Positions 1-64,000 of a DNA stretch of 64,000 nt are shown piece by piece. The stretch is taken from assembly GCA_017454485.1 (NCBI GenBank), contig JAFTCX010000081.1, positions 40,321-104,320 on the forward strand. The letters run 5' to 3'. The position numbers were made by a program, and so were the translations under genes. The stretch is from Clostridia bacterium. Its GTDB lineage: Bacteria; Bacillota; Clostridia; Oscillospirales; Acutalibacteraceae. The notes beneath the pieces were generated by a model, which ran no database searches, was not told where the DNA came from, and saw only the letters and a program-made list of their open reading frames with translations. The stretch's first letter is position 1, and every line of letters begins with the position of its first letter.

Positions 1-2
1 GT

Positions 3-965
3 TTGAAAAGTATAGGAGACTGTGCTTTTGAAAACTGTATCAGTTTGGCAGATATTGAGTTACCTGATAATCTTACTACAATTGGAATGTCTTTCCGTGG
101 CAGTGGACTTACGAGTGTTACAATTCCAAATAAACTGCAAAGTTTGGGAAGTGCTTTTGAATCTTGTCAGTCTTTGGAAAAGGTTGATTTAAGCTCTAAT
201 ATCACGAATCTTGACATGTATACATTCTTAAATTGTGTCAGCTTGACAGAGGTTGTGCTTCCAAATGGATTAAAACGCATTGGAAACAGTTGCTTTTCAG
301 GATGTACAGCGTTGAAGAATCTGGTCCTTCCAAATGCGGTGATTAGAATTGATCCATATGCTTTTGAATACTGTTCTTCTCTCAAAACGATCACACTTCC
401 TCAAAGCTTAACTGTTATTGATACCGGTGCATTTGATTATTGCAGCAGACTTTCCGATGTTTATTATACCGGAACTGAAGCACAGTGGAACGAAATAACG
501 ATTAACAAAAATAACGACCCCTTATTAAACGCCACCATCCATTACAACTATAATCCCAACCCGCACATCCATACCATCGGTGACGCGGTGATCGAAAACA
601 AGGTTGCCGCAACCTGCACAAGAAAAGGCAGCTACGACGAGGTGACTTATTGCACCGAGTGCGGTGAAGAGCTGTTCAGAACACCGCACGAAACAGCAAG
701 AAAGCCCCATACGCCCGCGTCGGCTGTGCGTGAGAATGTTGTTCCCGCGTCAGGCAATCGTGCCGGCAGCTATGATGAAGTTGTTTATTGCTCTGTTTGC
801 AATGCCGAACTCAGCCGCACACAGGTGACGCTGGTGCCTTTGGATCCGCCGAGTACCGAACCGACCCAGCCTGCTCAGGACGAGTATCCCACGCAAAACC
901 TCAACTTCTTCCAGCGCATCATCCAGTGGTTCCGCAACCTCTTTGCCCGCCTTTTCGGGAGATAA
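3..965 (+). CDS. Secreted BspA-like leucine-rich-repeat protein, 5'-truncated by the window edge
   Basis: The reading frame is already open at the window edge, so the start and any signal peptide are missing. Residues 1-160 hold about six LRR_5 (BspA/TpLRR) repeats of roughly 23 residues, with the pattern F-x2-C-x-S-L-x2-[IV]-x-[LI]-P. Next come two copies of a module of the form H...C-T-x3-G...C-x2-C (near residues 190-225 and 240-272). A Pro/Thr linker follows, then the C-terminal tail NFFQRIIQWFRNLFARLFGR. The tail is nearly the same as that of the 1068-residue protein at 54675-57881. Codon use shifts near base 510: the LRR part is AT-rich and the C-terminal part GC-rich. LRR_5 proteins of gut bacteria are usually cell-surface adhesins; the function here is inferred only from the family. 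Confidence 0.85.
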   Translation: MKSIGDCAFENCISLADIELPDNLTTIGMSFRGSGLTSVTIPNKLQSLGSAFESCQSLEKVDLSSNITNLDMYTFLNCVSLTEVVLPNGLKRIGNSCFSGCTALKNLVLPNAVIRIDPYAFEYCSSLKTITLPQSLTVIDTGAFDYCSRLSDVYYTGTEAQWNEITINKNNDPLLNATIHYNYNPNPHIHTIGDAVIENKVAATCTRKGSYDEVTYCTECGEELFRTPHETARKPHTPASAVRENVVPASGNRAGSYDEVVYCSVCNAELSRTQVTLVPLDPPSTEPTQPAQDEYPTQNLNFFQRIIQWFRNLFARLFGR

Positions 966-986
966 TAAAGAATAAATGACAAAAAA

Positions 987-1019
987 GACCCCGCCGCGGT
1001 TTACATCCACGGTGGGGTT
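987..1019 (+). terminator. Rho-independent terminator
   Basis: Arms ACCCCGCCG and CGGTGGGGT flank a short loop. T-rich sequence follows on the plus strand and an A-run precedes it, so it can serve both the LRR gene and the convergent GH3 gene. Confidence 0.7.
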
Positions 1020-1037
1020 TAGGTTTTCTCTGACCAC

Positions 1038-1058
1038 TAACAGCTAACAGCTAACAGC
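1038..1058. repeat. Heptad tandem repeat, TAACAGC x3
   Basis: Three perfect contiguous copies of a 7-bp unit lie between the convergent LRR and GH3 genes. This is one of about ten 7-bp arrays in the window, each with its own unit sequence. Confidence 0.85.
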
Positions 1059-1071
1059 TTTCATCTGTTTT

Positions 1072-2757
1072 TTACGCCTTAATCTTCGAATAGAAGAACT
1101 CCTTGCGCTCCGGCGTGTTGAGCACGATCACGGGCTTGATCTGGTTGAGCACGCGGCCCTGCGAAAGCAACAGCTCGCGATAGGCGGCATACGCGCCGCT
1201 TTCCAGCTCAAAGAACACCGAATCGCCGATCATGTTCCAGCGGCGGTATTTCTCATATTTTTCGTTGCATTCGCGGAACAGATCATCCACCGCCTTGGAA
1301 AGTGCGGCACGCTGCTCATCGGTGAGCGGCGTTTCCGGCTCGGCCACCATGACATAGTGCGGCATTCCGACGTTCGTTTCGGAATAAAAGCTGTAGCCGT
1401 GGAAGTTGACGCCGTATTGCTTTTGCATGTTTTCCGCCACCCAGTCGAGCATCTGCGTGGTGGTCTTTTCGTTTGCAAGGTTCAGACCCATGTTGGAACG
1501 ATACAAGAACTCAATCTTCGGCGCATTGTTGTAGAATCCGGTGATCTTGACAACGTCCATGATGCGGTAGCGGTAAAGGCCGGAGAAGTTCGTGATGATG
1601 AGCTCGTAGTTCTTGCCGACTTCCACTTCATTCATCAGCAGCGGACGTGTGCCTTCCGGCGCGTCTTCCGGCATAAACTCATATACCAGCGAGCGCGGCA
1701 GCAGCACGGAGTCGTTCGCGTTGAGTTCGACCGGCATCGCCATATATCCTTCGGAGGCGGCGTAGCCCATGTTGTGCAGGGGAATGTCGCCCACATAGCG
1801 GCGCAGTTTTTCCACATAGACCGCAAGGGTGGAACCGATCATGCCGTAGCCCCAGATGAGATTCGGCCAAATGCGCTTGCCGACCGGCACGGGGCCGTCA
1901 AAGCCGTCTTTGAAAATGGCGCGCAGTTCCGCGGCGCGCTGCGGGTTGGGCTTCATCACGCCGTATTTTTTGCGCAAGTTCTCTGTGCAGCGCACGCTCG
2001 GATTCATGCGGCCGGTCTCGATATCGTCGCAGACCATTTCCCAATTCTCTTCGAGATACTCGAACATATTTGTGAGCAGAGTGATGACGAGGGAGCCGAG
2101 ATAGGTGACGGAGGTGTCCGTCAGCGCAAAGCGAAGCTGGAAGTAGGCGGTGTCGGTATGCTCTTCGTCTTCGGGAAAGAGGATGTCCATCGGCGTGGTG
2201 GTGATACCGCGCAGGAAGGGCTTGATATAATAGAACGGGATCTGCGCCGCGCCGTTCGCCATATAGCCGTTTTTCATTTTGACGCCGTTGAGCGAAAGAA
2301 CGAGCGGGCCTCTGGCGGAGGGCAGCTTTTTGAGATCGGTGTTTTTCTTGAGCCAGTTGCTCGCGCACGCAGGCGTTGCGGCAAAGCCCATGCACTGCAT
2401 ATTCCAGATGTCGCGGGCGGTCTTCGGCTGCAGCTTCGGAATACCGACGGAGCCGGAGGAGGAGCAGTAGCGGATGATTTTGCCGGAGGTGATGATCTTG
2501 CCGTTGTCGCCGTCAAGCATACGGCCGATCAGCGGCAGGTAATCCTCAAACGTAGAGATCGGCACTTTTTCCTGAAACTCACGCAAAGAGTGCACATCTT
2601 CAAAATGATATTTTTTTCCAAGCTCGCAGTCCGCGTTTTTCTTCATGATCTTTTGAAGGGTTTTTTCCTGTGTCGGCATCGCTTCGCTGGTGAAATGATT
2701 GAAGCCTTTGTAAACGAGGTTGCCGAGAAAAACGCAGTAGTCTGTTGCGAATGACAT
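1072..2757 (-). CDS. GH3-family acyl-adenylating / amido-synthetase-like protein
   Basis: 561 residues, the usual length for the GH3 (plant auxin-responsive) family within the acyl-adenylate-forming superfamily. The N-terminal segment has the family look, including FEDYLPLIGRM (about residues 70-80) and the nucleotide-binding motif SSSGSVGIPK (about 98-107). Motifs GLYRYRIMDVV and the late MIGDSVFFELESG segment also fit. Plant GH3 enzymes adenylate a carboxylic acid and transfer it to an amino acid; bacterial members are largely uncharacterised, so the substrate is unknown. Start ATG 2757 is preceded by AGGGA. The gene is monocistronic, facing away from trmB, and about 6 kb from a condensation-domain/ACP pair with which it might cooperate (inference). 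Confidence 0.85.
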   Translation of the reverse strand: MSFATDYCVFLGNLVYKGFNHFTSEAMPTQEKTLQKIMKKNADCELGKKYHFEDVHSLREFQEKVPISTFEDYLPLIGRMLDGDNGKIITSGKIIRYCSSSGSVGIPKLQPKTARDIWNMQCMGFAATPACASNWLKKNTDLKKLPSARGPLVLSLNGVKMKNGYMANGAAQIPFYYIKPFLRGITTTPMDILFPEDEEHTDTAYFQLRFALTDTSVTYLGSLVITLLTNMFEYLEENWEMVCDDIETGRMNPSVRCTENLRKKYGVMKPNPQRAAELRAIFKDGFDGPVPVGKRIWPNLIWGYGMIGSTLAVYVEKLRRYVGDIPLHNMGYAASEGYMAMPVELNANDSVLLPRSLVYEFMPEDAPEGTRPLLMNEVEVGKNYELIITNFSGLYRYRIMDVVKITGFYNNAPKIEFLYRSNMGLNLANEKTTTQMLDWVAENMQKQYGVNFHGYSFYSETNVGMPHYVMVAEPETPLTDEQRAALSKAVDDLFRECNEKYEKYRRWNMIGDSVFFELESGAYAAYRELLLSQGRVLNQIKPVIVLNTPERKEFFYSKIKA

Positions 2758-2868
2758 GTTATCCCTGCTTTCTTTTTATATATCCTTCAAAATATAGCAT
2801 ATTTCCGCCCGGTTTGCAAGCGATTTTTTTATTTTATACAGATGTCTCGAGTTTTTTTGTGCAAACGC

Positions 2869-2896
2869 TTGAAAATTTTTTCAGCTATGTTATACT
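2869..2896 (+). promoter_or_regulatory. Promoter for trmB cluster
   Basis: TTGAAA at 2869-2874 and TATACT at 2891-2896 with 16 bp spacing, 33 bp before the chosen trmB start. Confidence 0.65.
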
Positions 2897-2929
2897 ATAG
2901 TTCTAATTATGATTCTTGAGGGTACCGTC

Positions 2930-3598
2930 ATGCGCATGAGAAAAAAGAAAAATCTGGAGTCGCGGCTGGAAAATGTGCAGTCCTTGCTTGTGCAAACCGA
3001 ACTTTCCGGCGGCCGCGGAGAACCGTTTTGCGGAAAGCAGTTGGAGCTGTCCGCACTGTTCCCCGCCGAGCAGCCGCTGGAAGTGGAGATCGGCTGCGGC
3101 AAGGGACAGTTTGCGGTTGCGCTTGCGCAGCGCCATCCGGACGTCAACTTCCTTGCCGTGGAGGTGTGCGCCAACGTGATCGTGCAGGCGTGCGAAAAAG
3201 CGCAGGCGGCAGAGCTTTCCAATTTGAAGTTTTTGCGCATCGACGCCGAAGCGCTGTCTGTGCTGCTGCCGGAGCATTCCGTGCGGCGCATCTATCTTAA
3301 CTTTTCCTGCCCGTTCCCGAAAAAACGCCAGCAAAAGCGGCGGCTGACGCACGAACGGTTTTTGAACATCTATAAAGAGCTGCTCACGCCGGACGGCGAG
3401 ATTCAGCAAAAGACCGACAACCGCGTGCTCTTCGGCTTTTCCATCGAAGAGTTCTCGCGCTGCGGCTTCGTGCTCAGTGAGGTTTCGCTCGATCTGCACG
3501 CCGACGAGCCGGAGGACAACATCGTGACCGAGTATGAAAAGCGCTTTACCGAACTCGGCCAGCCGATCTACCGGCTGGTGGCGCGGCCGAAAGCATGA
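2930..3598 (+). CDS. trmB: tRNA (guanine-N7-)-methyltransferase
   Basis: Class I SAM methyltransferase of the TrmB family, 222 residues, which makes m7G46 in tRNA. The SAM-binding motif EIGCGKGQFA lies near residues 52-61. The family segment RIYLNFSxPFPKKRQQKRR is followed by LTHERFL and a late GEIQQKTDN. The usual S-D-P-W-P-K motif reads S-C-P-F-P-K here, so the conserved Asp is replaced by Cys. ATG 2930 is chosen over 2909 because GAGGG ends seven bases before it. The stop overlaps the start of the FHA gene by ATGA, implying translational coupling with the cell-wall cluster. Confidence 0.9.
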   Translation: MRMRKKKNLESRLENVQSLLVQTELSGGRGEPFCGKQLELSALFPAEQPLEVEIGCGKGQFAVALAQRHPDVNFLAVEVCANVIVQACEKAQAAELSNLKFLRIDAEALSVLLPEHSVRRIYLNFSCPFPKKRQQKRRLTHERFLNIYKELLTPDGEIQQKTDNRVLFGFSIEEFSRCGFVLSEVSLDLHADEPEDNIVTEYEKRFTELGQPIYRLVARPKA

Positions 3599-4605
3599 GC
3601 GCCGTGATTGCCGTTTCCCGCTGGGTGCTGCCGTTTCTGGCACTGATCATCCTCGGCAAATGTCTGCTGCCGCTGCTGCTCGGGCATCCGAAGGAAAAGA
3701 CCTACGGGTATCTGATCGACAACATCGACGGCGAACGCTACGCGCTGAATATGTGGGAAACGTCCATCGGACGCAGCAAGGGGTGCGATATCATGATCGG
3801 TTATCCGACCGTTTCGCGCTTTCAGGCGGTCATCAGCCGCCGCGTGGACGGCTGGTATGTGTTCGATCTGAATTCGCGCTCCGGCATCACCGTGAACGAC
3901 ACGGAAGTGGAGAAAAAAGCGCGCATTCAGCCCGGCGACACGCTGACCTTCGGCGGGGCAAAGTTCCGCTTTGCCGTGGTGAACGACCCGGTGATCCGTG
4001 TCGGCAAAAAGAAAAAGAGCGCGGCTGCCCCTGTGTCGCCGCAGCCGGTGTTTTCCGAATTTGAATCCGATGCGCCGCAGAACGCTTTGCCTTCAAACGC
4101 AAAGGGAACGCCGAAAAACGCAAACGCGCCGCTGTTTTATGACGCCGCGCACCGTCCGCAGCTGCATTTTGAGCGCACGGGCGCAAAGCCGGATCTGCTG
4201 TCGGAACGTAAAAACCGCGCCGCGCAGCCGATCACGCCTGCGTTTACCGGGCAATCGCAGATTGAGACCGCGCCGCGTTCGGCAGTGCAGGGTCGCCATG
4301 TGTTTTCGCGCCCCACGCTGACGAATCCGACCACCAAAGAGACGTTTATGCTCACAGGCAACTACATCTCTGTCGGCCGTTCGCGCGGATGTGATCTTGT
4401 GCTCTCTTCGCCGTCGGTCTCACGCCGCCACGCGCTGCTTGTGCTTTATGAGGACGGCTGGGCGGTGCAGGACAGCGATTCCACCTACGGCACATTTCTC
4501 AACGGGCAGCGTGTCACAAAGCCGCAGCTGCTTTTTGACGGCGACACCGTACAATTCGGCGACGAAGTGCTGCGCTTTCGGGCGGGAAAGGTGGGTCGCG
4601 TATGA
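3595..4605 (+). CDS. Membrane-anchored protein with two FHA domains
   Basis: 336 residues. An N-terminal membrane segment (about residues 5-25) is followed by FHA domain 1 (about 55-125), a low-complexity linker (about 130-245) and FHA domain 2 (about 250-330). FHA domains bind phosphothreonine peptides. Domain 2 keeps GRS, SRRH and the N-G turn (FLNGQ). Domain 1 keeps GRS but reads SRFQ in place of S-R-x-H and ND in place of NG, so it has probably lost canonical phosphothreonine binding. It overlaps trmB and ftsW by four bases each. The FHA / FtsW-RodA / class B PBP order recalls actinobacterial clusters controlled by Ser/Thr kinases; no kinase is seen in this window. Confidence 0.88.
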   Translation: MSAVIAVSRWVLPFLALIILGKCLLPLLLGHPKEKTYGYLIDNIDGERYALNMWETSIGRSKGCDIMIGYPTVSRFQAVISRRVDGWYVFDLNSRSGITVNDTEVEKKARIQPGDTLTFGGAKFRFAVVNDPVIRVGKKKKSAAAPVSPQPVFSEFESDAPQNALPSNAKGTPKNANAPLFYDAAHRPQLHFERTGAKPDLLSERKNRAAQPITPAFTGQSQIETAPRSAVQGRHVFSRPTLTNPTTKETFMLTGNYISVGRSRGCDLVLSSPSVSRRHALLVLYEDGWAVQDSDSTYGTFLNGQRVTKPQLLFDGDTVQFGDEVLRFRAGKVGRV

Positions 4606-5885
4606 AACAGACAAAAATGCGCCGCGCCGACCGGCTGCGCAAAAAATACCGCTATGTGGACCGCGGCTTTGTGCTGCTGCTTTTGACCGTGTTTCAACTG
4701 CTGTGTCTGCTGCCGGTGGTCTTTTCCGGCGACGATGCGCCGCACACGAAAAGCGCCGTGCTGCTGCTGGGCTACATCGCGTTTGAATGGCTCTATGTCG
4801 GCGTAGTGCACGCATTTTTGAAAAAGACGAATTTCGAACTGGAGTTCATCGCGTTCTTTTTGTCGGGGCTCGGTCTGACGGTTGCGGCAAGCGTTTCCGA
4901 ACGCACGCTGCTCAAACAGGAGGTCGCCGTGCTGTTGGGCATCATCGTTTTTGACGTGCTGCTGTGGTTCCTCAAGGACGTGCGCCGCGTGATGGCGGTC
5001 CGCTTTCCGCTGGCTGTTGCTTCGCTCGGCGTTCTCGCGCTCTCGTTTGTTTATATCCGTTTTGTGGTCGGCGCCATCAACGGCGCATACAACTGGATCG
5101 TGGTCGGCAACGGCCTGTTCTCCATCCAGCCGGCGGAGTTTGTCAAAATCGCATTCATCTTTGTCGGTGCCGCGTCGCTTGACAAGCTGCTGACCAGCAA
5201 AAACATCTATTTATACATCCTCTTCGCCATGGGCTGCATCGGCGTGCTGTTTTTGATGAAGGATTTCGGCACGGCGCTGATCTTTTTTGCAACCTTTGTC
5301 ATCATCGCGTTCCTGCGCTCGGGCGATGTGCGCTCCATTCTTTTTGTCAGCGCGGCTGCGGCGCTCGGCGCGGTGCTCATCGTCTATTTCAAGCCTTACG
5401 TTGCCAACCGTTTTGCCGTGTACCGCCATGTGTGGGAGCATGTGGACACCACCGGCTATCAGCAGGTGCGCACGCTCATTTACGCGGTGTCCGGCGGCTT
5501 GCAGGGACTCGGCATCGGGCAGGGCAGGCTGCGCTATGTGGCTGCTTCCACGACCGATCTGATCTTCGGCGTCATCAGTGAGGAGCTGGGGCTTTTGATC
5601 GCGTTTGCAATCGTTGTCAGCTTTGCGCTGATCGCCGTTTACGCCATCCGCACCGCCAGAAGCGCACCCTCGTCGTTTTATGCAATCTCGGCCTGCGCCG
5701 CGGCGTCGATGCTGCTCATTCAAACGGCGCTGAACATCTTCGGTATCACCGATCTGCTGCCGCTCACGGGCGTCACCTTGCCGTTTTTGTCACAGGGCGG
5801 CTCGAGCATGATCTGCTCCTGGGCGCTGTTCGCGTTCATCAAAGCGGCGGACGTGCGCTCCTATCCGGAGCTTTTCCGCGCTTAG
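4602..5885 (+). CDS. FtsW/RodA/SpoVE-family SEDS glycosyltransferase
   Basis: 427 residues with about ten hydrophobic membrane spans, a cytoplasmic basic N-terminus (residues 1-20) and the SEDS signature region VVGNGLFSIQPAEFVKIAF (about 167-185). The C-terminal motif FLSQGGSSMI (about 399-408) is characteristic. SEDS proteins polymerise lipid II into glycan strands and pair with a class B PBP, which here is the next gene. Its start overlaps the FHA gene by ATGA. Whether it serves division, elongation or sporulation cannot be decided from sequence, so no symbol is assigned. Confidence 0.93.
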   Translation: MKQTKMRRADRLRKKYRYVDRGFVLLLLTVFQLLCLLPVVFSGDDAPHTKSAVLLLGYIAFEWLYVGVVHAFLKKTNFELEFIAFFLSGLGLTVAASVSERTLLKQEVAVLLGIIVFDVLLWFLKDVRRVMAVRFPLAVASLGVLALSFVYIRFVVGAINGAYNWIVVGNGLFSIQPAEFVKIAFIFVGAASLDKLLTSKNIYLYILFAMGCIGVLFLMKDFGTALIFFATFVIIAFLRSGDVRSILFVSAAAALGAVLIVYFKPYVANRFAVYRHVWEHVDTTGYQQVRTLIYAVSGGLQGLGIGQGRLRYVAASTTDLIFGVISEELGLLIAFAIVVSFALIAVYAIRTARSAPSSFYAISACAAASMLLIQTALNIFGITDLLPLTGVTLPFLSQGGSSMICSWALFAFIKAADVRSYPELFRA

Positions 5886-5893
5886 CGATGTTT

Positions 5894-5918
5894 AATTCGG
5901 AATTCGGAATTCGGAATT
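5894..5918. repeat. Heptad tandem repeat, AATTCGG x3 plus a degenerate unit
   Basis: Three perfect AATTCGG units and one AATTAAG sit just after the ftsW-like stop. The complementary array (AATTCCG) lies at 6226-6250, so the two bracket the gap as an inverted pair around a MITE-like element. Confidence 0.85.
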
Positions 5919-6032
5919 AAGGTCGCGAAGGAAACGGAAAAAGCTTTCATGTGCTCCCCGCGAAGAAGGAAATTGCTTGATTTTTCCATCCGACGATTCT
6001 ATCATACCATTTATCTGTCCTCTGCAATCTAA

Positions 6033-6195
6033 GTACCCACTGATTCCCTCGGATATGCAATTCTTGGCGATAAATTTTCCGTTATTTTGCACAGAAATCT
6101 CTTGAAAACCGGAAGGTTGTCTGCGCGATTTCTGTTACATCTGACAAAAAAATTTCCTCGCCAATCTTCACACACCGAGTTGATCAGCGGGTACC
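6033..6195. mobile_element. MITE-like palindromic element, copy 1
   Basis: A 163-bp unit begins GTACCCACTGATT and ends TGATCAGCGGGTACC. The two halves are imperfect inverted repeats over roughly 70 bp each, so transcript or single strand could fold into one long hairpin. A second copy lies at 14042-14203; a central stretch of about 60 bp is identical between them. No ORF is present, as expected for a non-autonomous element. It sits between the SEDS and PBP genes. Confidence 0.75.
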
Positions 6196-6225
6196 TAAGG
6201 CGCATCGCCGAAGGCGGCGCCCATC

Positions 6226-6250
6226 AATTCCGAATTCCGAATTCCGAATT
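6226..6250. repeat. Heptad tandem repeat, AATTCCG x3
   Basis: Three perfect units plus AATT end directly upstream of the PBP ribosome site. They are the reverse complement of the array at 5894-5918. The rest of the 381-bp gap 5886-6266 contains the MITE-like element and a short GC hairpin near 6197-6220. Confidence 0.85.
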
Positions 6251-6266
6251 TTTTTAGGAGGTTTCC

Positions 6267-7646
6267 ATGAAAACCATCACCCGCCGTGCTGCTGTTTTGT
6301 TTGTGCTCATCGCCGCGTTTTTCATCGGCCTGGGCTTTTTACTGTTCAGCTTCATCACCAACGGCAGCACCTGGGCGTCCAGCCGACTGAATACCCATGT
6401 GTTCACCAACCGCCAGCTTGCCGCTGCGGGCGCTGTGCTTGACCGAAACGGCAACGTGCTTGTGGAAACCAAAGACGGCGCACGCGTCTGGACAAGCGAC
6501 AGCACGCTGCGCAAGGCCTCGCTGCATCTCGTCGGCGACGCGGAGGGCTACATCGCCACGGGCGTGCAGACCCTTTACCGTTCGTCGCTCATCGGTTATA
6601 ATTTCGTCAACGGCCTTTACCGCGCAGGCAAAGACGGCGGCAACGATGTGCGTCTGACGATCGACAGCGAAGCGCAAAAGGCGGCCTATAACGCACTGAG
6701 CGGCGGGAAAGGCACGATTTGTGCCTATAATTACAAGACCGGCGAAGTGCTGTGCATGGTCAGCGCACCGACGTATGACCCGATGTATAAGCCCGCGTCG
6801 ATGAACACCTCCACCGGCGGCGCGTATGACGGCGTTTATATGAACCGCTTTCTCAACGGCGTATTTACGCCCGGCTCCACCTTCAAGGTCGTGACCGCCA
6901 TCTGTGCGCTCGACAATCTTCCGAACGTGCGCAAACGCTCCTTTACCTGCACAGGCAGCTACAAGATCGGCGACAGCGCGGTCAAATGCAACGGCGTACA
7001 CGGAAAAATCACCTTTGAGCGCGCGCTGAATGTTTCGTGCAACAGCGTGTTCGCCGAACTTGCAAAGGAGCTTGGCAACGACGCGCTGACGGCGACCGTG
7101 CGCCAGCTCGGTTTCGGCAAAAACGTCAAGGTCAGCGGTGCGCTCACCACAAAGAGTACGTTCGATCTGCACGACGCGGCCGCCATTGACCGCGGCTGGG
7201 CGGGCATCGGCCAGTATACGACGCTGGTCAACCCCTGCCAGATGCTCATGCTCGCCGGCGCAATCGCCAACGGCGGCACGGCAATCGTTCCCTATGTGGT
7301 GGAAAGCTCGTCGAAGCTGCTCGATGTGAAGGGACAGGTCAACAAGAACATTCAGCTCAGCGAAACGGACGCGAAAATCATGCGCAAGCTCCTGCGCTCC
7401 AATGTGGAGAACTATTACGGCGACAGCCGCTTTCCGAATTTGCAGTTTTGCGGCAAGACCGGCTCGGCCGAGGTCATCGGCGGCAGAAGCCACGCGTGGT
7501 TTTTCGGCTTTTCGCTGCGCAGTGATTTCCCCGTTGCCATCGTGGTGTGTCTGGAAAACGGCGGCATTGGGCTGAATAACGCCGTCCCTGCGGCGAACAA
7601 GGTGCTGCAGGCAATTAAAAATTCCACATTCCACATTCCAAATTAA
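6267..7646 (+). CDS. Class B penicillin-binding protein (transpeptidase)
   Basis: 459 residues with one N-terminal membrane anchor (about residues 8-31) and a short pedestal, then a transpeptidase domain from about 130. Catalytic motifs are complete: Ser204 in GSTFK, S257-C-N259, and K397-T-G. It cross-links peptidoglycan outside the membrane, and is probably the partner of the upstream SEDS protein. AGGAGG precedes ATG 6267. The length matches actinobacterial PbpA-type proteins rather than larger PBP2/SpoVD types. The last residues (STFHIPN) are encoded by a 7-bp repeat ATTCCAC, so the true C-terminus has been modified by repeat growth. Confidence 0.92.
   Translation: MKTITRRAAVLFVLIAAFFIGLGFLLFSFITNGSTWASSRLNTHVFTNRQLAAAGAVLDRNGNVLVETKDGARVWTSDSTLRKASLHLVGDAEGYIATGVQTLYRSSLIGYNFVNGLYRAGKDGGNDVRLTIDSEAQKAAYNALSGGKGTICAYNYKTGEVLCMVSAPTYDPMYKPASMNTSTGGAYDGVYMNRFLNGVFTPGSTFKVVTAICALDNLPNVRKRSFTCTGSYKIGDSAVKCNGVHGKITFERALNVSCNSVFAELAKELGNDALTATVRQLGFGKNVKVSGALTTKSTFDLHDAAAIDRGWAGIGQYTTLVNPCQMLMLAGAIANGGTAIVPYVVESSSKLLDVKGQVNKNIQLSETDAKIMRKLLRSNVENYYGDSRFPNLQFCGKTGSAEVIGGRSHAWFFGFSLRSDFPVAIVVCLENGGIGLNNAVPAANKVLQAIKNSTFHIPN
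7621..7641. repeat. Heptad tandem repeat inside the 3' end of the PBP gene
   Basis: ATTCCAC ATTCCAC ATTCCAA, three units reading in frame to the PBP stop codon. It shows that the heptad arrays can invade coding ends. Confidence 0.75.
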
Positions 7647-7675
7647 CTTAAATATTTTACCGGGAGGTTCAAATT

Positions 7676-8527
7676 ATGTTTCACCATGAAAACCTGAAAA
7701 ACCGTGTTGCCGTTGTGACCGGCGGCGGCGGTGTGCTTTGCAGCGGCTTTGCAAAATCGCTTGCGCGCCAGGGCGCAAAGGTCGCCGTGCTCGACCTCAA
7801 CGGCGCGGCAGCGCAGAAGGTTGCCGACGAGATCACCGCCGCCGGCGGCGAAGCGATGGCTGTTGCCTGCAACGTGCTGGACAAGGCGAGTATGCAGAGC
7901 GCCCGCAACGAGATTGCCGCACGCTTTGGCACCTGCGATATTTTGCTCAACGGTGCCGGCGGCAACAATCCGCGCGGCACAACGACCAAAGAGACGCTGG
8001 AAAAGATCGACCTTGTGCAGAAGGACGAAAACATCAAAACCTTTTTTGACCTTGATCCCGAGGGCATCTCCTTCGTGTTCAATCTCAACTTCCTCGGCAC
8101 GCTGATCCCGACACAGGTCTTTGCGCCCGATATGGCGAACAAGGAACACGCCTGCATCGTGATGATCACATCGATGAACGCCTACCGTCCGCTGACAAAG
8201 ATCCCCGCGTATTCCGCTGCGAAGGCCGCCGTGCAGAACTTTACGCAGTTTATGGCGGTGCATTTTGCCGAGGTCGGCATCCGCGTCAACGCCATTGCGC
8301 CCGGCTTCTTCTCCACGAACCAGAACAAGACGCTGCTTTGGAACGAGGACGGCTCTCCCACGGCGCGCACCGGCAAGATTCTTGCCGCAACGCCGATGAA
8401 GCGCTTCGGCGAGCCCGAAGAGCTGGAGGGGGCGCTGCTGTTCCTGTGCGACGAGCAGTATTCCGGCTTCATCACCGGCACAACCATCGCCGTGGACGGC
8501 GGCTTCAACGCTTATTCCGGCGTGTGA
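7676..8527 (+). CDS. SDR-family oxidoreductase, D-mannonate oxidoreductase-like
   Basis: 283 residues. Classical short-chain dehydrogenase with a Rossmann glycine motif TGGGGVLCSG (about residues 16-25), NGAGG (about 92-96), catalytic Ser in ITSMNAYRP and the YSAAK tetrad (about 181-185). The C-terminal run TPMKRFGEPEELEGALLFL and the final VDGGFNAYSGV resemble the YjmF/UxuB-type SDR that interconverts D-mannonate and D-fructuronate in glucuronate catabolism. GGGAGG precedes the ATG. No other uronate genes are adjacent, so the substrate is a family-based inference. Confidence 0.82.
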   Translation: MFHHENLKNRVAVVTGGGGVLCSGFAKSLARQGAKVAVLDLNGAAAQKVADEITAAGGEAMAVACNVLDKASMQSARNEIAARFGTCDILLNGAGGNNPRGTTTKETLEKIDLVQKDENIKTFFDLDPEGISFVFNLNFLGTLIPTQVFAPDMANKEHACIVMITSMNAYRPLTKIPAYSAAKAAVQNFTQFMAVHFAEVGIRVNAIAPGFFSTNQNKTLLWNEDGSPTARTGKILAATPMKRFGEPEELEGALLFLCDEQYSGFITGTTIAVDGGFNAYSGV

Positions 8528-8590
8528 TCGACAGAATTGTTACAATTATTCATGAATTGTTAAAAAATCAGAACTTCTTCCATTCTGTCC

Positions 8591-8619
8591 TTGACAAGTG
8601 CGGCGGGTTATGTTAAGAT
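8591..8619 (+). promoter_or_regulatory. Promoter for condensation-domain/ACP operon
   Basis: TTGACA at 8591-8596 and TAAGAT at 8614-8619 with exactly 17 bp spacing, 85 bp before the gene start. Confidence 0.75.
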
Positions 8620-8703
8620 TTATTAAACTGTCGGAGCTTGGTCAATCAGGTGTTTGATTGACGAAAGCCGCCGGTTGATCATTGAGGAAAAGAGGATGAG
8701 CAC

Positions 8704-10107
8704 TTGAAACAGCAAAAGATCCCCTATCACGTTTATGACCTGATCCCTTCCCAGCAAACGATGTACATGATGGTCAAATACAGCTTCCACAAGCAGCTTG
8801 TACAGATTCCCGTCTCGTTTGCCATCGATCATAAAATTGATTTTGACCTGCTTACGCGGGCGTTCAACCTTGAAATTGAACGCAACGATTCTTTGCGTTT
8901 GCGTTTCGTCAAGGAAAAGGGCGTTGTGCGCCAATACTTTTTGCCGAGCGCCGAACCCTATGAGGTTCCCGTGAAGGAATTTGAAACGCTGGAAGCGCAG
9001 GAAGCCTTTTTCAGCGAAAACGCACAGGTGCCCGTGCTCTTTGAAAAAGAGACGTTCCGCATCATGTTCTTCCATACACAGCAGACCGGCAGCTACGGCG
9101 TTTATTTTGTAACGTCGCACCTTGCCATGGACGCGATGGGCATCGTCAATATGTTCTTCGATCTGCTGAAGGTCTATCTTGCCCTTCGCGCGGACACGCG
9201 TATGCCGAAGCCCTTGCCGCGCTATGAGGACTATATTATCGAAGAGTTCACCCGCCTTGCGGATAAGGAAAAGATGCATCGCCATGTGGAGTTCTACAAG
9301 CATTATTTCCTGCGCGGCGGCGAACCGATGTATGCCGGCGTGCACGGGCCCGATCTGCTGGAGCAGACGCGCATCAAGAAAAAGAACCCCGAGCTGCGCG
9401 TGCCGTATGCGTATAACCCGCTTTGGGACAAGAGCGACTTCCTTTCCAAGACCATTCCGGTCGAGGACGCGAAGAAGATTTTCGATTACTGCGAGGAACA
9501 TAAAATTTCGCCGGAGATCCTGCTGCTGTTCGGTCTGCGCACCTATTGCTCCGCGATCAATTACCGCACGCCCGACGTGTTCATGATGCTCTTGTGCAGC
9601 AAACGCGGCACACCGAAGGAAAAGCGCATGGGCGGCTGCGTTGCCCAGCCGCTGCAGCTTCGCACCATTCTCGGCGAAGAGATGACCTTTGAGGACGCGC
9701 TCAAGGAAACCTTTGACGTGCGCACGCAGCTTTTCCGCCACAGCCGGTTCCCCTATGGCGCGGCGCTGCAGCTTTCCAGAGACATCTATAATTACAGCGC
9801 CATCCAGGGTCCCGCGTGCATGATGTTCTCCTGGATCCCGATTCCGCCGCTGACCAGTCTGCCGTTCCATCTGGATTTCCGTTCCTACAACCTCGGCCGT
9901 TATTTCACGCCGCTGTATGTGATCAGCCATCCCGATGCCGTCACAGGCGGACTGACGATCAACTATATGTACCGTGTAAAGCTTTCCACTGCCGCCGATA
10001 TGGAGGCGCTGCATGAAAACGCAGTGAAGACCATTCTTGCCGGCATTGAAAACCCGAAGATCACCGTTGGTGAGCTGCTCGATCGAGTCACACCCAAAGA
10101 ACAATAA
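8704..10107 (+). CDS. Free-standing condensation-domain (CoA/carrier-dependent acyltransferase-fold) protein
   Basis: 467 residues covering a single condensation-type domain. The active-site H-x3-D motif is intact as HLAMD (His139, Asp143), followed by GIVNMFFDLL as in this superfamily. The usual DFGWG structural motif appears as DFRSYNLG (about 395-402). Such domains join an acyl or aminoacyl group on a carrier protein to a nucleophile. The next gene, 16 bp downstream, is an acyl carrier protein, so this pair probably forms a minimal carrier-dependent acyl transfer system; no adenylation or thioesterase domain is adjacent. Start is TTG 8704 with GAGG eight bases upstream. Confidence 0.85.
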   Translation: MKQQKIPYHVYDLIPSQQTMYMMVKYSFHKQLVQIPVSFAIDHKIDFDLLTRAFNLEIERNDSLRLRFVKEKGVVRQYFLPSAEPYEVPVKEFETLEAQEAFFSENAQVPVLFEKETFRIMFFHTQQTGSYGVYFVTSHLAMDAMGIVNMFFDLLKVYLALRADTRMPKPLPRYEDYIIEEFTRLADKEKMHRHVEFYKHYFLRGGEPMYAGVHGPDLLEQTRIKKKNPELRVPYAYNPLWDKSDFLSKTIPVEDAKKIFDYCEEHKISPEILLLFGLRTYCSAINYRTPDVFMMLLCSKRGTPKEKRMGGCVAQPLQLRTILGEEMTFEDALKETFDVRTQLFRHSRFPYGAALQLSRDIYNYSAIQGPACMMFSWIPIPPLTSLPFHLDFRSYNLGRYFTPLYVISHPDAVTGGLTINYMYRVKLSTAADMEALHENAVKTILAGIENPKITVGELLDRVTPKEQ

Positions 10108-10123
10108 AAAGGAGAGTAAAAAC

Positions 10124-10354
10124 ATGCTTGAAAGAGTTATTCGTATCATCGCCGAATACGCCGATGTACCCGCCGAAGAGATCAACGAAAACACCGACAT
10201 CCGCGCCGATCTCGGTCTGAATTCGCTGGAGCTTGTGAATATGGCGGTTGCCATTGAAGACGAGTTTGAAACCGAAATTCCCGACCGTGAAGCGCTCGGT
10301 CTGGAAACCGTCGGCGACATCGTCGCTGTGCTGCAGCGCTATGTGACGGCGTGA
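10124..10354 (+). CDS. Acyl carrier protein
   Basis: 76 residues, the normal ACP length, acidic and helical. The phosphopantetheine site is Ser34 in LGLNSLEL, where the common D-S-L reads N-S-L. Start ATG 10124 follows GGAGAG. It is in the same transcript as the condensation-domain gene and is likely its dedicated carrier rather than the fatty-acid synthase ACP, because no fab genes are near. The gene is followed by a heptad array and a strong terminator. Confidence 0.93.
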   Translation: MLERVIRIIAEYADVPAEEINENTDIRADLGLNSLELVNMAVAIEDEFETEIPDREALGLETVGDIVAVLQRYVTA

Positions 10355-10357
10355 GTT

Positions 10358-10392
10358 CATTAGTCATTAGTCATTAGTCGTTAGTCGTTAGT
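10358..10392. repeat. Heptad tandem repeat, CATTAGT x3 and CGTTAGT x2
   Basis: Five contiguous 7-bp units immediately after the ACP stop codon. Confidence 0.85.
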
Positions 10393-10408
10393 CAGATTTC
10401 TTTTGAAG

Positions 10409-10440
10409 ATCCGTCATGAAGCTTCATGGCGGATTTTTTT
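10409..10440 (+). terminator. Rho-independent terminator after the ACP gene
   Basis: ATCCGTCATGAAG pairs with CTTCATGGCGGAT and a run of seven T follows. It separates the carrier operon from the hydrolase pair. Confidence 0.85.
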
Positions 10441-10514
10441 CGCTGACGACTTTCATTTTCGTGTGTCGAAACCGTAAACAACTCATTAAATTTCATGTTT
10501 TTTGGGGTTTTTCC

Positions 10515-10543
10515 TTGCAAAGAAACCGGGTTTGTGCTATTCT
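10515..10543 (+). promoter_or_regulatory. Possible promoter for the first hydrolase
   Basis: TTGCAA at 10515-10520 and TATTCT at 10538-10543 with 17 bp spacing; the -10 box is weak. Confidence 0.45.
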
Positions 10544-10599
10544 TTATTTGTATCTCTTTCTCTTTTCTCGGAGAAAAATCATCGACAGGAGGTTTTACT

Positions 10600-12150
10600 G
10601 TGCAACCGAAATTCAAACGCGTGCTGGCCATGCTGCTTTCGCTGCTGTGCCTGCTTCCCGTGTTTGCCCTTGCGGCGCAGGCGGCAAATACGCTGGATTA
10701 CCCGGTCGTTTATGTTGCGGGTAAATTCACCTACATCTATAACAAAAAAAACACCGAGCGGCTCTATCCGCTCAAAACGCCGCTTTCCACAACGATCATG
10801 AACAACCGCAGCGAGCTGATCTCCGCTTACAATGCGTCGGTCAACAGCGGCGACTGGACGATCTTCGGCAACAAGATCTATGACGTTGTGGAGCCGGAGT
10901 ACCGGCAGCTTGTGCTCGACACCAACGGCGACATTACCAACGGCAGCCATGTCAACGCCGTTGCGACGCCCAAGAGCAAAACGTCGAACTTTGCGCTGGA
11001 AGATTATATGTTCACCTATGACAGCCGGCTCGATCCTTATGAAAACGCCGCCCAGCTCAACAACTATATCAAAAAGGTGCTGCAGGTGACCGGCAAATCC
11101 AAGGTCAACCTGATCGGCCGGTGCCTGGGCACAACGATCATTTCCACTTATCTGACCAAGTACGGCTGCAGCAAGGTGGCATCCGCCATTTTTTACGCGT
11201 CCGCGTTCAACGGCGTGCAGATGATGGACGACTTCTTTACCGGCAACATCGAATTTGAACAGGATCGCATCTCCTATTACATTGCGCACGGCATGGACAC
11301 CGAGGGCGACACCTACGATTTGATCAACAACGTTTGGAGCATCCTCAACGCGATCGGCCTTGCCGGCGCCGGCGTCAACACGGCAAACGAGGTCTGGGAC
11401 CGCATTGCGCCGGATCTGCTGCCGAAGCTGGTGCGCGCCGTTTTCGGCACCTGGCCGGGCCACTGGGCAATGATCAGCGCCGGGGCGTATCAGAAGGCGA
11501 AGAATGTGGTCTTCGGCGACTGTATGTCCAAATATGCGGGCCTCATCAAAAAGATCGACAAGTATCAGAAGGAAGTCATGAGCAAATGGCCGGATACGCT
11601 GGATAAAATGATCCGTGAAAACGGCCTGCGCGTGGCGATCTTCTCCAAATACAACACGCCCCTTGCGCCGCTTTCGAGTGAATCCGGCCAGCAGGCGGAC
11701 GGCACGGTGGAGCTTGAGACGATGTCTTTGGGCGCAAAAGCCGCGCCGATCGGAGAAACCTTCTCCGCCGCGTATATTCAGTATCTCAAAAACACCGGCA
11801 AGAGCAAGTATCTTTCCGCAGACCTGATGGTGGACGCTTCCGCGTGCCAGTATCCCGATTACACCTGGTTCATCCGCGACGTTGCGCACGACGCCTATCC
11901 GCCGGAGATCAACAAGCTGTTCATGGATATCTTCCATTCCTCCACCCAGTACACGGTCTTCACGGACAGCAAGTTCCCGCAGTTCGTCTCCTATAACGCG
12001 GACACGAAGAAGATCGCCAAGATCACCGAGCCGGTTGCCGGCACCGAAGCGCCCGGCAAGAACATTCTGCAGATCATTGCTTCGTTCATCGCGTCCTTCT
12101 TTGCGCGGCTGCTTTCCATTTTCGGCGGCGGCAAAACCGCTGCGACCTAA
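10600..12150 (+). CDS. Secreted alpha/beta hydrolase with cysteine nucleophile (LCAT/lipase-like), paralogue 1
   Basis: 516 residues. GTG 10600 follows AGGAGG (10587-10592) and gives a clean signal peptide (FALAAQAANT cleavage region), which longer in-frame starts would spoil. The nucleophile elbow is G-R-C-L-G (Cys175) where lipases have G-x-S-x-G. The acid is probably Asp367 in DGTVE, matching the G-D-G-T-V acid motif of LCAT-type acyltransferases, and the base is His430 in VAHDAYP. All three are conserved in the paralogues at 12248 and 41009. The C-terminal tail is ILQIIASFIASFFARLL. A Cys in this position is known from PHA synthases and dienelactone hydrolases, and suggests acyl transfer rather than simple lipolysis (inference). 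Confidence 0.8.
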   Translation: MQPKFKRVLAMLLSLLCLLPVFALAAQAANTLDYPVVYVAGKFTYIYNKKNTERLYPLKTPLSTTIMNNRSELISAYNASVNSGDWTIFGNKIYDVVEPEYRQLVLDTNGDITNGSHVNAVATPKSKTSNFALEDYMFTYDSRLDPYENAAQLNNYIKKVLQVTGKSKVNLIGRCLGTTIISTYLTKYGCSKVASAIFYASAFNGVQMMDDFFTGNIEFEQDRISYYIAHGMDTEGDTYDLINNVWSILNAIGLAGAGVNTANEVWDRIAPDLLPKLVRAVFGTWPGHWAMISAGAYQKAKNVVFGDCMSKYAGLIKKIDKYQKEVMSKWPDTLDKMIRENGLRVAIFSKYNTPLAPLSSESGQQADGTVELETMSLGAKAAPIGETFSAAYIQYLKNTGKSKYLSADLMVDASACQYPDYTWFIRDVAHDAYPPEINKLFMDIFHSSTQYTVFTDSKFPQFVSYNADTKKIAKITEPVAGTEAPGKNILQIIASFIASFFARLLSIFGGGKTAAT

Positions 12151-12247
12151 CGGCTCAATCCGAAAACCCGACCGTTTGTTAAAATGTGCTTTTGACAGAA
12201 CGTGATACTGTATTTTTTGCAATAAAATTTTTTAAGGAGGTTTCCCT

Positions 12248-13966
12248 ATGAAAAACAACATCCGCCGTTTCCTTGCCACAGTGCTTGCGCTGTTGTGCGC
12301 GCTGTCTGCGCTGTCGTTGGCCGCGAGCGCCGCGAGCGTCAAGTATGATGTGGACTATCCCGTCATCTACGTTTCCGGTAAGTTCACTTACATCTATGAC
12401 AAGGATTTCGACCCCGACATCCACCCGGGTGAATCCGCCTACACGGACCCGAACATCCGCGCCCATCAGCTTTATCCGCTGACGACGTCGCTCGGCGACA
12501 TTTTCAACGACAGAAAAGTGCAGTCGCAGATCGTTCTGGCCTACAACGCGTCCAACCTGACCGGCAACTGGAAGATTTTTGCCGACAAGATCTATGAGAT
12601 CATTGAGCCGGTGTACCGTGAGCTTCGTCTGGACGGCAACGGCAACATCACCAACGGCAGCCATGTGCAGAACCTGATCCAGCCCAAGGCACACATGGGC
12701 GGTTACGGCATTCAGGAGTTCCAGTTCACCTATGACAGCCGTCTGGATCCGTTTGAAAATGTGGAAAAGCTCAACCAGTACATCAACGAAGTCATCCGTG
12801 TGACCGGAAAATCCAAGGTCAACCTGATCGGTCGCTGCCTCGGCACGACGCTGGTTTCCACCTATCTGACCAAATACGGCTGCGGCAAGGTCGAGACCGC
12901 GATCTTCTATGCCTCCGCGTTCAACGGCGTGCAGGAGATGGATGATTTCTTTACCAACAACATCCAGTTTGACCCCGCCCGTATCGAGTATTACATCAAC
13001 CACCAGAGCGACGTCAACAACGACGGTTACTATCTGATCAACAGCGGCTGGACGGCGCTCAAGAGTCTCGGCTTCACCGGTCTCGGCGTGCAGACGGCCA
13101 ACGACGTTTGGAAAAAGACCGCGCCTTATCTGATGGCCCGTCTGGTTCGCGCAACCTACGGCACCTGGCCGGGTCACTGGGCAATGATCAGCTCCGGCGC
13201 CTATGAAAAGGCAAAGGAATATGTGTTCGGCGACTGCAAGGAAGAATATGCCGGCATGATCAAAAAGCTGGACAAGTATCAGAAAGAGGTCATGAGTGTT
13301 TGGCCGCAGACGCTCAAGCGCCTTGTGGAAAAAGACGGTCTGCGCATTGCGATCTTTGCAAAATACAATTCCCCGCTGATGCCGCTGTCCAATATGTCCG
13401 GCCAGCAGGCGGACGGCACGGTGGAGCTCAGAACGATGTCCCTCGGCGCGGATTCCGCACCGATCGGCTCGGAGTTCACCAGCGAGCAGCTTCGTGAAAA
13501 ACGCGCGCAGGGCAAGGGCAAGTATCTTTCCGCCGACAACATGGTCGACGCCTCCACCTGCCTGTTCCCGGATTATACCTGGTTCCTGAAAGACGTGCCG
13601 CACAACGTTTATCCGAAGACGATCAACCGTCTGTTTATGACGATCTTCCATTCCAAGACGCAGGTCACGGTTTGGAACAACAAGATCACACAGGAGGATT
13701 CCAGCGAGACCATCCATGTGCCGCAGTTCGTTTCCGGCAAAGCCAATGACAACGGCGAATACTTCGTCTATGAGATCATCGGCACCGATCCCGCAACCGA
13801 TCAGTTGATCGTGGACACCGGCAAGGATCTTGAAGGCGTTATCCCGCCCGATCCCGCGGAACAGCAGCAGAAAAAGGCCACCCAGAAGAAGAATATGTTC
13901 CAGGCCTTTGCGGAAAAGGTGATCGAATTCATCGGCAAGATCATGAACCTGTTCAACATCCGATAA
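12248..13966 (+). CDS. Secreted alpha/beta hydrolase with cysteine nucleophile, paralogue 2
   Basis: 572 residues with signal peptide (SLAASAASVKY). It is a close tandem paralogue of the preceding gene: KVNLIGRCLGTT is shared. Putative triad is Cys197 (G-R-C-L-G), Asp389 (DGTVE) and His452 (VPHNVYP). The conserved block NGSHV and FTYDSRLDPFEN precede the elbow. The longer C-terminus adds an insertion (about residues 478-495), a Gln/Lys-rich linker and the tail MFQAFAEKVIEFIGKIMNLF. AAGGAGG lies seven bases before the ATG, and no strong terminator separates it from paralogue 1, so co-transcription is likely. Confidence 0.8.
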   Translation: MKNNIRRFLATVLALLCALSALSLAASAASVKYDVDYPVIYVSGKFTYIYDKDFDPDIHPGESAYTDPNIRAHQLYPLTTSLGDIFNDRKVQSQIVLAYNASNLTGNWKIFADKIYEIIEPVYRELRLDGNGNITNGSHVQNLIQPKAHMGGYGIQEFQFTYDSRLDPFENVEKLNQYINEVIRVTGKSKVNLIGRCLGTTLVSTYLTKYGCGKVETAIFYASAFNGVQEMDDFFTNNIQFDPARIEYYINHQSDVNNDGYYLINSGWTALKSLGFTGLGVQTANDVWKKTAPYLMARLVRATYGTWPGHWAMISSGAYEKAKEYVFGDCKEEYAGMIKKLDKYQKEVMSVWPQTLKRLVEKDGLRIAIFAKYNSPLMPLSNMSGQQADGTVELRTMSLGADSAPIGSEFTSEQLREKRAQGKGKYLSADNMVDASTCLFPDYTWFLKDVPHNVYPKTINRLFMTIFHSKTQVTVWNNKITQEDSSETIHVPQFVSGKANDNGEYFVYEIIGTDPATDQLIVDTGKDLEGVIPPDPAEQQQKKATQKKNMFQAFAEKVIEFIGKIMNLFNIR

Positions 13967-13996
13967 CTGCATCGGACGGCAATCCATCAAAAAGCA

Positions 13997-14030
13997 AGAC
14001 GGCAGCGCTGCGATGCGCCGCCGTCTTTTT
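13997..14030 (+). terminator. Rho-independent terminator after paralogue 2
   Basis: AAGACGGC pairs with GCCGTCTT around an inner GCGC stem and is followed by a T-run. Confidence 0.85.
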
Positions 14031-14041
14031 GCTGCCGCAAA

Positions 14042-14203
14042 GTACCCACTGATTCACTCGAATTCGCAAACATTGACGGAAAATTTTCCGTCATTTTGCA
14101 CAGAAATCTCTTGAAAACCGGAAGGTTGTCTGCGCGATTTCTGTTACATCTGACGAAAAATTTCCTCGCCAATCTTCACGCACCGAGTGAATCAGCGGGT
14201 ACC
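14042..14203. mobile_element. MITE-like palindromic element, copy 2
   Basis: A 162-bp unit homologous to 6033-6195, running from GTACCCACTGATTCACTCG to GAATCAGCGGGTACC. The outer ends are good inverted repeats (GATTCACTCG against CGAGTGAATC). An inner 20-bp perfect palindrome TGACGGAAAATTTTCCGTCA sits near 14074-14093. It fills most of the gap between two convergent genes; no coding capacity. Confidence 0.75.
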
Positions 14204-14287
14204 AAAATCGTGCTCGTGTTCCCTTTGTGCACACGCTGATCGGATGTACGGCAACTTTCAAAACGGTCAACAAAAAATGCAAACAAA

Positions 14288-14316
14288 GACACCGGCGGAT
14301 GCGCTCCGCCGGTGTC
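14288..14316 (-). terminator. Terminator of the 741-residue secreted protein gene
   Basis: GACACCGGCGGA and TCCGCCGGTGTC form a perfect 12-bp stem. On the minus strand it is followed by TTTGTTT and further T-rich sequence. Confidence 0.85.
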
Positions 14317-14326
14317 ATGATGCTGC

Positions 14327-16552
14327 TTATCTGCCGAGCAGCGTTTTGATCTTACGCAGGAAGGATGCGACCGCAAGCAGGATCGTGATGATCGGCAAAA
14401 ATCTGCTCAGGATGCCGAAGGTGAAGCCGGCGCCCTTTTTCGCCGCAAAGGAGAACAGCGTTTTTGCAAAGTCCGGCGCACCGGCAGCATCCAGCGCCCG
14501 ATCCAAGAAGGCCTTGCCTTCGGCGGTGTTTTCCATCTCAAGGAGCAACTTCAGCAAAACGGAAATCACTTTGTTCTTCTGCGTGTTCAAGCCCAGCCGG
14601 TTCGCATACGAAATGCTGACGCTTTTTTTCACAACCGGTTCGCCGCAGCCGGCAAGATCGGTGACGAGCGCATCAAACTGCGCTTTTGTCAGCGGAACAG
14701 CGGGGCCGCCGTTGACAAGCTTTGATTCAACGATCTTCCAGATCGTGTCTTTGCTCATATCGACCTTGAGGCCGAAGGCGGCAAACGGGCCGATCAGGCT
14801 TTGCACGGTGTCGTTGAGCAGCCCGCTTTCGATTGCGTAGGCGACCTTCGGCAACAGGTTGATCGTTTCGTCCAGCGGAGCGGCTTGAAAATCGTTCATC
14901 AAATAATCCGCCACGGGCTTGAGCAGGCAGTTGATGCCGGCGCGCACCGGATCGGTATAGACGTTGCCGTCAGCGTCGGTGTAGGTGAGGGCCTCTTCGG
15001 CTTTGGTGAAGTCGGCCGAGGAGGGCGCCGGCAGCTCGAGCAGCTCAAACAGGGGGATCAAGTCTTCATATTTTCCAATCGTGTAGCTGTCGCCCGTGCT
15101 TGTGTTCTTGAACGTGAAGCCGCCGACCAGATTCAGCAAAGTGGACAGTTGGCTGAAACAGCCGCCCAGCGCATCCGCAAAGCCGTAAAAGTCGCCGTCG
15201 GCAAAGCCGAAATCCGCGCTTGTGAACTGATCGGCGCACGACCAGGTCTTGCTCTTAACGCCTTCTTCGTCATAGCCGTATTCGCAAAAGCTTTCTGTGT
15301 GGCCTTTGTCCATCAGCGCACGGATCTTTTTTGCCGCGCCGTCAAATTTTGAGTCTTTTTCCAGCCCCTGCAGAATGAAGGAGAACGAGAGCAGTTCGCC
15401 GAGCATATCGTTTTTTCCTGCAAGTTCGCCGAGAAGTGCCGCAAAGTTTTGACCGGTTGCAACCGAGGAAAGCAGAGAACGCAGCTTTTCATCGACGTTC
15501 GCCGTATCGCGCAGCAGATCAAGCAGTTGGCCGGCTGTTTTGTCAGACAGCGCGTTTTTGCCGAGATCGGTCTGCCGGTATACACTGAGGTCAACGGTGT
15601 TGTCCTCCAGTCCGGCGGCGGTGATGATCTTGCGGTAGGTCGCTCTGGCGCTGCGTGCACGCGCATCTGCAAGGGACCACGCGGTTGGCGGCACAGCAGC
15701 GTAAGCCGCTTTCGCCGTTTCCACATCCGCAGTGCGGTAGGGCTCATGCAGGCCTTCGATCACAGCGGAAAACGCGTCAAGCGCGGCAAGGCTGGCTTCG
15801 GCCTGCGCAAAGGTGTTGATGAAAAACTGTATGGCGAGCCGAAAGTTTTTCATCGTGGTTTCGTTTTCATAAACGGTGTCCCAGTTTTCAATGGAAATGC
15901 CGAAGAAATCAATCACGTTGCGCACAGCGCCGATGTTTTCGTCTTTCGCCTTTTCTTCGCTGAGATTTTCCGTGAAGCCCGGATAACACAGGTAGTTGCC
16001 GGAACCGAAATAAAAGTCCGATGTCAGCGAGTCAATCTGGCTTTGCTCAAGCGCCGAGACGCGCTTCCCGATGGCGAGCGGCGTGCGTTCTGCTTCGGAA
16101 AGAGGGATGTCGGTCGCGGTCGGCGTGCCGATCAAAAAGGAATAGGCGATCACGCCGTCGAACAGCACATCCACGAAGTCGGCGTAGGCAGGCACACGCG
16201 CGGCGATGTCAAAATAAACGGACGGTGTGTAGTTGGCGGCTTTGTTGCTGCCGGGTTCATACAAACGGCAGAGGTGCACCAGCTGGTTGCCGGCCCACCA
16301 GAACTCTGTGCCTTCAAATGCGCCGCCGGCTTTGCCCAAAGCGGTCAGCTCTTCGGCGGAAAGGTCCTTGATGAGATTGATCGCATCGTCGTAGTTGTGA
16401 TCGGTTTCGGCGGTGTCTTTATTGAACGAATACAAAGTGTCTGCAATGCTTTTCAGTTCGGCGTCATCTGCGGCAAAGACCGAAAGTCCCGCTGTGCAGC
16501 AGGAAAGCAGCATGAGCGCCGCAAGGATGATTGACAATGCTCTTTTTTTCAT
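14327..16552 (-). CDS. Large exported helical protein of unknown function
   Basis: 741 residues. ATG 16552 is preferred over the upstream ATG 16618 because it is preceded by AAAGGGG and starts a typical lipoprotein-like or Sec signal peptide (ILAALMLLSCCTAGLSVFA). The mature part is Ala/Leu/Asp-rich and mostly helical, with no domain I recognise. A hydrophobic segment near the end (about residues 715-735) is followed by the basic tail FLRKIKTLLGR, similar in style to the tails of other exported proteins in the window. It is downstream of secA on the same strand but separated by a hairpin. Function unknown; surface or membrane-associated by inference. Confidence 0.75.
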   Translation of the reverse strand: MKKRALSIILAALMLLSCCTAGLSVFAADDAELKSIADTLYSFNKDTAETDHNYDDAINLIKDLSAEELTALGKAGGAFEGTEFWWAGNQLVHLCRLYEPGSNKAANYTPSVYFDIAARVPAYADFVDVLFDGVIAYSFLIGTPTATDIPLSEAERTPLAIGKRVSALEQSQIDSLTSDFYFGSGNYLCYPGFTENLSEEKAKDENIGAVRNVIDFFGISIENWDTVYENETTMKNFRLAIQFFINTFAQAEASLAALDAFSAVIEGLHEPYRTADVETAKAAYAAVPPTAWSLADARARSARATYRKIITAAGLEDNTVDLSVYRQTDLGKNALSDKTAGQLLDLLRDTANVDEKLRSLLSSVATGQNFAALLGELAGKNDMLGELLSFSFILQGLEKDSKFDGAAKKIRALMDKGHTESFCEYGYDEEGVKSKTWSCADQFTSADFGFADGDFYGFADALGGCFSQLSTLLNLVGGFTFKNTSTGDSYTIGKYEDLIPLFELLELPAPSSADFTKAEEALTYTDADGNVYTDPVRAGINCLLKPVADYLMNDFQAAPLDETINLLPKVAYAIESGLLNDTVQSLIGPFAAFGLKVDMSKDTIWKIVESKLVNGGPAVPLTKAQFDALVTDLAGCGEPVVKKSVSISYANRLGLNTQKNKVISVLLKLLLEMENTAEGKAFLDRALDAAGAPDFAKTLFSFAAKKGAGFTFGILSRFLPIITILLAVASFLRKIKTLLGR

Positions 16553-16602
16553 TTTAAACGCCCCTTTGTTCTGTTGCCGTGTTTTGAAACTGTTTTTTGA
16601 AA

Positions 16603-16644
16603 AGGGAGCTGGGTTCAAAAACGTTTTTTTTGCCCCAGCTCCCT
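16603..16644 (-). terminator. Possible terminator after secA
   Basis: AGGGAGCTGGG and CCCAGCTCCCT form an 11-bp stem with a loop of about 20 bases just past the secA stop. The minus-strand T-run is modest. Confidence 0.6.
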
Positions 16645-16654
16645 GTCTTCTCTG

Positions 16655-19420
16655 TTATTGCTCCGTTTTCTGGTTGCGAAGCTCCGGACGGCCGCAGCAC
16701 TTTTTATATTTCTTGCCGCTGCCGCACGGACACGGATCGTTCGGGCCGATCTTGTCGTTCTTGCCCTTGCGAACGGTCTTGTTTTGTTCGCTGCCGTCGC
16801 CTGCGCCCGAGGTACCGGTGACCTTTGCCACCTGTTCGCGCTTGACCTCTTCTTCGGTCTTGAACGGTGCGGAAAGAACGATCTTTACGGTGTCCTCGCG
16901 GATGGAGGAGATCATCGCGTCAAACATATCGGCGGTCTCTTCGCGGAAGGCGATGATCGGGTCGCGCTGACCATAGGCAACCAGACCGATGCCGCGTTTG
17001 AGCTCATCCACGGCGTCGATGTGATCCATCCACTTGAGGTCAACGCAGCGCAGCAGCATGGCGCGCTCGATCTCGCGCATGGTCTCTGTGCCGAAGATCG
17101 CTTCGCGTTCGTCGTGCAGCTTGTGCGCACGCTCCTGCAGCAGCGCCAGAATGTCGTCCGCATCGGGAATGTCGTCTTTGAAATCATCCTCGCGTGTCAG
17201 CCAGCCCATGTATTTTTCGCGCAGCGTGGCGAGGTGCCATTCCTCCTTCGGCAGGCTCGGCGGGCAGCAGAACGCAACGGTGTCCTCCAGCGTTTCGTCA
17301 ATCATCTTGGAGATCACGGGCTTCATATCCTCGCCCTTGAGCACCATGTCGCGCTGGGAATAAATCACGTTTCTTTGACGATTCATCACGTCGTCATAGG
17401 CGAGCACGTGGCGGCGGGTGGCAAAGTTGTTGCTCTCCACCTTCTTCTGCGCGTTTTCCACCGAGCGGGTGATCATGCCCACTTCGATCGGCATATCGGC
17501 GTCCACGGGCAGGCTGTCCATGATCGCGCTCATGCGGTCGCCGCCGAACAAGCGCAGCAGATCGTCCTGCATGGACAGATAAAACCGGCTTTCGCCCGGG
17601 TCGCCCTGACGGCCGCTGCGTCCGCGCAGCTGGTTGTCAATGCGGCGGGATTCGTGGCGTTCGGTGCCGATGATAAACAGACCGCCGGCCTGACGGACCT
17701 TGTCGGCCTCATCGCGGATCTCTTCTTTGTATTTCGCTTCCAGCTCCTTGAACTTTGCGCGAGCGTCAAGGATCTCTTCGTCGTCCGTGTCGCCGAAACC
17801 GTCAGCCTCAGCAATCTGCTCTTCGGTATATTCGAGCTTGCGCATCTCGCTTTTGGCGAGGTATTCCGCGTTACCGCCGAGCATGATATCGGTGCCGCGG
17901 CCGGCCATGTTCGTTGCAATGGTCACAGCGCCGAACTTACCGGCCTGCGCAATGATCTCTGCTTCCTTGTCGTGGTGCTTGGCGTTCAAAACATTGTGCT
18001 TGATGCCGCGCTTTTTCAGCGCGTTTGAAAGCTTTTCGCTCTTTTCAATGGAGACTGTACCCACCAGCACGGGCTGACCCTTTTCGTGGCAGGTGAGAAT
18101 CTGCTTGATGATGGCGTTGAATTTGAACTGCTCGGTCTTATAGATCACATCGTCGTTGTCAATGCGGATGACGGGCTTGTTGGTTGGAATTTCCACCGCG
18201 TCGAGCGAATAGATCTCACGGAATTCATTGACCTCGGTCATGGCGGTACCGGTCATGCCCGAAAGCTTTTCATAAAGGCGGAAGTAGTTCTGGAAGGTGA
18301 TTGTGGCAAGCGTTTTGTTTTCGCGCGCAATCTTCACGCCTTCCTTGGCTTCGATCGCCTGATGCAAGCCTTCGTTGTAACGGCGGCCGATCATGATGCG
18401 GCCGGTGAACTCGTCCACGATCAGCACTTCGCCGTCCTTGACCACATAATCGATGTCGCGCTTCATTACGCCGTGCGCTTTGATGGCGATGTTGATGTGG
18501 TGCGACAATGTGAGGTTGTCGGGGTCGGAAAGGTTGGCCACGTTGAAGAACTGCTCGGCCTTGACAATGCCGCTTTTGGTGAGCGTGGCGGTCTTGGCCT
18601 TTTCGTCAACCACATAGTCCGCGCCGGCTTCCTCGGCAACGTCCTCCAGGTTCATCTTGGAGTCCGCTTCCTTGATGCGCAGGCAGGTCAGGCGCTTGAC
18701 AAAGTCGTTCGCAATGCGATAAAGGTCAGACGACTGGCTGCCCATGCCGGAGATGATGAGCGGGGTGCGCGCTTCGTCGATTAAGATGGAGTCCACCTCG
18801 TCAACGATGGCGAAGTTGTGGCCGCGCTGGACCTTTTCGCTCATATACTGCACCATGTTGTCGCGCAGATAGTCAAAGCCCATCTCATTGTTCGTGCCGT
18901 AAGTGATGTCGGCGGCGTAAGCGGCGCGGCGCGCGTCGTTGTCAAGGCCGTTGACAATCAGACCGACGGTCAGACCGAGATAGCGGTAGACCTTGCCCAT
19001 CCATTCGCTGTCGCGGCGGGCGAGGTAGTCGTTGACTGTGACAATGTGCACGCCTTTGCCGGTCAGCGCGTTCAGATAGGCGGGCAAAGTGGCAACCAGC
19101 GTTTTGCCTTCGCCGGTCTTCATCTCGGCGATGCGGCCCTGATGCAGGACCATGCCGCCGATGATCTGTACGGGGAAGTGGCGCATGTTCAGCACACGCG
19201 CACTCGCCTCGCGGCAGGTGGCAAACGCTTCGGGCAAAATGTCGTCAAGCGTTTCGCCGTTTGCCAGCCGGTCTTTGAATTCCTGTGTCTTTGCGCGCAG
19301 CTCGGCGTCGCTGAGCTTTTTATAGTCCTCCTCCAACGAGAGCACCTTTTCCATCTTCGGCTTCAGGCGCTTGATCTCCTTGGTGGAATAATCACCGAAG
19401 ATTTTTTTGATCAGTCCCAT
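16655..19420 (-). CDS. secA: Preprotein translocase ATPase SecA
   Basis: 921 residues. The motor drives Sec-dependent export through SecYEG. Walker A is GEGKTLVA (about residue 104), the DEVD-type Walker B segment [18 protein letters not shown] lies near 207-224, and the arginine-finger region [14 protein letters not shown] is near 630-643. The C-terminal zinc-binding SEC-C motif [16 protein letters not shown] (about 897-912) is complete. Start 19420 is set by GAGGTGATTCCC before the ATG. The window encodes an unusual number of very large exported proteins that would depend on it. Confidence 0.98.
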
Positions 19421-19454
19421 GGGAATCACCTCATAACAATAAGTAATCTTAAAT

Positions 19455-19483
19455 AGTATAGCATACTTTTTTCTGAAATGCAA
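19455..19483 (-). promoter_or_regulatory. secA promoter
   Basis: On the minus strand TTGCAT (19478-19483) and TATACT (19455-19460) are 17 bp apart, 35 bp upstream of the start codon. Confidence 0.7.
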
Positions 19484-19492
19484 TCGTGCCAC

Positions 19493-19534
19493 ATGGATTT
19501 TAGGAAAACCTTAATGGATTTTAGAAAAACCTTA
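19493..19534. repeat. Tandem direct repeat of 21 bp x2
   Basis: ATGGATTTTAGGAAAACCTTA is followed directly by a copy with one mismatch, between the divergent secA and 19628 genes. 21 is three times the 7-bp period seen elsewhere. Confidence 0.8.
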
Positions 19535-19568
19535 AATTCATAAAATTCGTATGTGCGCCTTGCCGTCG

Positions 19569-19597
19569 TTGACAAATGCGCCCTGTTGGTGTAAAAT
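19569..19597 (+). promoter_or_regulatory. Promoter for the 171-residue membrane protein
   Basis: TTGACA (19569-19574) and TAAAAT (19592-19597) with 17 bp spacing, 30 bp before the ATG. Confidence 0.75.
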
Positions 19598-19627
19598 AGC
19601 TGTAGAAATTCCAAGGAGCGTGAGCAA

Positions 19628-20143
19628 ATGAAAAAGAAAGCTCTTCCCATTCTCATCGTGTGCGCCATCCTCATCCTCGGCGCCGTTGCTGCGGCGATCC
19701 TCGTGCCGAAGGTCTATGTCCCGCATGCGGGCACCTACGCCGCACAGTTCCAGTCCTCGCGTGCCGAATACGACGCGGCAGCGGCCTATTTGAAAACGCT
19801 GACGAAGAAGGATCCGGCGGCTGCCGTCACGGTGAGCATTCCGACGATGGGCGCGGACGACACGATCTATTTCTTCCGCGACAACGAAAAGCAGCGTGTG
19901 GTAACGCTCACTGTCAAGCCGGAGGATCGTGCGCATCTGGACGCCGTTGCCCGCGCGTTTGCCGCCATCGGGTTTGAATTCAAAAGCGCCCGCGTCGAGG
20001 GCGAAAACGTGACCTTCACCGCCGTGGAGGATGCCTACAGCGTGCTGTTTGTGCTGTCGGATGAAAAACCGGACGCGCCGGAGGGTTGGAAGGTGAAAAA
20101 GCTGGATACCGGCTGGTATCAGATGATTAAAACGGAAAAATAA
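19628..20143 (+). CDS. Small membrane-anchored exported protein, unknown function
   Basis: 171 residues. One N-terminal membrane segment (about residues 6-28) is preceded by Lys residues, so it is either a signal anchor or an uncleaved signal. The rest is a soluble alpha/beta domain with no Cys and no motif I recognise. AAGGAG precedes the ATG, it has its own promoter, and a GC-rich hairpin near 20151-20183 may terminate it. Function not assigned. Confidence 0.75.
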   Translation: MKKKALPILIVCAILILGAVAAAILVPKVYVPHAGTYAAQFQSSRAEYDAAAAYLKTLTKKDPAAAVTVSIPTMGADDTIYFFRDNEKQRVVTLTVKPEDRAHLDAVARAFAAIGFEFKSARVEGENVTFTAVEDAYSVLFVLSDEKPDAPEGWKVKKLDTGWYQMIKTEK

Positions 20144-20323
20144 AGGAACCTGCTGCCGCGGAGCACATCCGGGGCGGCTTTTGTTTTGGCATTCAGCCGA
20201 TCACGTTGGTGATTCTTTCTAAACCGGGCGAACGGGTTTGTCATTTGTGTATATTAAGAGAATTTACAAATGCTAAAATTCTTACGGAGCTTGTTCCGAA
20301 GTATACTTAAAAGGAGAATCCCT

Positions 20324-20476
20324 ATGAGAAAAGCAAGAAACCTTTTATCCATTTTGTTGAGCGCTCTTCTGCTCGCACTCTCAATCTCCGTGCTGAGCAC
20401 CGTTTCGTTTGCGGCGGAATCCTTCAGCGGCACCTGTGGTGACAACATCACTTGGAAATGTAAACACGAGATTTGA
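20324..20476 (+). pseudogene. 5' fragment of an interrupted secreted BspA-like protein gene
   Basis: 50 codons remain. AAAGGAG precedes ATG 20324, then comes a complete signal peptide (LLALSISVLSTVSFA) followed by SFSGTCGDNITWK. That last motif is the typical start of mature BspA-like LRR proteins (S-G-x-C-G-x-N-x-x-W). The frame then ends at TGA. The matching C-terminal tail, lacking its own start, is found at 21987-22115 beyond a SnoaL/Rrf2 cassette, so one secreted gene appears to have lost its middle. Confidence 0.7.
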
Positions 20477-20509
20477 TACAATCTGATTTTTCCTATACCT
20501 TTTGATTTT

Positions 20510-20526
20510 CCCTACCATCGGTAGGG
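20510..20526 (+). terminator. Small hairpin in the junction region
   Basis: CCCTACC and GGTAGGG with a three-base loop, followed by TTCATTTTT; a possible weak terminator at the left end of the inserted cassette. Confidence 0.45.
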
Positions 20527-20609
20527 TTCATTTTTATGTAAGGGGTTCATTTTCGGAAAGGGGTTCAAATAATGGGAATCGCCGCCCGAAATTTTTTTTG
20601 AAAAATTTT

Positions 20610-20648
20610 GATGTAACTATTGACATTACATCTACGAAGTGCTATACT
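20610..20648 (+). promoter_or_regulatory. Promoter and candidate Rrf2 operator for the SnoaL-like gene
   Basis: TTGACA (20620-20625) and TATACT (20643-20648), 17 bp apart. Overlapping the -35 is the inverted repeat GATGTAA-9-TTACATC (20610-20632). A similar 21-bp sequence (17 of 21 matching) overlaps the rrf2 promoter at 21490-21510, so one repressor probably controls both. Confidence 0.75.
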
Positions 20649-20715
20649 TAGATTAAGATGAAACCGCGGCGGTCACATCTAATATCAATCACAGATTCTT
20701 AAGGAGGATACCACC

Positions 20716-21489
20716 ATGACAAACAAGGATAAGGCACTGGCTCTCATCAACACATTCGTAAGCGGAGATACCGAGAAAGCAAAGGAACTTCTTGCTCCCG
20801 GTTACATCCAGCACAACCTCGCCTATGGCACCGGTGCTGACGCATTCGCAGGCAGTGTTGCCTACCTCGCATCTGCTCCCGTGAAGACCACAGTAAACAA
20901 CATCCGTGCTTTCGAGGACGGAGACAAGGTCTTCCTGCAGACCGTTTACAACTTTGCCGGAGCCGGTGAACAGGTCGCTTTCGACATCTTCCGTTTCGAT
21001 GCTGACGGCAAGATTGCCGAGCATTGGGACAATCTTGCTGCGAAGGCTGAACCGAATCCGTCCGACCATACCCAGGTTGACGGATATGATTCTCTGGAAG
21101 ACCTCGACAAAACCGAGGAGAACCGTGAGATCATCAAGAACTTCCTGCACGATGTAATGCAGGGCAAGGCTCCCGAAAAGACACCTTCCTACTTTGACGG
21201 CGATACATACATCCAGCACAACACAGGCATTGCGGATGGTCTGTCCGGCCTCGGCGCGGCTCTTGAGGCTCTCGGAAAGCAGGGCATTCAGATGATTTAC
21301 GATACCGTACATCAGGTTCTTGCGCAGGGTAACTATGTGCTGGCGGTTTCTGAGGGAACCTTCGGCGGCGCTCCCACTTCTTACTATGACCTGTGGAGAA
21401 TTGAGAACGGCAAGGTAGCGGAGCATTGGGATGTCATGGAAACCATCGCCGAGAAAGATACCTGGCAGAACCAGAACGGCAAATTTTAA
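20716..21489 (+). CDS. Tandem SnoaL/NTF2-like domain protein
   Basis: 257 residues made of two SnoaL-like (NTF2-fold) domains, about residues 3-125 and 130-250. Each has the family pattern Y-I-Q-H-N and a late AEHWD (KIAEHWDNL and KVAEHWDVM). The fold covers small cyclases, isomerases and ligand-binding proteins; the substrate is unknown. AAGGAGG precedes the ATG. Codon use differs from neighbouring GC-rich genes, and with the next gene (an Rrf2 regulator) it forms a cassette lying inside a broken secreted gene, which suggests acquisition by transfer. A stress or redox role is plausible because of the Rrf2 partner (inference). Confidence 0.85.
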   Translation: MTNKDKALALINTFVSGDTEKAKELLAPGYIQHNLAYGTGADAFAGSVAYLASAPVKTTVNNIRAFEDGDKVFLQTVYNFAGAGEQVAFDIFRFDADGKIAEHWDNLAAKAEPNPSDHTQVDGYDSLEDLDKTEENREIIKNFLHDVMQGKAPEKTPSYFDGDTYIQHNTGIADGLSGLGAALEALGKQGIQMIYDTVHQVLAQGNYVLAVSEGTFGGAPTSYYDLWRIENGKVAEHWDVMETIAEKDTWQNQNGKF

Positions 21490-21526
21490 TATAACTGTTG
21501 AAATTACAGCTATTTTGATGTAGAAT
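21490..21526 (+). promoter_or_regulatory. Promoter and candidate operator of the rrf2-type gene
   Basis: TTGAAA (21498-21503) and TAGAAT (21521-21526) with 17 bp spacing; TATAACTGTTGAAATTACAG (from 21490) resembles the palindrome before the SnoaL gene. Autoregulation is likely. Confidence 0.65.
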
Positions 21527-21546
21527 GGTAGCCGGAGGTGGCAGTT

Positions 21547-21987
21547 ATGCAGATATCAAGCAGATTCACCGTGGCTTTGCATATCTTCACCTGTGTGGAT
21601 ACATTTAAGGATGAATACAAGGTTACGAGTGATTTCCTTGCAGGAAGCATAGGAACCAATCCGGTTATCATTCGCAAGATACTCACACAGTTACAAGGCG
21701 CAGGGCTGATTACGGTAGCAAGAGGGACCGGCGGAATCGAACCGACAAAAGAACTGGCGGACATATCTTTCTATGATGTATACCAGGCAATAGAACCATT
21801 AGAGGGCGGAGATTTATTTCGGTTCCATGAAAACCCGTGTCCGGAGTGTCCTGTAGGCAGAAACATCCATGCGTTGCTGGATGATAAACTGAAGGCGATC
21901 CAGAACGCTATGGAAGATGAAATGAAAAAATACACGATAGCGGATCTGCGATCGGGAATGCAGGACATTCTTTCAAAAGAAACCTGA
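21547..21987 (+). CDS. Rrf2-family transcriptional regulator
   Basis: 146 residues with an N-terminal winged helix (about residues 1-80; typical SSRFTVALH start and GGIEPTKEL wing). A cysteine pair in NPCPECPVGRNIH (about 98-110) lies where Rrf2 proteins such as IscR and NsrR hold Cys ligands or redox sensors. ATG 21547 is chosen over GTG 21538 because GGAGG overlaps the GTG. It probably represses both itself and the SnoaL-like gene through the shared palindrome. Composition is AT-richer than the surrounding housekeeping genes. Confidence 0.88.
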   Translation: MQISSRFTVALHIFTCVDTFKDEYKVTSDFLAGSIGTNPVIIRKILTQLQGAGLITVARGTGGIEPTKELADISFYDVYQAIEPLEGGDLFRFHENPCPECPVGRNIHALLDDKLKAIQNAMEDEMKKYTIADLRSGMQDILSKET

Positions 21988-22115
21988 CGAAAGAGGAAAC
22001 TCCGGCCGACGAAACGCCCGCGCCTGAAAGTCCGACCGGCTTTTCAAAGCTGATTCAGACAATTCGTGATTTCTTCACAAAAATTGCAGATTTCTTCCGC
22101 GGTCTGTTCCGCTGA
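21987..22115 (+). pseudogene. 3' remnant of the interrupted secreted gene, encoding only the C-terminal tail
   Basis: Frame ACG(21987)...TGA(22115) reads a Glu/Pro/Thr linker (EETPADETPAPESPTGF) followed by SKLIQTIRDFFTKIADFFRG and LFR-stop. This is the same linker-plus-tail architecture as at 900-965 and 54675-54760. There is no start codon or ribosome site; it begins exactly at the Rrf2 stop. Its signal-peptide counterpart lies at 20324-20476. Confidence 0.72.
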
Positions 22116-22128
22116 ACCAACCGTTTTT

Positions 22129-22158
22129 CGCCGGGTTTGTGCCCGGCGTTTTCTTTTG
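22129..22158 (+). terminator. Rho-independent terminator
   Basis: CGCCGGG and CCCGGCG with a six-base loop, followed by TTTTCTTTT. It would have ended the original secreted gene and now ends the Rrf2 transcript. Confidence 0.85.
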
Positions 22159-22169
22159 CAAAAAAACAT

Positions 22170-22198
22170 TTGACGAACCCGCTTCTTTCGTGTATAAT
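22170..22198 (+). promoter_or_regulatory. obg promoter
   Basis: TTGACG (22170-22175) and TATAAT (22193-22198) with 17 bp spacing, 35 bp upstream of the start. Confidence 0.8.
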
Positions 22199-22233
22199 AT
22201 AAAAGTTACATTCTGATTCAGGGAGGTGCGCGT

Positions 22234-23505
22234 ATGTTCGTTGACAAAGCAGTGATCGAAATCAAGGCCGGCGACGGCGGCAACGGCGCTGTGGCGTTTC
22301 ACCGCGAAAAATATGTTGCGTCCGGCGGACCCGACGGCGGCGACGGCGGCAAGGGCGGCGACGTGGTCTTTGTGGCTGACGACAGTCTTTCCACGCTGGC
22401 GGATTTTAAATATAAGCGCAAATATAAAGCGCCGAACGGCGCGGACGGCGGCGGTGCACGCCGCAACGGCAAAAAGGCGGAGGATCTGATCATCCGTGTG
22501 CCGCGCGGCACGCTGATTCGTGAAAACGAAAGCGGCACGCTGATTGCCGACATTTCTGACGATACGCCGTTCATCGCAGCAAAGGGTGGCAAGGGCGGTT
22601 GGGGCAACGCGCATTTTGCAACCGCAACACGGCAGACCCCGCGCTTTGCGAAAAGCGGAAAGCCCGGGGAAAGCTGGACCGTTACATTGGAGCTTAAGCT
22701 CCTGGCGGACGTCGGTCTGCTCGGCTTTCCGAATGTCGGAAAATCCAGCTTCATCTCCGTGGTCTCCGGCGCAAAGCCGATTGTTGCCGATTACCATTTT
22801 ACCACCATCACGCCCGTGCTCGGTGTGGTCTCGATGGGCGAGGGCACCTCGTTCGTGATCGCGGATATCCCCGGATTGATCGAGGGCGCGAGCGAAGGCG
22901 TCGGACTGGGACACGCGTTTTTGCGCCATGTGGAACGCTGCCGGATGCTGCTGCACATCGTGGATGTTGCCGGCTCCGAGGGACGCGACCCGGTGGAGGA
23001 TTTTGAAAAGATCAACCTCGAGCTCGAACGCTTTGATCCGGCGCTGTCAAAGCTGCCGCAGATCGTTGCGGGCAACAAGATCGACCTTGCCACGGAAGAA
23101 CAGCGCAAAAGCTTTCGCCGCTATATCGAAGAGAAAGGCTTGCAGTATTTTGAAATGTGCGCCCCGATCGCGGAGGGTACGCGCGAGGTGATCAACGCCG
23201 TGGCGGCAATGCTGGCGTCGCTTCCGCCGGTGAAACGCTATGAGCCGCAGGAGATCCCGATGGAGGTTTTGCTCAAAAAGCAGAACACGGGCTTCGAAAT
23301 TTTGCATGAGGACGACACGTTTGAAGTGCTTGCGCCGTGGCTGGGCCGCATCCTTTCTTCCGTCAACCCCGACGACTATGAATCGCTGCAGTATTTTCAA
23401 CGCGTGCTGATCTCTTCCGGTATCATAGACGCGCTGCGGGAACACGGTGTGGAAGAGGGCGACCTTGTCCGCATTGACGACTTTGAATTTGAATTTGTGA
23501 ACTGA
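22234..23505 (+). CDS. obg: GTPase Obg (CgtA)
   Basis: 423 residues with the three-part Obg architecture: N-terminal glycine-rich Obg fold (about 1-158), G domain (G1 GFPNVGKSSF near 166, G3 DIPGLIEGAS, G4 NKID) and a C-terminal OCT domain (about 345-423, FEVLAPWLGRI). Obg is an essential GTPase acting in 50S ribosome assembly and stress responses. GGGAGGTG precedes the ATG. It heads a run with mrnC and the YhaM-like gene, all RNA-related. Confidence 0.97.
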   Translation: MFVDKAVIEIKAGDGGNGAVAFHREKYVASGGPDGGDGGKGGDVVFVADDSLSTLADFKYKRKYKAPNGADGGGARRNGKKAEDLIIRVPRGTLIRENESGTLIADISDDTPFIAAKGGKGGWGNAHFATATRQTPRFAKSGKPGESWTVTLELKLLADVGLLGFPNVGKSSFISVVSGAKPIVADYHFTTITPVLGVVSMGEGTSFVIADIPGLIEGASEGVGLGHAFLRHVERCRMLLHIVDVAGSEGRDPVEDFEKINLELERFDPALSKLPQIVAGNKIDLATEEQRKSFRRYIEEKGLQYFEMCAPIAEGTREVINAVAAMLASLPPVKRYEPQEIPMEVLLKKQNTGFEILHEDDTFEVLAPWLGRILSSVNPDDYESLQYFQRVLISSGIIDALREHGVEEGDLVRIDDFEFEFVN

Positions 23506-23506
23506 T

Positions 23507-23917
23507 ATGAACCGATTGTTTGATGCACCCTGTGATGTGGAGTCGCTGTCCGCGCTGAACCTCGCCTTTGTGGGCGATACGGTGTTCGACCTGTTTGTGC
23601 GTGAACGGCTGCTTTGCCAGGCAAACCGGCCTGTGAATGTCCAGCACACGCTGGCCGCGCGGCAGGTCAAGGCCGCGGCGCAGTCGGCGGCGGCAAAGGC
23701 GGTTTTGCCGTTTTTGACCGAGCGGGAGGCAGCGGTCTTTCGTCGCGGGCGCAACGCGCACAGCCGCCATAAAGCAAAAAACGCCACAGAGGGCGATTAC
23801 CATTACGCCACAGGGCTGGAAGCGCTGTTCGGCGATCTGTATCTGCGCGGCGAAACCGAACGGCTGCGCGCATTGTTTGAGATCATTCTTGAAACTGCAG
23901 GGGAGGAGACCAAATGA
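23507..23917 (+). CDS. mrnC: Mini-ribonuclease 3
   Basis: 136 residues: an RNase III catalytic domain without the double-stranded RNA-binding domain, as in MrnC. Catalytic-helix motif LAFVGDTVFDLFVRERL (about residues 18-34) and RRGRNA match the family. It trims 23S rRNA precursors in Bacillota. Start is one base after the obg stop and the end overlaps the next gene by ATGA, so the three are translationally coupled. Confidence 0.93.
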   Translation: MNRLFDAPCDVESLSALNLAFVGDTVFDLFVRERLLCQANRPVNVQHTLAARQVKAAAQSAAAKAVLPFLTEREAAVFRRGRNAHSRHKAKNATEGDYHYATGLEALFGDLYLRGETERLRALFEIILETAGEETK

Positions 23918-24882
23918 ATTTTACCTATCTTTCAGGCGGCGTCTGCGAGGGCTACTGCATTGTAAAGACTGTGGAGCAAAAGCTCAATGTCAAGGGTGTG
24001 CCCTATCTTGATTTTGTGCTCAGCGACGCCGACGGCGAGATCAACGCCAAGCTCTGGGACTATAAAGAGAGCGTCCACGGAAGGTTTGAGGCCGGCGCCT
24101 TCATCAAGGTGCGCGGCACACTGTCCAAATATAACGGCGTGGATCAGTTCCGCGTGGAGCGCATCCGTCCTGTGACGAGTGACGACAACGTGGACATCGG
24201 CGCGTTCGTGCCAACAGCGGAATATTCCGGCGAGATGATGCTGACAAAGATCTATTCCTACATCGATTCGCTCAAGGATGAGGATTTGCAAAAGCTCACG
24301 CGCGCGATCATTCAGAACCACGAGGAACAGCTTTTGTTCTGGCCGGCGGCATATAAGCTGCACCACGCCATGCGCGGCGGTCTGCTGTATCACACGCTGT
24401 CGATCGTCAAGCTCGCCTCTGCCGTGGCCCGTCTGTATCCGTCGATCGACCGCGATCTGCTGCTTGCCGGCGCGATCCTGCACGACATCTGCAAGATCGA
24501 CGAGTTCGACGTCAACGCCGTTGGCATCGTCAAAAGCTATTCCGTCAAGGGCGAGCTGCTCGGCCACCTTGTGATGGGCGCGATGCTCATTGAGGAAAAG
24601 GCGCGCGAGCTCGGCATTCCGCAGGAGACGGCGCTGCTGCTGGAGCATATGATTATCTCCCACCACGGCACGCCGGAATTCGGCGCGGCGGTGCGGCCGA
24701 TGTTTTTGGAAGCGGAAATCCTCTCCGAGCTTGACACGCTGGATGCAACGGTGTATGAGATCACCAACACGCTCTCCGCTGTGGAGCCGCAGGGCTTTTC
24801 CGGCCGCCAGTGGGCGCTGGACAACCGCAAGCTGTTCAACCATGGCAGAAAAGCGTCGGTTCCGAAGGCGAACCTCGAATAA
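23914..24882 (+). CDS. 3'-5' exoribonuclease YhaM-like (OB fold plus HD domain)
   Basis: 322 residues. An N-terminal OB-fold nucleic-acid-binding domain (about residues 10-85) is followed by an HD phosphohydrolase-type domain (about 140-290), with H-D in AILHDICKIDEFD and a later IISHHGTPEFGA. This is the YhaM arrangement; YhaM is a Mn-dependent 3'-5' exonuclease of Bacillota. It overlaps mrnC by four bases. Confidence 0.9.
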   Translation: MNFTYLSGGVCEGYCIVKTVEQKLNVKGVPYLDFVLSDADGEINAKLWDYKESVHGRFEAGAFIKVRGTLSKYNGVDQFRVERIRPVTSDDNVDIGAFVPTAEYSGEMMLTKIYSYIDSLKDEDLQKLTRAIIQNHEEQLLFWPAAYKLHHAMRGGLLYHTLSIVKLASAVARLYPSIDRDLLLAGAILHDICKIDEFDVNAVGIVKSYSVKGELLGHLVMGAMLIEEKARELGIPQETALLLEHMIISHHGTPEFGAAVRPMFLEAEILSELDTLDATVYEITNTLSAVEPQGFSGRQWALDNRKLFNHGRKASVPKANLE

Positions 24883-24946
24883 TGATTCGATTGCAGAAAA
24901 TAAAGCAGGAAAATTTTGTAAATTTGCAGAAATTGCTCGTTTCCTG

Positions 24947-24975
24947 TTGCATTTTCTTAAAAATAATGGCATAAT
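24947..24975 (+). promoter_or_regulatory. Promoter for rsmD-coaD
   Basis: TTGCAT (24947-24952) and CATAAT (24970-24975) with 17 bp spacing, 30 bp before rsmD. Confidence 0.6.
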
Positions 24976-25005
24976 GTTTGTTACAGTAGAACTGGAGGCA
25001 CAGCC

Positions 25006-25560
25006 ATGCGCGTGATTACCGGAAAAGCCAGAGGCAGAAAACTCTTGACGCTTGAGGGCAGCGACGTCCGCCCGACAGGCGACAAAGTGAAGGAAGCGTT
25101 GTTTTCCATCCTGCAATTTGAGCTGGAAGGGCGTCAGGTGCTTGATCTGTTTGCCGGCTCCGGCCAGCTCGGCATCGAAGCGCTTTCCCGCGGCGCGGCG
25201 CACTGCACATTTGTGGATGCGTCCAAAGCGTCGCTTTCCGTGGTGCAGCAAAACCTGAACGCCACGGGCTTTACCGCTGATGCCACTGTGCTTTGCGCCG
25301 ATGCGCTCTCGTTCCTCGGCCGCACCTATGCCGCTTACGATATCGCGCTGCTCGACCCGCCCTATGGCAAGGGTCTGCTGCAAAAGGCGCTGGAAAAGCT
25401 GCCGGCTGTCATGCGCGAAAGCGGCGTGATCGTGTGCGAATCGCCGCGCGAAGAAGCGTTGCCGCAGTCGGCGGGCGTGTTCGAGATCGACCGCCGCTAT
25501 CAATACGGCAAAGTGGCACTGACCGTCTATCGCAAAAAGATGCTCGACGGGGAGGACTGA
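25006..25560 (+). CDS. rsmD: 16S rRNA (guanine(966)-N2)-methyltransferase
   Basis: 184 residues. N-terminal family motif MRVITGKARGRKL and RPTGDKVKEALF, SAM-binding LDLFAGSGQLGIEALSRGA (about residues 45-63) and catalytic LLDPPYGKG (about 116-124). It methylates G966 of 16S rRNA. It is followed one base later by coaD, the usual rsmD-coaD pair. Confidence 0.95.
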   Translation: MRVITGKARGRKLLTLEGSDVRPTGDKVKEALFSILQFELEGRQVLDLFAGSGQLGIEALSRGAAHCTFVDASKASLSVVQQNLNATGFTADATVLCADALSFLGRTYAAYDIALLDPPYGKGLLQKALEKLPAVMRESGVIVCESPREEALPQSAGVFEIDRRYQYGKVALTVYRKKMLDGED

Positions 25561-25561
25561 T

Positions 25562-26056
25562 ATGGGAAAGATCGCAATTTGTCCCGGTTCGTTCGATCCG
25601 GTCACCATCGGCCACCTCGACATCATCCGGCGTTCCGCCGCCATCTTTGACAAGGTGATCGTCGTTGTGATGACGAACTACCGCAAAACCGCAACCTACA
25701 GCTTCTCCGTGGAGGAGCGTATGGATCTGATCCGCCGAGCGTGCGCCGATATCGAAAATGTGGAGGTCGATTCCGACGCGGGTCTGCTCGCGGAATATGC
25801 GCGCCGCAAGGGCGCTGATGTGATCGTCAAGGGTCTGCGCGCCGTTTCCGATTTTGAGGATGAATTTCTGCAGGCGCTGACGAACAAAAAGCTCAACCCC
25901 GCCGTGGAAACGGTCTTTATGGCGTCGAGCGTCGAAAACATGTTCATGTCTTCCACAATGATCAAGCAGGTGTGCGCCCTGGGCGGCGACATCTCGCAGT
26001 TTTTGCCTGCGCCGGTGCGCGCGGACATCATTTCCCGGTTAAAAACCATTTCATAA
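25562..26056 (+). CDS. coaD: Phosphopantetheine adenylyltransferase
   Basis: 164 residues. The nucleotidyl-transferase motif CPGSFDPVTIGHLDII (about residues 7-22) and the late SSTMIKQVCALGGDIS are diagnostic. It makes dephospho-CoA from 4'-phosphopantetheine and ATP, the penultimate step of CoA synthesis, which also supplies the prosthetic group for the ACP at 10124. Confidence 0.97.
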   Translation: MGKIAICPGSFDPVTIGHLDIIRRSAAIFDKVIVVVMTNYRKTATYSFSVEERMDLIRRACADIENVEVDSDAGLLAEYARRKGADVIVKGLRAVSDFEDEFLQALTNKKLNPAVETVFMASSVENMFMSSTMIKQVCALGGDISQFLPAPVRADIISRLKTIS

Positions 26057-26116
26057 ATATCTCAGCGGCCGTGGGCGGCTGCGCGAAAACAGAGAAACAG
26101 GAAAGGAAAAAATGCT

Positions 26117-26911
26117 ATGTCGAATTTTTATGATCTTGAAACCGATCTCGCTGTGGATGAAGTACAGCCGGAGGAGCAGGAGTTTGAAGACATTTCCGAG
26201 TTTGCCGCGTTTGATCCGCAGAGCGCCGACTCCCGTTGGGGCAAGCTGGATTTCGTGGAGCTGATCGGCGAACTGGAAAACTACATCGCCACCTCCAAGC
26301 GCTTCTTCTTCTCGCGCAAAAAGCGCGTGATCAACGGCGAAGAAGTGACCCATCTGATGCAGTACATCCAAAACAAGCTGCCGGGCGAACTGACCTCGTC
26401 CCGCAAGATCATTGCCGAGGAAGAGAGCATCATCTCCGCCGCCAGACAGCAGGAGAAGGAGATCGTCGATTCCGCACAGAACTACTATAAAACCACCACG
26501 CAGAGCGCGACCGAGGACGCGGACAAGATCATCAAGCGCGCCCAGGATCAGGCGGAAGAGATGGTTGCGGCCCACGCGATCACTCAGGCTGCCCGTGTAC
26601 GCGCCGACGAGATCCGCGACAACTGTCAGAAGGAAATGAACGCGCTGGTCGCGCAGACCTTTGAGGACTGCGAAGCGCACAAGCAGCAGGCCAGAGAATG
26701 GGCTGCCGCCACGGCGCAGGGTTCCTATAACTTCATCTGCGACGCACTGAGCAAGTATCAGAGCATTGCGATGAACAACCTCAACCAGATCACCGACGTC
26801 TACAAGCAGTTCCAGAGCGGCTATGAAAGCCACATGCAGTCGCTGCAGGCGGATGCAAAAGTGCAGCCGCAGCGCGCCGCCGCCGCTCCTGCGGAAGAGG
26901 ACGACGAATAA
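26117..26911 (+). CDS. Cytoplasmic coiled-coil protein, unknown function
   Basis: 264 residues with no signal peptide or membrane span. It has an acidic N-terminus, then SKRFFFSRKKRVINGEEVT (about residues 56-74), a long Gln/Glu/Ala coiled coil (about 100-200) and a disordered acidic C-terminus. It resembles hypothetical proteins found after coaD in Clostridia. The coiled coil recalls DivIVA-type scaffolds but the DivIVA N-terminal signature is absent, so no function is assigned. AGGAAA precedes the ATG. Confidence 0.75.
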   Translation: MSNFYDLETDLAVDEVQPEEQEFEDISEFAAFDPQSADSRWGKLDFVELIGELENYIATSKRFFFSRKKRVINGEEVTHLMQYIQNKLPGELTSSRKIIAEEESIISAARQQEKEIVDSAQNYYKTTTQSATEDADKIIKRAQDQAEEMVAAHAITQAARVRADEIRDNCQKEMNALVAQTFEDCEAHKQQAREWAAATAQGSYNFICDALSKYQSIAMNNLNQITDVYKQFQSGYESHMQSLQADAKVQPQRAAAAPAEEDDE

Positions 26912-26930
26912 TCAGCGAATCATAAAAAAG

Positions 26931-26976
26931 AAAGCGCCTTGTATGCAGGACGAGCCTGATACAAGGGCGCTTTTTT
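26931..26976. terminator. Bidirectional terminator
   Basis: AAAGCGCCTTGTAT pairs with ATACAAGGGCGCTTT, with T-runs on both strands. It separates the coiled-coil gene from the convergent phage head operon. Confidence 0.9.
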
Positions 26977-27001
26977 ATCATGATGGTTTACAGAGCGCCG
27001 C

Positions 27002-27826
27002 TTATTTCACGGCAATGTACCCGTAGGTTTTGCCCGCTTCGTTGAGCGCACGCATGGCGGTGTTGTAGTGCATGGCGTCCTCTGCTGCAACGGTGAAGCC
27101 GTCGGACGTGATGGTGATGTAGCTGTTGGCGTAGCCGTACATGGCGATGTCGCTGTAGTTCATCACGGTGTTGTAGGTGCTGTCGATCTTGACGGCGTTG
27201 TCGTTGAACGGGAACACAATGACCAGCATGGGACGAAAGCCGAGCGAGACCGTCGCCGGGTTGTAGGGACCCAGACCTTGATAGGTGCCGTAAATGAACG
27301 GCGCGGAAATGCGCGCCCGGTCAGCGGGGGTGAGGTGGATCGTCATATCGTTCACATGCGTCTTGCAAAGAAAATCCGCATACGGGCGCAGCACGGTGCC
27401 GGAGATGTTGAACGCCGGGCACTGCTCATATTGAAAATGCAGCTTGCAGGGGATCTTGAGCGCTTTCAGATAATCGTCGATGACCGCGGTGCCGATCTCA
27501 TAGCCGCCCATCAGGCCGGCGTATTCGATATTGATACGGTCAAGCACCCGCTCCGCGTAGGAGCAAACGCCGATGGCGCTTTCTCCCGGCGGGGCGTAGC
27601 AGTTCATGGAGACGGTGATCTGCGTGCGCTGACAGCACTCCTCGGTGCCGATGTTCTGCAAATCGACCTTGTCCTGCCCGATCAAAAAGGCAAAGTAATA
27701 CTTCGTCAGCGGCGCGGGAACGGCCCGGTCGTCAAACGACAGCAGCGCCTCGCAGATCGACGGATCCTCAATGATGTGGCTGTTGATAAAGCCCACAATG
27801 CCGCTGATGAGCTCTGAAGTTGTCAT
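27002..27826 (-). CDS. Last gene of the phage head module, unknown structural or completion protein
   Basis: 274 residues. ATG 27826 follows GGAGGAGC and starts one base after the upstream stop region, fitting the tightly packed operon. The sequence is soluble, beta-rich and has no recognisable motif. Its position, after the connector-type genes, is where head-tail joining or tail-completion proteins sit. No tail tube, sheath or tape-measure gene follows; the operon simply ends at a terminator. Confidence 0.65.
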   Translation of the reverse strand: MTTSELISGIVGFINSHIIEDPSICEALLSFDDRAVPAPLTKYYFAFLIGQDKVDLQNIGTEECCQRTQITVSMNCYAPPGESAIGVCSYAERVLDRINIEYAGLMGGYEIGTAVIDDYLKALKIPCKLHFQYEQCPAFNISGTVLRPYADFLCKTHVNDMTIHLTPADRARISAPFIYGTYQGLGPYNPATVSLGFRPMLVIVFPFNDNAVKIDSTYNTVMNYSDIAMYGYANSYITITSDGFTVAAEDAMHYNTAMRALNEAGKTYGYIAVK

Positions 27827-27827
27827 A

Positions 27828-28181
27828 TCAGCTCCTCCAATCGTTGTTCTGGTGAACGATCGCCCAGTAATACAGCGGTGTTTCACCGAAAAAGACCTTT
27901 TCGCAGTGGTCCACACAGAAATCGTCGTCGCCGAACTTCAGCTTGACGTGAATGCCGTCCACCTCGGTGATGTCCACACTGGCCGGACAGATCAGCACAA
28001 ACTTGCGCAGCGTGTCGTAACCGATCTCGGTGAGCGTGCCGCTCAGATACATTTTGTTTTTATACCTGAGCGGCTGGAGAAAGGCTTTGCAGGTAACGGT
28101 TTCGGTGGTTGTCATCACAGTCATGGTGCGGCCGAATTTTTCAAAAAAGCGGTCGGTCGGGTTTTCATGTGGCGGCAGCAT
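27828..28181 (-). CDS. Phage head-closure-type small protein (position-based)
   Basis: 117 residues, short and beta-rich, between a probable connector and the last gene. It overlaps the upstream gene by 17 bases. Size and position suit a head-closure or stopper protein, but no motif confirms this. Confidence 0.6.
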   Translation of the reverse strand: MLPPHENPTDRFFEKFGRTMTVMTTTETVTCKAFLQPLRYKNKMYLSGTLTEIGYDTLRKFVLICPASVDITEVDGIHVKLKFGDDDFCVDHCEKVFFGETPLYYWAIVHQNNDWRS

Positions 28182-28536
28182 AAAACCCTCCGTCCTTCAA
28201 AAGCGGCGCTGCTTCGGCAAGCGCGTTTTCCTTCAAAGAGCGTTCAAACGCCAGCTCTCTTTGCAGGTTCTTTTGAATCGTAATGTCGCCGGCCTTATAG
28301 CTGGAAAACCGGTCGCTTTCGGAAAGCAGCAGAGAGAACAGCTCAAAGCGGGCCAGCGCGGCGGCAAGAACCAGCAGCCGCACATCGTCCGGGTCGGTTT
28401 GAGCGCGCAGCTTGGGCTGCAGCGTGCGCAAAACACGTTCGCACACCGGCAGCATCTGCGTGGGCGTGAGCGATGCAAACGTGCTGTTTTCCTTCAAAAT
28501 GCCGCACACGTCAATGGCTTGGATCAAGCTCGTCAC
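28165..28536 (-). CDS. Phage head-tail connector-type protein (position-based)
   Basis: 123 residues, entirely helical, beginning at GTG 28536 ten bases after the capsid stop. Small all-helical proteins following the major capsid gene are typically gp6/gp15-like connectors. The assignment rests on size, secondary structure and gene order. Confidence 0.6.
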   Translation of the reverse strand: MTSLIQAIDVCGILKENSTFASLTPTQMLPVCERVLRTLQPKLRAQTDPDDVRLLVLAAALARFELFSLLLSESDRFSSYKAGDITIQKNLQRELAFERSLKENALAEAAPLLKDGGFYAAAT

Positions 28537-28545
28537 GCCCTTTCC

Positions 28546-29553
28546 TTACAGTGAAAGCGCCTTGGATGCGTCTTCGTAAATTTTCGCGAAGCCATAGGTG
28601 GTCGTGATCGCGGCGCGTTCCAACTGGCGGTCGATGAGCTTGTCAAATTCCGTCAGCACGCCGCCGACACGGACCTGTTCGAGCGCGCATTTGCTGTCAA
28701 GACCGATCAGCTTGCCGGTATCCACAGCGCCGCTCTTCATCAGCTCGGCGCCGAACGGGGTCACAAGCTCGCCTGTGGCGTGGAAGTTCAGTCCCGCCGC
28801 GCCGTCGCGCAGCTCGGACAGCTTGAGCAAAGCGGCCATCATGTTGGGCGAGGCGATGATCGCGTTGAGCGTGAACGGATCGAAGAGGTTCCAGAAATCC
28901 ACAAGGTCGTCATAGCTGAGCGTGCCGGCCGTGGTCACGGTTTTGGTGGTGATGCTGTTGTTGTTGCCGTCGCCGTTCATCAGCACGTCGATCGCGTCGG
29001 CGAGCTGCGTTTTGGCGATATACGCGCCGATCTGACGCAGCGTGACGGTGAACAGGTCCAAACGCTGGAAGCGCAGCGCCTCATAGGACGCAACGAGCAT
29101 ACGGCCGCGCTTGCGCAGTGTGACAAGGTTTTCCTTGGTGGAAACGGACGTTTCGGGAATGGCGGTGCCTTCCGCAACCACGTTGAGCGTTTTGTCCGCG
29201 TCGGACATATTGGACGTGATGGTGCGGTAGTCGAGCCCTTCAATGTCGGTCACGGTCGCAACGAGCTTGGGCAGCAGATCGTTTTCTTCAATGCCCTGCC
29301 ACACGGCGCGGCTGATGTATTCGGGAAACAGCGCGGCGGAGTCGGACGTTTTGAAAAACTTTTCCACCATATCGCTGCCGCCGCCGCTGACATGGATGTC
29401 AAAGCGCTTGAGCTGACGCTGATAGGCGTCAAGGCCTTCCAGCGGCGTGCCGATGTAGTTCTCAGACGGATCGAGCTGTTCCAGCGCGTCGGTGAACGAT
29501 TTGCCGGTGGTGTAAAGTCCTTTTTCGAGTTTGATGTTTTCGTAATTTGCCAT
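28546..29553 (-). CDS. Phage major capsid protein (HK97-fold, encapsulin-like class)
   Basis: 335 residues. Features of capsid proteins include the segment RAVWQGIEENDLLPKLVATV, an E-loop-like stretch with SVSTKENLVTLRKRGRMLV, and NAIIASPNMMAALL in the A domain. There is no long N-terminal delta domain, so scaffolding may come from the preceding protease-type gene. GGAGGAATTACGCA precedes the ATG. The frame is intact with host-like codon use. Confidence 0.82.
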   Translation of the reverse strand: MANYENIKLEKGLYTTGKSFTDALEQLDPSENYIGTPLEGLDAYQRQLKRFDIHVSGGGSDMVEKFFKTSDSAALFPEYISRAVWQGIEENDLLPKLVATVTDIEGLDYRTITSNMSDADKTLNVVAEGTAIPETSVSTKENLVTLRKRGRMLVASYEALRFQRLDLFTVTLRQIGAYIAKTQLADAIDVLMNGDGNNNSITTKTVTTAGTLSYDDLVDFWNLFDPFTLNAIIASPNMMAALLKLSELRDGAAGLNFHATGELVTPFGAELMKSGAVDTGKLIGLDSKCALEQVRVGGVLTEFDKLIDRQLERAAITTTYGFAKIYEDASKALSL

Positions 29554-29574
29554 TGCGTAATTCCTCCTTACAAT

Positions 29575-30516
29575 TCAGATGCAAAATGCACGGTTGTTCT
29601 GACGGTTCATTTTCGGCTCGTTGTGTTTGAGCTGCAGCGCGGGCGGCAACGTGTCTGCGGCCTGGGTCTGCAGCGATTTGCAAAGCTCCTGCAGATCGTC
29701 GGCGCTCATTGTGCGGCAGCCGGCAAGAAACTGTTTTGCGTTGATCTGCGGCAGTGCGAGCAGCAGATATTTTTCAATGTCGCAAAACAGCTTGTCGCGA
29801 AAGGTCTTGGCGTCACGCTGTGCCTGCTCAAGCGCAGTCAGATGCGCCTTGAGTCTTTGCACGTCGTCGGCGGAAAGCTGCAGGCCGCTTTTTGCGGATT
29901 TGATGCGTTCGAGTGTGTCGTTCAAAGACAAAGCCTCCTTTTTGAATGCTTTGGTCACACCGGCGGCACGCTGGGCGGGCACGGCGACGAACGACCATTC
30001 ATATGCGTCGCGCGGATCGTCCAGGATCAGGTGGCAAACTTCTTTGCCGTAGCATGTGCCCGGACGGTGCTCGCACGCCATGGAACGGTGTTCCTTGCCG
30101 CAGATGCTGCATTTGGCGGCGCCCATGCTGCAGCCGACAGAGACCTCCTTTTTGATACCGCCGTCGATCTCTTCGATCAGACTGCGGTTTTTTTCCGTGC
30201 GCACCATATATGCCTTGGCGCGCAGCATGGTGTAGGGTTCGCCCTGCGCGGTTGTGCGGGCCTTGTTTTCCTCCACCCAGGTTTTGAAAATGCGGGCGCT
30301 TTGGCCGCCGGCCTTCTGGTCGTGGTCAAAGATGCCGCTTTTGCCGAGGAACAGCGGTGCGAGCCCCTGCAGCGCAGGGATGGAAAACCGTTCAAAATCG
30401 CGGTCCACCTCGTTGTCGCACAGCGTCACAGAAAAGACGTATACCTCCTCGGCGCTCAATGCGCGGCGGGTGTATTCGTTGATTTGCCGCAGCTCCTCTT
30501 CGGAAACGGTTGTCAT
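29575..30516 (-). CDS. Probable prohead protease / scaffold-type protein
   Basis: 313 residues between portal and capsid, the standard place for a capsid maturation protease. The N-terminal half has DNEVDRDFERFS and FLGKSGIFDHD followed by SVGCSMGAAKC and a Cys/His cluster (C-x2-C...H...C). DAYEWSFVAVPAQRAAG closes the domain; this last motif (W-S-F-V-x-V-P) is shared with phage head-maturation proteases. The C-terminal half is helical and could be scaffold. It overlaps the portal gene by ATGA. Confidence 0.7.
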   Translation of the reverse strand: MTTVSEEELRQINEYTRRALSAEEVYVFSVTLCDNEVDRDFERFSIPALQGLAPLFLGKSGIFDHDQKAGGQSARIFKTWVEENKARTTAQGEPYTMLRAKAYMVRTEKNRSLIEEIDGGIKKEVSVGCSMGAAKCSICGKEHRSMACEHRPGTCYGKEVCHLILDDPRDAYEWSFVAVPAQRAAGVTKAFKKEALSLNDTLERIKSAKSGLQLSADDVQRLKAHLTALEQAQRDAKTFRDKLFCDIEKYLLLALPQINAKQFLAGCRTMSADDLQELCKSLQTQAADTLPPALQLKHNEPKMNRQNNRAFCI

Positions 30517-31667
30517 GCGTTCTCTCCTTTCAGCTCTGTGAGAATTTTTTTCGTTTGCGCGTCATAGTAGCTCGCGCGGGCAAGCGCGGTGATGTCCTGC
30601 AGCGTGAGCGGTTCCCATTCGATCTGCAGCTCGCTGTCGTAGCCCTCCAGACACAGGAACGTGCGGAAAATGGTGCGCAGCGTCGGATCGAGCAGCCGGC
30701 GGTAAAAATCGATCTCGCTGGTGAGAATGTCGGCCTGCTGGGTGCTCATGCGCTCGGTGGAAGACCAGCTCAGCCCCAGCAAAAACGGCGGCACGCCGAG
30801 CTTTGCAACGATCTGTTCCAGCAACTGCCGCACAGGCACTTCGCTGTCGAGAATCTGATTGTCCGCTCCGATGGCGCGGATGGAAACGTCGCCGACCGCC
30901 ACAAAGTCCTTGACGCTGCCGCCGGACTGCATCGTCGCCTGCCACTGCGTCGCCACCTGTTCGGCGCGCTCCTTGGCATAGGCCTTGTCAAGCGCGTCGT
31001 TTTGCGGTTTGTAGGTCACGGCGTAGCGCACATTGCCCAGCCGCTCCCAGTTGACGCCGATGGTGTTGTAGATTTTCAGCAGCACTTCGCTGACAAAGGG
31101 CAGACCTTTCAGCAGGGAGGTGCCGTAGATGCTGCCGGGTTCGGGGTTCAAAACGCTTTTGAGAATCAGCGCCGGATAGCGCACGGGCGTCAGCTTGCCG
31201 TCGGTGCCGCGGGTGCAGACCGTGACATCCAGCGGGTTTTCACCGGTTGTCAGCGCAATGTCGCGCAGATCGGCGTTGTAAAGGTGGGTCAGCCGTCTGC
31301 CGGTCAGCGCCATTTCGCCGACCGCTGTGCCATAGGTGAGCAGTTGATCGAAAAAGGTGCGCACAAACGCTTGAATGCCGCGCTGCATACCGCCGACGTG
31401 AACGTCTTGCATAAAACGGCGCACAGCCTGCTGCGCGGTGTCATCGCTGCAGTGCACAGTGAATTCACCGAGCAGCCGCACCGTTTTGTCCAGCGACGCG
31501 TCAATGAGCGGAATCGCTTCGCGCAGGCTGCGATACAGCTCCGTTTCAACCTGCCTGCCGGGGAAATAGCCTTGCAGGGCGGTAAACGGATGGGTATGTC
31601 CGACGCTTTGCGGCACCGCGACGGCCTGAACACCGGACGGGGCGGCTTCTTTCTTTTTCTTTGCCAA
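30513..31667 (-). CDS. Phage portal protein
   Basis: 384 residues, beginning at TTG 31667 preceded by GGAGA. The central part (PVRYPALILKSVLNPEPGS, then YGTSLLKGLPFVSEVL) and the late LGVPPFLLGLSWSSTERMS followed by TQQADILTSEIDFYRRLLDP are typical of portal proteins. The ring of twelve portals forms the DNA entry channel. It follows the large terminase after a gap carrying eleven 7-bp repeats. Confidence 0.85.
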   Translation of the reverse strand: MAKKKKEAAPSGVQAVAVPQSVGHTHPFTALQGYFPGRQVETELYRSLREAIPLIDASLDKTVRLLGEFTVHCSDDTAQQAVRRFMQDVHVGGMQRGIQAFVRTFFDQLLTYGTAVGEMALTGRRLTHLYNADLRDIALTTGENPLDVTVCTRGTDGKLTPVRYPALILKSVLNPEPGSIYGTSLLKGLPFVSEVLLKIYNTIGVNWERLGNVRYAVTYKPQNDALDKAYAKERAEQVATQWQATMQSGGSVKDFVAVGDVSIRAIGADNQILDSEVPVRQLLEQIVAKLGVPPFLLGLSWSSTERMSTQQADILTSEIDFYRRLLDPTLRTIFRTFLCLEGYDSELQIEWEPLTLQDITALARASYYDAQTKKILTELKGENA

Positions 31668-31708
31668 ATGGGTTCTCCTTTCTGTATGAGAATTCGGGAG
31701 GAGGATGG

Positions 31709-31785
31709 ACAGGGGACAGGGAACAGGGAACAGGGGACAGGGAACAGGGAACAGGGGACAGGGATCAGGGATCAGGGGACAGGGG
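31709..31785. repeat. Heptad tandem repeat, (A/T)CAGGG(A/G) x11
   Basis: Eleven contiguous 7-bp units fill the gap between the terminase and portal genes. A related array (GGGAACA/GGTGGCA) is at 61933-61969. Confidence 0.9.
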
Positions 31786-31795
31786 AGGACGGTTG

Positions 31796-33055
31796 TCAGG
31801 TTCGGCTGGCGGCGATGGCGAAGAATCCATCCTCCGGCTGCGAGAGCACACTCGCAACAAAATAGCGCAGATCATCCATCGCGTGGTCGTGCTCCTTCTT
31901 TACACGGTCGCCGCCGGCGCTTTCATCCCAGCGATACAGCGAAAACTCGCGCAGCGTGTCGCGGCAGTCCGGGCCGATGGCGATTCTGCCTTCCCGCAGC
32001 GCATCCTGCACCTTGCGGATGCCGTCAAGCACGTCGTTGTGCGCCTTCACCACACGGAACCTTCCGTGGCGGCGCACACATTCGGCAAATGACGCGGCGG
32101 ACGGGTCGATCACCACAGCGGCAATACGCCTTTCTCCGGCGAGCGCTTCCAGGTCGGCATAATACTCCTCGTCAGTTTTCTGCCTGCCCTCTTTGCGCGC
32201 GTCAAAATAAAACTCGCGTTCCCGGTACCAGACGCCGTCGTGCAGGCCCCAAAGCCCGATCGACGTCGGATTGACCGTGCCGTAATCGCAGGAAAGATAG
32301 CTTTTTTCCGCTTTTGTTTGCGGAACGGCTTTTGTATAGGCGCCGTTTGCCGCCTGCGGATACACCAGCCCGTCGGCCGCCACCCATTTGCCGAGCACAA
32401 ACCGATCGTAAAACGCGCCGGAATACATGGATGCATAGCGTTCGATCACACGCTTGGAAAGCGAGGGGTTATCCTGCATTTGAAAGTGCAGATGCAGCAC
32501 CCCCTTTTCCTCGGCCTTTTGAATCCATTCGGTATAAAACCAGTGCAGCGGATGCTCCGGGTTGCAGTTGAACCAGAACTTTGCCCCTTCCGGCGAACAG
32601 CGTGCGAGCGCCTGTTCCACAAACGAGCGCGGCATCAGCGCCACCTCGTCAAACAAAACGCCGTGCAGCGTCATGCCCTGAATCAGCGCGGCAGACGAGG
32701 CGTCGCGCCCGCCGAACAGGTAAAACCGGTTGCTTCTGCCGCCGAAGGAGATATCGATCCGGTTGCGCGAGAGCACGTCGCGGCAATCGAAGCCGAGCGC
32801 GCGCAAATGCGCCAGCAGCCCGGTCACGATATTGCGCCGCAGCGAGGCGATGGTTTTTCCGCACAGTGCGAACGAGGCGTCGTCAAAGCGGAAGAACGCC
32901 CACGCGATGAACGACAGCGACATACACGTGGTTTTGCCCGAACGCACCGCACCGTCACAGATCAGCCCGTTGTAATCGCGCAAAGGCGAATTGTCGTGCC
33001 ACCAGGTGAGCACCGTGCGCTGCTTCGGCGAAAACGCGGTGAACTCAGCGGGCAT
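31796..33055 (-). CDS. Phage terminase large subunit
   Basis: 419 residues, PBSX/XtmB-like. ATPase domain: Walker A GAVRSGKTTC (about residues 36-45), Walker B GVLFDEVALM (about 130-139). RNase H-type nuclease domain: CDYGTVNPTS, VVIDPSAASF and the late HDHAMDDLRYF metal-binding segment. Both activities look complete. Its start overlaps the small subunit by 11 bases. Confidence 0.93.
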   Translation of the reverse strand: MPAEFTAFSPKQRTVLTWWHDNSPLRDYNGLICDGAVRSGKTTCMSLSFIAWAFFRFDDASFALCGKTIASLRRNIVTGLLAHLRALGFDCRDVLSRNRIDISFGGRSNRFYLFGGRDASSAALIQGMTLHGVLFDEVALMPRSFVEQALARCSPEGAKFWFNCNPEHPLHWFYTEWIQKAEEKGVLHLHFQMQDNPSLSKRVIERYASMYSGAFYDRFVLGKWVAADGLVYPQAANGAYTKAVPQTKAEKSYLSCDYGTVNPTSIGLWGLHDGVWYREREFYFDARKEGRQKTDEEYYADLEALAGERRIAAVVIDPSAASFAECVRRHGRFRVVKAHNDVLDGIRKVQDALREGRIAIGPDCRDTLREFSLYRWDESAGGDRVKKEHDHAMDDLRYFVASVLSQPEDGFFAIAASRT

Positions 33056-33539
33056 GGTCTAAGCCCTCCGTCGGCTCCGTCTGCTGTGCCGCGCCGCCGA
33101 GCGCCGCAAAAAACGCCGCCGCGCTCTCGTTCGGTGTGCGCAGGGAAAGCTGCTCCATACGCTCGAGCGCCTTGAGCCGGTCAAAGAATTTGATCTCCAG
33201 CCCGCCGCCCTTCGGACGTTTCAGCTCCGCGACCGAAAACAGATCGAGCGTCTCCGGGTCGGCCGGGTCTGTTTCGTCGCTGCTTTGCAGCAGCCGCACC
33301 GCGTCGCTCACACTGCCGAACGCCAGCCGCCGATAGCCGGCGAGCACCTCGGCCTGTGTGTCCTCGGCAGTTTTTTTCTCTTTTGCAAGGAACGCTTGCA
33401 CATCTGCACGCTGCAGCAGTCGCATCGCCGCGCGTTCGGGGTTCCGGTAGCCGCTTTTTGCAGCCGCCTCCCGTCCGCAGTGACCGAGCCGCAGATAGGT
33501 ACAGAACAGTTTTTCCTTGTCCGTGAGACCTTTTGCCAT
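33045..33539 (-). CDS. Phage terminase small subunit
   Basis: 164 residues from ATG 33539, which has an AAAGGA nine bases upstream; the in-frame ATGs at 33548 and 33545 lie too close to that site. The N-terminal helix-turn-helix (LTDKEKLFCTYLRLGHCGRE, then AAAKSGYRNPERA) matches XtmA-type terminase small subunits, which recognise DNA for packaging. First gene of the head operon. Confidence 0.88.
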   Translation of the reverse strand: MAKGLTDKEKLFCTYLRLGHCGREAAAKSGYRNPERAAMRLLQRADVQAFLAKEKKTAEDTQAEVLAGYRRLAFGSVSDAVRLLQSSDETDPADPETLDLFSVAELKRPKGGGLEIKFFDRLKALERMEQLSLRTPNESAAAFFAALGGAAQQTEPTEGLDHAR

Positions 33540-33677
33540 TGTCATCATCCTTTCGTTTTTTGGCTCTCAAAAAAAGTCCTCCCATAATAAGGCCGGAAAC
33601 GCGATTTTGTCGCGCAAAACACGCGACAAACGGCTGCTTCTTAATAATTCTTAATAATTCGAATCTTATATAAGACA

Positions 33678-33705
33678 CAATTCGCAATTCGCAATGCGCA
33701 ATGCA
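33678..33705. repeat. Heptad tandem repeat, CAATTCG/CAATGCG x4
   Basis: Four 7-bp units inside the 300-bp divergent gap 33540-33853. The rest of the gap holds a small TTCTTAATAA duplication near 33640 and the promoter of the giant surface gene. Confidence 0.8.
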
Positions 33706-33785
33706 AATTGTTTTCGCTTGGCGACGTTTGCCGCCGAAACAGCATTTTTCACAAAAAAGAAAGTCAAACTTTGTTTTTTCAAGGC

Positions 33786-33815
33786 TTGAAAACCTTGTGC
33801 GAATTGTGATAAAAT
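33786..33815 (+). promoter_or_regulatory. Promoter of the giant surface protein gene
   Basis: TTGAAA (33786-33791) and TAAAAT (33810-33815), spacing 18, with a TG extended -10 element. Confidence 0.65.
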
Positions 33816-33853
33816 GATAATGACTAAAAATCTCTGAGAAAGGGGATATTTTT

Positions 33854-36800
33854 GTGAATACAAAAACAAAATACAACCTCAAACGCACACTTTCCGTCTT
33901 TTTGACGCTGCTGATGGTGCTGTCCGCAGTGAGCGTCGGCATCGTTGTGCCTGCAGCGGCGGAAGGGGAAGGTGCCGAACTGATCGGACGCTATTTCTCA
34001 ACAAGCAACAAGTGGGAAGATACGCAGGGTGGCGGCAGCGGTCTTGGCTGGGCAATCGGCGATTATCCGAGCGACCAACAAGCGGATGGTTTTTATAAGA
34101 TTAATTCTTTTTTGAAAATGGATCACACTTCGATTTTCGAAAACGTTTCTGCCGATACCGGCTTGACAATTGCTTATACATATCGTCCGGGGCAGAACAG
34201 CAACCATCATCACTTGTTCTCTTTCGGTAATCGAAACGCTGATAAGGATAATATAAATGCTGATTCAATCAAAAACCATCTTTATATTTCCGCAACGCCT
34301 TCTTGGTTTGCAGGTTCAAGCATGGCAATCATCGGATTTGTAGACGGTAATGGCATTGAGAGAATCAAAGCAACACCAAATGGTGCTCCAGCTTTTGAAG
34401 CCGGAAAAACCTATGATGTGGTTGTTCGTATTACCACATCCGGAATTACATACTGGATCAACGGTGTAGAGTACAGCGCAGCCTGCGAAGATGACAGTGC
34501 GACGTATTTGACACAGTTCTTAAATGAAGTCCACACCTATACATATAATTATATCGGTCGCTCTCGTTGGAATACTGGAAACAAGTGGGGCGATAACAAC
34601 AATGATAGCGACGCCGATTATTACGGTTATGTGAAAGACCTGCGTATCTATAAGGGTGCCCTGTCGCTCACTGAAACACAGGAAGACTTTAACGTGGCTG
34701 CATATGACGCCAACACTCCGTCTGCGTCTGATTTCAGTGCGCCATCTTTCAACGCTGTGGCATATCATTACAATGATGAAGCAACCGGAGGTTACAGCAA
34801 TCTTGTTTATGCATCCGGTCAAAACACGACTTTGCTTACTGGTAATGATAACTGGGTTGAAATCAAAGGTACAAATTTTAAAGCTTTTACGCCAAGCACT
34901 GTAGTTATGGTGCGTGATGGCGTGAACAGCACATTCTTTCCTGTTCAGGTAGAAACAAAGAGAAGAAGTAGTAGCGTTTGGTATAATCACATCCGTTATA
35001 TAGCCAGTAATCAAGAGAGTGATTTTGGATTAATTCAGGATTGGATCCAAACCCTAGATGGCAACTATTCAAATGCATGGACACGTTGGGCAGGAACTAA
35101 TAGTAACTTCGGACCTGAATACATTCCTCATCTAAAAACAGGTGATTCCGGAAAAGACGACCAAAACGACACCAGCAGATTCGCTTGGAATGCTCTTGAA
35201 TTTATTAAGAATAACGAGAGCACCTATTATGATGCCTACAACTATGTTGAGTTTGAGGCAAAGGCATATTGCACTTGGACGGGTGCGTCAGACAGCAATA
35301 AAACTGCTATCGGCACTTTTAGAACGAACGAAGGCTCGGCATTTTACGCCATCAACTATGCCCCCATTTACGCCGCCCTTCCCTCCGCACTGTCCTGCTA
35401 CAACGAGCTGACCGCGCACGAGGGCTGGTACACCGAAGAATCCGTTGCACGTGCAAAAGCGACGCTGTATCAGATCGTTGCGGCGAATCCGAACAACAGT
35501 GAATATACCTATGCGGCAGATGCAAATGCGGCGGTGCAAAATTGCGCAATCAACATCAAAAAGGCTGTGACTCTCCTCGGCTCCACCGGCGGCACCTACG
35601 GCTACGAAGGTCTGAACCTTGTCAAAAAAACCGGCACCGTGTACTGGGTCAATGAGGGTACAACGGTTGAAACCGACACCGGCGTGGAATACGGCGAAAC
35701 CCCGACCTACAACGACGCAACCCCGACCAAGCAGGCGGACAAACAGTACACCTATTCCTTTAATGCATGGTCGCCCGCCATTGGCATTGTGAACGCTCCG
35801 GAAACCACCTACACGGCAACCTTCAACAGCACCCCGCAGACCTATTCCGCGAGCGTGACCGGCGAGCGCATCAGCAACACCGCTTCCGCTGCGGCTACGG
35901 CCACCTTTGGCACCGACTACACCTTTACGCCCGCTGTGGAAACATTTTATCACATCACGGGCGTGCGCGTGGTCGTTGACGGCAAAGAGCTGGAAGCCGG
36001 CGACTACACCGTTGAAGACTATGCCGTAACCATCCCCGGCGAAAAGATCACCGGCAATGTCGCAATCACCTACACCACGGCGGCCAACACCTTCGGCGTG
36101 ACCGTGAACGGCAGCAACCTTGCGGCGCACACCTATGCAGACGCAACGCTTTACACCACATACACGACTGAGCTGTTCGCGGCAGAGCATTATCACATCA
36201 CCGGCGTTTCGAGTGTAAAAGTCGGCAGCACAACGCACAATTCCGGTTTCACTTATACCGATTCCGCAAAGACCGTGACGGTTCCCGGCACCTGGATCAC
36301 AAATTCGATCGTGATCAACGCGACAACGGCGCCCGACACCTTTAACCTGACCTATTCCGGCAATGTGACGAACGGCGGAGCGACCGTTACCTACGGCGTG
36401 GATTATACCGCAACGCTGGAGCCGAGCACCGGTTCTTATCTCACCGGCGACGAAATTTCGGTCACCGTCGGCGGTACCGAACTTGTTAAGGGTACCGACT
36501 TTACCTACAGTAACGGCACGCTGAAAATCTGGGGTCAGAATATCACCGGCGATGTTGTGATCACGGCAATCACCGGCAACACCTATCCCGTCACCTTCTC
36601 TGAAAATCTGTCCAACGCAGCAGCGACCGCGACTTACGGCGAAGAATACTCCGTGACGCTTACACCGTCCGCAGAGGGCGCTTATGTGACCGGCGCGACC
36701 GTGACCATCGGCGGCACCGAGGTCAGTAACGTCTATAACAACGGCACCGTGACCATCCCCGGCACCGCGATCACCGGCGCAATCAATATCACGGCGACCA

Positions 36801-39800
36801 CGGACAACAAGTACACGATCACCTTTGTGGACGAAGACGGCACGACGGTGCTTGACACAAAGACGCTTGCTTACGGTGCGGCTGTCACTTACGGCGGCAC
36901 AACGCCGACAAAGGCTTCCACCGCGCAGTATGATTACACCTTCGGCGGCTGGAGCGACGGCACGACCAACTATGCTGCCGGTGTGGCTCTGCCCGCGGTG
37001 GCCGGCAACACGACCTATACTGCTTACTATACGCCCACGACGCGCTCCTATACCATTACATGGGTGGACGGCGACGGCAAAACGATTGAAACCGACACCA
37101 GTGTGGAATACGGTGCAACCCCGACCTATAACGGCACCACTCCGACCAAGACAGCGACCGCGCAGTATACCTATTCTTTCAACAATACATGGAGCCCGGC
37201 GATCACGACCGTTTCCGGCGACGCGACCTACACGGCGCAGTTCAATTCCACGGTCAACAAGTATAGTGTCACCTTTGTGGATGAAGACGACACAGTGCTG
37301 CTTGCAGCAACGCAGTATGACTACGGCACGGCTTTGGCGAACATTACCAAGCCCGCCGATCCCGAAAAGACCGACACCGCGGAATTCGATTATGAATTCA
37401 CAGGCTGGACACCGGCGCTTGCCGAAGTCACGCAGGATGTGACCTACAAAGCGACCTATTCCGAGACAAAGCGCTCCTATACCATTACATGGAACGATGA
37501 TGAGAACAATCTGATCGATACGACGACGGTGGAATACGGTGTTACTCCGACCCACGCCGACGCGAGCAAGGCGGATGATAACAAGTACAGCTACACCTTC
37601 ACCGGCTGGGATCCGGCGCTTGCCTCCGTGACCGGCCCGGCGACCTATGCGGCAACGTTCAGCAAAACACCGAAGACCTATACCGTTACGGTCAAGGGTG
37701 AAAACCATATCACTGCCGCAACCTACAGCGACGTTCCTTACGGCACATATTACGATGTAACGCTGGCTGCGGAAACACATTATCATATCCACGCAGTGAA
37801 CAGTGTGACCGTCGGCGGCGCCGCGCTGACCGAAGGCGAGGACTACAGCTACACCAACGGTGTTGTGACCATCTTCGGTACAGCGATCACAGGCAATGTG
37901 GAAATCACCGCTACTGCCGAAGAGAACGCTTACACCATCACCTGGGTGCTGCATGACAGTAGCGTGGAAACGGACGCCGCGCCGAACGAAGTGCCGTCCT
38001 ATGACGCGCCCTCCTACACCGGCACGAACAACCACGTTTACAAATTCAAGGCTTGGACACCCGAACCTGTTGCCGCCACCGGCAACGCGACCTACACGGC
38101 CACCTATGAGATCGACAAGGACGCTGCCGCGAACGTCCATACCTTCGGCGAAGCGACTTATACTCCGACAGAAGCCGACGGCGTAATTACCAAAGTGACC
38201 GCGAGCAAGACCTGCTCCGTTTGCGACTACGTGCTCACAGAGGACGCGACGCTGACAAGCACCACGACACCCGCGACCTGCTCTGCCAAGGGCACAACCA
38301 CCTACACCGCGAAGTTCTCCGACGCGTTTGAGACCCAGACTTACACGCGCGACAACATCGCTATCAACGAAAACGCGCACGATTACAATGTTGCAAACGC
38401 CACCTTCGCCTGGGTCGAAGACGGCAACGGCGGCTGGAAGTATGTTGCCACGATTCCCTGCGCACTGAACAATGCACACCCGGCAAAGACTGTGGAAGCG
38501 AACGTAACAGTTTCCACTGCGGATGCAGACTGTGTCACAGCGAACGATACGACCTATACCGCAACCGGCTTTGCGGCAGATACCGGACTGACACTGCCCG
38601 CAGGTTATGAGGACAAGGTGATTCCGGGCTCCGTGGACGCGAACGCGCACGCTTATGATAACGCGAACGCTTCCTTCGCCTGGGTCAAACCGGACGGCGG
38701 CGACTGGGAATATGTTGCAACGATCCTTTGCGCGAACGATCCGAACCATGAAGCGAAAGTGGTCAGGGCAACCGTGACCACCGAATCGACCGGTGCGAAC
38801 TGCACCACGCCGGGTAACACGACCTACATCGCGACCGGCTTCCCGACGGAAAGCGGTTTGAGCCTGCCGGCGACATATGAGAACAAGGTTATCACCGGCG
38901 AAACCAATAACGAGCACGACTATGATTACACCGCACCGATCATCACCCCGCCGACCAAGACGGGCGACACCTGGTCGGACGGCTCCGTGGTCTATGCCTG
39001 CAAACGCAACGAAGCTCATCAGACGGCTCCGGTCGCTGTTGCAAGAGCGGATTACAGCGCCTATGACGCAGAGATTTTGAAGGTGCAGACCTTCCTTGCG
39101 GCAAACGACCTCAACAGCACGGTGAAATCCGCGCTGCAGGCGATTTTGGACACCGCACTCGCGCAGGACCTCGTCACCATGAAGGACGGCGTGGATTATA
39201 ACGATCATACCGCGTTCGATCAGCAGGGCACGGTGGACGCTGCGGTCGCTTCCATGCGTACCGCGCTTGCAGATGTGCTGAACACCTATGCAACGCCCGA
39301 CGGCGAAGGCGGCTACACCTTCAACGAAAACGCGCTTGCAACCTACAGCGCAGTCTTTACCGACAACCTCGGCGGCACCAACACGGTGGAAAAGCCTGCC
39401 GGTACGGTCTGGTCCGTTGCGAAGGACGGTTACAAGCTTTTGTCCATCACCGCGAACCACGGCGAAACCGATCTTGCAAACGCGACCTATACCTTTAAGA
39501 AGATCACCGAAGCGGACGCAGTTACGCTGACCTATGCGGTGGATGTGGACGCTGCCCTGGCAGCGGCACGCACCATCCTCAACAACAGCGAGAACTACGA
39601 CAACAACGACAACTTCCTGGATCGCCTGCAGCAGGCGTATGACGATCTGCTTGCCATTCAGAACAATCCCGAAAAGAACACCGAGGCCGCTGCGCTCAAG
39701 CAGACCGTTCTCGATCTTGTGGACGAGAGCCGCGACCATAAGAAGGACGGCTCGCTTGCCATCGTGACCTTCATCTACGGCAAGAACGACGATGTGCCGT

Positions 39801-40924
39801 TCATGCTGGAAACCACGGTCGGCGCGGCTGTGTCGGCTCCGTCGAACACTTCTTATGTCAGCGCGGGCTTCACTTATCCGGTTGCATACTGGACCGACGC
39901 GGAAAACAACAAGTATACAACGACCTTCCCCGTGGCGGTTGACGGCGCGACCTATCATGCGGTCTACACGCTCTATGATCTGAAGGAAGCGCTCGATGCA
40001 ATCCGCGCCGCAAAGGCGAAGGAAGACGTGATCGGCACAACCTCGATCGCCGAGCTTGAAAGCCTGCTTTCGCAGATCGACACGCTCTTTGAAAACAACG
40101 GCGTGAGCGTGAGCGAATACCGCACCGTGCAGGCGAACACGGTCAACAAAGAAACCGAAGAGGGCCAGACCTTCATTGAAACGCTGTGGAGTTTGATCGG
40201 CCAGATGCAGTCTGTGGCTAACAGCGCAGAGGTTGTTTGCGAAGGCCACGTGTTCGATTACTACGATCAGAAGGTTGCAACCTGCACCGAGGACGGCTAC
40301 ACAGCTTACCGCATCTGCCGTCTGTGCGGCACAAAGGTTGGCGGCGACCCGATTCCGGCCACCGGCCACAGCGCAAACTATGACAGAGACCCGGTCCGTT
40401 CCGGCGCGCTCGGCGACGGCACCTGCGTTTGGGACACGTACACCTGCAACCACGGCTGCGGTGACTTCTATGTCATCCCGACCTACATTGCGCGCTACAC
40501 CGACAGCACCCCGATCGCGGGCGCGACCGTCACCCTGTTTGCGGACGGCCACAACATCTCCGTGATCACAGACGTCAACGGCAGAGCGCCGTTCCGCGGA
40601 CTGATTGCGCCGGGCGAACTCAAGGAAGGCGAATATGCGCTGACGGTTTCGCTGGGTGAAACCGCAAAGACCGGCGTCATGAAGATCCACAACGGTCGCG
40701 TGACCATGGTGATCGAGCAGCTCGAACGCAGCGGCGGTTCCGGTGACGACGGCGAAGGCGGCGGTTCTTCCGGCTCCTTCCGTTGCCCGATGTGCGGCGC
40801 ATATGAAGAGCTGCGCACCATGCCGGTCGTCGGCTGGTTTGTTGCCATCGTTCACTTCTTTGTCCACATGGCTTACCGCATCATCAACGCATCCACATCG
40901 TTCAGCGGAAAATTCAGCTTCTGA
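33854..40924 (+). CDS. Giant surface protein with LamG-like and InlB-type repeats
   Basis: 2356 residues from GTG 33854 (AAGGGG upstream). Signal peptide about 1-36 (VVPAAAEG). Residues about 40-290 look like a LamG/concanavalin-type domain (LRIYKGALSLTETQEDF end). About 595-1460 holds many beta-repeats, including Listeria-Bacteroides (Flg_new) repeats with the pattern Y-T-I-T-[FW]-V-D-x-D-G...Y-x-F-x-G-W. About 1460-1730 has Cys/His-bearing repeats; about 1735-2120 helical FIVAR-like segments; then C-T-E-D-G...C-x2-C-G, a carboxypeptidase-regulatory-like beta domain (about 2205-2287) and CPMCG before the hydrophobic tail VGWFVAIVHFFVHMAYRII. No LPxTG. Bases up to about 35330 are AT-rich and the rest GC-rich, so the N-terminal domain may be imported. 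Probably an adhesin. Confidence 0.85.
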   Translation: MNTKTKYNLKRTLSVFLTLLMVLSAVSVGIVVPAAAEGEGAELIGRYFSTSNKWEDTQGGGSGLGWAIGDYPSDQQADGFYKINSFLKMDHTSIFENVSADTGLTIAYTYRPGQNSNHHHLFSFGNRNADKDNINADSIKNHLYISATPSWFAGSSMAIIGFVDGNGIERIKATPNGAPAFEAGKTYDVVVRITTSGITYWINGVEYSAACEDDSATYLTQFLNEVHTYTYNYIGRSRWNTGNKWGDNNNDSDADYYGYVKDLRIYKGALSLTETQEDFNVAAYDANTPSASDFSAPSFNAVAYHYNDEATGGYSNLVYASGQNTTLLTGNDNWVEIKGTNFKAFTPSTVVMVRDGVNSTFFPVQVETKRRSSSVWYNHIRYIASNQESDFGLIQDWIQTLDGNYSNAWTRWAGTNSNFGPEYIPHLKTGDSGKDDQNDTSRFAWNALEFIKNNESTYYDAYNYVEFEAKAYCTWTGASDSNKTAIGTFRTNEGSAFYAINYAPIYAALPSALSCYNELTAHEGWYTEESVARAKATLYQIVAANPNNSEYTYAADANAAVQNCAINIKKAVTLLGSTGGTYGYEGLNLVKKTGTVYWVNEGTTVETDTGVEYGETPTYNDATPTKQADKQYTYSFNAWSPAIGIVNAPETTYTATFNSTPQTYSASVTGERISNTASAAATATFGTDYTFTPAVETFYHITGVRVVVDGKELEAGDYTVEDYAVTIPGEKITGNVAITYTTAANTFGVTVNGSNLAAHTYADATLYTTYTTELFAAEHYHITGVSSVKVGSTTHNSGFTYTDSAKTVTVPGTWITNSIVINATTAPDTFNLTYSGNVTNGGATVTYGVDYTATLEPSTGSYLTGDEISVTVGGTELVKGTDFTYSNGTLKIWGQNITGDVVITAITGNTYPVTFSENLSNAAATATYGEEYSVTLTPSAEGAYVTGATVTIGGTEVSNVYNNGTVTIPGTAITGAINITATTDNKYTITFVDEDGTTVLDTKTLAYGAAVTYGGTTPTKASTAQYDYTFGGWSDGTTNYAAGVALPAVAGNTTYTAYYTPTTRSYTITWVDGDGKTIETDTSVEYGATPTYNGTTPTKTATAQYTYSFNNTWSPAITTVSGDATYTAQFNSTVNKYSVTFVDEDDTVLLAATQYDYGTALANITKPADPEKTDTAEFDYEFTGWTPALAEVTQDVTYKATYSETKRSYTITWNDDENNLIDTTTVEYGVTPTHADASKADDNKYSYTFTGWDPALASVTGPATYAATFSKTPKTYTVTVKGENHITAATYSDVPYGTYYDVTLAAETHYHIHAVNSVTVGGAALTEGEDYSYTNGVVTIFGTAITGNVEITATAEENAYTITWVLHDSSVETDAAPNEVPSYDAPSYTGTNNHVYKFKAWTPEPVAATGNATYTATYEIDKDAAANVHTFGEATYTPTEADGVITKVTASKTCSVCDYVLTEDATLTSTTTPATCSAKGTTTYTAKFSDAFETQTYTRDNIAINENAHDYNVANATFAWVEDGNGGWKYVATIPCALNNAHPAKTVEANVTVSTADADCVTANDTTYTATGFAADTGLTLPAGYEDKVIPGSVDANAHAYDNANASFAWVKPDGGDWEYVATILCANDPNHEAKVVRATVTTESTGANCTTPGNTTYIATGFPTESGLSLPATYENKVITGETNNEHDYDYTAPIITPPTKTGDTWSDGSVVYACKRNEAHQTAPVAVARADYSAYDAEILKVQTFLAANDLNSTVKSALQAILDTALAQDLVTMKDGVDYNDHTAFDQQGTVDAAVASMRTALADVLNTYATPDGEGGYTFNENALATYSAVFTDNLGGTNTVEKPAGTVWSVAKDGYKLLSITANHGETDLANATYTFKKITEADAVTLTYAVDVDAALAAARTILNNSENYDNNDNFLDRLQQAYDDLLAIQNNPEKNTEAAALKQTVLDLVDESRDHKKDGSLAIVTFIYGKNDDVPFMLETTVGAAVSAPSNTSYVSAGFTYPVAYWTDAENNKYTTTFPVAVDGATYHAVYTLYDLKEALDAIRAAKAKEDVIGTTSIAELESLLSQIDTLFENNGVSVSEYRTVQANTVNKETEEGQTFIETLWSLIGQMQSVANSAEVVCEGHVFDYYDQKVATCTEDGYTAYRICRLCGTKVGGDPIPATGHSANYDRDPVRSGALGDGTCVWDTYTCNHGCGDFYVIPTYIARYTDSTPIAGATVTLFADGHNISVITDVNGRAPFRGLIAPGELKEGEYALTVSLGETAKTGVMKIHNGRVTMVIEQLERSGGSGDDGEGGGSSGSFRCPMCGAYEELRTMPVVGWFVAIVHFFVHMAYRIINASTSFSGKFSF

Positions 40925-40956
40925 TCAAGAGGCTTATCTGTAAAGCGTAAGTCATC

Positions 40957-40990
40957 AAAGGGGCACGTTCTTCCAACGCGCCCCTTTCTT
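40957..40990 (+). terminator. Rho-independent terminator
   Basis: AAAGGGGC pairs with GCCCCTTT, followed by CTTTG; it closes the giant gene just before the third hydrolase. Confidence 0.7.
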
Positions 40991-41008
40991 TGAAAAGGTG
41001 GGATGTTT

Positions 41009-42595
41009 ATGAAAAAAACACTGGCATTGCTCCTATCTGCTGTGATACTCCTTTCGTTGGCTCTTCCTGCCTTTGCGCAGATGCCGACCGGCACGTTTGT
41101 GCCGATCATCCATGTGCATGGGCTGGGTACCGCCATCATCAACGAACAGGGCGAAGACGTTTATACAGTCAACATTGATAAAGGCGCCATCGTCGAACAG
41201 GTCAAAGCTGTCGTTCCGGAATTTCTGGAAGCGATGAAGCTCAAGCCGGACGATGCGTGGACGCTTTATCGCAACCGTGTCCGCGAGATCGTGCTGCCTT
41301 GTTTCGGCCCTTATTTTCTGGACAAAAACGGTGAAGCCTCCGACGGCACCCATGTGGATTGGACATGGGAGCACGGGAATCTTCCGGACAAAAAAGGTGA
41401 GAGCGGCTACCATTACGGCTCTTATCCGTTCTATTTTGACTGGCGGGTCGACCCTTTTGAAAGTGCCGCACTGCTGAACGACTATGTGCAGGACGTCAAG
41501 AAAGCGACCGGCAGCGATAAAGTGAATATCTGCGCGCGCTGTGAAGGCGGCAACGTACTGCTTGCATATTTTGCGCAGTACGGCTATGACGATGTGAAAT
41601 GCGCGCAGTTTTACGCGTCCGCCAGCAAGGGCATAGATCTTGTCAGCGCCCTGTTCAGCGGAAAGATCTCCGTCGACGGCGACGCGGTTCGTCGCTATCA
41701 GGAACAGAACTATCCTGTGGAAGACCCGGTTGCTGACGAGCTGATCAGCACGCTCATTGAGTTTACCGGCGACACATTTCTGCTGGATGTTGCCGCGTTT
41801 TCACTGGAAGTGTTCAGCCTTGTCAAGGTTTATGACGAGGTCCTTGTGCCGCTGATTCTCGAAACCTATGGCACAATGCCCGGCATTTGGGCAATGGTGG
41901 ACGCGGAGGATTATGCTACCGCGCGCCGCAATATGTTCAAAGACAAAGAGGACGAATATGCCGGACTGATCGAAAAGCTGGATCACTATGACACTGTTGT
42001 GCGTCAACGCGCGGATGAGATCGTGATGGGCGCGGTCGAGGCCGGTGTGAAAGTGGCGAACTTTGCAAAATACGGTGATTATCAGACGATGCCCTTCGGC
42101 AAACATTCCAATGACATCGGCGACGGCACGGTTGCGTTGAATGTTGCATCTCTCGGCGCCACAACCGCCAAATACGGCAAAACGCTGTCGGAAGCCTATC
42201 TTGCCAACGCAGCAAAGAACGGCACCGACCGTTATATTTCCCCCGATCATATGGTGGACGCGTCGACGTGCCTGCTGCCCGATACGACCTGGTTCATCTA
42301 CGGCAATCCGCACAGCTCTTTCCCGAATTTCATTTTTGAATATATGATCCGCTTCTTTGCGTCCGACGGCGAACTGACGGTGTTCGACGATCCTTCGTTC
42401 CCCCAGTATATGCTTGCGCAGCCGGACCCCGAAAACAGGGTGGAGTGGTTTAAGCTTGTGCCGATGACGCAGGAAAACGCACCCTCCTTCACGGTCGAGC
42501 AGCGCAATATCCACAATGTGGACTGGAAGGATCTCGGCTTGCGTTTGCTCAAGGCGCTTTGGAACTTCCTGAAAATGTTGTTTGCGAAAAACTAA
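41009..42595 (+). CDS. Secreted alpha/beta hydrolase with cysteine nucleophile, paralogue 3
   Basis: 528 residues. ATG 41009 lies six bases after AAGGTGG; the signal peptide ends near ALPAFAQMP. It is more distant from the tandem pair at 10600-13966 but keeps the same putative triad: Cys178 in A-R-C-E-G, Asp372 in GDGTV and His435 in NPHSSFP. The pattern MVDASTCLLPDTTWF before the His is shared by all three. The nucleophile elbow starts with Ala in place of Gly. The C-terminal tail is LLKALWNFLKMLFAKN. Its position beside the giant surface protein suggests an extracellular role. Confidence 0.8.
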   Translation: MKKTLALLLSAVILLSLALPAFAQMPTGTFVPIIHVHGLGTAIINEQGEDVYTVNIDKGAIVEQVKAVVPEFLEAMKLKPDDAWTLYRNRVREIVLPCFGPYFLDKNGEASDGTHVDWTWEHGNLPDKKGESGYHYGSYPFYFDWRVDPFESAALLNDYVQDVKKATGSDKVNICARCEGGNVLLAYFAQYGYDDVKCAQFYASASKGIDLVSALFSGKISVDGDAVRRYQEQNYPVEDPVADELISTLIEFTGDTFLLDVAAFSLEVFSLVKVYDEVLVPLILETYGTMPGIWAMVDAEDYATARRNMFKDKEDEYAGLIEKLDHYDTVVRQRADEIVMGAVEAGVKVANFAKYGDYQTMPFGKHSNDIGDGTVALNVASLGATTAKYGKTLSEAYLANAAKNGTDRYISPDHMVDASTCLLPDTTWFIYGNPHSSFPNFIFEYMIRFFASDGELTVFDDPSFPQYMLAQPDPENRVEWFKLVPMTQENAPSFTVEQRNIHNVDWKDLGLRLLKALWNFLKMLFAKN

Positions 42596-42599
42596 ATAA

Positions 42600-42639
42600 A
42601 AACAGCGCGCATGAGGCAATCGCTTCGTGCGCGCTGTTT
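42600..42639. terminator. Bidirectional terminator between hydrolase 3 and trpB
   Basis: AAACAGCGCGCA pairs with TGCGCGCTGTTT with further pairing inside; T-run on the plus strand and A-rich start for the minus direction. Confidence 0.85.
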
Positions 42640-42649
42640 CTTTTTTTGT

Positions 42650-43876
42650 TCAGGCTTCCGGTATGCCGTATTTTTCAATCACATAATCAAGGTCCTTGTC
42701 GCCGCGGCCGGAAAGGTTGATGAGCACAGAGCCGTTCTCCATCTGCTTTGCGAGCTTCATGGCAAAGGCGACGGCGTGCGAGCTTTCAATGGCGGGGATG
42801 ATGCCTTCAAGGCGCGAGAGCCTGTAAAATGCATCAATCGTCTCGCGGTCGTCAATCACGTCATATTTCACGCGGCCGATGTCGCGCAAAAAGGCGTGCT
42901 CCGGACCGGAGGAGGGATAATCGAGCCCGCTGGCGATGGAGTAGACCGGCGCAGGGTCGCCGTTTTCATCTTTGAGCATAATGCTGTTGAACCCGTGCAT
43001 GATGCCCTCGGTGCCGAACTTGAGGCTGGCGGCGTGGTCGCCGAGCGCCGCGCCCCGGCCGAGCGGCTCCACACCGAAAATGGTCACAGGGTCGTTCAAA
43101 AAGCCCGCAAACAAACCTGCCGCGTTGCTGCCGCCGCCCACACAGGCAACAACGGCGTTGGGCAGATGGCCTGTCATGTCGATGAACTGCTCTCTGGCTT
43201 CAATGCCGACCACGCTTTGAAAATCGCGCACCATCATCGGGAACGGGTGCGGACCGAGGACGGAACCGATGCAGTAGATCGCGTCGTTGTATTCCTTGCT
43301 GTAAGCGTCGAACGCGGCGTCCACAGCTTCCTTGAGTGTTTGCAGACCGTGGGTGACTTCCACCACCCGGGCGCCGAGCACCTTCATGCGTGCCACATTC
43401 GGCGCTTGCTTTTTGATGTCCACCGCACCCATGTAGATGTCGCATTCCAGACCGAAGTATGCGGCAGCCGTGGCAAGTGCAACGCCGTGCTGACCCGCGC
43501 CGGTTTCGGCAATGACCTTTTTCTTGCCCATATATTTGGCAAGCAGCGCTTCGCCCATGCAGTGGTTGAGTTTGTGTGCGCCGGAATGGTTCAGATCTTC
43601 GCGCTTGGCATAAAGCTGCACACGGCCGCCGAGCGCGTCGGAAAGACGCTCCAGATGCGAGATCGGCGTCGGTCTGCCCTGAAATTCCTTGCGGATGCGG
43701 CGCAGCTCGGCGATGAATTTGCGTGACTGGCAGATGGAATAATATGCCTGGGTAATCTCTTCCATGGCGGCCTTGAGCTTGTCGTCCACATAGACGCCGC
43801 CGTATTTGCCGAAATAGCCTTCCTTATCAGGGTAGTGGTTAAAATAGGTTTCAAAGTCAACATTGTTCAGAATCAC
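42650..43876 (-). CDS. trpB: Tryptophan synthase beta chain (stand-alone)
   Basis: 408 residues, TrpB1-like. The PLP lysine is in [13 protein letters not shown] (about residues 93-105), the catalytic Glu in AETGAGQHG and the phosphate-binding loop in [10 protein letters not shown]. It condenses indole (or indole from TrpA) with serine to give tryptophan. GTG 43876 is used, with AGGGGG eight bases upstream. No trpA or other trp gene is within the window, so it may work on salvaged indole or with a distant TrpA. Confidence 0.92.
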
Positions 43877-43933
43877 GCCGGGTTCCCCCTCAGTTTCAAA
43901 GTTGTTCTATTATAGCATTTTGCTGTGCGTTTG

Positions 43934-44512
43934 TCAAACATTCTCTTCCTGCCCGCGCATCATGCGTTCCATCAGCGCCGCACCGTTTTGCTTGAGCCAG
44001 TCGTTCCAGCGGTCGTAGTCCGGCATCACGCGATAGACCTCGCGGTAAAAGGCAGGGGAGTGGTTCATCTCCTTGCGGTGGCAAAGCTCATGTACAATCA
44101 CGCTGTCAAGCACCTGCGGCGGCGCGAGCATGAGCAGGCAGTTGAAATTGAGGTTGCCCTTGGCGGAACAGCTTCCCCATTTGCTGCGCTGGTTGCGGAT
44201 CGTGATACGTCCGTAGCTCACGCCGACGAGCTTTGCAAAATACGCAACGCGCGGCGGAATGCTTACACACGCCTGCGCGCCCAGGCTGCGAATTTCCTCC
44301 GGCGTCAGCGGCGGCAGTGCCTGCAGCGCTTCAGCCCGTGTCTGCTGCGCACGCAAATGCTTTTCGATCCAGCGTTGATGCTTTTCAAGCAGGGCTTCGA
44401 TCTCCTTTTGCGTGGCGCGTTTCGGTGCGCGCACAAGAACAGTCCCGTCCTTGATTTGCAGTGAGATCGTCTTGCGGTCGCTGCGGATGATTTCAAACGG
44501 ATATTGCGGCAT
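43934..44512 (-). CDS. YgjP-like (DUF45) metal-dependent hydrolase
   Basis: 192 residues. The zincin motif is VHELCH (about residues 137-142) followed by NHSPAFY, with the family marker SKWGSCSAKGNLNFN. ATG 44512 is chosen because the upstream extension is unrelated to the family and AGGAGCTAAG precedes it. The family is SprT/M48-like; substrates are not established. Divergent from mntP. Confidence 0.85.
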   Translation of the reverse strand: MPQYPFEIIRSDRKTISLQIKDGTVLVRAPKRATQKEIEALLEKHQRWIEKHLRAQQTRAEALQALPPLTPEEIRSLGAQACVSIPPRVAYFAKLVGVSYGRITIRNQRSKWGSCSAKGNLNFNCLLMLAPPQVLDSVIVHELCHRKEMNHSPAFYREVYRVMPDYDRWNDWLKQNGAALMERMMRGQEENV

Positions 44513-44597
44513 CTTAGCTCCTCCGAAAAAGAATTCGATCAAAGTATAACAAAGAACCGTTTGTTTTTCAAGTCCTTCCCGCTTTTTTGCAAAGCAC

Positions 44598-44626
44598 TTG
44601 CAATCCGCCTTCATATCTGATAGAAT
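44598..44626 (+). promoter_or_regulatory. mntP promoter
   Basis: TTGCAA (44598-44603) and TAGAAT (44621-44626) with 17 bp spacing. Confidence 0.65.
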
Positions 44627-44685
44627 AATGCAATAGCATACCAAGGGAAGACAGCGGACAATTTCGCAACACGGGAGCGGTGACC

Positions 44686-45270
44686 ATGGACTTTTTCTTT
44701 TTCACAAACAGCCTGCTGCTGGGCGTCGGTCTTGCGATGGACGCGTTTTGCGTCTCGCTGGCAAGCGGTCTTTCCGAGCCGCAGATGCGCCGCAGAAAAA
44801 GCGTGCTGGTCGCCGGCACCTTTGCGTTTTTCCAGGCGTTGATGCCGCTTTTGGGCTATCTTGCGGTGCATACGCTGCTGAAGCTGTTTTCGTTTCTCGC
44901 CCGTCTGGTGCCGTGGGCGGCGCTGCTGCTTTTGACCTTTCTCGGTGTGCGTATGCTGCTGGAGGGGCGCAAGGCAAAACAAACTGCGCAGCCGGCCGCC
45001 GCGCTGACGTTCGGCACACTGCTGCTGCAGGGGATCGCAACGTCGATCGACGCGCTTTCCGTGGGTTTTACGATCGCGGATTACTCGCTCCTTTCCGCGC
45101 TGACAGCGGCGTTCCTGATTGCGGCGGTGACTTTTTGTTTGTGCTTGCTCGGCGTGTCGTTCGGCAAACGCTTCGGCACACGCTTTTCCGGCGGCGCGGA
45201 TGTGCTCGGCGGCGTGATTTTAATCGTGATCGGACTTGAGATTTTTCTCAAGGGTGTGGTTTTCGCTTGA
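44686..45270 (+). CDS. mntP: Manganese efflux pump MntP
   Basis: 194 residues with six membrane spans arranged as two inverted repeats. Each repeat has the ion-binding acidic motif (LAMDAFCVSL near residue 17 and TSIDALSVGF near 116). It exports Mn(II). ATG 44686 has better spacing from GGGAG than GTG 44680. No yybP-ykoY riboswitch fits in the short leader. Confidence 0.9.
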   Translation: MDFFFFTNSLLLGVGLAMDAFCVSLASGLSEPQMRRRKSVLVAGTFAFFQALMPLLGYLAVHTLLKLFSFLARLVPWAALLLLTFLGVRMLLEGRKAKQTAQPAAALTFGTLLLQGIATSIDALSVGFTIADYSLLSALTAAFLIAAVTFCLCLLGVSFGKRFGTRFSGGADVLGGVILIVIGLEIFLKGVVFA

Positions 45271-45295
45271 CAAATCCTGATGAATTGCATATAAT
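45267..45295 (+). promoter_or_regulatory. Promoter of the cysE-cysS T-box transcript
   Basis: TTGACA (45267-45272) and TATAAT (45290-45295) with 17 bp spacing, a full consensus promoter overlapping the mntP stop codon. Confidence 0.85.
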
Positions 45296-45307
45296 AACAA
45301 CAGATCA

Positions 45308-45532
45308 TCTGACAGGCTGTGACGAAGAAGAGTAAGCGTCAGTGTTTGCCCAAGAGAGAGGCACAAAGCTGGGAGTGCCTTGCAAACGGACGCCGAAGTG
45401 CGCTTTTGAGCCGCTGCGGGGAAGAACAGTATCCGCAGCCGTTGCCGGCGTTAACGGAGAAAAGTGATAAATCAGAGTGGAACCGCGTAGACTTTACGCC
45501 TCTGTTGCCTTTGGGCAACGGGGGATTTTTTA
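45308..45532 (+). promoter_or_regulatory. T-box leader, probably cysteine-specific
   Basis: The T-box sequence AGAGTGGAACCGCG is at 45474-45487. The Stem I 5' side (GAAGAAGAGTAAG) lies near 45322-45334. The terminator CCTCTGTTGCC-loop-GGCAACGGGGG (45499-45524) with a T-run precedes cysE; the T-box bases can pair instead into the antiterminator. A candidate specifier codon UGC (Cys) is at 45399-45401 in GAAGUGC. Uncharged tRNA-Cys would relieve termination of cysE-cysS. The specifier position is inferred, not proven. Confidence 0.88.
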
Positions 45533-45547
45533 TTGACGGAGGCGTTT

Positions 45548-46243
45548 ATGTTCGATCGATTGAGAGAAGACTTACAATGTATCAAAGACCGTGACCCTGC
45601 CGCGCGCAGCAGTCTGGAGATCATGTTTCTCTATCCGGGCTTCAAGGCGGTGCGTATGTATCGCCGCGCCCACTGGTTTTATCAGCACCACATGTTCTTC
45701 ATTGCGCGCATGATCTCGCAGCGCTGTGTGCGCAAAACGAACATCGAGATTCACCCGGGCGCACAGATCGGGCATCGCTTTTTCATCGACCACGGCACCG
45801 GCGTTGTGATCGGCGAAACCGCAGTGGTCGGCGACGACGTGATCATCTATCAGGGCGTCACGCTCGGCGGCACCGGCAAGGACCACGGCAAACGCCACCC
45901 GACAATTGGCAACAACGTGCTCATCGGCGCGGGCGCAAAGGTGCTCGGCCCGTTCACGATCGGCGACAATTCCAACGTCGCGGCCGGCTCGGTCGTGCTC
46001 AAGGAAATTCCGCCGAACTCTACTGCCGTCGGTTCGCCCGCAAGGGTGGTCAAGCAGGACGGCGTGCGCGTGGACCGGCTCGATCAAATTCACGTCTCCG
46101 ACCCCGTGGCGCAGGCCATCGGCAGCTTGTACACCCGTGTGGAAGAGCTGGAAAAGGCGATTGCCGAAACCAAGGGCGAGGTTGCGCTGCTGCCGAAGCA
46201 GAGCGGCGAACCATGGAGCGACAGCAATTTTTGGATTATATAA
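45548..46243 (+). CDS. cysE: Serine O-acetyltransferase
   Basis: 231 residues. Left-handed beta-helix acyltransferase with DPAARSSLEIM near the start and hexapeptide repeats (IHPGAQIGHRFFIDHGTGVV) with the catalytic His/Asp pair. GGTGKDHGKRHPTIG is typical of CysE. It makes O-acetylserine, the acceptor for cysteine synthesis. ATG 45548 follows GGAGG; the longer frame starts inside the leader. Controlled by the T-box and followed by cysS. Confidence 0.95.
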   Translation: MFDRLREDLQCIKDRDPAARSSLEIMFLYPGFKAVRMYRRAHWFYQHHMFFIARMISQRCVRKTNIEIHPGAQIGHRFFIDHGTGVVIGETAVVGDDVIIYQGVTLGGTGKDHGKRHPTIGNNVLIGAGAKVLGPFTIGDNSNVAAGSVVLKEIPPNSTAVGSPARVVKQDGVRVDRLDQIHVSDPVAQAIGSLYTRVEELEKAIAETKGEVALLPKQSGEPWSDSNFWII

Positions 46244-46262
46244 GTGAAAGGATGGAAGAACG

Positions 46263-47663
46263 ATGAAAATATTCAACACCCTGACCCGCCAAAAGGAAGA
46301 CCTGATTCCTTTGAAAGAGGGCGAATACAAAATCTATGCCTGCGGCCCGACCGTCTATAACTATATCCACATCGGCAACGCGCGTCCGCTTTGTGTGTTT
46401 GACGTGCTGCGCCGTTATCTGGAATATCGCGGCAACAAGGTGACGTTTGTGCAGAATTTCACCGATATCGACGACAAGATCATCCGCCGCGCCAACGAGG
46501 AGGGCGTCAGCTATCAGGACATCTCCGAAAAATATATCGAGGAATTCTGGACGGACGCCCACGGTATGAATGTACGCAACGCCACGTTTCATCCCAAAGC
46601 GACCGAAAACATGGACGAGATCATTGCCATCGTGCAGACGCTTGTGGAAAAAGGCTTTGCCTACGCGGTGGACGGCGACGTTTATTTCAGCCCGAAGATG
46701 TTCCCGGAATACGGCAAGCTTTCCCATCAGCCGCTGGAGGACCTTGAAGCCGGTGCGCGTATCAATGTTGGCGAAGTGAAAAAAGATCCGATGGATTTTG
46801 CGCTGTGGAAAAGCGCAAAGCCCGGCGAACCGTATTGGGAATCCCCGTGGGGACACGGCAGACCCGGCTGGCATATCGAATGCTCCGCCATGGTGCGCCG
46901 TCTGCTCGGCACAACGATCGACATCCACTGCGGCGGTCAGGATCTGATTTTCCCGCACCATGAAAACGAAATTGCGCAAAGCGAATGCTGCAACGGCGCA
47001 CCCTTTGCACGCTATTGGATGCACAACGGCTTCATCACCGTGGACAAGGTGAAGATGAGCAAATCGCTCGGCAACTTCTTCACCGTGCGCGATGTGGCCG
47101 AACAGTTCGGCTATGAGCCGATCCGTTTTCTCATGATTTCGAGCCAGTACCGCAGCCCGATCAACTACAGCTTTGACGCGATTGAACAGTGCAAGGCGTC
47201 GCTGGAACGTCTGTATACCTGCCGCGACAACCTTGATTTTGCGCTGAAAAACGCGACCGACGACGCCGGCGCACAGGACGCGCAGATCATCGCGCGCTTT
47301 GACGGCTACCGTAAGGCGTTTGTGGACGCGATGGAGGACGATCTCAACACCGCTGACGCCATCGGCAGCGTGTTCGAGCTGGTGCGCGACATCAACACAA
47401 ACGTCAATGAGGGCGTGCAGAGCAAAGCGCTTGTAACGGCCGCCATCGAAGCGCTGGATGAACTCACCGGCGTGCTCGGTCTGCTGTATAACCGCAAGCA
47501 GAAGGACGATCTTGACAGCGAGATCGAAGCGCTGATTGAACAGCGCACGGCTGCCCGCAAAGCGAAAAACTGGGCCGAAGCCGACCGCATCCGCGACGAG
47601 CTCAAGGCGCGCGGCATCGTGCTGGAGGATACGCCGCAGGGTGTGAAGTGGCACAAAGCGTGA
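46263..47663 (+). CDS. cysS: Cysteinyl-tRNA synthetase
   Basis: 466 residues, class I. Zinc/HIGH region CGPTVYNYIHIGNARP (about residues 28-43), zinc ligands in WHIECSAM and HHENE, and KMSKS near residue 263. It charges tRNA-Cys, whose gene is at 50592-50666. Twenty bases after cysE, so both respond to the same T-box. Confidence 0.98.
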   Translation: MKIFNTLTRQKEDLIPLKEGEYKIYACGPTVYNYIHIGNARPLCVFDVLRRYLEYRGNKVTFVQNFTDIDDKIIRRANEEGVSYQDISEKYIEEFWTDAHGMNVRNATFHPKATENMDEIIAIVQTLVEKGFAYAVDGDVYFSPKMFPEYGKLSHQPLEDLEAGARINVGEVKKDPMDFALWKSAKPGEPYWESPWGHGRPGWHIECSAMVRRLLGTTIDIHCGGQDLIFPHHENEIAQSECCNGAPFARYWMHNGFITVDKVKMSKSLGNFFTVRDVAEQFGYEPIRFLMISSQYRSPINYSFDAIEQCKASLERLYTCRDNLDFALKNATDDAGAQDAQIIARFDGYRKAFVDAMEDDLNTADAIGSVFELVRDINTNVNEGVQSKALVTAAIEALDELTGVLGLLYNRKQKDDLDSEIEALIEQRTAARKAKNWAEADRIRDELKARGIVLEDTPQGVKWHKA

Positions 47664-47805
47664 CGCTTTGCGTAATGAAGTGCAGGAATCTTTGTTCCAT
47701 CTGCACAACAAACGCTATCAACCACTTCAATCTGAATCATTCTGACAAAAACATTTAACGGCCGCGGAAAGTGCCTTGCGTTTCATGTGCTTTTCCCGCG
47801 AACGC

Positions 47806-47838
<33 letters not shown>

Positions 47839-47859
47839 AAAAAAGGGGGGTGACCGCGC

Positions 47860-48636
47860 TTGATTCCATCTGCAACTGCGCCCATCGGCGTGTTCGATTC
47901 CGGCGCGGGCGGCATCAGTGTGCTCAAACGGCTTTGGAAGCTGATGCCGAATGAAAACTATATCTATTTCGGCGATTCCGCCAACGCGCCCTACGGTGTG
48001 CGCCCGGTGGAGGAGATCCGTGCGCTGACAGTCCGTGCCGCGCAGGATCTGTTCCAACGGGGCTGCAAAGCGCTGGTGCTCGCGTGCAACACCGCCACAA
48101 GCGCGGCAGCGCAGACGCTGCGTGAGATGTATCCGGATGTGCCGATCATCGGGCTGGAACCGGCGCTGAAACCGGCGGCGCTTTCCGGCGGACATCCCAC
48201 GGTTGTGGTCATGGCAACGCCGGTGACGCTGCGCGAAGAAAAGTTTACGCGCTTGACCGAGCGGTTTCAGGACGACTGCAATCTGATCAAGCTTCCGGCG
48301 CCGGAGCTTGTGACACTGGTGGAGCAAAACAAAATGGGCACGCCCGAGCTGACGGCGTACCTGCAAGCCCTGTTTGCGCCGCTGCAAAAAACGAAGATCG
48401 ACTGCCTTGTGCTCGGCTGCACGCATTTTCCGTTTGCAAAGCGCGAAATCAAAGCGCTGCTGGGCGAGCAGGTCAAGCTGTTTGACGGCGCGGTCGGCGA
48501 AGCAAAGTATACGAAGGTGGTGCTTGAAGAACGCGGGATGCGTGCGCCGCAAAACGCAAAGGGCGAAATCCTCTTTTTATCCAGCGATGAAACAAAGCTG
48601 CCCTTGCTGCGGCAGCTCTTCGATTTTGAATTGTGA
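47860..48636 (+). CDS. murI: Glutamate racemase
   Basis: 258 residues from TTG 47860, with GGGGGGTGA eight bases upstream. Both catalytic cysteines are present: ACNTATSAA (about residues 71-79) and GCTHFPFAK (about 186-194), with DSGAGGISVLK at the start. It supplies D-glutamate for peptidoglycan. Followed after 9 bp by the PPC-domain gene. Confidence 0.95.
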   Translation: MIPSATAPIGVFDSGAGGISVLKRLWKLMPNENYIYFGDSANAPYGVRPVEEIRALTVRAAQDLFQRGCKALVLACNTATSAAAQTLREMYPDVPIIGLEPALKPAALSGGHPTVVVMATPVTLREEKFTRLTERFQDDCNLIKLPAPELVTLVEQNKMGTPELTAYLQALFAPLQKTKIDCLVLGCTHFPFAKREIKALLGEQVKLFDGAVGEAKYTKVVLEERGMRAPQNAKGEILFLSSDETKLPLLRQLFDFEL

Positions 48637-48645
48637 GGTAATCTT

Positions 48646-49065
48646 ATGCTGAGTAAACAAGTGAACAACACGATCATTGTGCGTCTGGATCGCGGCGAGG
48701 AAATTCTTGCGTCGCTGAAAAAGGTATGCGAAGAATACCGGGTGCGCGCCGCAAGCGTTGTTGGCATCGGCGCTGTGCAGGGCACAACGATCGGCGTTTA
48801 TGATATGCAGGCCGGGCAGTATTGCGACACGGAGCTGCCGCAGTTTATGGAGCTGACGAATCTGACCGGCAACGTCTCGACAATGCAGGGGGAGTGCTAT
48901 TTGCATCTGCACGTCACCCTTGCAGACACGTCTGCCCACGCGATGGGCGGTCACTTGAAAAAGGCGATCATCGGCGCAACGGCAGAGATTTTCATTACGG
49001 TTTATGACACGGTGATCGACCGTGTGCGCGACGACGCAACCGGTTTGAACCTGTTTTCGTTGTAA
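48646..49065 (+). CDS. PPC (DUF296) domain protein
   Basis: 139 residues, a single PPC domain. VVGIGAVQGTTIGVYD and the conserved HLHVTLAD...AMGGHLKKAIIGATAEIFI are typical. In plants this domain follows AT-hook motifs; bacterial forms are free-standing trimers of unclear function. Co-oriented with murI and the ferredoxin protein. Confidence 0.88.
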   Translation: MLSKQVNNTIIVRLDRGEEILASLKKVCEEYRVRAASVVGIGAVQGTTIGVYDMQAGQYCDTELPQFMELTNLTGNVSTMQGECYLHLHVTLADTSAHAMGGHLKKAIIGATAEIFITVYDTVIDRVRDDATGLNLFSL

Positions 49066-49066
49066 G

Positions 49067-49753
49067 ATGACAGCGCTGCAGGAAGAACTCAAAGCGTATC
49101 TGCTCCGGGAAGGCGCAGGGGACGTCGGTTTTTGCCGGGTGAACGACGGCGATTTCGGCGACTGCAATTTTGCGGTCAGCATCGCTGTGCCGTTGAGCGA
49201 CGCGATTGTGGACGAAATTGACGACGCGCCGACCCACACCTATTTTAACCACTACCGTTCCGTCAACGCCTTCATCGACAGCTTGCTGCTGAAAACGGGT
49301 TTGTTTTTACAGCGCCGCGGCTACCGCTATATCACCGTTGCCGCGTCGCAGAGCATCAACAAGGACGGCTGGAACTATAGGGGACGCTATTCGCATAAGA
49401 AGGCGGCGGTGCTGTCCGGGCTCGGTACCGTTGGCAAAAGCTCCATGTTTTTGCATCGGACCTTCGGCACGCGCGTGCGGCTGGGGACCGTGTTTACCGA
49501 TTGTCCGTTCGATGTGCCGGCGGTGCTGCCCGCGTCGCTGTGCGGCGACTGTGATCTGTGTGTGAAAGCCTGTCCGTCGGGCGCGATCAGCGGAAAAACG
49601 TGGGCGCCCGGTGTGCCGCGGGAAGAGCTGTTTGACCCGGAAAAATGCAGCACGTATATGAAAACGGCGTTTCAGCGCATCGGCCGCGGCGCGGTCTGCG
49701 GCGTTTGTATGGAGGTTTGTCCGTTCGGCGGGACGGCGGCACGCAAAAAGTAA
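49067..49753 (+). CDS. 4Fe-4S double-cluster protein, QueG-like
   Basis: 228 residues. Two [4Fe-4S] motifs near the C-terminus: CGDCDLCVKACPSG (about residues 159-172) and CGVCMEVCPFG (about 213-223). The middle part (GLGTVGKSSMFLH) matches epoxyqueuosine reductase-related proteins, but it is much shorter than QueG and lacks its C-terminal repeats, so the substrate is uncertain. It starts one base after the PPC-domain gene. Confidence 0.85.
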   Translation: MTALQEELKAYLLREGAGDVGFCRVNDGDFGDCNFAVSIAVPLSDAIVDEIDDAPTHTYFNHYRSVNAFIDSLLLKTGLFLQRRGYRYITVAASQSINKDGWNYRGRYSHKKAAVLSGLGTVGKSSMFLHRTFGTRVRLGTVFTDCPFDVPAVLPASLCGDCDLCVKACPSGAISGKTWAPGVPREELFDPEKCSTYMKTAFQRIGRGAVCGVCMEVCPFGGTAARKK

Positions 49754-49807
49754 CGAAGCGTCTGCTGCCGAATGAAACAGAATCGAATCATTCATTGAAA
49801 GAAAAGA

Positions 49808-49842
49808 AGCTCCTCTGTTCAAATTTCAGAGGAGCTTTGTAT
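49808..49842. terminator. Bidirectional terminator
   Basis: AGCTCCTCTG and CAGAGGAGCT form a perfect 10-bp stem between the convergent QueG-like and HEAT genes. Confidence 0.8.
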
Positions 49843-49848
49843 TATGGT

Positions 49849-50478
49849 TCATCCGTTTTTTTTGAGCGCCGTATTGACAGCCTTGATTGCAGCCAAACAA
49901 TGGATTCTCACAACCGGATGGTTGTCGGTTTCAGCCCCTTTTTGCAATTGCTCGATGAATGGTTGCACAAACTCCGGCCGGCGCGCGCCGAGAACACGGA
50001 AAACTTCCGGCGCTTCCATCCTCACTTTTTCGTTTGTGTCGCACAAAAGCTTTGCAAAGACCGGCATCGAATGCTCATAAATGTCCGGTGTGTTTACAGC
50101 AATGTTTTCTGACGCCCAAATGAAACCCAGCCGAACCTTTGCGTCCCGGTCGGTTGCAAAGCAGAAGAGCTGTGCCCAATACGGAGCAATCATTGAAAAG
50201 CTGCCCCTTCCGATTCTGCCAATGGCAATTGCTGCGCGTTCTCGCAAAAGGGAAACCGGGCTGTTGAAGAAGGCAGCAATGAGCGGAACAACATCCTGCA
50301 CAGATGAAGGATGTGCAAGCCCCATTTCGCCAAGCAGCCAAAGGGCTTTGGCCTGTATTTTGACAGAATCATGTGTAAGCAGGGCAGCAACAAATGGAAT
50401 TTGTGCTTCCCATTGGTCTCTGTTTTTCGTCAGTCTTCCGAGTTCCCGGTAGAGTTCCGCTTCGTTCAACCGGATCAC
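49849..50478 (-). CDS. HEAT-repeat protein
   Basis: 209 residues of tandem helical HEAT-like repeats (about residues 25-200), for example KIQAKALWLLGEMG, LLRERAAIAIGRIG and KVRMEAPEVFRVLGARRP. No signal peptide. HEAT repeats are protein-interaction scaffolds; no catalytic domain. GGAGGTGATCCGG precedes the ATG. Confidence 0.82.
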   Translation of the reverse strand: MIRLNEAELYRELGRLTKNRDQWEAQIPFVAALLTHDSVKIQAKALWLLGEMGLAHPSSVQDVVPLIAAFFNSPVSLLRERAAIAIGRIGRGSFSMIAPYWAQLFCFATDRDAKVRLGFIWASENIAVNTPDIYEHSMPVFAKLLCDTNEKVRMEAPEVFRVLGARRPEFVQPFIEQLQKGAETDNHPVVRIHCLAAIKAVNTALKKNG

Positions 50479-50557
50479 CTCCTTTGAATGGTTTCTCTTT
50501 TTTCGGTGTCATTCGACGCAGAAGAGAATCATGCAATATAAACGCATAATGAGAAAA

Positions 50558-50586
50558 AGCAGTGATTTGAAAAGCAAATCACTGCT
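50558..50586 (-). terminator. Terminator of the tRNA operon
   Basis: AGCAGTGATTTG pairs with CAAATCACTGCT, and the minus strand continues with a T-run. Confidence 0.85.
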
Positions 50587-50591
50587 CTTTT

Positions 50592-50666
50592 TGGAGGTAC
50601 CACCCGGATTTGAACCGGGGCATAACGGTTTTGCAGACCGTTGCCTTACCACTTGGCTATGGTACC
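50592..50666 (-). tRNA. tRNA-Cys (GCA)
   Basis: Seven-bp acceptor stem GGTACCA/TGGTACC, anticodon loop CTGCAAA (GCA), T-loop GGTTCAAATCC and encoded CCA. Third of three tRNAs in one minus-strand operon; its charging state would be read by the T-box at 45308. Confidence 0.95.
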
Positions 50667-50695
50667 GTCATATAAAAAGCTGTCAAACGCCGAAA

Positions 50696-50771
50696 TGGAG
50701 CGGATGACGGGGCTCGAACCCGCTACCTCCACCTTGGCAAGGTGGCGCTCTACCAGATGAGCTACATCCGC
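50696..50771 (-). tRNA. tRNA-Gly (GCC)
   Basis: Acceptor stem GCGGATG/CATCCGC, anticodon loop TTGCCAA (GCC), T-loop GGTTCGAGCC and encoded CCA. Confidence 0.95.
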
Positions 50772-50793
50772 ATATCACTGTGAAACAAGAAAA

Positions 50794-50870
50794 TGGCGAC
50801 CCGGAACGGGCTCGAACCGTCGACCTCTAGCGTGACAGGCTAGCGTTCTAACCAACTGAACTACCGGGCC
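50794..50870 (-). tRNA. tRNA-Asp (GTC)
   Basis: Acceptor stem GGCCCGG/CCGGGTC with one G-U pair, anticodon loop CTGTCAC (GTC), T-loop GGTTCGAGCC and encoded CCA. First tRNA after the promoter. Confidence 0.95.
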
Positions 50871-50896
50871 GTGTGTTGTCTCACAGCGGCTCATAT

Positions 50897-50925
50897 ACTA
50901 TAACAAAAATGAACGCATTTGTCAA
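50897..50925 (-). promoter_or_regulatory. tRNA operon promoter
   Basis: On the minus strand TTGACA (50920-50925) and TATAGT (50897-50902) with 17 bp spacing, directly before tRNA-Asp. Confidence 0.88.
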
Positions 50926-50968
50926 TGGATAACGCAAATTTTTTTCAGTTTTTTCCCGTAAAAAAATT

Positions 50969-51136
50969 TTATTCCGCTTCCGGGAAGGGTTCAAAAAGAT
51001 GAAATCTCCGCTTGTTGTCAAAAACGTTCGGGTTGTCGGGCTCTTCCTCCTCTTCTCTCGGCAAAAAGATGGCGATGTAATTGAAGATTCTGAAAAAGAA
51101 CAGCAAAAAAGAATGAAAAGCAGCTAACTCAAGCAT
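50969..51136 (-). CDS. Small membrane protein with acidic C-terminus
   Basis: 55 residues. ATG 51136 has a strong AAGGAGG eight bases upstream, whereas the longer open frame has none. One hydrophobic helix (AAFHSFLLFFFRIFNYIAIF, about residues 5-24) is followed by a stretch of five Glu and a charged tail. No family recognised. It lies between upp and the tRNA operon on the same strand as upp. Confidence 0.6.
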   Translation of the reverse strand: MLELAAFHSFLLFFFRIFNYIAIFLPREEEEEPDNPNVFDNKRRFHLFEPFPEAE

Positions 51137-51230
51137 GTTCTGCGCCTCCTTACTCATCATAAAGATCGTAACACAAGCTTTTCCGGTTGGTGTCATTGAA
51201 ATGTAAATAATCCGTGAACAATGAGGCGAA

Positions 51231-51259
51231 CCAGCCGCTGAAAGCACGTCAGCGGCTGG
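51231..51259 (-). terminator. Hairpin after upp
   Basis: CCAGCCGCTGA and TCAGCGGCTGG form an 11-bp stem just past the upp stop; the T-run is weak. Confidence 0.6.
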
Positions 51260-51274
51260 AGCTTGAAGGTAAAA

Positions 51275-51907
51275 TTATTTTGTGCCGAAAATACGGTCGC
51301 CGGCGTCGCCGAGACCCGGAACGATATAACCGATCTCGTTGAGCTTTTCGTCTTTTGCGGCGCAGTAAATCGCCACATCCGGGTGCACCTTTGTAAACGC
51401 GTCGATGCCTTCCGGCGCGGCAATCAGACACATGAAGCGGATGGAGCGCGGGTTGCGCTTTTTGATCTGTGAAACGGCGTCGATGGCGGAACCGCCGGTG
51501 GCGAGCATGGGATCAACAACGATCACGTCGCGCATTTCAATGTCCTTGGGCAGCTTGCAGAAATATTCCACGGGCTGCAGGGTGGTTTCGTCGCGATACA
51601 GACCGATATGGCCAATGCGCGCGGAGGGGATCATTTTGCTCACGCCGTCAACCATGCCGAGACCGGCGCGCAAAATCGGAACGATGGCGAGCTTTTTGCC
51701 GGCCAGGTGCTTGGCGACGGTCTTACCCATCGGCGTTTCGATTTCCACGTCCTCCAGCGGAAGGTCGCGCGTTGCTTCATAGCACATCAGCATGGCGATT
51801 TCAGAGACGAGTTCGCGGAAATCCTTGGAGCTGGTCTGCTTGTCGCGCAGGATGGAAAGCTTATGTTGAATGAGCGGATGGTCATAAATCGTTACGTTGC
51901 TGTTCAT
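51275..51907 (-). CDS. upp: Uracil phosphoribosyltransferase
   Basis: 210 residues. PRPP-binding loop [15 protein letters not shown] (about residues 129-143) and uracil-binding [13 protein letters not shown] near the C-terminus. It salvages uracil to UMP. ATG 51907 matches the family N-terminus ([18 protein letters not shown]). Confidence 0.97.
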
Positions 51908-51956
51908 GCTTTTCAAGTCCTTTCCTTCGGCACTTTGCTGCGCCCGTTTCCGGTTT

Positions 51957-51985
51957 ATTATACACCACAGCGCCTTCAATGTCAA
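51957..51985 (-). promoter_or_regulatory. upp promoter
   Basis: On the minus strand TTGACA (51980-51985) and TATAAT (51957-51962), spacing 17, both at consensus. Confidence 0.88.
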
Positions 51986-52076
51986 TCTTGCGCGCCGAAA
52001 AAGCCGAAACAGGGCGGAAAAGAAGCGCATGTGCCGATCGGATGAGAATTTTTTTCACTTGCGGAATCACTTTTGC

Positions 52077-52105
52077 TTGACATCTTTTCATTTTTGCTTT
52101 ATAAT
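52077..52105 (+). promoter_or_regulatory. rny promoter
   Basis: TTGACA (52077-52082) and TATAAT (52100-52105), spacing 17, both at consensus; a leader of about 110 bases follows. Confidence 0.88.
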
Positions 52106-52225
52106 GACCTGTATAACAACGGGTGTTGTTATTTCTGCTGTTTCATTCGAGTAACACTACTGTAATTCTTTTGATGGTTTTTGAACTGAAAAAGCTTATT
52201 TTAAAAAGAAGGAGGTGCTGCTACT

Positions 52226-53782
52226 TTGGACAATTGGGTTTTAACTTTGATCGTCGCGATCGTTGTTGCGGTCGTGTTTGGCGTTATCGGTTTTATTCTT
52301 GGCGAAAGCCACCGCAAAAAGAAGGCTGAGGGGCTGATCGGTTCTGCGGATGAGGAAGCCACGCGGATCATCAACCGCGCTGTCAATGAAGCCGAAACGA
52401 TGAAAAAAGAAGCGATTCTGGAAGCAAAAGACGAAATTCATAAGACGAGAACCGAGACCGAAAAGGAATTGCGTGATCGCAGAAATGAAGTTCAGCGTCA
52501 GGAACGACGCATGATCCAGAAGGAAGAAAGTCTTGATAAAAAGGTTGAAGCGCTCGAAAAGAAAGAGGACGTCCTCAACCAGAAAATCAAACAATCCGAA
52601 AGCCAACTTGCCGAAGCAGAAAGCATCAAAAGAAGTCAGTTGGAAATGCTTGAAAAAATATCCGGCTATACGAAAGAGCAGGCCAAGGTGTATTTACTTC
52701 AGCAACTGGAAGAATCTCTCACCAGAGAAAAAGCCGTGAAGATCATGGAGTTTGAGCAGAAGACCCGTGACGAATCGGATGCACTCGCACGAGAGATCAT
52801 CACCACTGCCATTCAGCGCTGCGCCGCCGACCAGGTGGCTGAGGCAACGGTTTCCGTTGTTACGCTGCCGAATGACGAAATGAAAGGCCGCATCATCGGC
52901 CGCGAGGGACGTAATATCCGCACCATTGAAACCGTCACCGGCGTCGATCTCATCATCGACGACACGCCGGAGGCCATCACCGTTTCCTCCTTCAATCCCG
53001 TGCGCCGCGAAATCGCACGTTTGACGCTGGAAAAGCTGATTGCCGACGGCCGCATTCATCCCGCGCTGATCGAAAAGCTTTATGAAAAAGCAAAGCGCGA
53101 GGTGGAGCAAACCATCCGCCAGGCCGGCGAACGCGCCGTTGTTGACGCGGGCGTGGGCGGTGTGCATCATGAGCTGGTCAAGCTGCTCGGCGCGCTGAAA
53201 TACCGCACGAGCTACGGCCAGAACGTGCTCAAGCACTCTTTGGAAGTGTCCTACATTGCCGGACTGATGGCGTCCGAGCTCGGCGTTGATGTGAAACTCG
53301 CAAAACGCGCCGGCTTGCTGCACGACATCGGCAAGGCGATCGACCATGAGCAGGAAGGCTCCCATGTGGAGCTTGGCGTGGAGGCCGCCCGCAAGTATAA
53401 GGAAAACGAGACCGTCCTCAACGCCATTCAGGCGCACCACGGCGATGTGGAACCGAAAACGCTGGTCGCCGTGCTGGTGCAGGCCGCAGACGCAATTTCT
53501 GCCGCACGCCCGGGCGCAAGACGCGAGAACCTGCAAAACTATATCAAGCGTTTGCAGAAGCTCGAAGAGCTGTCGAAATCCTTCAAGGGTGTGGACAGCG
53601 CATATGCCATTCAGGCAGGCCGCGAGGTGCGCATCATTGTGAAGCCCGAGCAGGTCAGCGACGAAAAGATGGCGCTGCTTGCACGGCAGATTGTGGAAAA
53701 GATCGAGCAGGAGCTCGAGTATCCCGGTCAGATCAAGGTCAACATGATCCGCGAAACCCGCGTGGTCGATGTCGCAAAATAA
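52226..53782 (+). CDS. rny: Ribonuclease Y
   Basis: 518 residues from TTG 52226 (AAGGAGG upstream). An N-terminal membrane anchor (about residues 4-25) is followed by a long coiled coil (about 30-190), a KH RNA-binding domain (about 205-270, [12 protein letters not shown]) and an HD nuclease domain with [12 protein letters not shown] (about 364-375). It is the main membrane-bound endonuclease starting mRNA decay in Bacillota. Confidence 0.97.
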
Positions 53783-53796
53783 GCAAACGAAAGGAA

Positions 53797-53824
53797 GGGC
53801 AGTCTCGAGGGACTGCCCTTTTTT
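53797..53824 (+). terminator. rny terminator
   Basis: AGGGCAGTC and GACTGCCCT with a short loop and six T. Confidence 0.9.
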
Positions 53825-53833
53825 GGAGGACAA

Positions 53834-54445
53834 ATGGACATTCTTTATCAGGACGACGCGCTCATCGTCTGCGTCAAGCCGCGCGGCGTCCTTTCGCAGG
53901 AGGCGCCGGGACAGGCGAATATGGTGTCTTTGCTGCGCGAGGCAACAAACGGCGAAATTTTTCCCCTCCACCGGCTTGACCGCGTGGTGACGGGCGTCAT
54001 GGTGTATGCCAAAACAAAAGCGGCTGCGGCGGTGCTTTCCGCGCAAATTGCAGCGCACACATTCCGAAAAACCTACCTCGCCCGCGTGCACGGAGTTCCC
54101 GAACCGCAAAAGGGCACATGGGAGGATCTGCTGTTCAAGGACAGCGCAAAAAACAAGGTTTTTGTGGTGCGGCGGGAAAGAAAAGGCGTCAAGCGCGCCG
54201 TGTTGTCCTATGAGGTGCTCGCTGTGGACGCGCAGGGAAACGCGCTTGTGAAAATTGCGCTGCAAACCGGCCGCACCCACCAGATTCGCGTGCAGTTTGC
54301 TTCCCGCCGCCATCCGCTGCTTGGCGACCGCAAATACGGCGCACGGGACGAAGCGACCTTTTTGCATCTGCAATCGCAGTCCCTTGCTTTTTCTCATCCG
54401 GTCACCGGGGAGCAGATGACGTTTTCGATACAAAATGATTGGTGA
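53834..54445 (+). CDS. RluA-family pseudouridine synthase
   Basis: 203 residues. Catalytic Asp in HRLDRVVTGVMV (about residues 46-57), plus QTGRTHQIRVQFA and HPLLGDRKYG. Shorter than RluD-type enzymes and without an S4 domain, so the uridine target is not assigned. GGAGG precedes the ATG; it sits right behind the rny terminator. Confidence 0.92.
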   Translation: MDILYQDDALIVCVKPRGVLSQEAPGQANMVSLLREATNGEIFPLHRLDRVVTGVMVYAKTKAAAAVLSAQIAAHTFRKTYLARVHGVPEPQKGTWEDLLFKDSAKNKVFVVRRERKGVKRAVLSYEVLAVDAQGNALVKIALQTGRTHQIRVQFASRRHPLLGDRKYGARDEATFLHLQSQSLAFSHPVTGEQMTFSIQNDW

Positions 54446-54559
54446 ATGCGGAGCATGACGCCGAAAACAGAAAAGACAGTCGATCGGTCTGAGCGGCTGT
54501 CTTTTTCTCTGTGCATTGCATCTTGATGTATGGAGCGATATACATCATGCCCATTCTCT

Positions 54560-54592
54560 CATTACGCATTACGCATTGCGCATTACGCATTA
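54560..54592. repeat. Heptad tandem repeat, CATTACG x4
   Basis: CATTACG CATTACG CATTGCG CATTACG CATTA between convergent genes. Confidence 0.85.
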
Positions 54593-54602
54593 AAAAGTGT
54601 GA

Positions 54603-54629
54603 CCCCTCCGCAGAGGAGGAGCGGAGGGG
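54603..54629 (-). terminator. Terminator of the 1068-residue protein gene
   Basis: CCCCTCCGC and GCGGAGGGG form a 9-bp stem; the minus strand continues TCACACTTTTTAA. Confidence 0.75.
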
Positions 54630-54674
54630 TCGAGGGGGAAAGAAGAGCTATGAAAGCTTTTCGGAGAGGATTTG

Positions 54675-57600
54675 TTATCTGCCGAACAGTCTCGCAAAGA
54701 AGTTGCGGATGTTGGCGAAGATGTTGCGGATGCTGTTGATGATGCGCTGGAAGAAGTTCGTGGACTGTGCCGGTTCAGGCAGCTTCGCGATTGCGGAGCC
54801 GGCGGTTACGACCTGGCCGCAAGCCTGGCAAACCTTGTCGCCGGTGTAGCCTTCTTCGCTTGTCGTTGCAGCTTTCGCATTCACGCCTTCAACGATCGGA
54901 CCTTCGTGGTTGTTCGCGTCGAGCGGGAGGGTCTTGTTTTCAAATGCCTTGCCGCAGGCTGCGCAGGTGATGGCAGCGGTGCCGGCAGTCTTGCAGGTGG
55001 AAGCAGTGATCACGGTTTCGGTCTTGTTTGCATGAGCGCAAACGTCAACCAGAATGCCGGATTCCTTGAGCAGGTTCAGTCCGCAGGGAACAAGGTCAGC
55101 TTTGCGGTCTGCGATATCCTGCATGTTGCGCGCAGCGATCTTCGGATCGTTTTCAGCGCCGGTGAAGTATTCCTGAACAGTTTCGCTGTCAGCGTAGCTG
55201 CTTGCGGAAACGGTGGTCGGGAAGAAGGCCGCAACGATTCTTTCGGAAGCGTTGATGAGCGCCTTGTTGATGGACACGCCGCCTGCAACCTTGTCTGCCT
55301 TGACTTCTGCAAGGGAAAGAAGATTTGCAAAGTTGCCGTTCAGAGCATCACCGAAGATGTAGCCCGGAATCTTCGCAACGTCAGCGCCGCTCTTCACGTT
55401 GGAGAACATGGAATCCATCGGCAGAGCCTTATAAAGGATGTCGCCGAGTTTGCCGTAAGCGCCGTTGCCGGAGATCGCATTGATGAACAGACCGTCGGTC
55501 AGGTCGATGAAGCGGTCAACCAGAGCTTCAAGGGAAGCTTTCCAGTTGTTGGCGTTGTAGGAAACGTTCAGTGCGAAGTTTGCTTCGCCGAGGCCGAGCT
55601 CGGTGGAAAGCTTGGAAGCAGCCTTGTTGGCCACGCCGATTGCCCATTCAGCGCCGGCGAAGATCGCCTTGGTGGCTTCCTTCATGATGTTGTCTTCCGC
55701 GTTGCCGCCCTTGGGGATGGCAGTGAAGGTGTAGCCGATGCCTTCGGGAAGTTCAAACTTCGGAGCATATTCGTTGATGAACGCCACAAGCATATCATCA
55801 AGGGTGGCTTCGTTCTTTACGATGGCAATGAGGTCTTTGATTTCATCCAGTTCAGCGGGGATGTACTGATCAGCTTCTTTGATGAGGCTGACATACAGCG
55901 CTTCGTTGGAAGAAAGGTCAAGCTTGTCGAGCATACCGAAGTCGATGTTGAGGTTAATACCTTCAATATATTCAGCGAAGGTTTCATCATTCTTCAGCGT
56001 GTCGATTGTGGATTTTGCAGAAGTGAGAAGCTCGTTTGCCTTGGTGCGGATGTTCGCAATGTTGGTGTCGATGTTATTGGATTCGCTGATGCCGAAATAG
56101 TTCATACCGGCGTCGGTCAGGAACATGTCAGCAGCGTCAACCACAATGCGGTTTGCCTGGCCAACAGCACCCTTATAGGATTCATAGCGGCCGTCTTTGA
56201 AGAGATCAAGCAGATCATCGTCATAGGTGATGGTATCTTCAATGTAGCCGAGCATTTCTTGAACTTCGCTCAGGTCAAGGCCTTCACCGGCGGGAACGCG
56301 GAAGATCACGGTGATGAACGCGGGATCTTTGAACATATCGCCAACAGCATTGGTTAGCGTGTCAATGACCATCTGATCAGCGTCAAAGTTGAAACTCTTT
56401 GCGGTGCTAACAAGACTAGCAGCGCTGCCCCAGTCAACTTTTGCGCTTTCCGGATTGAGAAGGTCAACTTCTGCGGTTGCAGTGATCGGGAAAGTGACGT
56501 TCACTTTTGCAGTTGCGCTTTCCACTTTGACCTGAATCGCCATGGAGCCGTCGCCCTGCTTGTATGCCTTGTAGGAGAAGGTTGCCTTTGCGTCGGAAAC
56601 ATTGAAGGAGATGCTCTGTCCGCCGACGAAGGGGATGCCTTCGGGAACAGTGAAGTTCGCGCCTTTGCCGTTCACGCCGGTTTTCAGCGTTTCGATGACC
56701 GCTTTTTCAGCGTCGTCAAGCACGATGGTAATCGGAAGGTTTGCGCCGAAAGAAGCAAGCTTTTCGGGAGCGATGTTGTCGACATCGACGATCACATCTT
56801 TGCCCCAGTTGGTTGCGGTGCCGGAGACAAACGCTTTGTCAGCGTCGGTCATTTCGGAGTTCATCTTGACTTCCACGCCGTCAATGTTTGCGCCATACTG
56901 ATCCATGTAGGATTTCGCCTGATCGTTCACGTAGATGGTCGGCATGTAATCTTCAATGTTCGTGCTCTTCGGTGTGAACTTGGAGAACTCTTCGTTGCCG
57001 GTGTAACCGATGGTGACTTCCGGAATGTCAACGCCGTCAAGGCTGCTCTTCGCTTGCGTGAGTGCAGCGCCGACTTCGTTCACGATGGTGCCGATTGCAG
57101 TGTCAAGCTCGCCTTTGTAATCGTTCTGCAGCAGGCCGATGTAAGCCTTGATGATTGCATAAACGTCGGTGGAAGCGTCCTTGGTGCTGAATGCGTCAAA
57201 CGCAGCGAGGGAAGCGTCGTTCTTGAGGAGACCTCTGAGGAACTGGCCGATGGCGCTGTTGTGGATGCCGTTGTTCAGCGTGTCGTCAAAGGTTTCGCCT
57301 TCGGGAATGGTGTAGCCCATTTCACGCGCGATCTCTGCGGTGAACTTTTCCTGAATGTCAAAGCCGTTCTTCAGGTAGTCGTTGTAGAACTCTTTGACAA
57401 CGGTGTTGGTGTATTCGTCGCTCTCGATGAATTCGCCGATCTTGCCGTAATCAAACGGTGTGCCGTCGGGTGTCCAGGAGAAGACCTTGCCGAATACGTC
57501 TTTGTTCGCAGCCATGAAGTCGATCATGCCGTTGAGGAAAGCGATGTCGCCGCCGGTGCGGTCAACGATCTTGTCCCATGCGGTAAGGTTTGCGAAGTCG

Positions 57601-57881
57601 CCGCCGATGGTTTCAAGCACGTTTTGCTCAATCGCAAGATCTTTGTACTTGATAATGTCGTTCAGGCTTTCGATTTTGCTCAGACCGCTGACCGGGTATT
57701 TCGTCACAAAATCATTGAACTGCGCTGCGATGTCAGATTCTTTGATCTTGCTGTCGATCCAGTCAAGCAGGACTGTTGCGGTGGGTTCGGTTTCCGCCGC
57801 GGTGGGTGCTGCAGATGCCAGAGGGATCATGCAGGTCATCAGCATGAGAACTGATAACAGTACGGATAAAAACTTTTTCAT
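54675..57881 (-). CDS. Large exported protein with C-terminal amphipathic tail
   Basis: 1068 residues. Signal peptide about 1-25 (MTCMIPLASAAPTAAE region). The main part (about 30-960) is a Glu/Asp/Ala-rich, mostly helical protein with one beta-rich stretch (about 380-500), and no catalytic motif I recognise. About 965-1035 holds two Cys/His modules (STCKTAGTAAITCAACGKAF and GYTGDKVCQACGQVV), then a Pro/Ser linker and the tail NFFQRIINSIRNIFANIRNF followed by FARLFGR. This tail matches that of the LRR protein at 3-965. AAGGAGG precedes the ATG. A surface-located structural or binding protein by inference. Confidence 0.8.
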   Translation of the reverse strand: MKKFLSVLLSVLMLMTCMIPLASAAPTAAETEPTATVLLDWIDSKIKESDIAAQFNDFVTKYPVSGLSKIESLNDIIKYKDLAIEQNVLETIGGDFANLTAWDKIVDRTGGDIAFLNGMIDFMAANKDVFGKVFSWTPDGTPFDYGKIGEFIESDEYTNTVVKEFYNDYLKNGFDIQEKFTAEIAREMGYTIPEGETFDDTLNNGIHNSAIGQFLRGLLKNDASLAAFDAFSTKDASTDVYAIIKAYIGLLQNDYKGELDTAIGTIVNEVGAALTQAKSSLDGVDIPEVTIGYTGNEEFSKFTPKSTNIEDYMPTIYVNDQAKSYMDQYGANIDGVEVKMNSEMTDADKAFVSGTATNWGKDVIVDVDNIAPEKLASFGANLPITIVLDDAEKAVIETLKTGVNGKGANFTVPEGIPFVGGQSISFNVSDAKATFSYKAYKQGDGSMAIQVKVESATAKVNVTFPITATAEVDLLNPESAKVDWGSAASLVSTAKSFNFDADQMVIDTLTNAVGDMFKDPAFITVIFRVPAGEGLDLSEVQEMLGYIEDTITYDDDLLDLFKDGRYESYKGAVGQANRIVVDAADMFLTDAGMNYFGISESNNIDTNIANIRTKANELLTSAKSTIDTLKNDETFAEYIEGINLNIDFGMLDKLDLSSNEALYVSLIKEADQYIPAELDEIKDLIAIVKNEATLDDMLVAFINEYAPKFELPEGIGYTFTAIPKGGNAEDNIMKEATKAIFAGAEWAIGVANKAASKLSTELGLGEANFALNVSYNANNWKASLEALVDRFIDLTDGLFINAISGNGAYGKLGDILYKALPMDSMFSNVKSGADVAKIPGYIFGDALNGNFANLLSLAEVKADKVAGGVSINKALINASERIVAAFFPTTVSASSYADSETVQEYFTGAENDPKIAARNMQDIADRKADLVPCGLNLLKESGILVDVCAHANKTETVITASTCKTAGTAAITCAACGKAFENKTLPLDANNHEGPIVEGVNAKAATTSEEGYTGDKVCQACGQVVTAGSAIAKLPEPAQSTNFFQRIINSIRNIFANIRNFFARLFGR

Positions 57882-58176
57882 AACAAATCCTCCTTATGAA
57901 TTCTTGCCGCTTTTTGGCGCGGCTGCCAATTTGTTTTTGGTTGACGCCTCATGTTCATCAACTGTCTACATTCTATACCCCGACCCCCTGATTCTCAAGC
58001 AACAAAAAACTTCCAATTGTCTACCGACCGGTTTTTTATAGTGCAATCTGCTCATATGATTTCCTTTTATCAACTTTGTTTTTGTGAAATTAATAAAATA
58101 TTAATAAGAACTTAAAATGTGTTGCAAAAACGTCAAAAGTGAGCCACCACTCACCGAAAATGAGAAAAAAGAAGAA
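57882..58176. other. AT-rich intergenic stretch without a gene
   Basis: This gap holds the ribosome site and presumed upstream region of the 1068-residue protein gene (minus). I see no convincing ORF, RNA gene or consensus promoter; composition is clearly more AT-rich than the flanks around 58060-58120. Confidence 0.5.
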
Positions 58177-58213
58177 CCGCTGCACCGGCAAAAATGCGAC
58201 CGATGCGGCGGCT
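58177..58213 (-). terminator. Terminator of the alcohol dehydrogenase/RpiB operon
   Basis: CCGCTGCACCGG pairs with CCGATGCGGCGG with two mismatches; T-run in both directions. Confidence 0.75.
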
Positions 58214-58230
58214 TTTTTATGTTCCATTCT

Positions 58231-59325
58231 TTATTGCAGCGCTTCGAACATCGCTTTCAGCTCCTGCACGCTGAACTGTTTCGGGTTGTTGCGCATGAGC
58301 ATATGCGCTTCGCTCTCGCTTGCCAGCCGGTCAAGGTCAAGCTCGCCCTCGCACTGCGAAAATCTCATGCGCAGTCCGCCAACAGTTTTCAGCCGTGCGA
58401 TCTCGTCTGCGAGCGCGTCGCAGCTTGCAAAGCCGAGCGACTGTGCCAGCGACTGCAGGCGGCTGTCGGCGTTCATGCGGATGAAGCTGTCCAGCGTGAA
58501 CGCGCAGGCTTCGCCGTGCGGCAGATGGTGATACATCGAAAGCGGATAGCTGCACGCATGGCAGCCGGCGGTCTTTGCAACGGAAAATGCGAGTCCTGCA
58601 AGCAGGGAGCCATAGGCCATGCCGGTGCGTGCATCCCTGTCGCCGGTGCGATAGGCGTTTTCCAAATGCGTAAGAATGACGCGCAGCGCCTCTTTGGCAA
58701 ACAGGTCGCTCACCGCGCCGTGGCGCACGCTCCAAAACGCTTCAATGGCGTGCGTGAACGCGTCAAGACCGGTGATCATCGTGGTGAACGGCGGAACGGT
58801 CATGGTCAGCTCCGGGTCCACGATGCAAACGTCCGGGTAAAAGCTCGGGTGATGGGTCGTTTTCTTCTCGTCGCCGCGGCTGATGACGGAAACGCCCGTA
58901 ACCTCGGCGCCGGTGCCCGCCGTTGTGGGAACGGCAAAAATTTTTGCACCCTTGCCGGAAAACGGTGCGCCCTCAAAATGCGCGGCGGGGGAATGTTCGC
59001 TTTTTGCGCAGGCAGCGGCGTATTTCGCTGTGTCCATCGCACTGCCGCCGCCGAGCGCAAGCACAGCGTCTGCGCCGTGTTCTTTGAGCAGCCGCACGGT
59101 CGCTTCCACGCCGGAAAGCTGCGGGTTCGGTTCCACATCGTCAAATACCGCGCAAATCTGCGCCGTGGTTTTCAGCAGCTCGGCGCCTTTTTTTGCAAAA
59201 AAGCGGTCGCACACCAGCACACATTTCTGCACACCGTGGCTTTCCAGCAGCGCCGGCAGCTCGGCGAGCTTGCCGAAGCCGAAAATGATCTCCGTCGGCA
59301 GACTGTAGGTGAAGGCGTCAATCAT
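58231..59325 (-). CDS. Iron-containing alcohol dehydrogenase
   Basis: 364 residues, type III ADH. NAD-binding GGGSAMDTAKYAAA (about residues 94-107), TTAGTGAEVT, and metal ligands in DAFTHAIEAFWS and HHLPHGEACA. It reduces aldehydes or ketones, or oxidises alcohols. It overlaps the upstream rpiB gene by eight bases, so the two are co-translated; a role in pentose or sugar-alcohol metabolism is inferred. Confidence 0.92.
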   Translation of the reverse strand: MIDAFTYSLPTEIIFGFGKLAELPALLESHGVQKCVLVCDRFFAKKGAELLKTTAQICAVFDDVEPNPQLSGVEATVRLLKEHGADAVLALGGGSAMDTAKYAAACAKSEHSPAAHFEGAPFSGKGAKIFAVPTTAGTGAEVTGVSVISRGDEKKTTHHPSFYPDVCIVDPELTMTVPPFTTMITGLDAFTHAIEAFWSVRHGAVSDLFAKEALRVILTHLENAYRTGDRDARTGMAYGSLLAGLAFSVAKTAGCHACSYPLSMYHHLPHGEACAFTLDSFIRMNADSRLQSLAQSLGFASCDALADEIARLKTVGGLRMRFSQCEGELDLDRLASESEAHMLMRNNPKQFSVQELKAMFEALQ

Positions 59326-59791
59326 AGATCTTGTCCTCCAACGACTGCACTTCGCGCTTTGCGTTTGTCAGCCATTCCTTGCGCCATTCCTCAAGGTCCT
59401 GCAAAAAGTCGGTGTTCAAAAACGCTTTGGTCATCTCAATGCCCATTTCGGGTGCGATCAGCCAGCCGCCCATGCAAAGGATGTTTGCGTCATTGATCGC
59501 GCGGCACATTTTCGCGCTGTAAACGCTTTCGCACGCCACGGCATAGATGCCCTTGTGCTTGTTGGCAACAATGCTCACACCCGCGCCGGTGCCGCAGATG
59601 AGGATGGCGCGGTCATAGGTGCCGTTTTGCACCAGCGGCGCCACGGTGGACGCCACAACATAATAGGGCTTCACATGGTCGAGATCGGTGGTGCCCAGAT
59701 CGTCGAACGCGATGTTTTCGCTTTGCAGATACGCTTTGATGGCTTCCTTGAGCGGAAAGCCGGATTTGTCGCTGCCGATGGCAAGTTTCAT
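59318..59791 (-). CDS. RpiB/LacAB-family sugar-phosphate isomerase
   Basis: 157 residues. Catalytic Cys in LICGTGAGVSI (about residues 65-75), with IGSDKSGFPLKEAI at the start and ESVYSAKMCRAINDANIL later. The family interconverts ribose-5-P/ribulose-5-P or related aldose/ketose phosphates. The common start H-x-G is S-D-K-S-G here, so the exact sugar is uncertain. ATG 59791 has GGAGGACTCCTT upstream. Confidence 0.88.
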   Translation of the reverse strand: MKLAIGSDKSGFPLKEAIKAYLQSENIAFDDLGTTDLDHVKPYYVVASTVAPLVQNGTYDRAILICGTGAGVSIVANKHKGIYAVACESVYSAKMCRAINDANILCMGGWLIAPEMGIEMTKAFLNTDFLQDLEEWRKEWLTNAKREVQSLEDKIYD

Positions 59792-59908
59792 AAGGAGTCC
59801 TCCTGAATATAAATAGTATGTTTCCAGTTTATCACGCCGGCTGGTTTCTGTCAAGCAAAAAACTTTGCGCTATTTGAAAAATAAACCGTAAATAAATTGT
59901 AAATCCTA

Positions 59909-59937
59909 TTCACAAACGCGAAAGAATGTGTTAAAAT
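59909..59937 (+). promoter_or_regulatory. phoH promoter
   Basis: TTCACA (59909-59914) and TAAAAT (59932-59937) with 17 bp spacing. Confidence 0.65.
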
Positions 59938-59980
59938 ACAAATGAATATGCGTATATAAATGTATATGGAGGTGGCGCAG

Positions 59981-60946
59981 TTGTTTGAGCGCATGGTCAG
60001 CATTGATCGGATGGAGACGGCGGTATCGCTGTTCGGCGCGTTTGATGAAAACATTAAACTCATTGAGCAGGCGTTCGATGTCAAGATCATCAGCCGCGGC
60101 ACTGATCTGAAAATTCAGGGCACAGAGGAAACGGCCGATCTTGCCGCGCGCGCGATCCACGGGCTGCTGACGCTGCTTGCAAAAGGGGAAACGCTCGGCG
60201 AACAGAATGTGCGCTATGTGATTTCGCTGGTGCGTGAGGGTGCCGACGACAAGCTGTCCGCCATGGGCGGCGACATCGTTTGCGTCACCGCGAAGGGTAA
60301 GCCTGTGAAAGCCAAAACACTCGGGCAAAAGCGCTATCTCGACGCGATTCAAAACAACACCATCGTGCTCGGCGTCGGTCCTGCCGGCACAGGTAAGACC
60401 TACCTCGCCGTTGCGATGGCGGTGGCGGCGTTCCGCGCCAAGGAAGTGGATCGGATCATCCTCACGCGCCCCGCGGTGGAGGCCGGAGAAAAGCTCGGCT
60501 TTTTGCCCGGCGATCTGCAGCAAAAGGTTGACCCGTATCTGCGCCCGCTGTATGACGCGCTGTTTGAAATGCTCGGTCCGGAAACGTTTCAGCGCTTTCA
60601 GGAGCGCGGAGCGATCGAGGTTGCGCCGCTGGCATATATGCGCGGCCGCACGCTCGACGACAGCTTTATCATTTTGGATGAAGCGCAGAACACCACGCGC
60701 GAGCAGATGAAAATGTTTTTGACCCGACTGGGCTTCAATTCAAAAATCGTCGTCACGGGCGACGTGACCCAGATTGACCTGCCGGACGGAAAAACATCCG
60801 GCCTGCTGGAGGTCGTCAAGATTTTGAAAAATGTGGATGATATTGCGATCATCCGTTTTTCGGAAAAAGACGTGGTGCGCCACCGTCTGGTACAGGATAT
60901 TATTAAAGCGTATGAAAAATATGAGGAGGCACGCAAGAAAAAATGA
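59981..60946 (+). CDS. PhoH-family ATPase
   Basis: 321 residues. TTG 59981 is chosen because GGAGG sits eight bases upstream, and the ATG at 59960 would put that site inside the gene. KH-like N-terminal part (about 20-90), then P-loop GPAGTGKTYLA (about 130-140), LTRPAVEAGEKLGFLPGD and Walker B FIILDEAQNTT. PhoH-like proteins near ybeY are thought to act in RNA metabolism or ribosome quality control. It overlaps ybeY by ATGA. Confidence 0.93.
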   Translation: MFERMVSIDRMETAVSLFGAFDENIKLIEQAFDVKIISRGTDLKIQGTEETADLAARAIHGLLTLLAKGETLGEQNVRYVISLVREGADDKLSAMGGDIVCVTAKGKPVKAKTLGQKRYLDAIQNNTIVLGVGPAGTGKTYLAVAMAVAAFRAKEVDRIILTRPAVEAGEKLGFLPGDLQQKVDPYLRPLYDALFEMLGPETFQRFQERGAIEVAPLAYMRGRTLDDSFIILDEAQNTTREQMKMFLTRLGFNSKIVVTGDVTQIDLPDGKTSGLLEVVKILKNVDDIAIIRFSEKDVVRHRLVQDIIKAYEKYEEARKKK

Positions 60947-61449
60947 AAGATAAGGTGAAAGTGATCATCAGCGACAATCAGAATGTGGAAAAGCTGCCGC
61001 GCGGCACAAGAATGCTCATTCGCCGCTGCTGCAACGCCGTGCTCGTGAATGAGGGGTTTCAGGGGCCGGCAGAAATCAGCGTCACCATTGTGGACGACGC
61101 GACCATCCATCGCTACAACAAACAATACCGCAACATCGACCGTTCCACCGATGTGCTCTCGTTTCCGCTCGGCGTGGACGGCAAATACGACATCAACAAC
61201 GACACCGGTGCGCAGATGCTCGGCGATATTGTGATTTCCATTGAGCACGCGCTGCGGCAGGCGGAGCTTTACGGCCATTCGTTCAACCGCGAGATCGCCT
61301 ATTTGACTGTACATTCCATGCTGCACCTGCTCGGCTATGACCACGAACCCGGCGGGCTGGAGCTGGTGCGTATGCGCGAAAAGGAAGAGGCTGTGCTCAC
61401 CCAGCTCGGTCTGGTGCGCTCCGGCAGCTACTACACGACGGAAAACTGA
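60943..61449 (+). CDS. ybeY: Endoribonuclease YbeY
   Basis: 168 residues. Zinc motif H-x3-H-x5-H as HSMLHLLGYDH (about residues 125-135), and STDVLSFPLG near 67. It acts in 16S rRNA 3'-end maturation and ribosome quality control. Part of the common phoH-ybeY-dgk cluster. Confidence 0.96.
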   Translation: MKDKVKVIISDNQNVEKLPRGTRMLIRRCCNAVLVNEGFQGPAEISVTIVDDATIHRYNKQYRNIDRSTDVLSFPLGVDGKYDINNDTGAQMLGDIVISIEHALRQAELYGHSFNREIAYLTVHSMLHLLGYDHEPGGLELVRMREKEEAVLTQLGLVRSGSYYTTEN

Positions 61450-61453
61450 CGCT

Positions 61454-61930
61454 ATGGAACGATTGAAAAAGCTGTTTCTCGGCTTCTTTTATGCCTTTCG
61501 GGGCGTCGGCACATCCATCCGGACGGAACGCAATTTGCGCATCCATCTGGTCTGCCTTGCGTATATGCTCGGCTTTCTGCTCGGCACCGACTGGTTCGTG
61601 CTCACGCGCGCGGACTGGGCGCTGCTGATGCTTGCGGCGGGGGCGGTGCTTGCGGCGGAGCTGTTCAACACGGCGCTGGAGCACACGGTCGACCTTGCGA
61701 CGCAAGCATACGCCGAGCACGCAAAAAAGGCAAAGGACGCCGCTGCGGGCGCCGTGCTGGTGTGTGCGGTCTTCGCGGTGATCGTCGGGCTTTGCATTTT
61801 GCTGCAGCCCGAAGCGTTTCGGCAGATGTTTTCCTATTTCAAAGCCCACCCAGTTTCGCTGGCGCTGTTTGCGCTGAGCGCTGTTCCGGCAAATTTGTTC
61901 ATCTTCCTTCCTTGGCAGAAGCAGACGTGA
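61454..61930 (+). CDS. Diacylglycerol/undecaprenol kinase
   Basis: 158 residues. The DgkA-type core has FRGVGTSIRTERNLRIHL (about residues 15-32), three membrane spans and the catalytic ELFNTALEHTVD (about 75-86). A fourth hydrophobic segment near the C-terminus (about 134-152) is extra. In Bacillota the enzyme mainly phosphorylates undecaprenol. ATG 61454 lies five bases after ybeY. Confidence 0.92.
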   Translation: MERLKKLFLGFFYAFRGVGTSIRTERNLRIHLVCLAYMLGFLLGTDWFVLTRADWALLMLAAGAVLAAELFNTALEHTVDLATQAYAEHAKKAKDAAAGAVLVCAVFAVIVGLCILLQPEAFRQMFSYFKAHPVSLALFALSAVPANLFIFLPWQKQT

Positions 61931-61932
61931 CG

Positions 61933-61969
61933 GGGAACAGGTGGCAGGGAACAGGTGACAGGGAACAGT
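61933..61969. repeat. Heptad tandem repeat, GGGAACA/GGTGRCA x5
   Basis: Five 7-bp units alternating GGGAACA and GGTGGCA/GGTGACA directly after the kinase gene; related in sequence to the array at 31709. Confidence 0.8.
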
Positions 61970-61993
61970 AGGGCGGCCATAGTCGCAGAAAAA

Positions 61994-62016
61994 AAAGCTC
62001 CGGTGGAGCTTTTTTC
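61994..62016 (+). terminator. Rho-independent terminator
   Basis: AAAAGCTCC and GGAGCTTTT with a three-base loop and further T; ends the phoH-ybeY-kinase transcript. Confidence 0.85.
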
Positions 62017-62084
62017 GTTGCGATTCCATTTTTGTCGCGGCAGCGACAAAGCATTTTTAAAGACGCCCGATTTTGTTGAAATAC

Positions 62085-62113
62085 TTGATTATTCAGGGAA
62101 AATGTGGTAGAGT
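62085..62113 (+). promoter_or_regulatory. Sense promoter of candidate toxin locus 1
   Basis: TTGATT (62085-62090) and TAGAGT (62108-62113), spacing 17. Nearly identical promoters recur at 62430 and 62772. Confidence 0.8.
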
Positions 62114-62165
62114 AAAAACCGCAGAGAGGTCTGCAAGAAACGGTAGGCGGTTCGCTCTCCCAACA

Positions 62166-62181
62166 CAGAAGGAAACTTCTG
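62166..62181 (+). promoter_or_regulatory. Leader hairpin before the peptide ribosome site, copy 1
   Basis: CAGAAG-GAAA-CTTCTG, a 6-bp stem with a GNRA loop, ending four bases before GGGAGG. In copy 2 (62512-62527) the second pair changes from A-U to G-C on both sides, a compensatory change. Confidence 0.75.
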
Positions 62182-62197
62182 CCCGGGAGGTGGTAGC

Positions 62198-62269
62198 ATG
62201 GAGTACATGGCTTATGTTGCTTTGATTCTCATTGCAGCCACTGGTTACATTGTAGCTATCAAAAAGTAA
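62198..62269 (+). CDS. Candidate type I toxin peptide, copy 1
   Basis: 23 residues: a short start (MEYMAYVA) and LILIAATGYIVAIKK. One hydrophobic helix ending in two Lys, as in membrane-acting type I toxins. GGGAGG (62185-62190) is seven bases before the ATG. The peptide is followed by a terminator and faced by a strong opposing promoter. Copy 2 at 62544 encodes a 22-residue form identical from LILIAATGYIVAIKK onward. No known family name is assigned. Confidence 0.75.
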   Translation: MEYMAYVALILIAATGYIVAIKK

Positions 62270-62365
62270 TCTAAACGAAAACAACCGCCCTAACTGCACT
62301 TTGGGTGGTTGTTTTCATAAAGCAACTTAACTCGGAGAGCGACCGCTGAACCGCGACCTCTCTGT
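62270..62365 (-). ncRNA. Candidate antisense RNA (antitoxin), locus 1
   Basis: Start is set by the minus-strand promoter at 62372-62400 and the end by the bidirectional hairpin, giving about 95 nucleotides complementary to the 3' end of the toxin transcript. Its 5' part (CAGAGAGGTC...GCTCTCC) is an inverted copy of the sense leader at 62122-62160. Confidence 0.65.
62278..62315. terminator. Terminator shared by sense and antisense RNAs, locus 1
   Basis: AAAACAACCGCCC pairs with GGGTGGTTGTTTT, with U-rich ends on both strands. Confidence 0.8.
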
Positions 62366-62371
62366 ATCTTT

Positions 62372-62400
62372 ATTATAGCCGTGCGCAGTGCTTTTGTCAA
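62372..62400 (-). promoter_or_regulatory. Antisense promoter, locus 1
   Basis: On the minus strand TTGACA (62395-62400) and TATAAT (62372-62377), spacing 17: full consensus, stronger than the sense promoter. Confidence 0.85.
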
Positions 62401-62429
62401 GCATTGCGGCGGTTTATTTTTTTATAGGG

Positions 62430-62458
62430 TTGATTTTTCGGGGAAGATGTGGTAGAGT
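62430..62458 (+). promoter_or_regulatory. Sense promoter of candidate toxin locus 2
   Basis: TTGATT (62430-62435) and TAGAGT (62453-62458), spacing 17; 345 bp after the locus 1 promoter. Confidence 0.8.
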
Positions 62459-62543
62459 AAAAACCGCAGAGAGGTCTGCAAGAAACGGTAGGCGGTTCGC
62501 TCTTCCAAACACGGAAGGAAACTTCCGCCCGGGAGGTGGTAGC

Positions 62544-62612
62544 ATGGAACTGGCATTTGTTGTGCTGATTCTGATCGCAGCCACGGGTTACATCGTAGCT
62601 ATTAAGAAGTAA
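62544..62612 (+). CDS. Candidate type I toxin peptide, copy 2
   Basis: 22 residues: MELAFVV then LILIAATGYIVAIKK. Base changes against copy 1 inside the shared part are mostly at third codon positions (for example ATT/ATC, ACT/ACG, AAA/AAG), indicating that the peptide sequence is under selection. GGGAGG precedes the ATG with the same spacing as in copy 1. Confidence 0.75.
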   Translation: MELAFVVLILIAATGYIVAIKK

Positions 62613-62706
62613 TTCAGAAAAGCGATAACCGCCCCAGACTCGACAAAGGGACGGTTATCATTAACCAATTCTTTAGAGAGCGACCGCTGAACCGCGACCT
62701 CTCTGT
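62613..62706 (-). ncRNA. Candidate antisense RNA (antitoxin), locus 2
   Basis: Inferred from the minus-strand promoter at 62713-62741 and the hairpin GATAACCG...CGGTTATC (62624-62659). The hairpin differs in sequence from that of locus 1 but keeps its pairing and place. Confidence 0.62.
62624..62659. terminator. Terminator shared by sense and antisense RNAs, locus 2
   Basis: GATAACCG pairs with CGGTTATC around an inner CCC/GGG stem. The stem sequence differs from the locus 1 hairpin while pairing is kept. Confidence 0.75.
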
Positions 62707-62712
62707 ATCTTT

Positions 62713-62741
62713 ATTATAGCCGTGCGCAGCGCTTTTGTCAA
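62713..62741 (-). promoter_or_regulatory. Antisense promoter, locus 2
   Basis: On the minus strand TTGACA (62736-62741) and TATAAT (62713-62718), spacing 17, a repeat of the locus 1 antisense promoter. Confidence 0.85.
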
Positions 62742-62771
62742 GCATTGCGGCGGTTTATTTTTTTTATAGGG

Positions 62772-62800
62772 TTGATTTTTCGGGGAAGATGTGGTAGAGT
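62772..62800 (+). promoter_or_regulatory. Third copy of the sense promoter
   Basis: TTGATT (62772-62777) and TAGAGT (62795-62800), spacing 17. The sequence beyond it is unrelated to the peptide loci. Confidence 0.75.
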
Positions 62801-62806
62801 AAGGGT

Positions 62807-63000
62807 GCCAAACAAAAACCAAGCAAGCGACATATGTTGCAGGCTTCGCATACATTAAATGAAACCGAAAGGTGCACTTTATAAAAAGGTGCATCCTGCC
62901 CTTCCTTTCGAGTTTCTTTTATCGAAGCCGTTGGTTGGTTTTTGTTTGGCGACAAGTAGGACTGCACTTTTTATGCGTCCTATTTGGACGCATTTTTTTG
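62807..63000 (+). ncRNA. Candidate structured RNA or hairpin element downstream of promoter copy 3
   Basis: A perfect 16-bp inverted repeat (GCCAAACAAAAACCAA, 62807-62822; complement at 62935-62950) encloses nested pairing (GCTTCG/CGAAGC, GAAACCGAAAGG/CCTTTCGAGTTTC, TGCACTTT/AAAGGTGCA). A strong terminator ATGCGTCC-TATTT-GGACGCAT plus T-run follows at 62973-62999. It could be a roughly 190-nt noncoding RNA or a MITE that replaced a third toxin locus. No credible ORF. Confidence 0.55.
62973..62999 (+). terminator. Rho-independent terminator
   Basis: Perfect 8-bp stem ATGCGTCC/GGACGCAT, five-base loop, six or more T. Confidence 0.88.
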
Positions 63001-63057
63001 TTATTGGAGGTGCAATTGATAATCAAAGGGCTACAAAAATAAAAGGAGAATCTTAAT

Positions 63058-63912
63058 ATGGAAGAGAAAGTTATTTGTCAGAGCAAATCTTTAGGAAAAA
63101 AACGTTTATTATTTGTGCCTTGGCTAATTGGATTAGGCGTAGCGTTTGCTATGTTTTTGTTTTTTTCATATGCTATAAGAGCAGAAAACATAAAGGCATA
63201 TAATCAATATGTGCAAGCATATTCGCCTGCTGTGAATTCTTTCAGCAGTTCAACAGCCAATGCATTAGCCAGTGCTTACATCAGAAACCATAATCCATAC
63301 GAGGATAAGAGTATACTTACAATCCTGTTTGATGAACAGTTTCGTTACAATGAGTTACCAGGTGCGCTGAATATATGTTCTAGCATTTTGTTTATTTTTT
63401 TTGCTTTTGGATTAGTACTTTATCTGTGGAACGCAAAAACAACATTAACAATAACAGATAAACGTATCTATGGAAGAACTGCATTTGGTAAGCGCGTTGA
63501 TGTTCCACTACATTCTATCAATTCCGTAAAAACAAGTATTTTTAAAGCGTTAACCATTTCAACTTCATCATTTTCAAATCCCAAGTTTTCCAGATTGAAG
63601 AATCGCAACAAACTTTATGATATTTTAAGCAAATTGATTGTTCTTAATCAGAGTGGAAAGGAAATGCAGAGTGTTGCTATTGCCAGTAGTGCCGATGAGT
63701 TAAAAAAATACAAAGAGCTTTTGGACACCGGGATAATTTCTCAAGAGGAATTTGAACAAAAGAAAGAGAGAATTTTAAAATGTAAGTATTTTATTGTCTT
63801 TCAAGTTCAAATCAATCTAATCCTTAAACTATCCTCAAAATCTACCCATCCACTTTTTTCCCAATCTACCCATCCACTTTTTTCCCAAAATGTACGTTTG
63901 TCAATGATGTGA
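63058..63912 (+). CDS. Membrane protein with C-terminal SHOCT domain
   Basis: 284 residues from ATG 63058 (AAAGGAG upstream). Two membrane spans (about residues 18-40 and 105-125) flank an extracellular loop. A PH-like (bPH) region follows (about 128-210, LTITDKRIYGRTAFGKRVDV) and a SHOCT motif (LKKYKELLDTGIISQEEFEQ, about 219-238). SHOCT normally ends near the C-terminus, but here about 40 residues follow, containing an exact in-frame 24-bp tandem duplication (STHPLFSQ twice). Codon use is strongly AT-rich, suggesting transfer or recent decay of the 3' end. Function unknown. Confidence 0.75.
   Translation: MEEKVICQSKSLGKKRLLFVPWLIGLGVAFAMFLFFSYAIRAENIKAYNQYVQAYSPAVNSFSSSTANALASAYIRNHNPYEDKSILTILFDEQFRYNELPGALNICSSILFIFFAFGLVLYLWNAKTTLTITDKRIYGRTAFGKRVDVPLHSINSVKTSIFKALTISTSSFSNPKFSRLKNRNKLYDILSKLIVLNQSGKEMQSVAIASSADELKKYKELLDTGIISQEEFEQKKERILKCKYFIVFQVQINLILKLSSKSTHPLFSQSTHPLFSQNVRLSMM
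63840..63887. repeat. 24-bp direct tandem repeat x2
   Basis: TCTACCCATCCACTTTTTTC plus CCAA occurs twice in a row near the 3' end of the SHOCT gene. Confidence 0.85.
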
Positions 63913-64000
63913 GACAAAGTTGTTGAAAAAAGAAGTACGAGATTAGAATAAGCTTAGCGGATGGATGCAAGCGCCTTGGGAAGCGACCGAAGGCGTAGCC

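What the first reader, a model, noticed from the sequence alone, without database searches (positions are those of the whole stretch)
62085..62741. Tandem candidate type I toxin-antitoxin loci with 22-23 residue peptides
Two units with a 345-bp period each have a sense promoter, a structured leader, a good ribosome site, a tiny hydrophobic peptide ending in YIVAIKK, a terminator hairpin and a consensus minus-strand promoter (TTGACA-17-TATAAT) firing back across the 3' end. Overlapping 3' transcripts and a short membrane peptide are the design of type I systems such as txpA/RatA and bsrG/SR4, but I do not recognise this peptide family. Differences between copies are largely synonymous in the shared peptide part.
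Basis: partly seen in the sequence, partly recalled or inferred. Interest (0 to 1): 0.86.

Follow-up and report, generated by a model that had tools for sequence, protein, structure and literature searches.

The report
Twin peptide toxin–antisense RNA loci
Two back-to-back copies of a small genetic cassette, in which a gut bacterium seems to make a tiny membrane peptide that is probably toxic and an opposing RNA that probably keeps it silent, belong to a large and apparently undescribed family in gut Clostridia.

Summary
In detail: two units (345/341 bp apart), each with promoter, structured leader, 22-23-residue hydrophobic peptide, hairpin and a perfect minus-strand TTGACA-17-TATAAT. They belong to a large, mainly clostridial family. 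Of 141 scored stretches, 129 have the T1 motif at the stop; 119 of these have an opposing promoter (>=10/12; 86 perfect; 5.7% of shuffles). Peptides are under purifying selection (dN/dS 0.17, 34 pairs). Window peptides hit no Pfam or NCBIfam family; three longer peptides in the same RNA frame pass Pfam Hol_Tox. New: the leader is complementary, locus by locus, to a segment behind the hairpin, where the antisense RNA begins (own -47.7, crosswise -34.3 kcal/mol, 0/2000 permutations); 41 of 57 differences between the arms keep G.U pairs. This suggests fold-back mRNAs like hok or aapA whose fold-back arm is also the antitoxin's 5' end. Against: the window's own SD is predicted more open in the long form, and the hairpin may stop most mRNAs first. 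[quoted passage not shown] transcripts and toxicity untested.

The parts
62085..62113 (+). copy 1 sense promoter TTGATT-17-TAGAGT
   Evidence: near-identical to the copy 2 promoter and to a third site
62120..62197 (+). copy 1 leader (start inferred): 5' fold-back arm CAGAGAGGTC (62122-62131), family motif ACGGTAGGCGGTT (62140-62152), inner hairpin (62166-62181) within a stem that pairs the SD GGGAGG (62185-62190)
62198..62269 (+). copy 1 peptide, 23 aa, MEYMAYVALILIAATGYIVAIKK
   Evidence: hydropathy
62277..62316 (.). copy 1 hairpin T1 (terminator-like in both directions; overlap of sense and antisense RNAs)
   Evidence: T-tract counts over the family
62335..62364 (+). copy 1 3' fold-back arm, complementary to the leader; the same bases are the predicted antisense RNA's 5' end
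   Evidence: family statistics
62276..62365 (-). copy 1 predicted antisense RNA (about 90 nt; ends inferred)
62372..62400 (-). copy 1 antisense promoter TTGACA-17-TATAAT (12/12)
62384..62408 (+). copy 1 distal terminator-like hairpin T2, followed by a T run
62430..62458 (+). copy 2 sense promoter
62465..62543 (+). copy 2 leader (start inferred): fold-back arm 62467-62476, hairpin 62512-62527 with compensatory change, SD 62531-62536
62544..62612 (+). copy 2 peptide, 22 aa, MELAFVVLILIAATGYIVAIKK
62624..62659 (.). copy 2 hairpin T1
62676..62705 (+). copy 2 3' fold-back arm / antisense 5' end
62624..62706 (-). copy 2 predicted antisense RNA (ends inferred)
62713..62741 (-). copy 2 antisense promoter TTGACA-17-TATAAT (12/12)
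62725..62749 (+). copy 2 hairpin at the place of T2 of copy 1
   Evidence: fold; not listed by the scan

Best explanation
Each unit is a type I toxin-antitoxin locus. The plus-strand mRNA encodes a 22-23-residue one-helix membrane peptide (toxin, inferred) whose ribosome site is held in a leader stem. An opposing RNA of about 90 nt starts about 95 nt behind the stop codon, pairs with the mRNA's 3' part (T1 hairpin, and the 3' arm if present) and keeps the toxin off (inferred). The mRNA's 5' leader is complementary to the segment behind T1, so an mRNA that reads past T1 to T2 would close 5'-to-3', by analogy with hok or aapA into a stored form; loss of that 3' arm would release the leader (inferred). 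Because the 3' arm is also the start of the antisense RNA, the antitoxin's 5' end is a copy of the toxin mRNA's own 5' end. Shown: anatomy, conservation, coding selection, locus-specific leader/3'-arm complementarity. Inferred: transcripts, long isoform, its inertness, processing, toxicity, silencing.
For: Opposing promoter >=10/12 in 119 of 129 loci with the T1 motif (86 perfect), against 5.7% of shuffles; 109 of the 119 lie 75-100 nt past the stop. Peptide dN/dS 0.17 over 34 independent pairs. 103 of 104 distinct peptides have a hydrophobic 15-mer; 102 have K, R or H in the last two residues. Sense 5' segment matches the antisense 5' segment locus by locus: 9.97 vs 5.09 crosswise, 0/2000 permutations, 90 loci. 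Leader/own-3'-arm duplex -47.7 vs -34.3 kcal/mol, 0/2000. In 62 non-redundant loci, 57 mismatches in 702 nt: 41 keep a G.U pair in the sense RNA, 6 in the other reading, 10 neither; p=2e-4 against the cross-locus baseline of 316/506. 75 of 90 long RNAs (up to the antisense start, T2 not included) have over 30% of the first 25 nt paired with the last 45. Window long RNAs: z -7.9 and -6.0. T2-like hairpin within 90 nt outward of the antisense start in 40 of 93 loci against 2.6 expected. Hol_Tox peptides over the Pfam cut-off in the same frame. All 5 fetched Hol_Tox-like plasmid loci, 4 of them close relatives of each other, show a leader/downstream inverted repeat at a matching place (no shuffle control).
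Against: No RNA or toxicity data. T1 has a fair T tract in the sense direction (mean 5.4 T of 8; antisense 6.3), so many mRNAs may stop before the 3' arm; T2 is seen in only 40 of 93 and could sometimes belong to a neighbour. Leader versus antisense 5' end is hardly locus-specific (-23.8 vs -23.3, 60/2000; SD region vs antisense 397/2000), so direct 5'-5' pairing is not supported. 15 of 90 long RNAs are not predicted closed. Short peptides have only a weak profile link to the Hol_Tox-like ones (hhalign probability 33-34%). 10 of 129 loci with the T1 motif lack a good opposing promoter (some of these are chance stretches).
Confidence: 0.75

Rival explanations
1. Type I toxin-antitoxin locus, but the leader/3'-arm inverted repeat acts otherwise: as DNA (operator pair for a regulator, or inverted-repeat gene conversion), not as mRNA fold-back.
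For: T1 may end most sense RNAs before the 3' arm; the repeat sits next to both predicted transcription starts; the long form does not hide the SD better.
Against: The repeat differs from locus to locus, so one common regulator is unlikely; mismatches favour G.U in the sense RNA, 41 against 6, where unrelated pairs give 316 against 190.
Confidence: 0.25
2. The peptide is a non-toxic small membrane regulator or a secreted antibacterial peptide, and the antisense RNA only tunes it.
For: Toxicity is not shown; a clostridial holin-like toxin is said to be 41.2% identical to Tmp1, called an antibacterial protein (PMC9045289, one passage).
Against: Multi-copy, antisense-locked design, also on viral contigs, with Hol_Tox frame-mates, is that of type I toxins.
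Confidence: 0.15
3. A miniature transposable element with terminal inverted repeats.
For: Inverted repeats at both ends, several copies per genome.
Against: Repeat arms are locus-specific rather than family-constant, coding selection is strong, promoters are conserved at fixed distances.
Confidence: 0.03
4. Chance ORF and promoters in a duplicated spacer.
For: The peptides are very short.
Confidence: 0.01

Closest known systems
Hol_Tox (Pfam PF16935, 'putative holin-like toxin'; sub-threshold likeness to NCBIfam ComI and PepG1)
   Same: Longer peptides in the same RNA frame score over the Pfam cut-off of 23.3 (L187 39.1, L049 32.0, L097 24.6 bits; 3 of the 10 peptides scanned; L187 is from a viral contig) and have T1 and opposing promoter. 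Five plasmid loci, four annotated as putative holin-like toxin, share an inverted leader repeat.
   Different: The window peptides and the short MEY..ATGYI.. peptides scanned match no Hol_Tox profile.
TxpA/RatA and BsrG/SR4 (B. subtilis), SprG1/SprF1
   Same: Convergent antisense RNA complementary to the 3' end; small membrane peptide (PMC8167048, passages).
   Different: No sequence family match; the predicted overlap is short (T1 plus 3' arm).
Fst/par of pAD1
   Same: Convergent promoters, hairpin shared by both RNAs, intramolecular SD block (PMC7472228, passages).
   Different: par uses direct DNA repeats (toxin RNA complementary to antitoxin RNA); here the repeats are inverted (toxin RNA complementary to itself). 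No Fst match.
hok/Sok and aapA/IsoA long-distance interaction
   Same: 5'-3' closure of the toxin mRNA (PMC6733600, passages).
   Different: No peptide family match; here the 3' arm coincides with the antisense RNA's 5' end behind the gene, and SD masking by the closure is not seen in the predictions.

Membership tests
Type I toxin-antitoxin system | small hydrophobic membrane peptide with charged end | tested here: met
   window; 103 of 104 and 102 of 104 distinct peptides; by hydropathy only
Type I toxin-antitoxin system | opposing RNA gene overlapping the mRNA | tested here: inconclusive
   promoter and layout met (119 of 129 loci); transcript not testable here
Type I toxin-antitoxin system | peptide toxic, RNA neutralises it | not testable with these tools
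   needs expression tests
Hol_Tox PF16935 | peptide over the Pfam gathering score | tested here: not met
   window peptides no hit; 0 of 34 genus genomes over the cut-off; met by L187, L049, L097 in the same frame
Fst/par | direct repeats giving leader/antitoxin complementarity | tested here: not met
   repeats are inverted; leader/antisense pairing hardly locus-specific (60/2000)
Fst/par | convergent promoters and shared two-way hairpin terminator | tested here: met
   (sequence features only)
hok/aapA-type fold-back | 5'-3' long-range pairing of the toxin mRNA, supported by covariation | tested here: met
   in silico; depends on read-through past T1
hok/aapA-type fold-back | closure hides the SD | tested here: not met
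   mean SD unpaired 0.049 short, 0.079 long; window copy 1 0.02 and 0.39
hok/aapA-type fold-back | 3' processing that activates the mRNA | not testable with these tools
   needs RNA work
hok/aapA-type fold-back | peptide homology | tested here: not met
   no Pfam or NCBIfam hit of any kind
TxpA/BsrG/SprG | toxin sequence homology | tested here: not met
   no Pfam or NCBIfam hit for the window peptides

The most novel reading that the evidence does not exclude
Clostridial (and probably Bacilli) Hol_Tox-type loci share one RNA chassis that carries interchangeable tiny membrane peptides, among them the unrecognised MEY..ATGYI..IKK family. In it the toxin mRNA's fold-back arm and the antitoxin's 5' end are the same DNA, so the antitoxin is a built-in copy of the toxin mRNA's 5' end that can compete for the same arm; the arms diverge from locus to locus and so keep paralogues apart.
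Probability: 0.4. Interest if true: 0.75.

Novelty: new variant of a known kind. Interest (0 to 1): 0.6.

Why it matters
It adds a large family of very short membrane peptides without a profile in Pfam or NCBIfam to gut Clostridia, a group in which an earlier in silico search found few homologues of known type I toxins (PMC6563280, passages). It offers a regulatory layout, fold-back arm equal to antitoxin start, that compensatory mutation can test directly, and it links the 'holin-like toxin' annotation to antisense control.

Tried and rejected
Rfam: for the window stretch 5 matches, E 0.12 or worse and all below the curators' scores; 15 family loci gave only two tRNAs. Pfam and NCBIfam on both window peptides: nothing; PHROGs on copy 1 and eight relatives: nothing for copy 1. 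The padloc library was not used. Hol_Tox over the genus: 0 of 34 genomes over the cut-off; weak hits in G009 are family loci, one in G030 and one in G008 look so by eye. DNA of copy 1 against plasmids and phages: no match. Copy 1 peptide against phages and plasmids: no match. A longer-type peptide (L082) against plasmids: no match. Direct leader/antisense pairing as the reason for the shared 5' end: rejected as main reason. RNAalifold on 48 antisense sequences recovered only the T1 stem, 6 pairs, 3 with two-sided changes. A column-wise covariation count of the fold-back arms was not made, because arm length differs between loci and the alignment gaps them; pairwise counts were used instead. 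Literature: the listings (peptide fragments, 0 papers) showed no description of this peptide or layout; beyond listings I saw only passages of eight papers. The library is open-access only.

Rows dropped: 167 stretches gave 147 with a peptide (some of them chance ORFs), 141 had enough flank; 93 loci remained after promoter, distance and identity filters, copy 2 of the window falling out as a near-duplicate of copy 1; 90 of 93 had both motifs; 48 of 52 non-redundant loci were given to (left out L062, L073, L107, L170); one search left out viral-contig loci and other peptide types, and 33 of its 34 went to (left out L088). The 34 pairs include one non-family pair (L202/L207), which raises dN/dS. 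The tally (66 of 394 genomes) includes chance coding matches; by my count 16 genomes match the reversed control pattern. One search lists 80 of its 88 stretches by title.

Full report
Observation. The two units are as described. They lie behind phoH-, ybeY- and dgkA-like frames (names recalled; frames) and in front of an ORF with a SHOCT domain. The units repeat at 345/341 bp. Both minus-strand promoters match 12 of 12. All seven codon differences in the shared 15 residues are synonymous, and the leader hairpin carries a compensatory pair (by eye).

Family. A DNA search over 59 genomes gave a second genome (G019) with one 98%-identical copy, and partial matches in others; 7 of 59 genomes matched. 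Reading these showed the same layout with other peptides. A pattern of leader motif, SD and ATG matched 7 of 34 genus genomes with no match to the reversed control; 2 of its 17 places (L028, L031) look like chance coding matches. It matched 66 of 394 order genomes against 16 for the control by my count. A narrower pattern matched 5 of 148 genomes drawn from the class, the own one and four of other orders, whose loci L227-L230 show, by eye, the motif, a hydrophobic ORF and a hairpin. A further pattern gave 88 stretches in named genomes; the 80 listed titles are mostly Clostridia, Oscillospiraceae, Ruminococcus and Eubacterium, with Eubacterium coprostanoligenes ATCC 51222 and Agathobaculum butyriciproducens DSM 100391 (read) and one outsider, Dyella flava (L143, no peptide). 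In viral contigs 53 stretches matched; 21 loci from them pass the layout test.

Layout statistics. 147 of 167 stretches carry an ORF of 15-80 codons at the right place, chance ORFs included. Of 104 distinct peptides in loci that pass all layout tests, 51 are window-like (ME.., 20-27 aa), 35 of them with TGY. Pooled dN/dS is 0.17 over 34 independent pairs. In 8 of 141 loci the frame runs on past the usual stop.

Peptide relatives. The window peptides hit nothing in Pfam or NCBIfam. Longer peptides in the same layout pass Pfam Hol_Tox: L187 39.1, L049 32.0, L097 24.6 bits against a cut-off of 23.3, 3 of 10 peptides scanned, with sub-threshold likeness to ComI and PepG1. These three loci have T1 and opposing promoters. 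A profile comparison of short and longer peptides is weak (probability 33-34%), so shared layout, not peptide homology, links them.

Fold-back. The antisense 5' end repeats, on its own strand, the mRNA's 5' end. The match is locus-specific (own 9.97, cross 5.09, 0/2000 permutations, 90 loci). On the plus strand this means that the leader is complementary to the segment behind T1. The leader/own-arm duplex energy is -47.7 against -34.3 kcal/mol crosswise, 0/2000; the own arm is best or tied best in 27 of 90 loci, median rank 2. Of 57 mismatches in 702 aligned nt of 62 non-redundant loci, 41 keep a G.U pair in the sense RNA, 6 in the reverse reading, 10 neither. Unrelated locus pairs already lean that way (316 of 506 transitions), and against that baseline p is 2e-4. 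Leader/antisense pairing, in contrast, is hardly locus-specific (-23.8 vs -23.3, 60/2000). The window's long RNAs fold closed with z -7.9 and -6.0; 75 of 90 family RNAs are predicted closed. A terminator-like hairpin at or just behind the antisense promoter, which could end such a long RNA, is found in 40 of 93 loci against 2.6 expected.

Against the fold-back reading. T1 itself looks like a usable terminator in the sense direction (mean 5.4 T of 8). The long form does not hide the SD better than the short one: mean unpaired probability 0.079 against 0.049, and 0.39 against 0.02 in the window's copy 1. So if the closed form is silent, it is not by the simple SD masking described for aapA; stability, ribosome loading on the leader or shielding from the antisense RNA are open alternatives (inference).

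Other taxa. The L187 peptide finds 192 plasmid records, mostly of lactobacilli. Of five loci fetched (Lactiplantibacillus twice, Lentilactobacillus, Pediococcus, Enterococcus mundtii; four annotated as putative holin-like toxin), all five show a leader/downstream inverted repeat (scores 10-14) with an opposing promoter of 9-10/12 at 114-129 nt past the annotated or expected stop; a sense promoter of at least 9/12 was found in two. Four of the five are close relatives and no shuffle control was run.

Mechanism. Best reading: type I toxin-antitoxin with sequestered SD, 3' antisense RNA, and a fold-back long form. par of pAD1 has direct repeats, giving toxin/antitoxin RNA complementarity (PMC7472228, passages); here they are inverted. 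hok and aapA have the 5'-3' closure (PMC6733600, passages). TxpA/RatA and BsrG/SR4 have the 3' overlap (PMC8167048, passages).

Evolution. G019 has one unit whose promoter side resembles copy 1 and whose body resembles copy 2 (by eye), so the tandem arose or collapsed by recombination between units. Decayed copies exist: L044 (frame cut, opposing promoter lost) and two antisense-side remnants, L012 and L016 (by eye).

Noticed in passing
window 62772-62998: The same promoter a third time drives a different unannotated structured RNA (fold z -9.1): a long rod hairpin followed by what look, by eye, like mutually exclusive anti-terminator and terminator hairpins, before a SHOCT-domain ORF. The search gives 9 places in the own genome, 7 in G019 and 6 in G020 (some are the promoter or one end alone), several upstream of ORFs that look secreted or membrane-bound (by eye); no Rfam match. 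Possible new riboswitch-like or attenuator family.
   Followed up: partly
L012 1500-1640; L016 1500-1650: Remnants that keep the antisense half and T1 but have lost the toxin's 5' part, with degenerate promoters (by eye).
   Followed up: partly
G343: One genome of the order carries 12 pattern matches, apparently a local expansion of the cassette.
   Followed up: no
L051, L053, L056, L066, L067: Same RNA layout with a peptide of opposite charge order (basic N-terminal part..LLHI..AK end), apparently another interchangeable peptide type.
   Followed up: no
window 61927-61968: Three head-to-tail 14-nt repeats (GTGACAGGGAACAG-like) right behind the dgkA-like frame.
   Followed up: no
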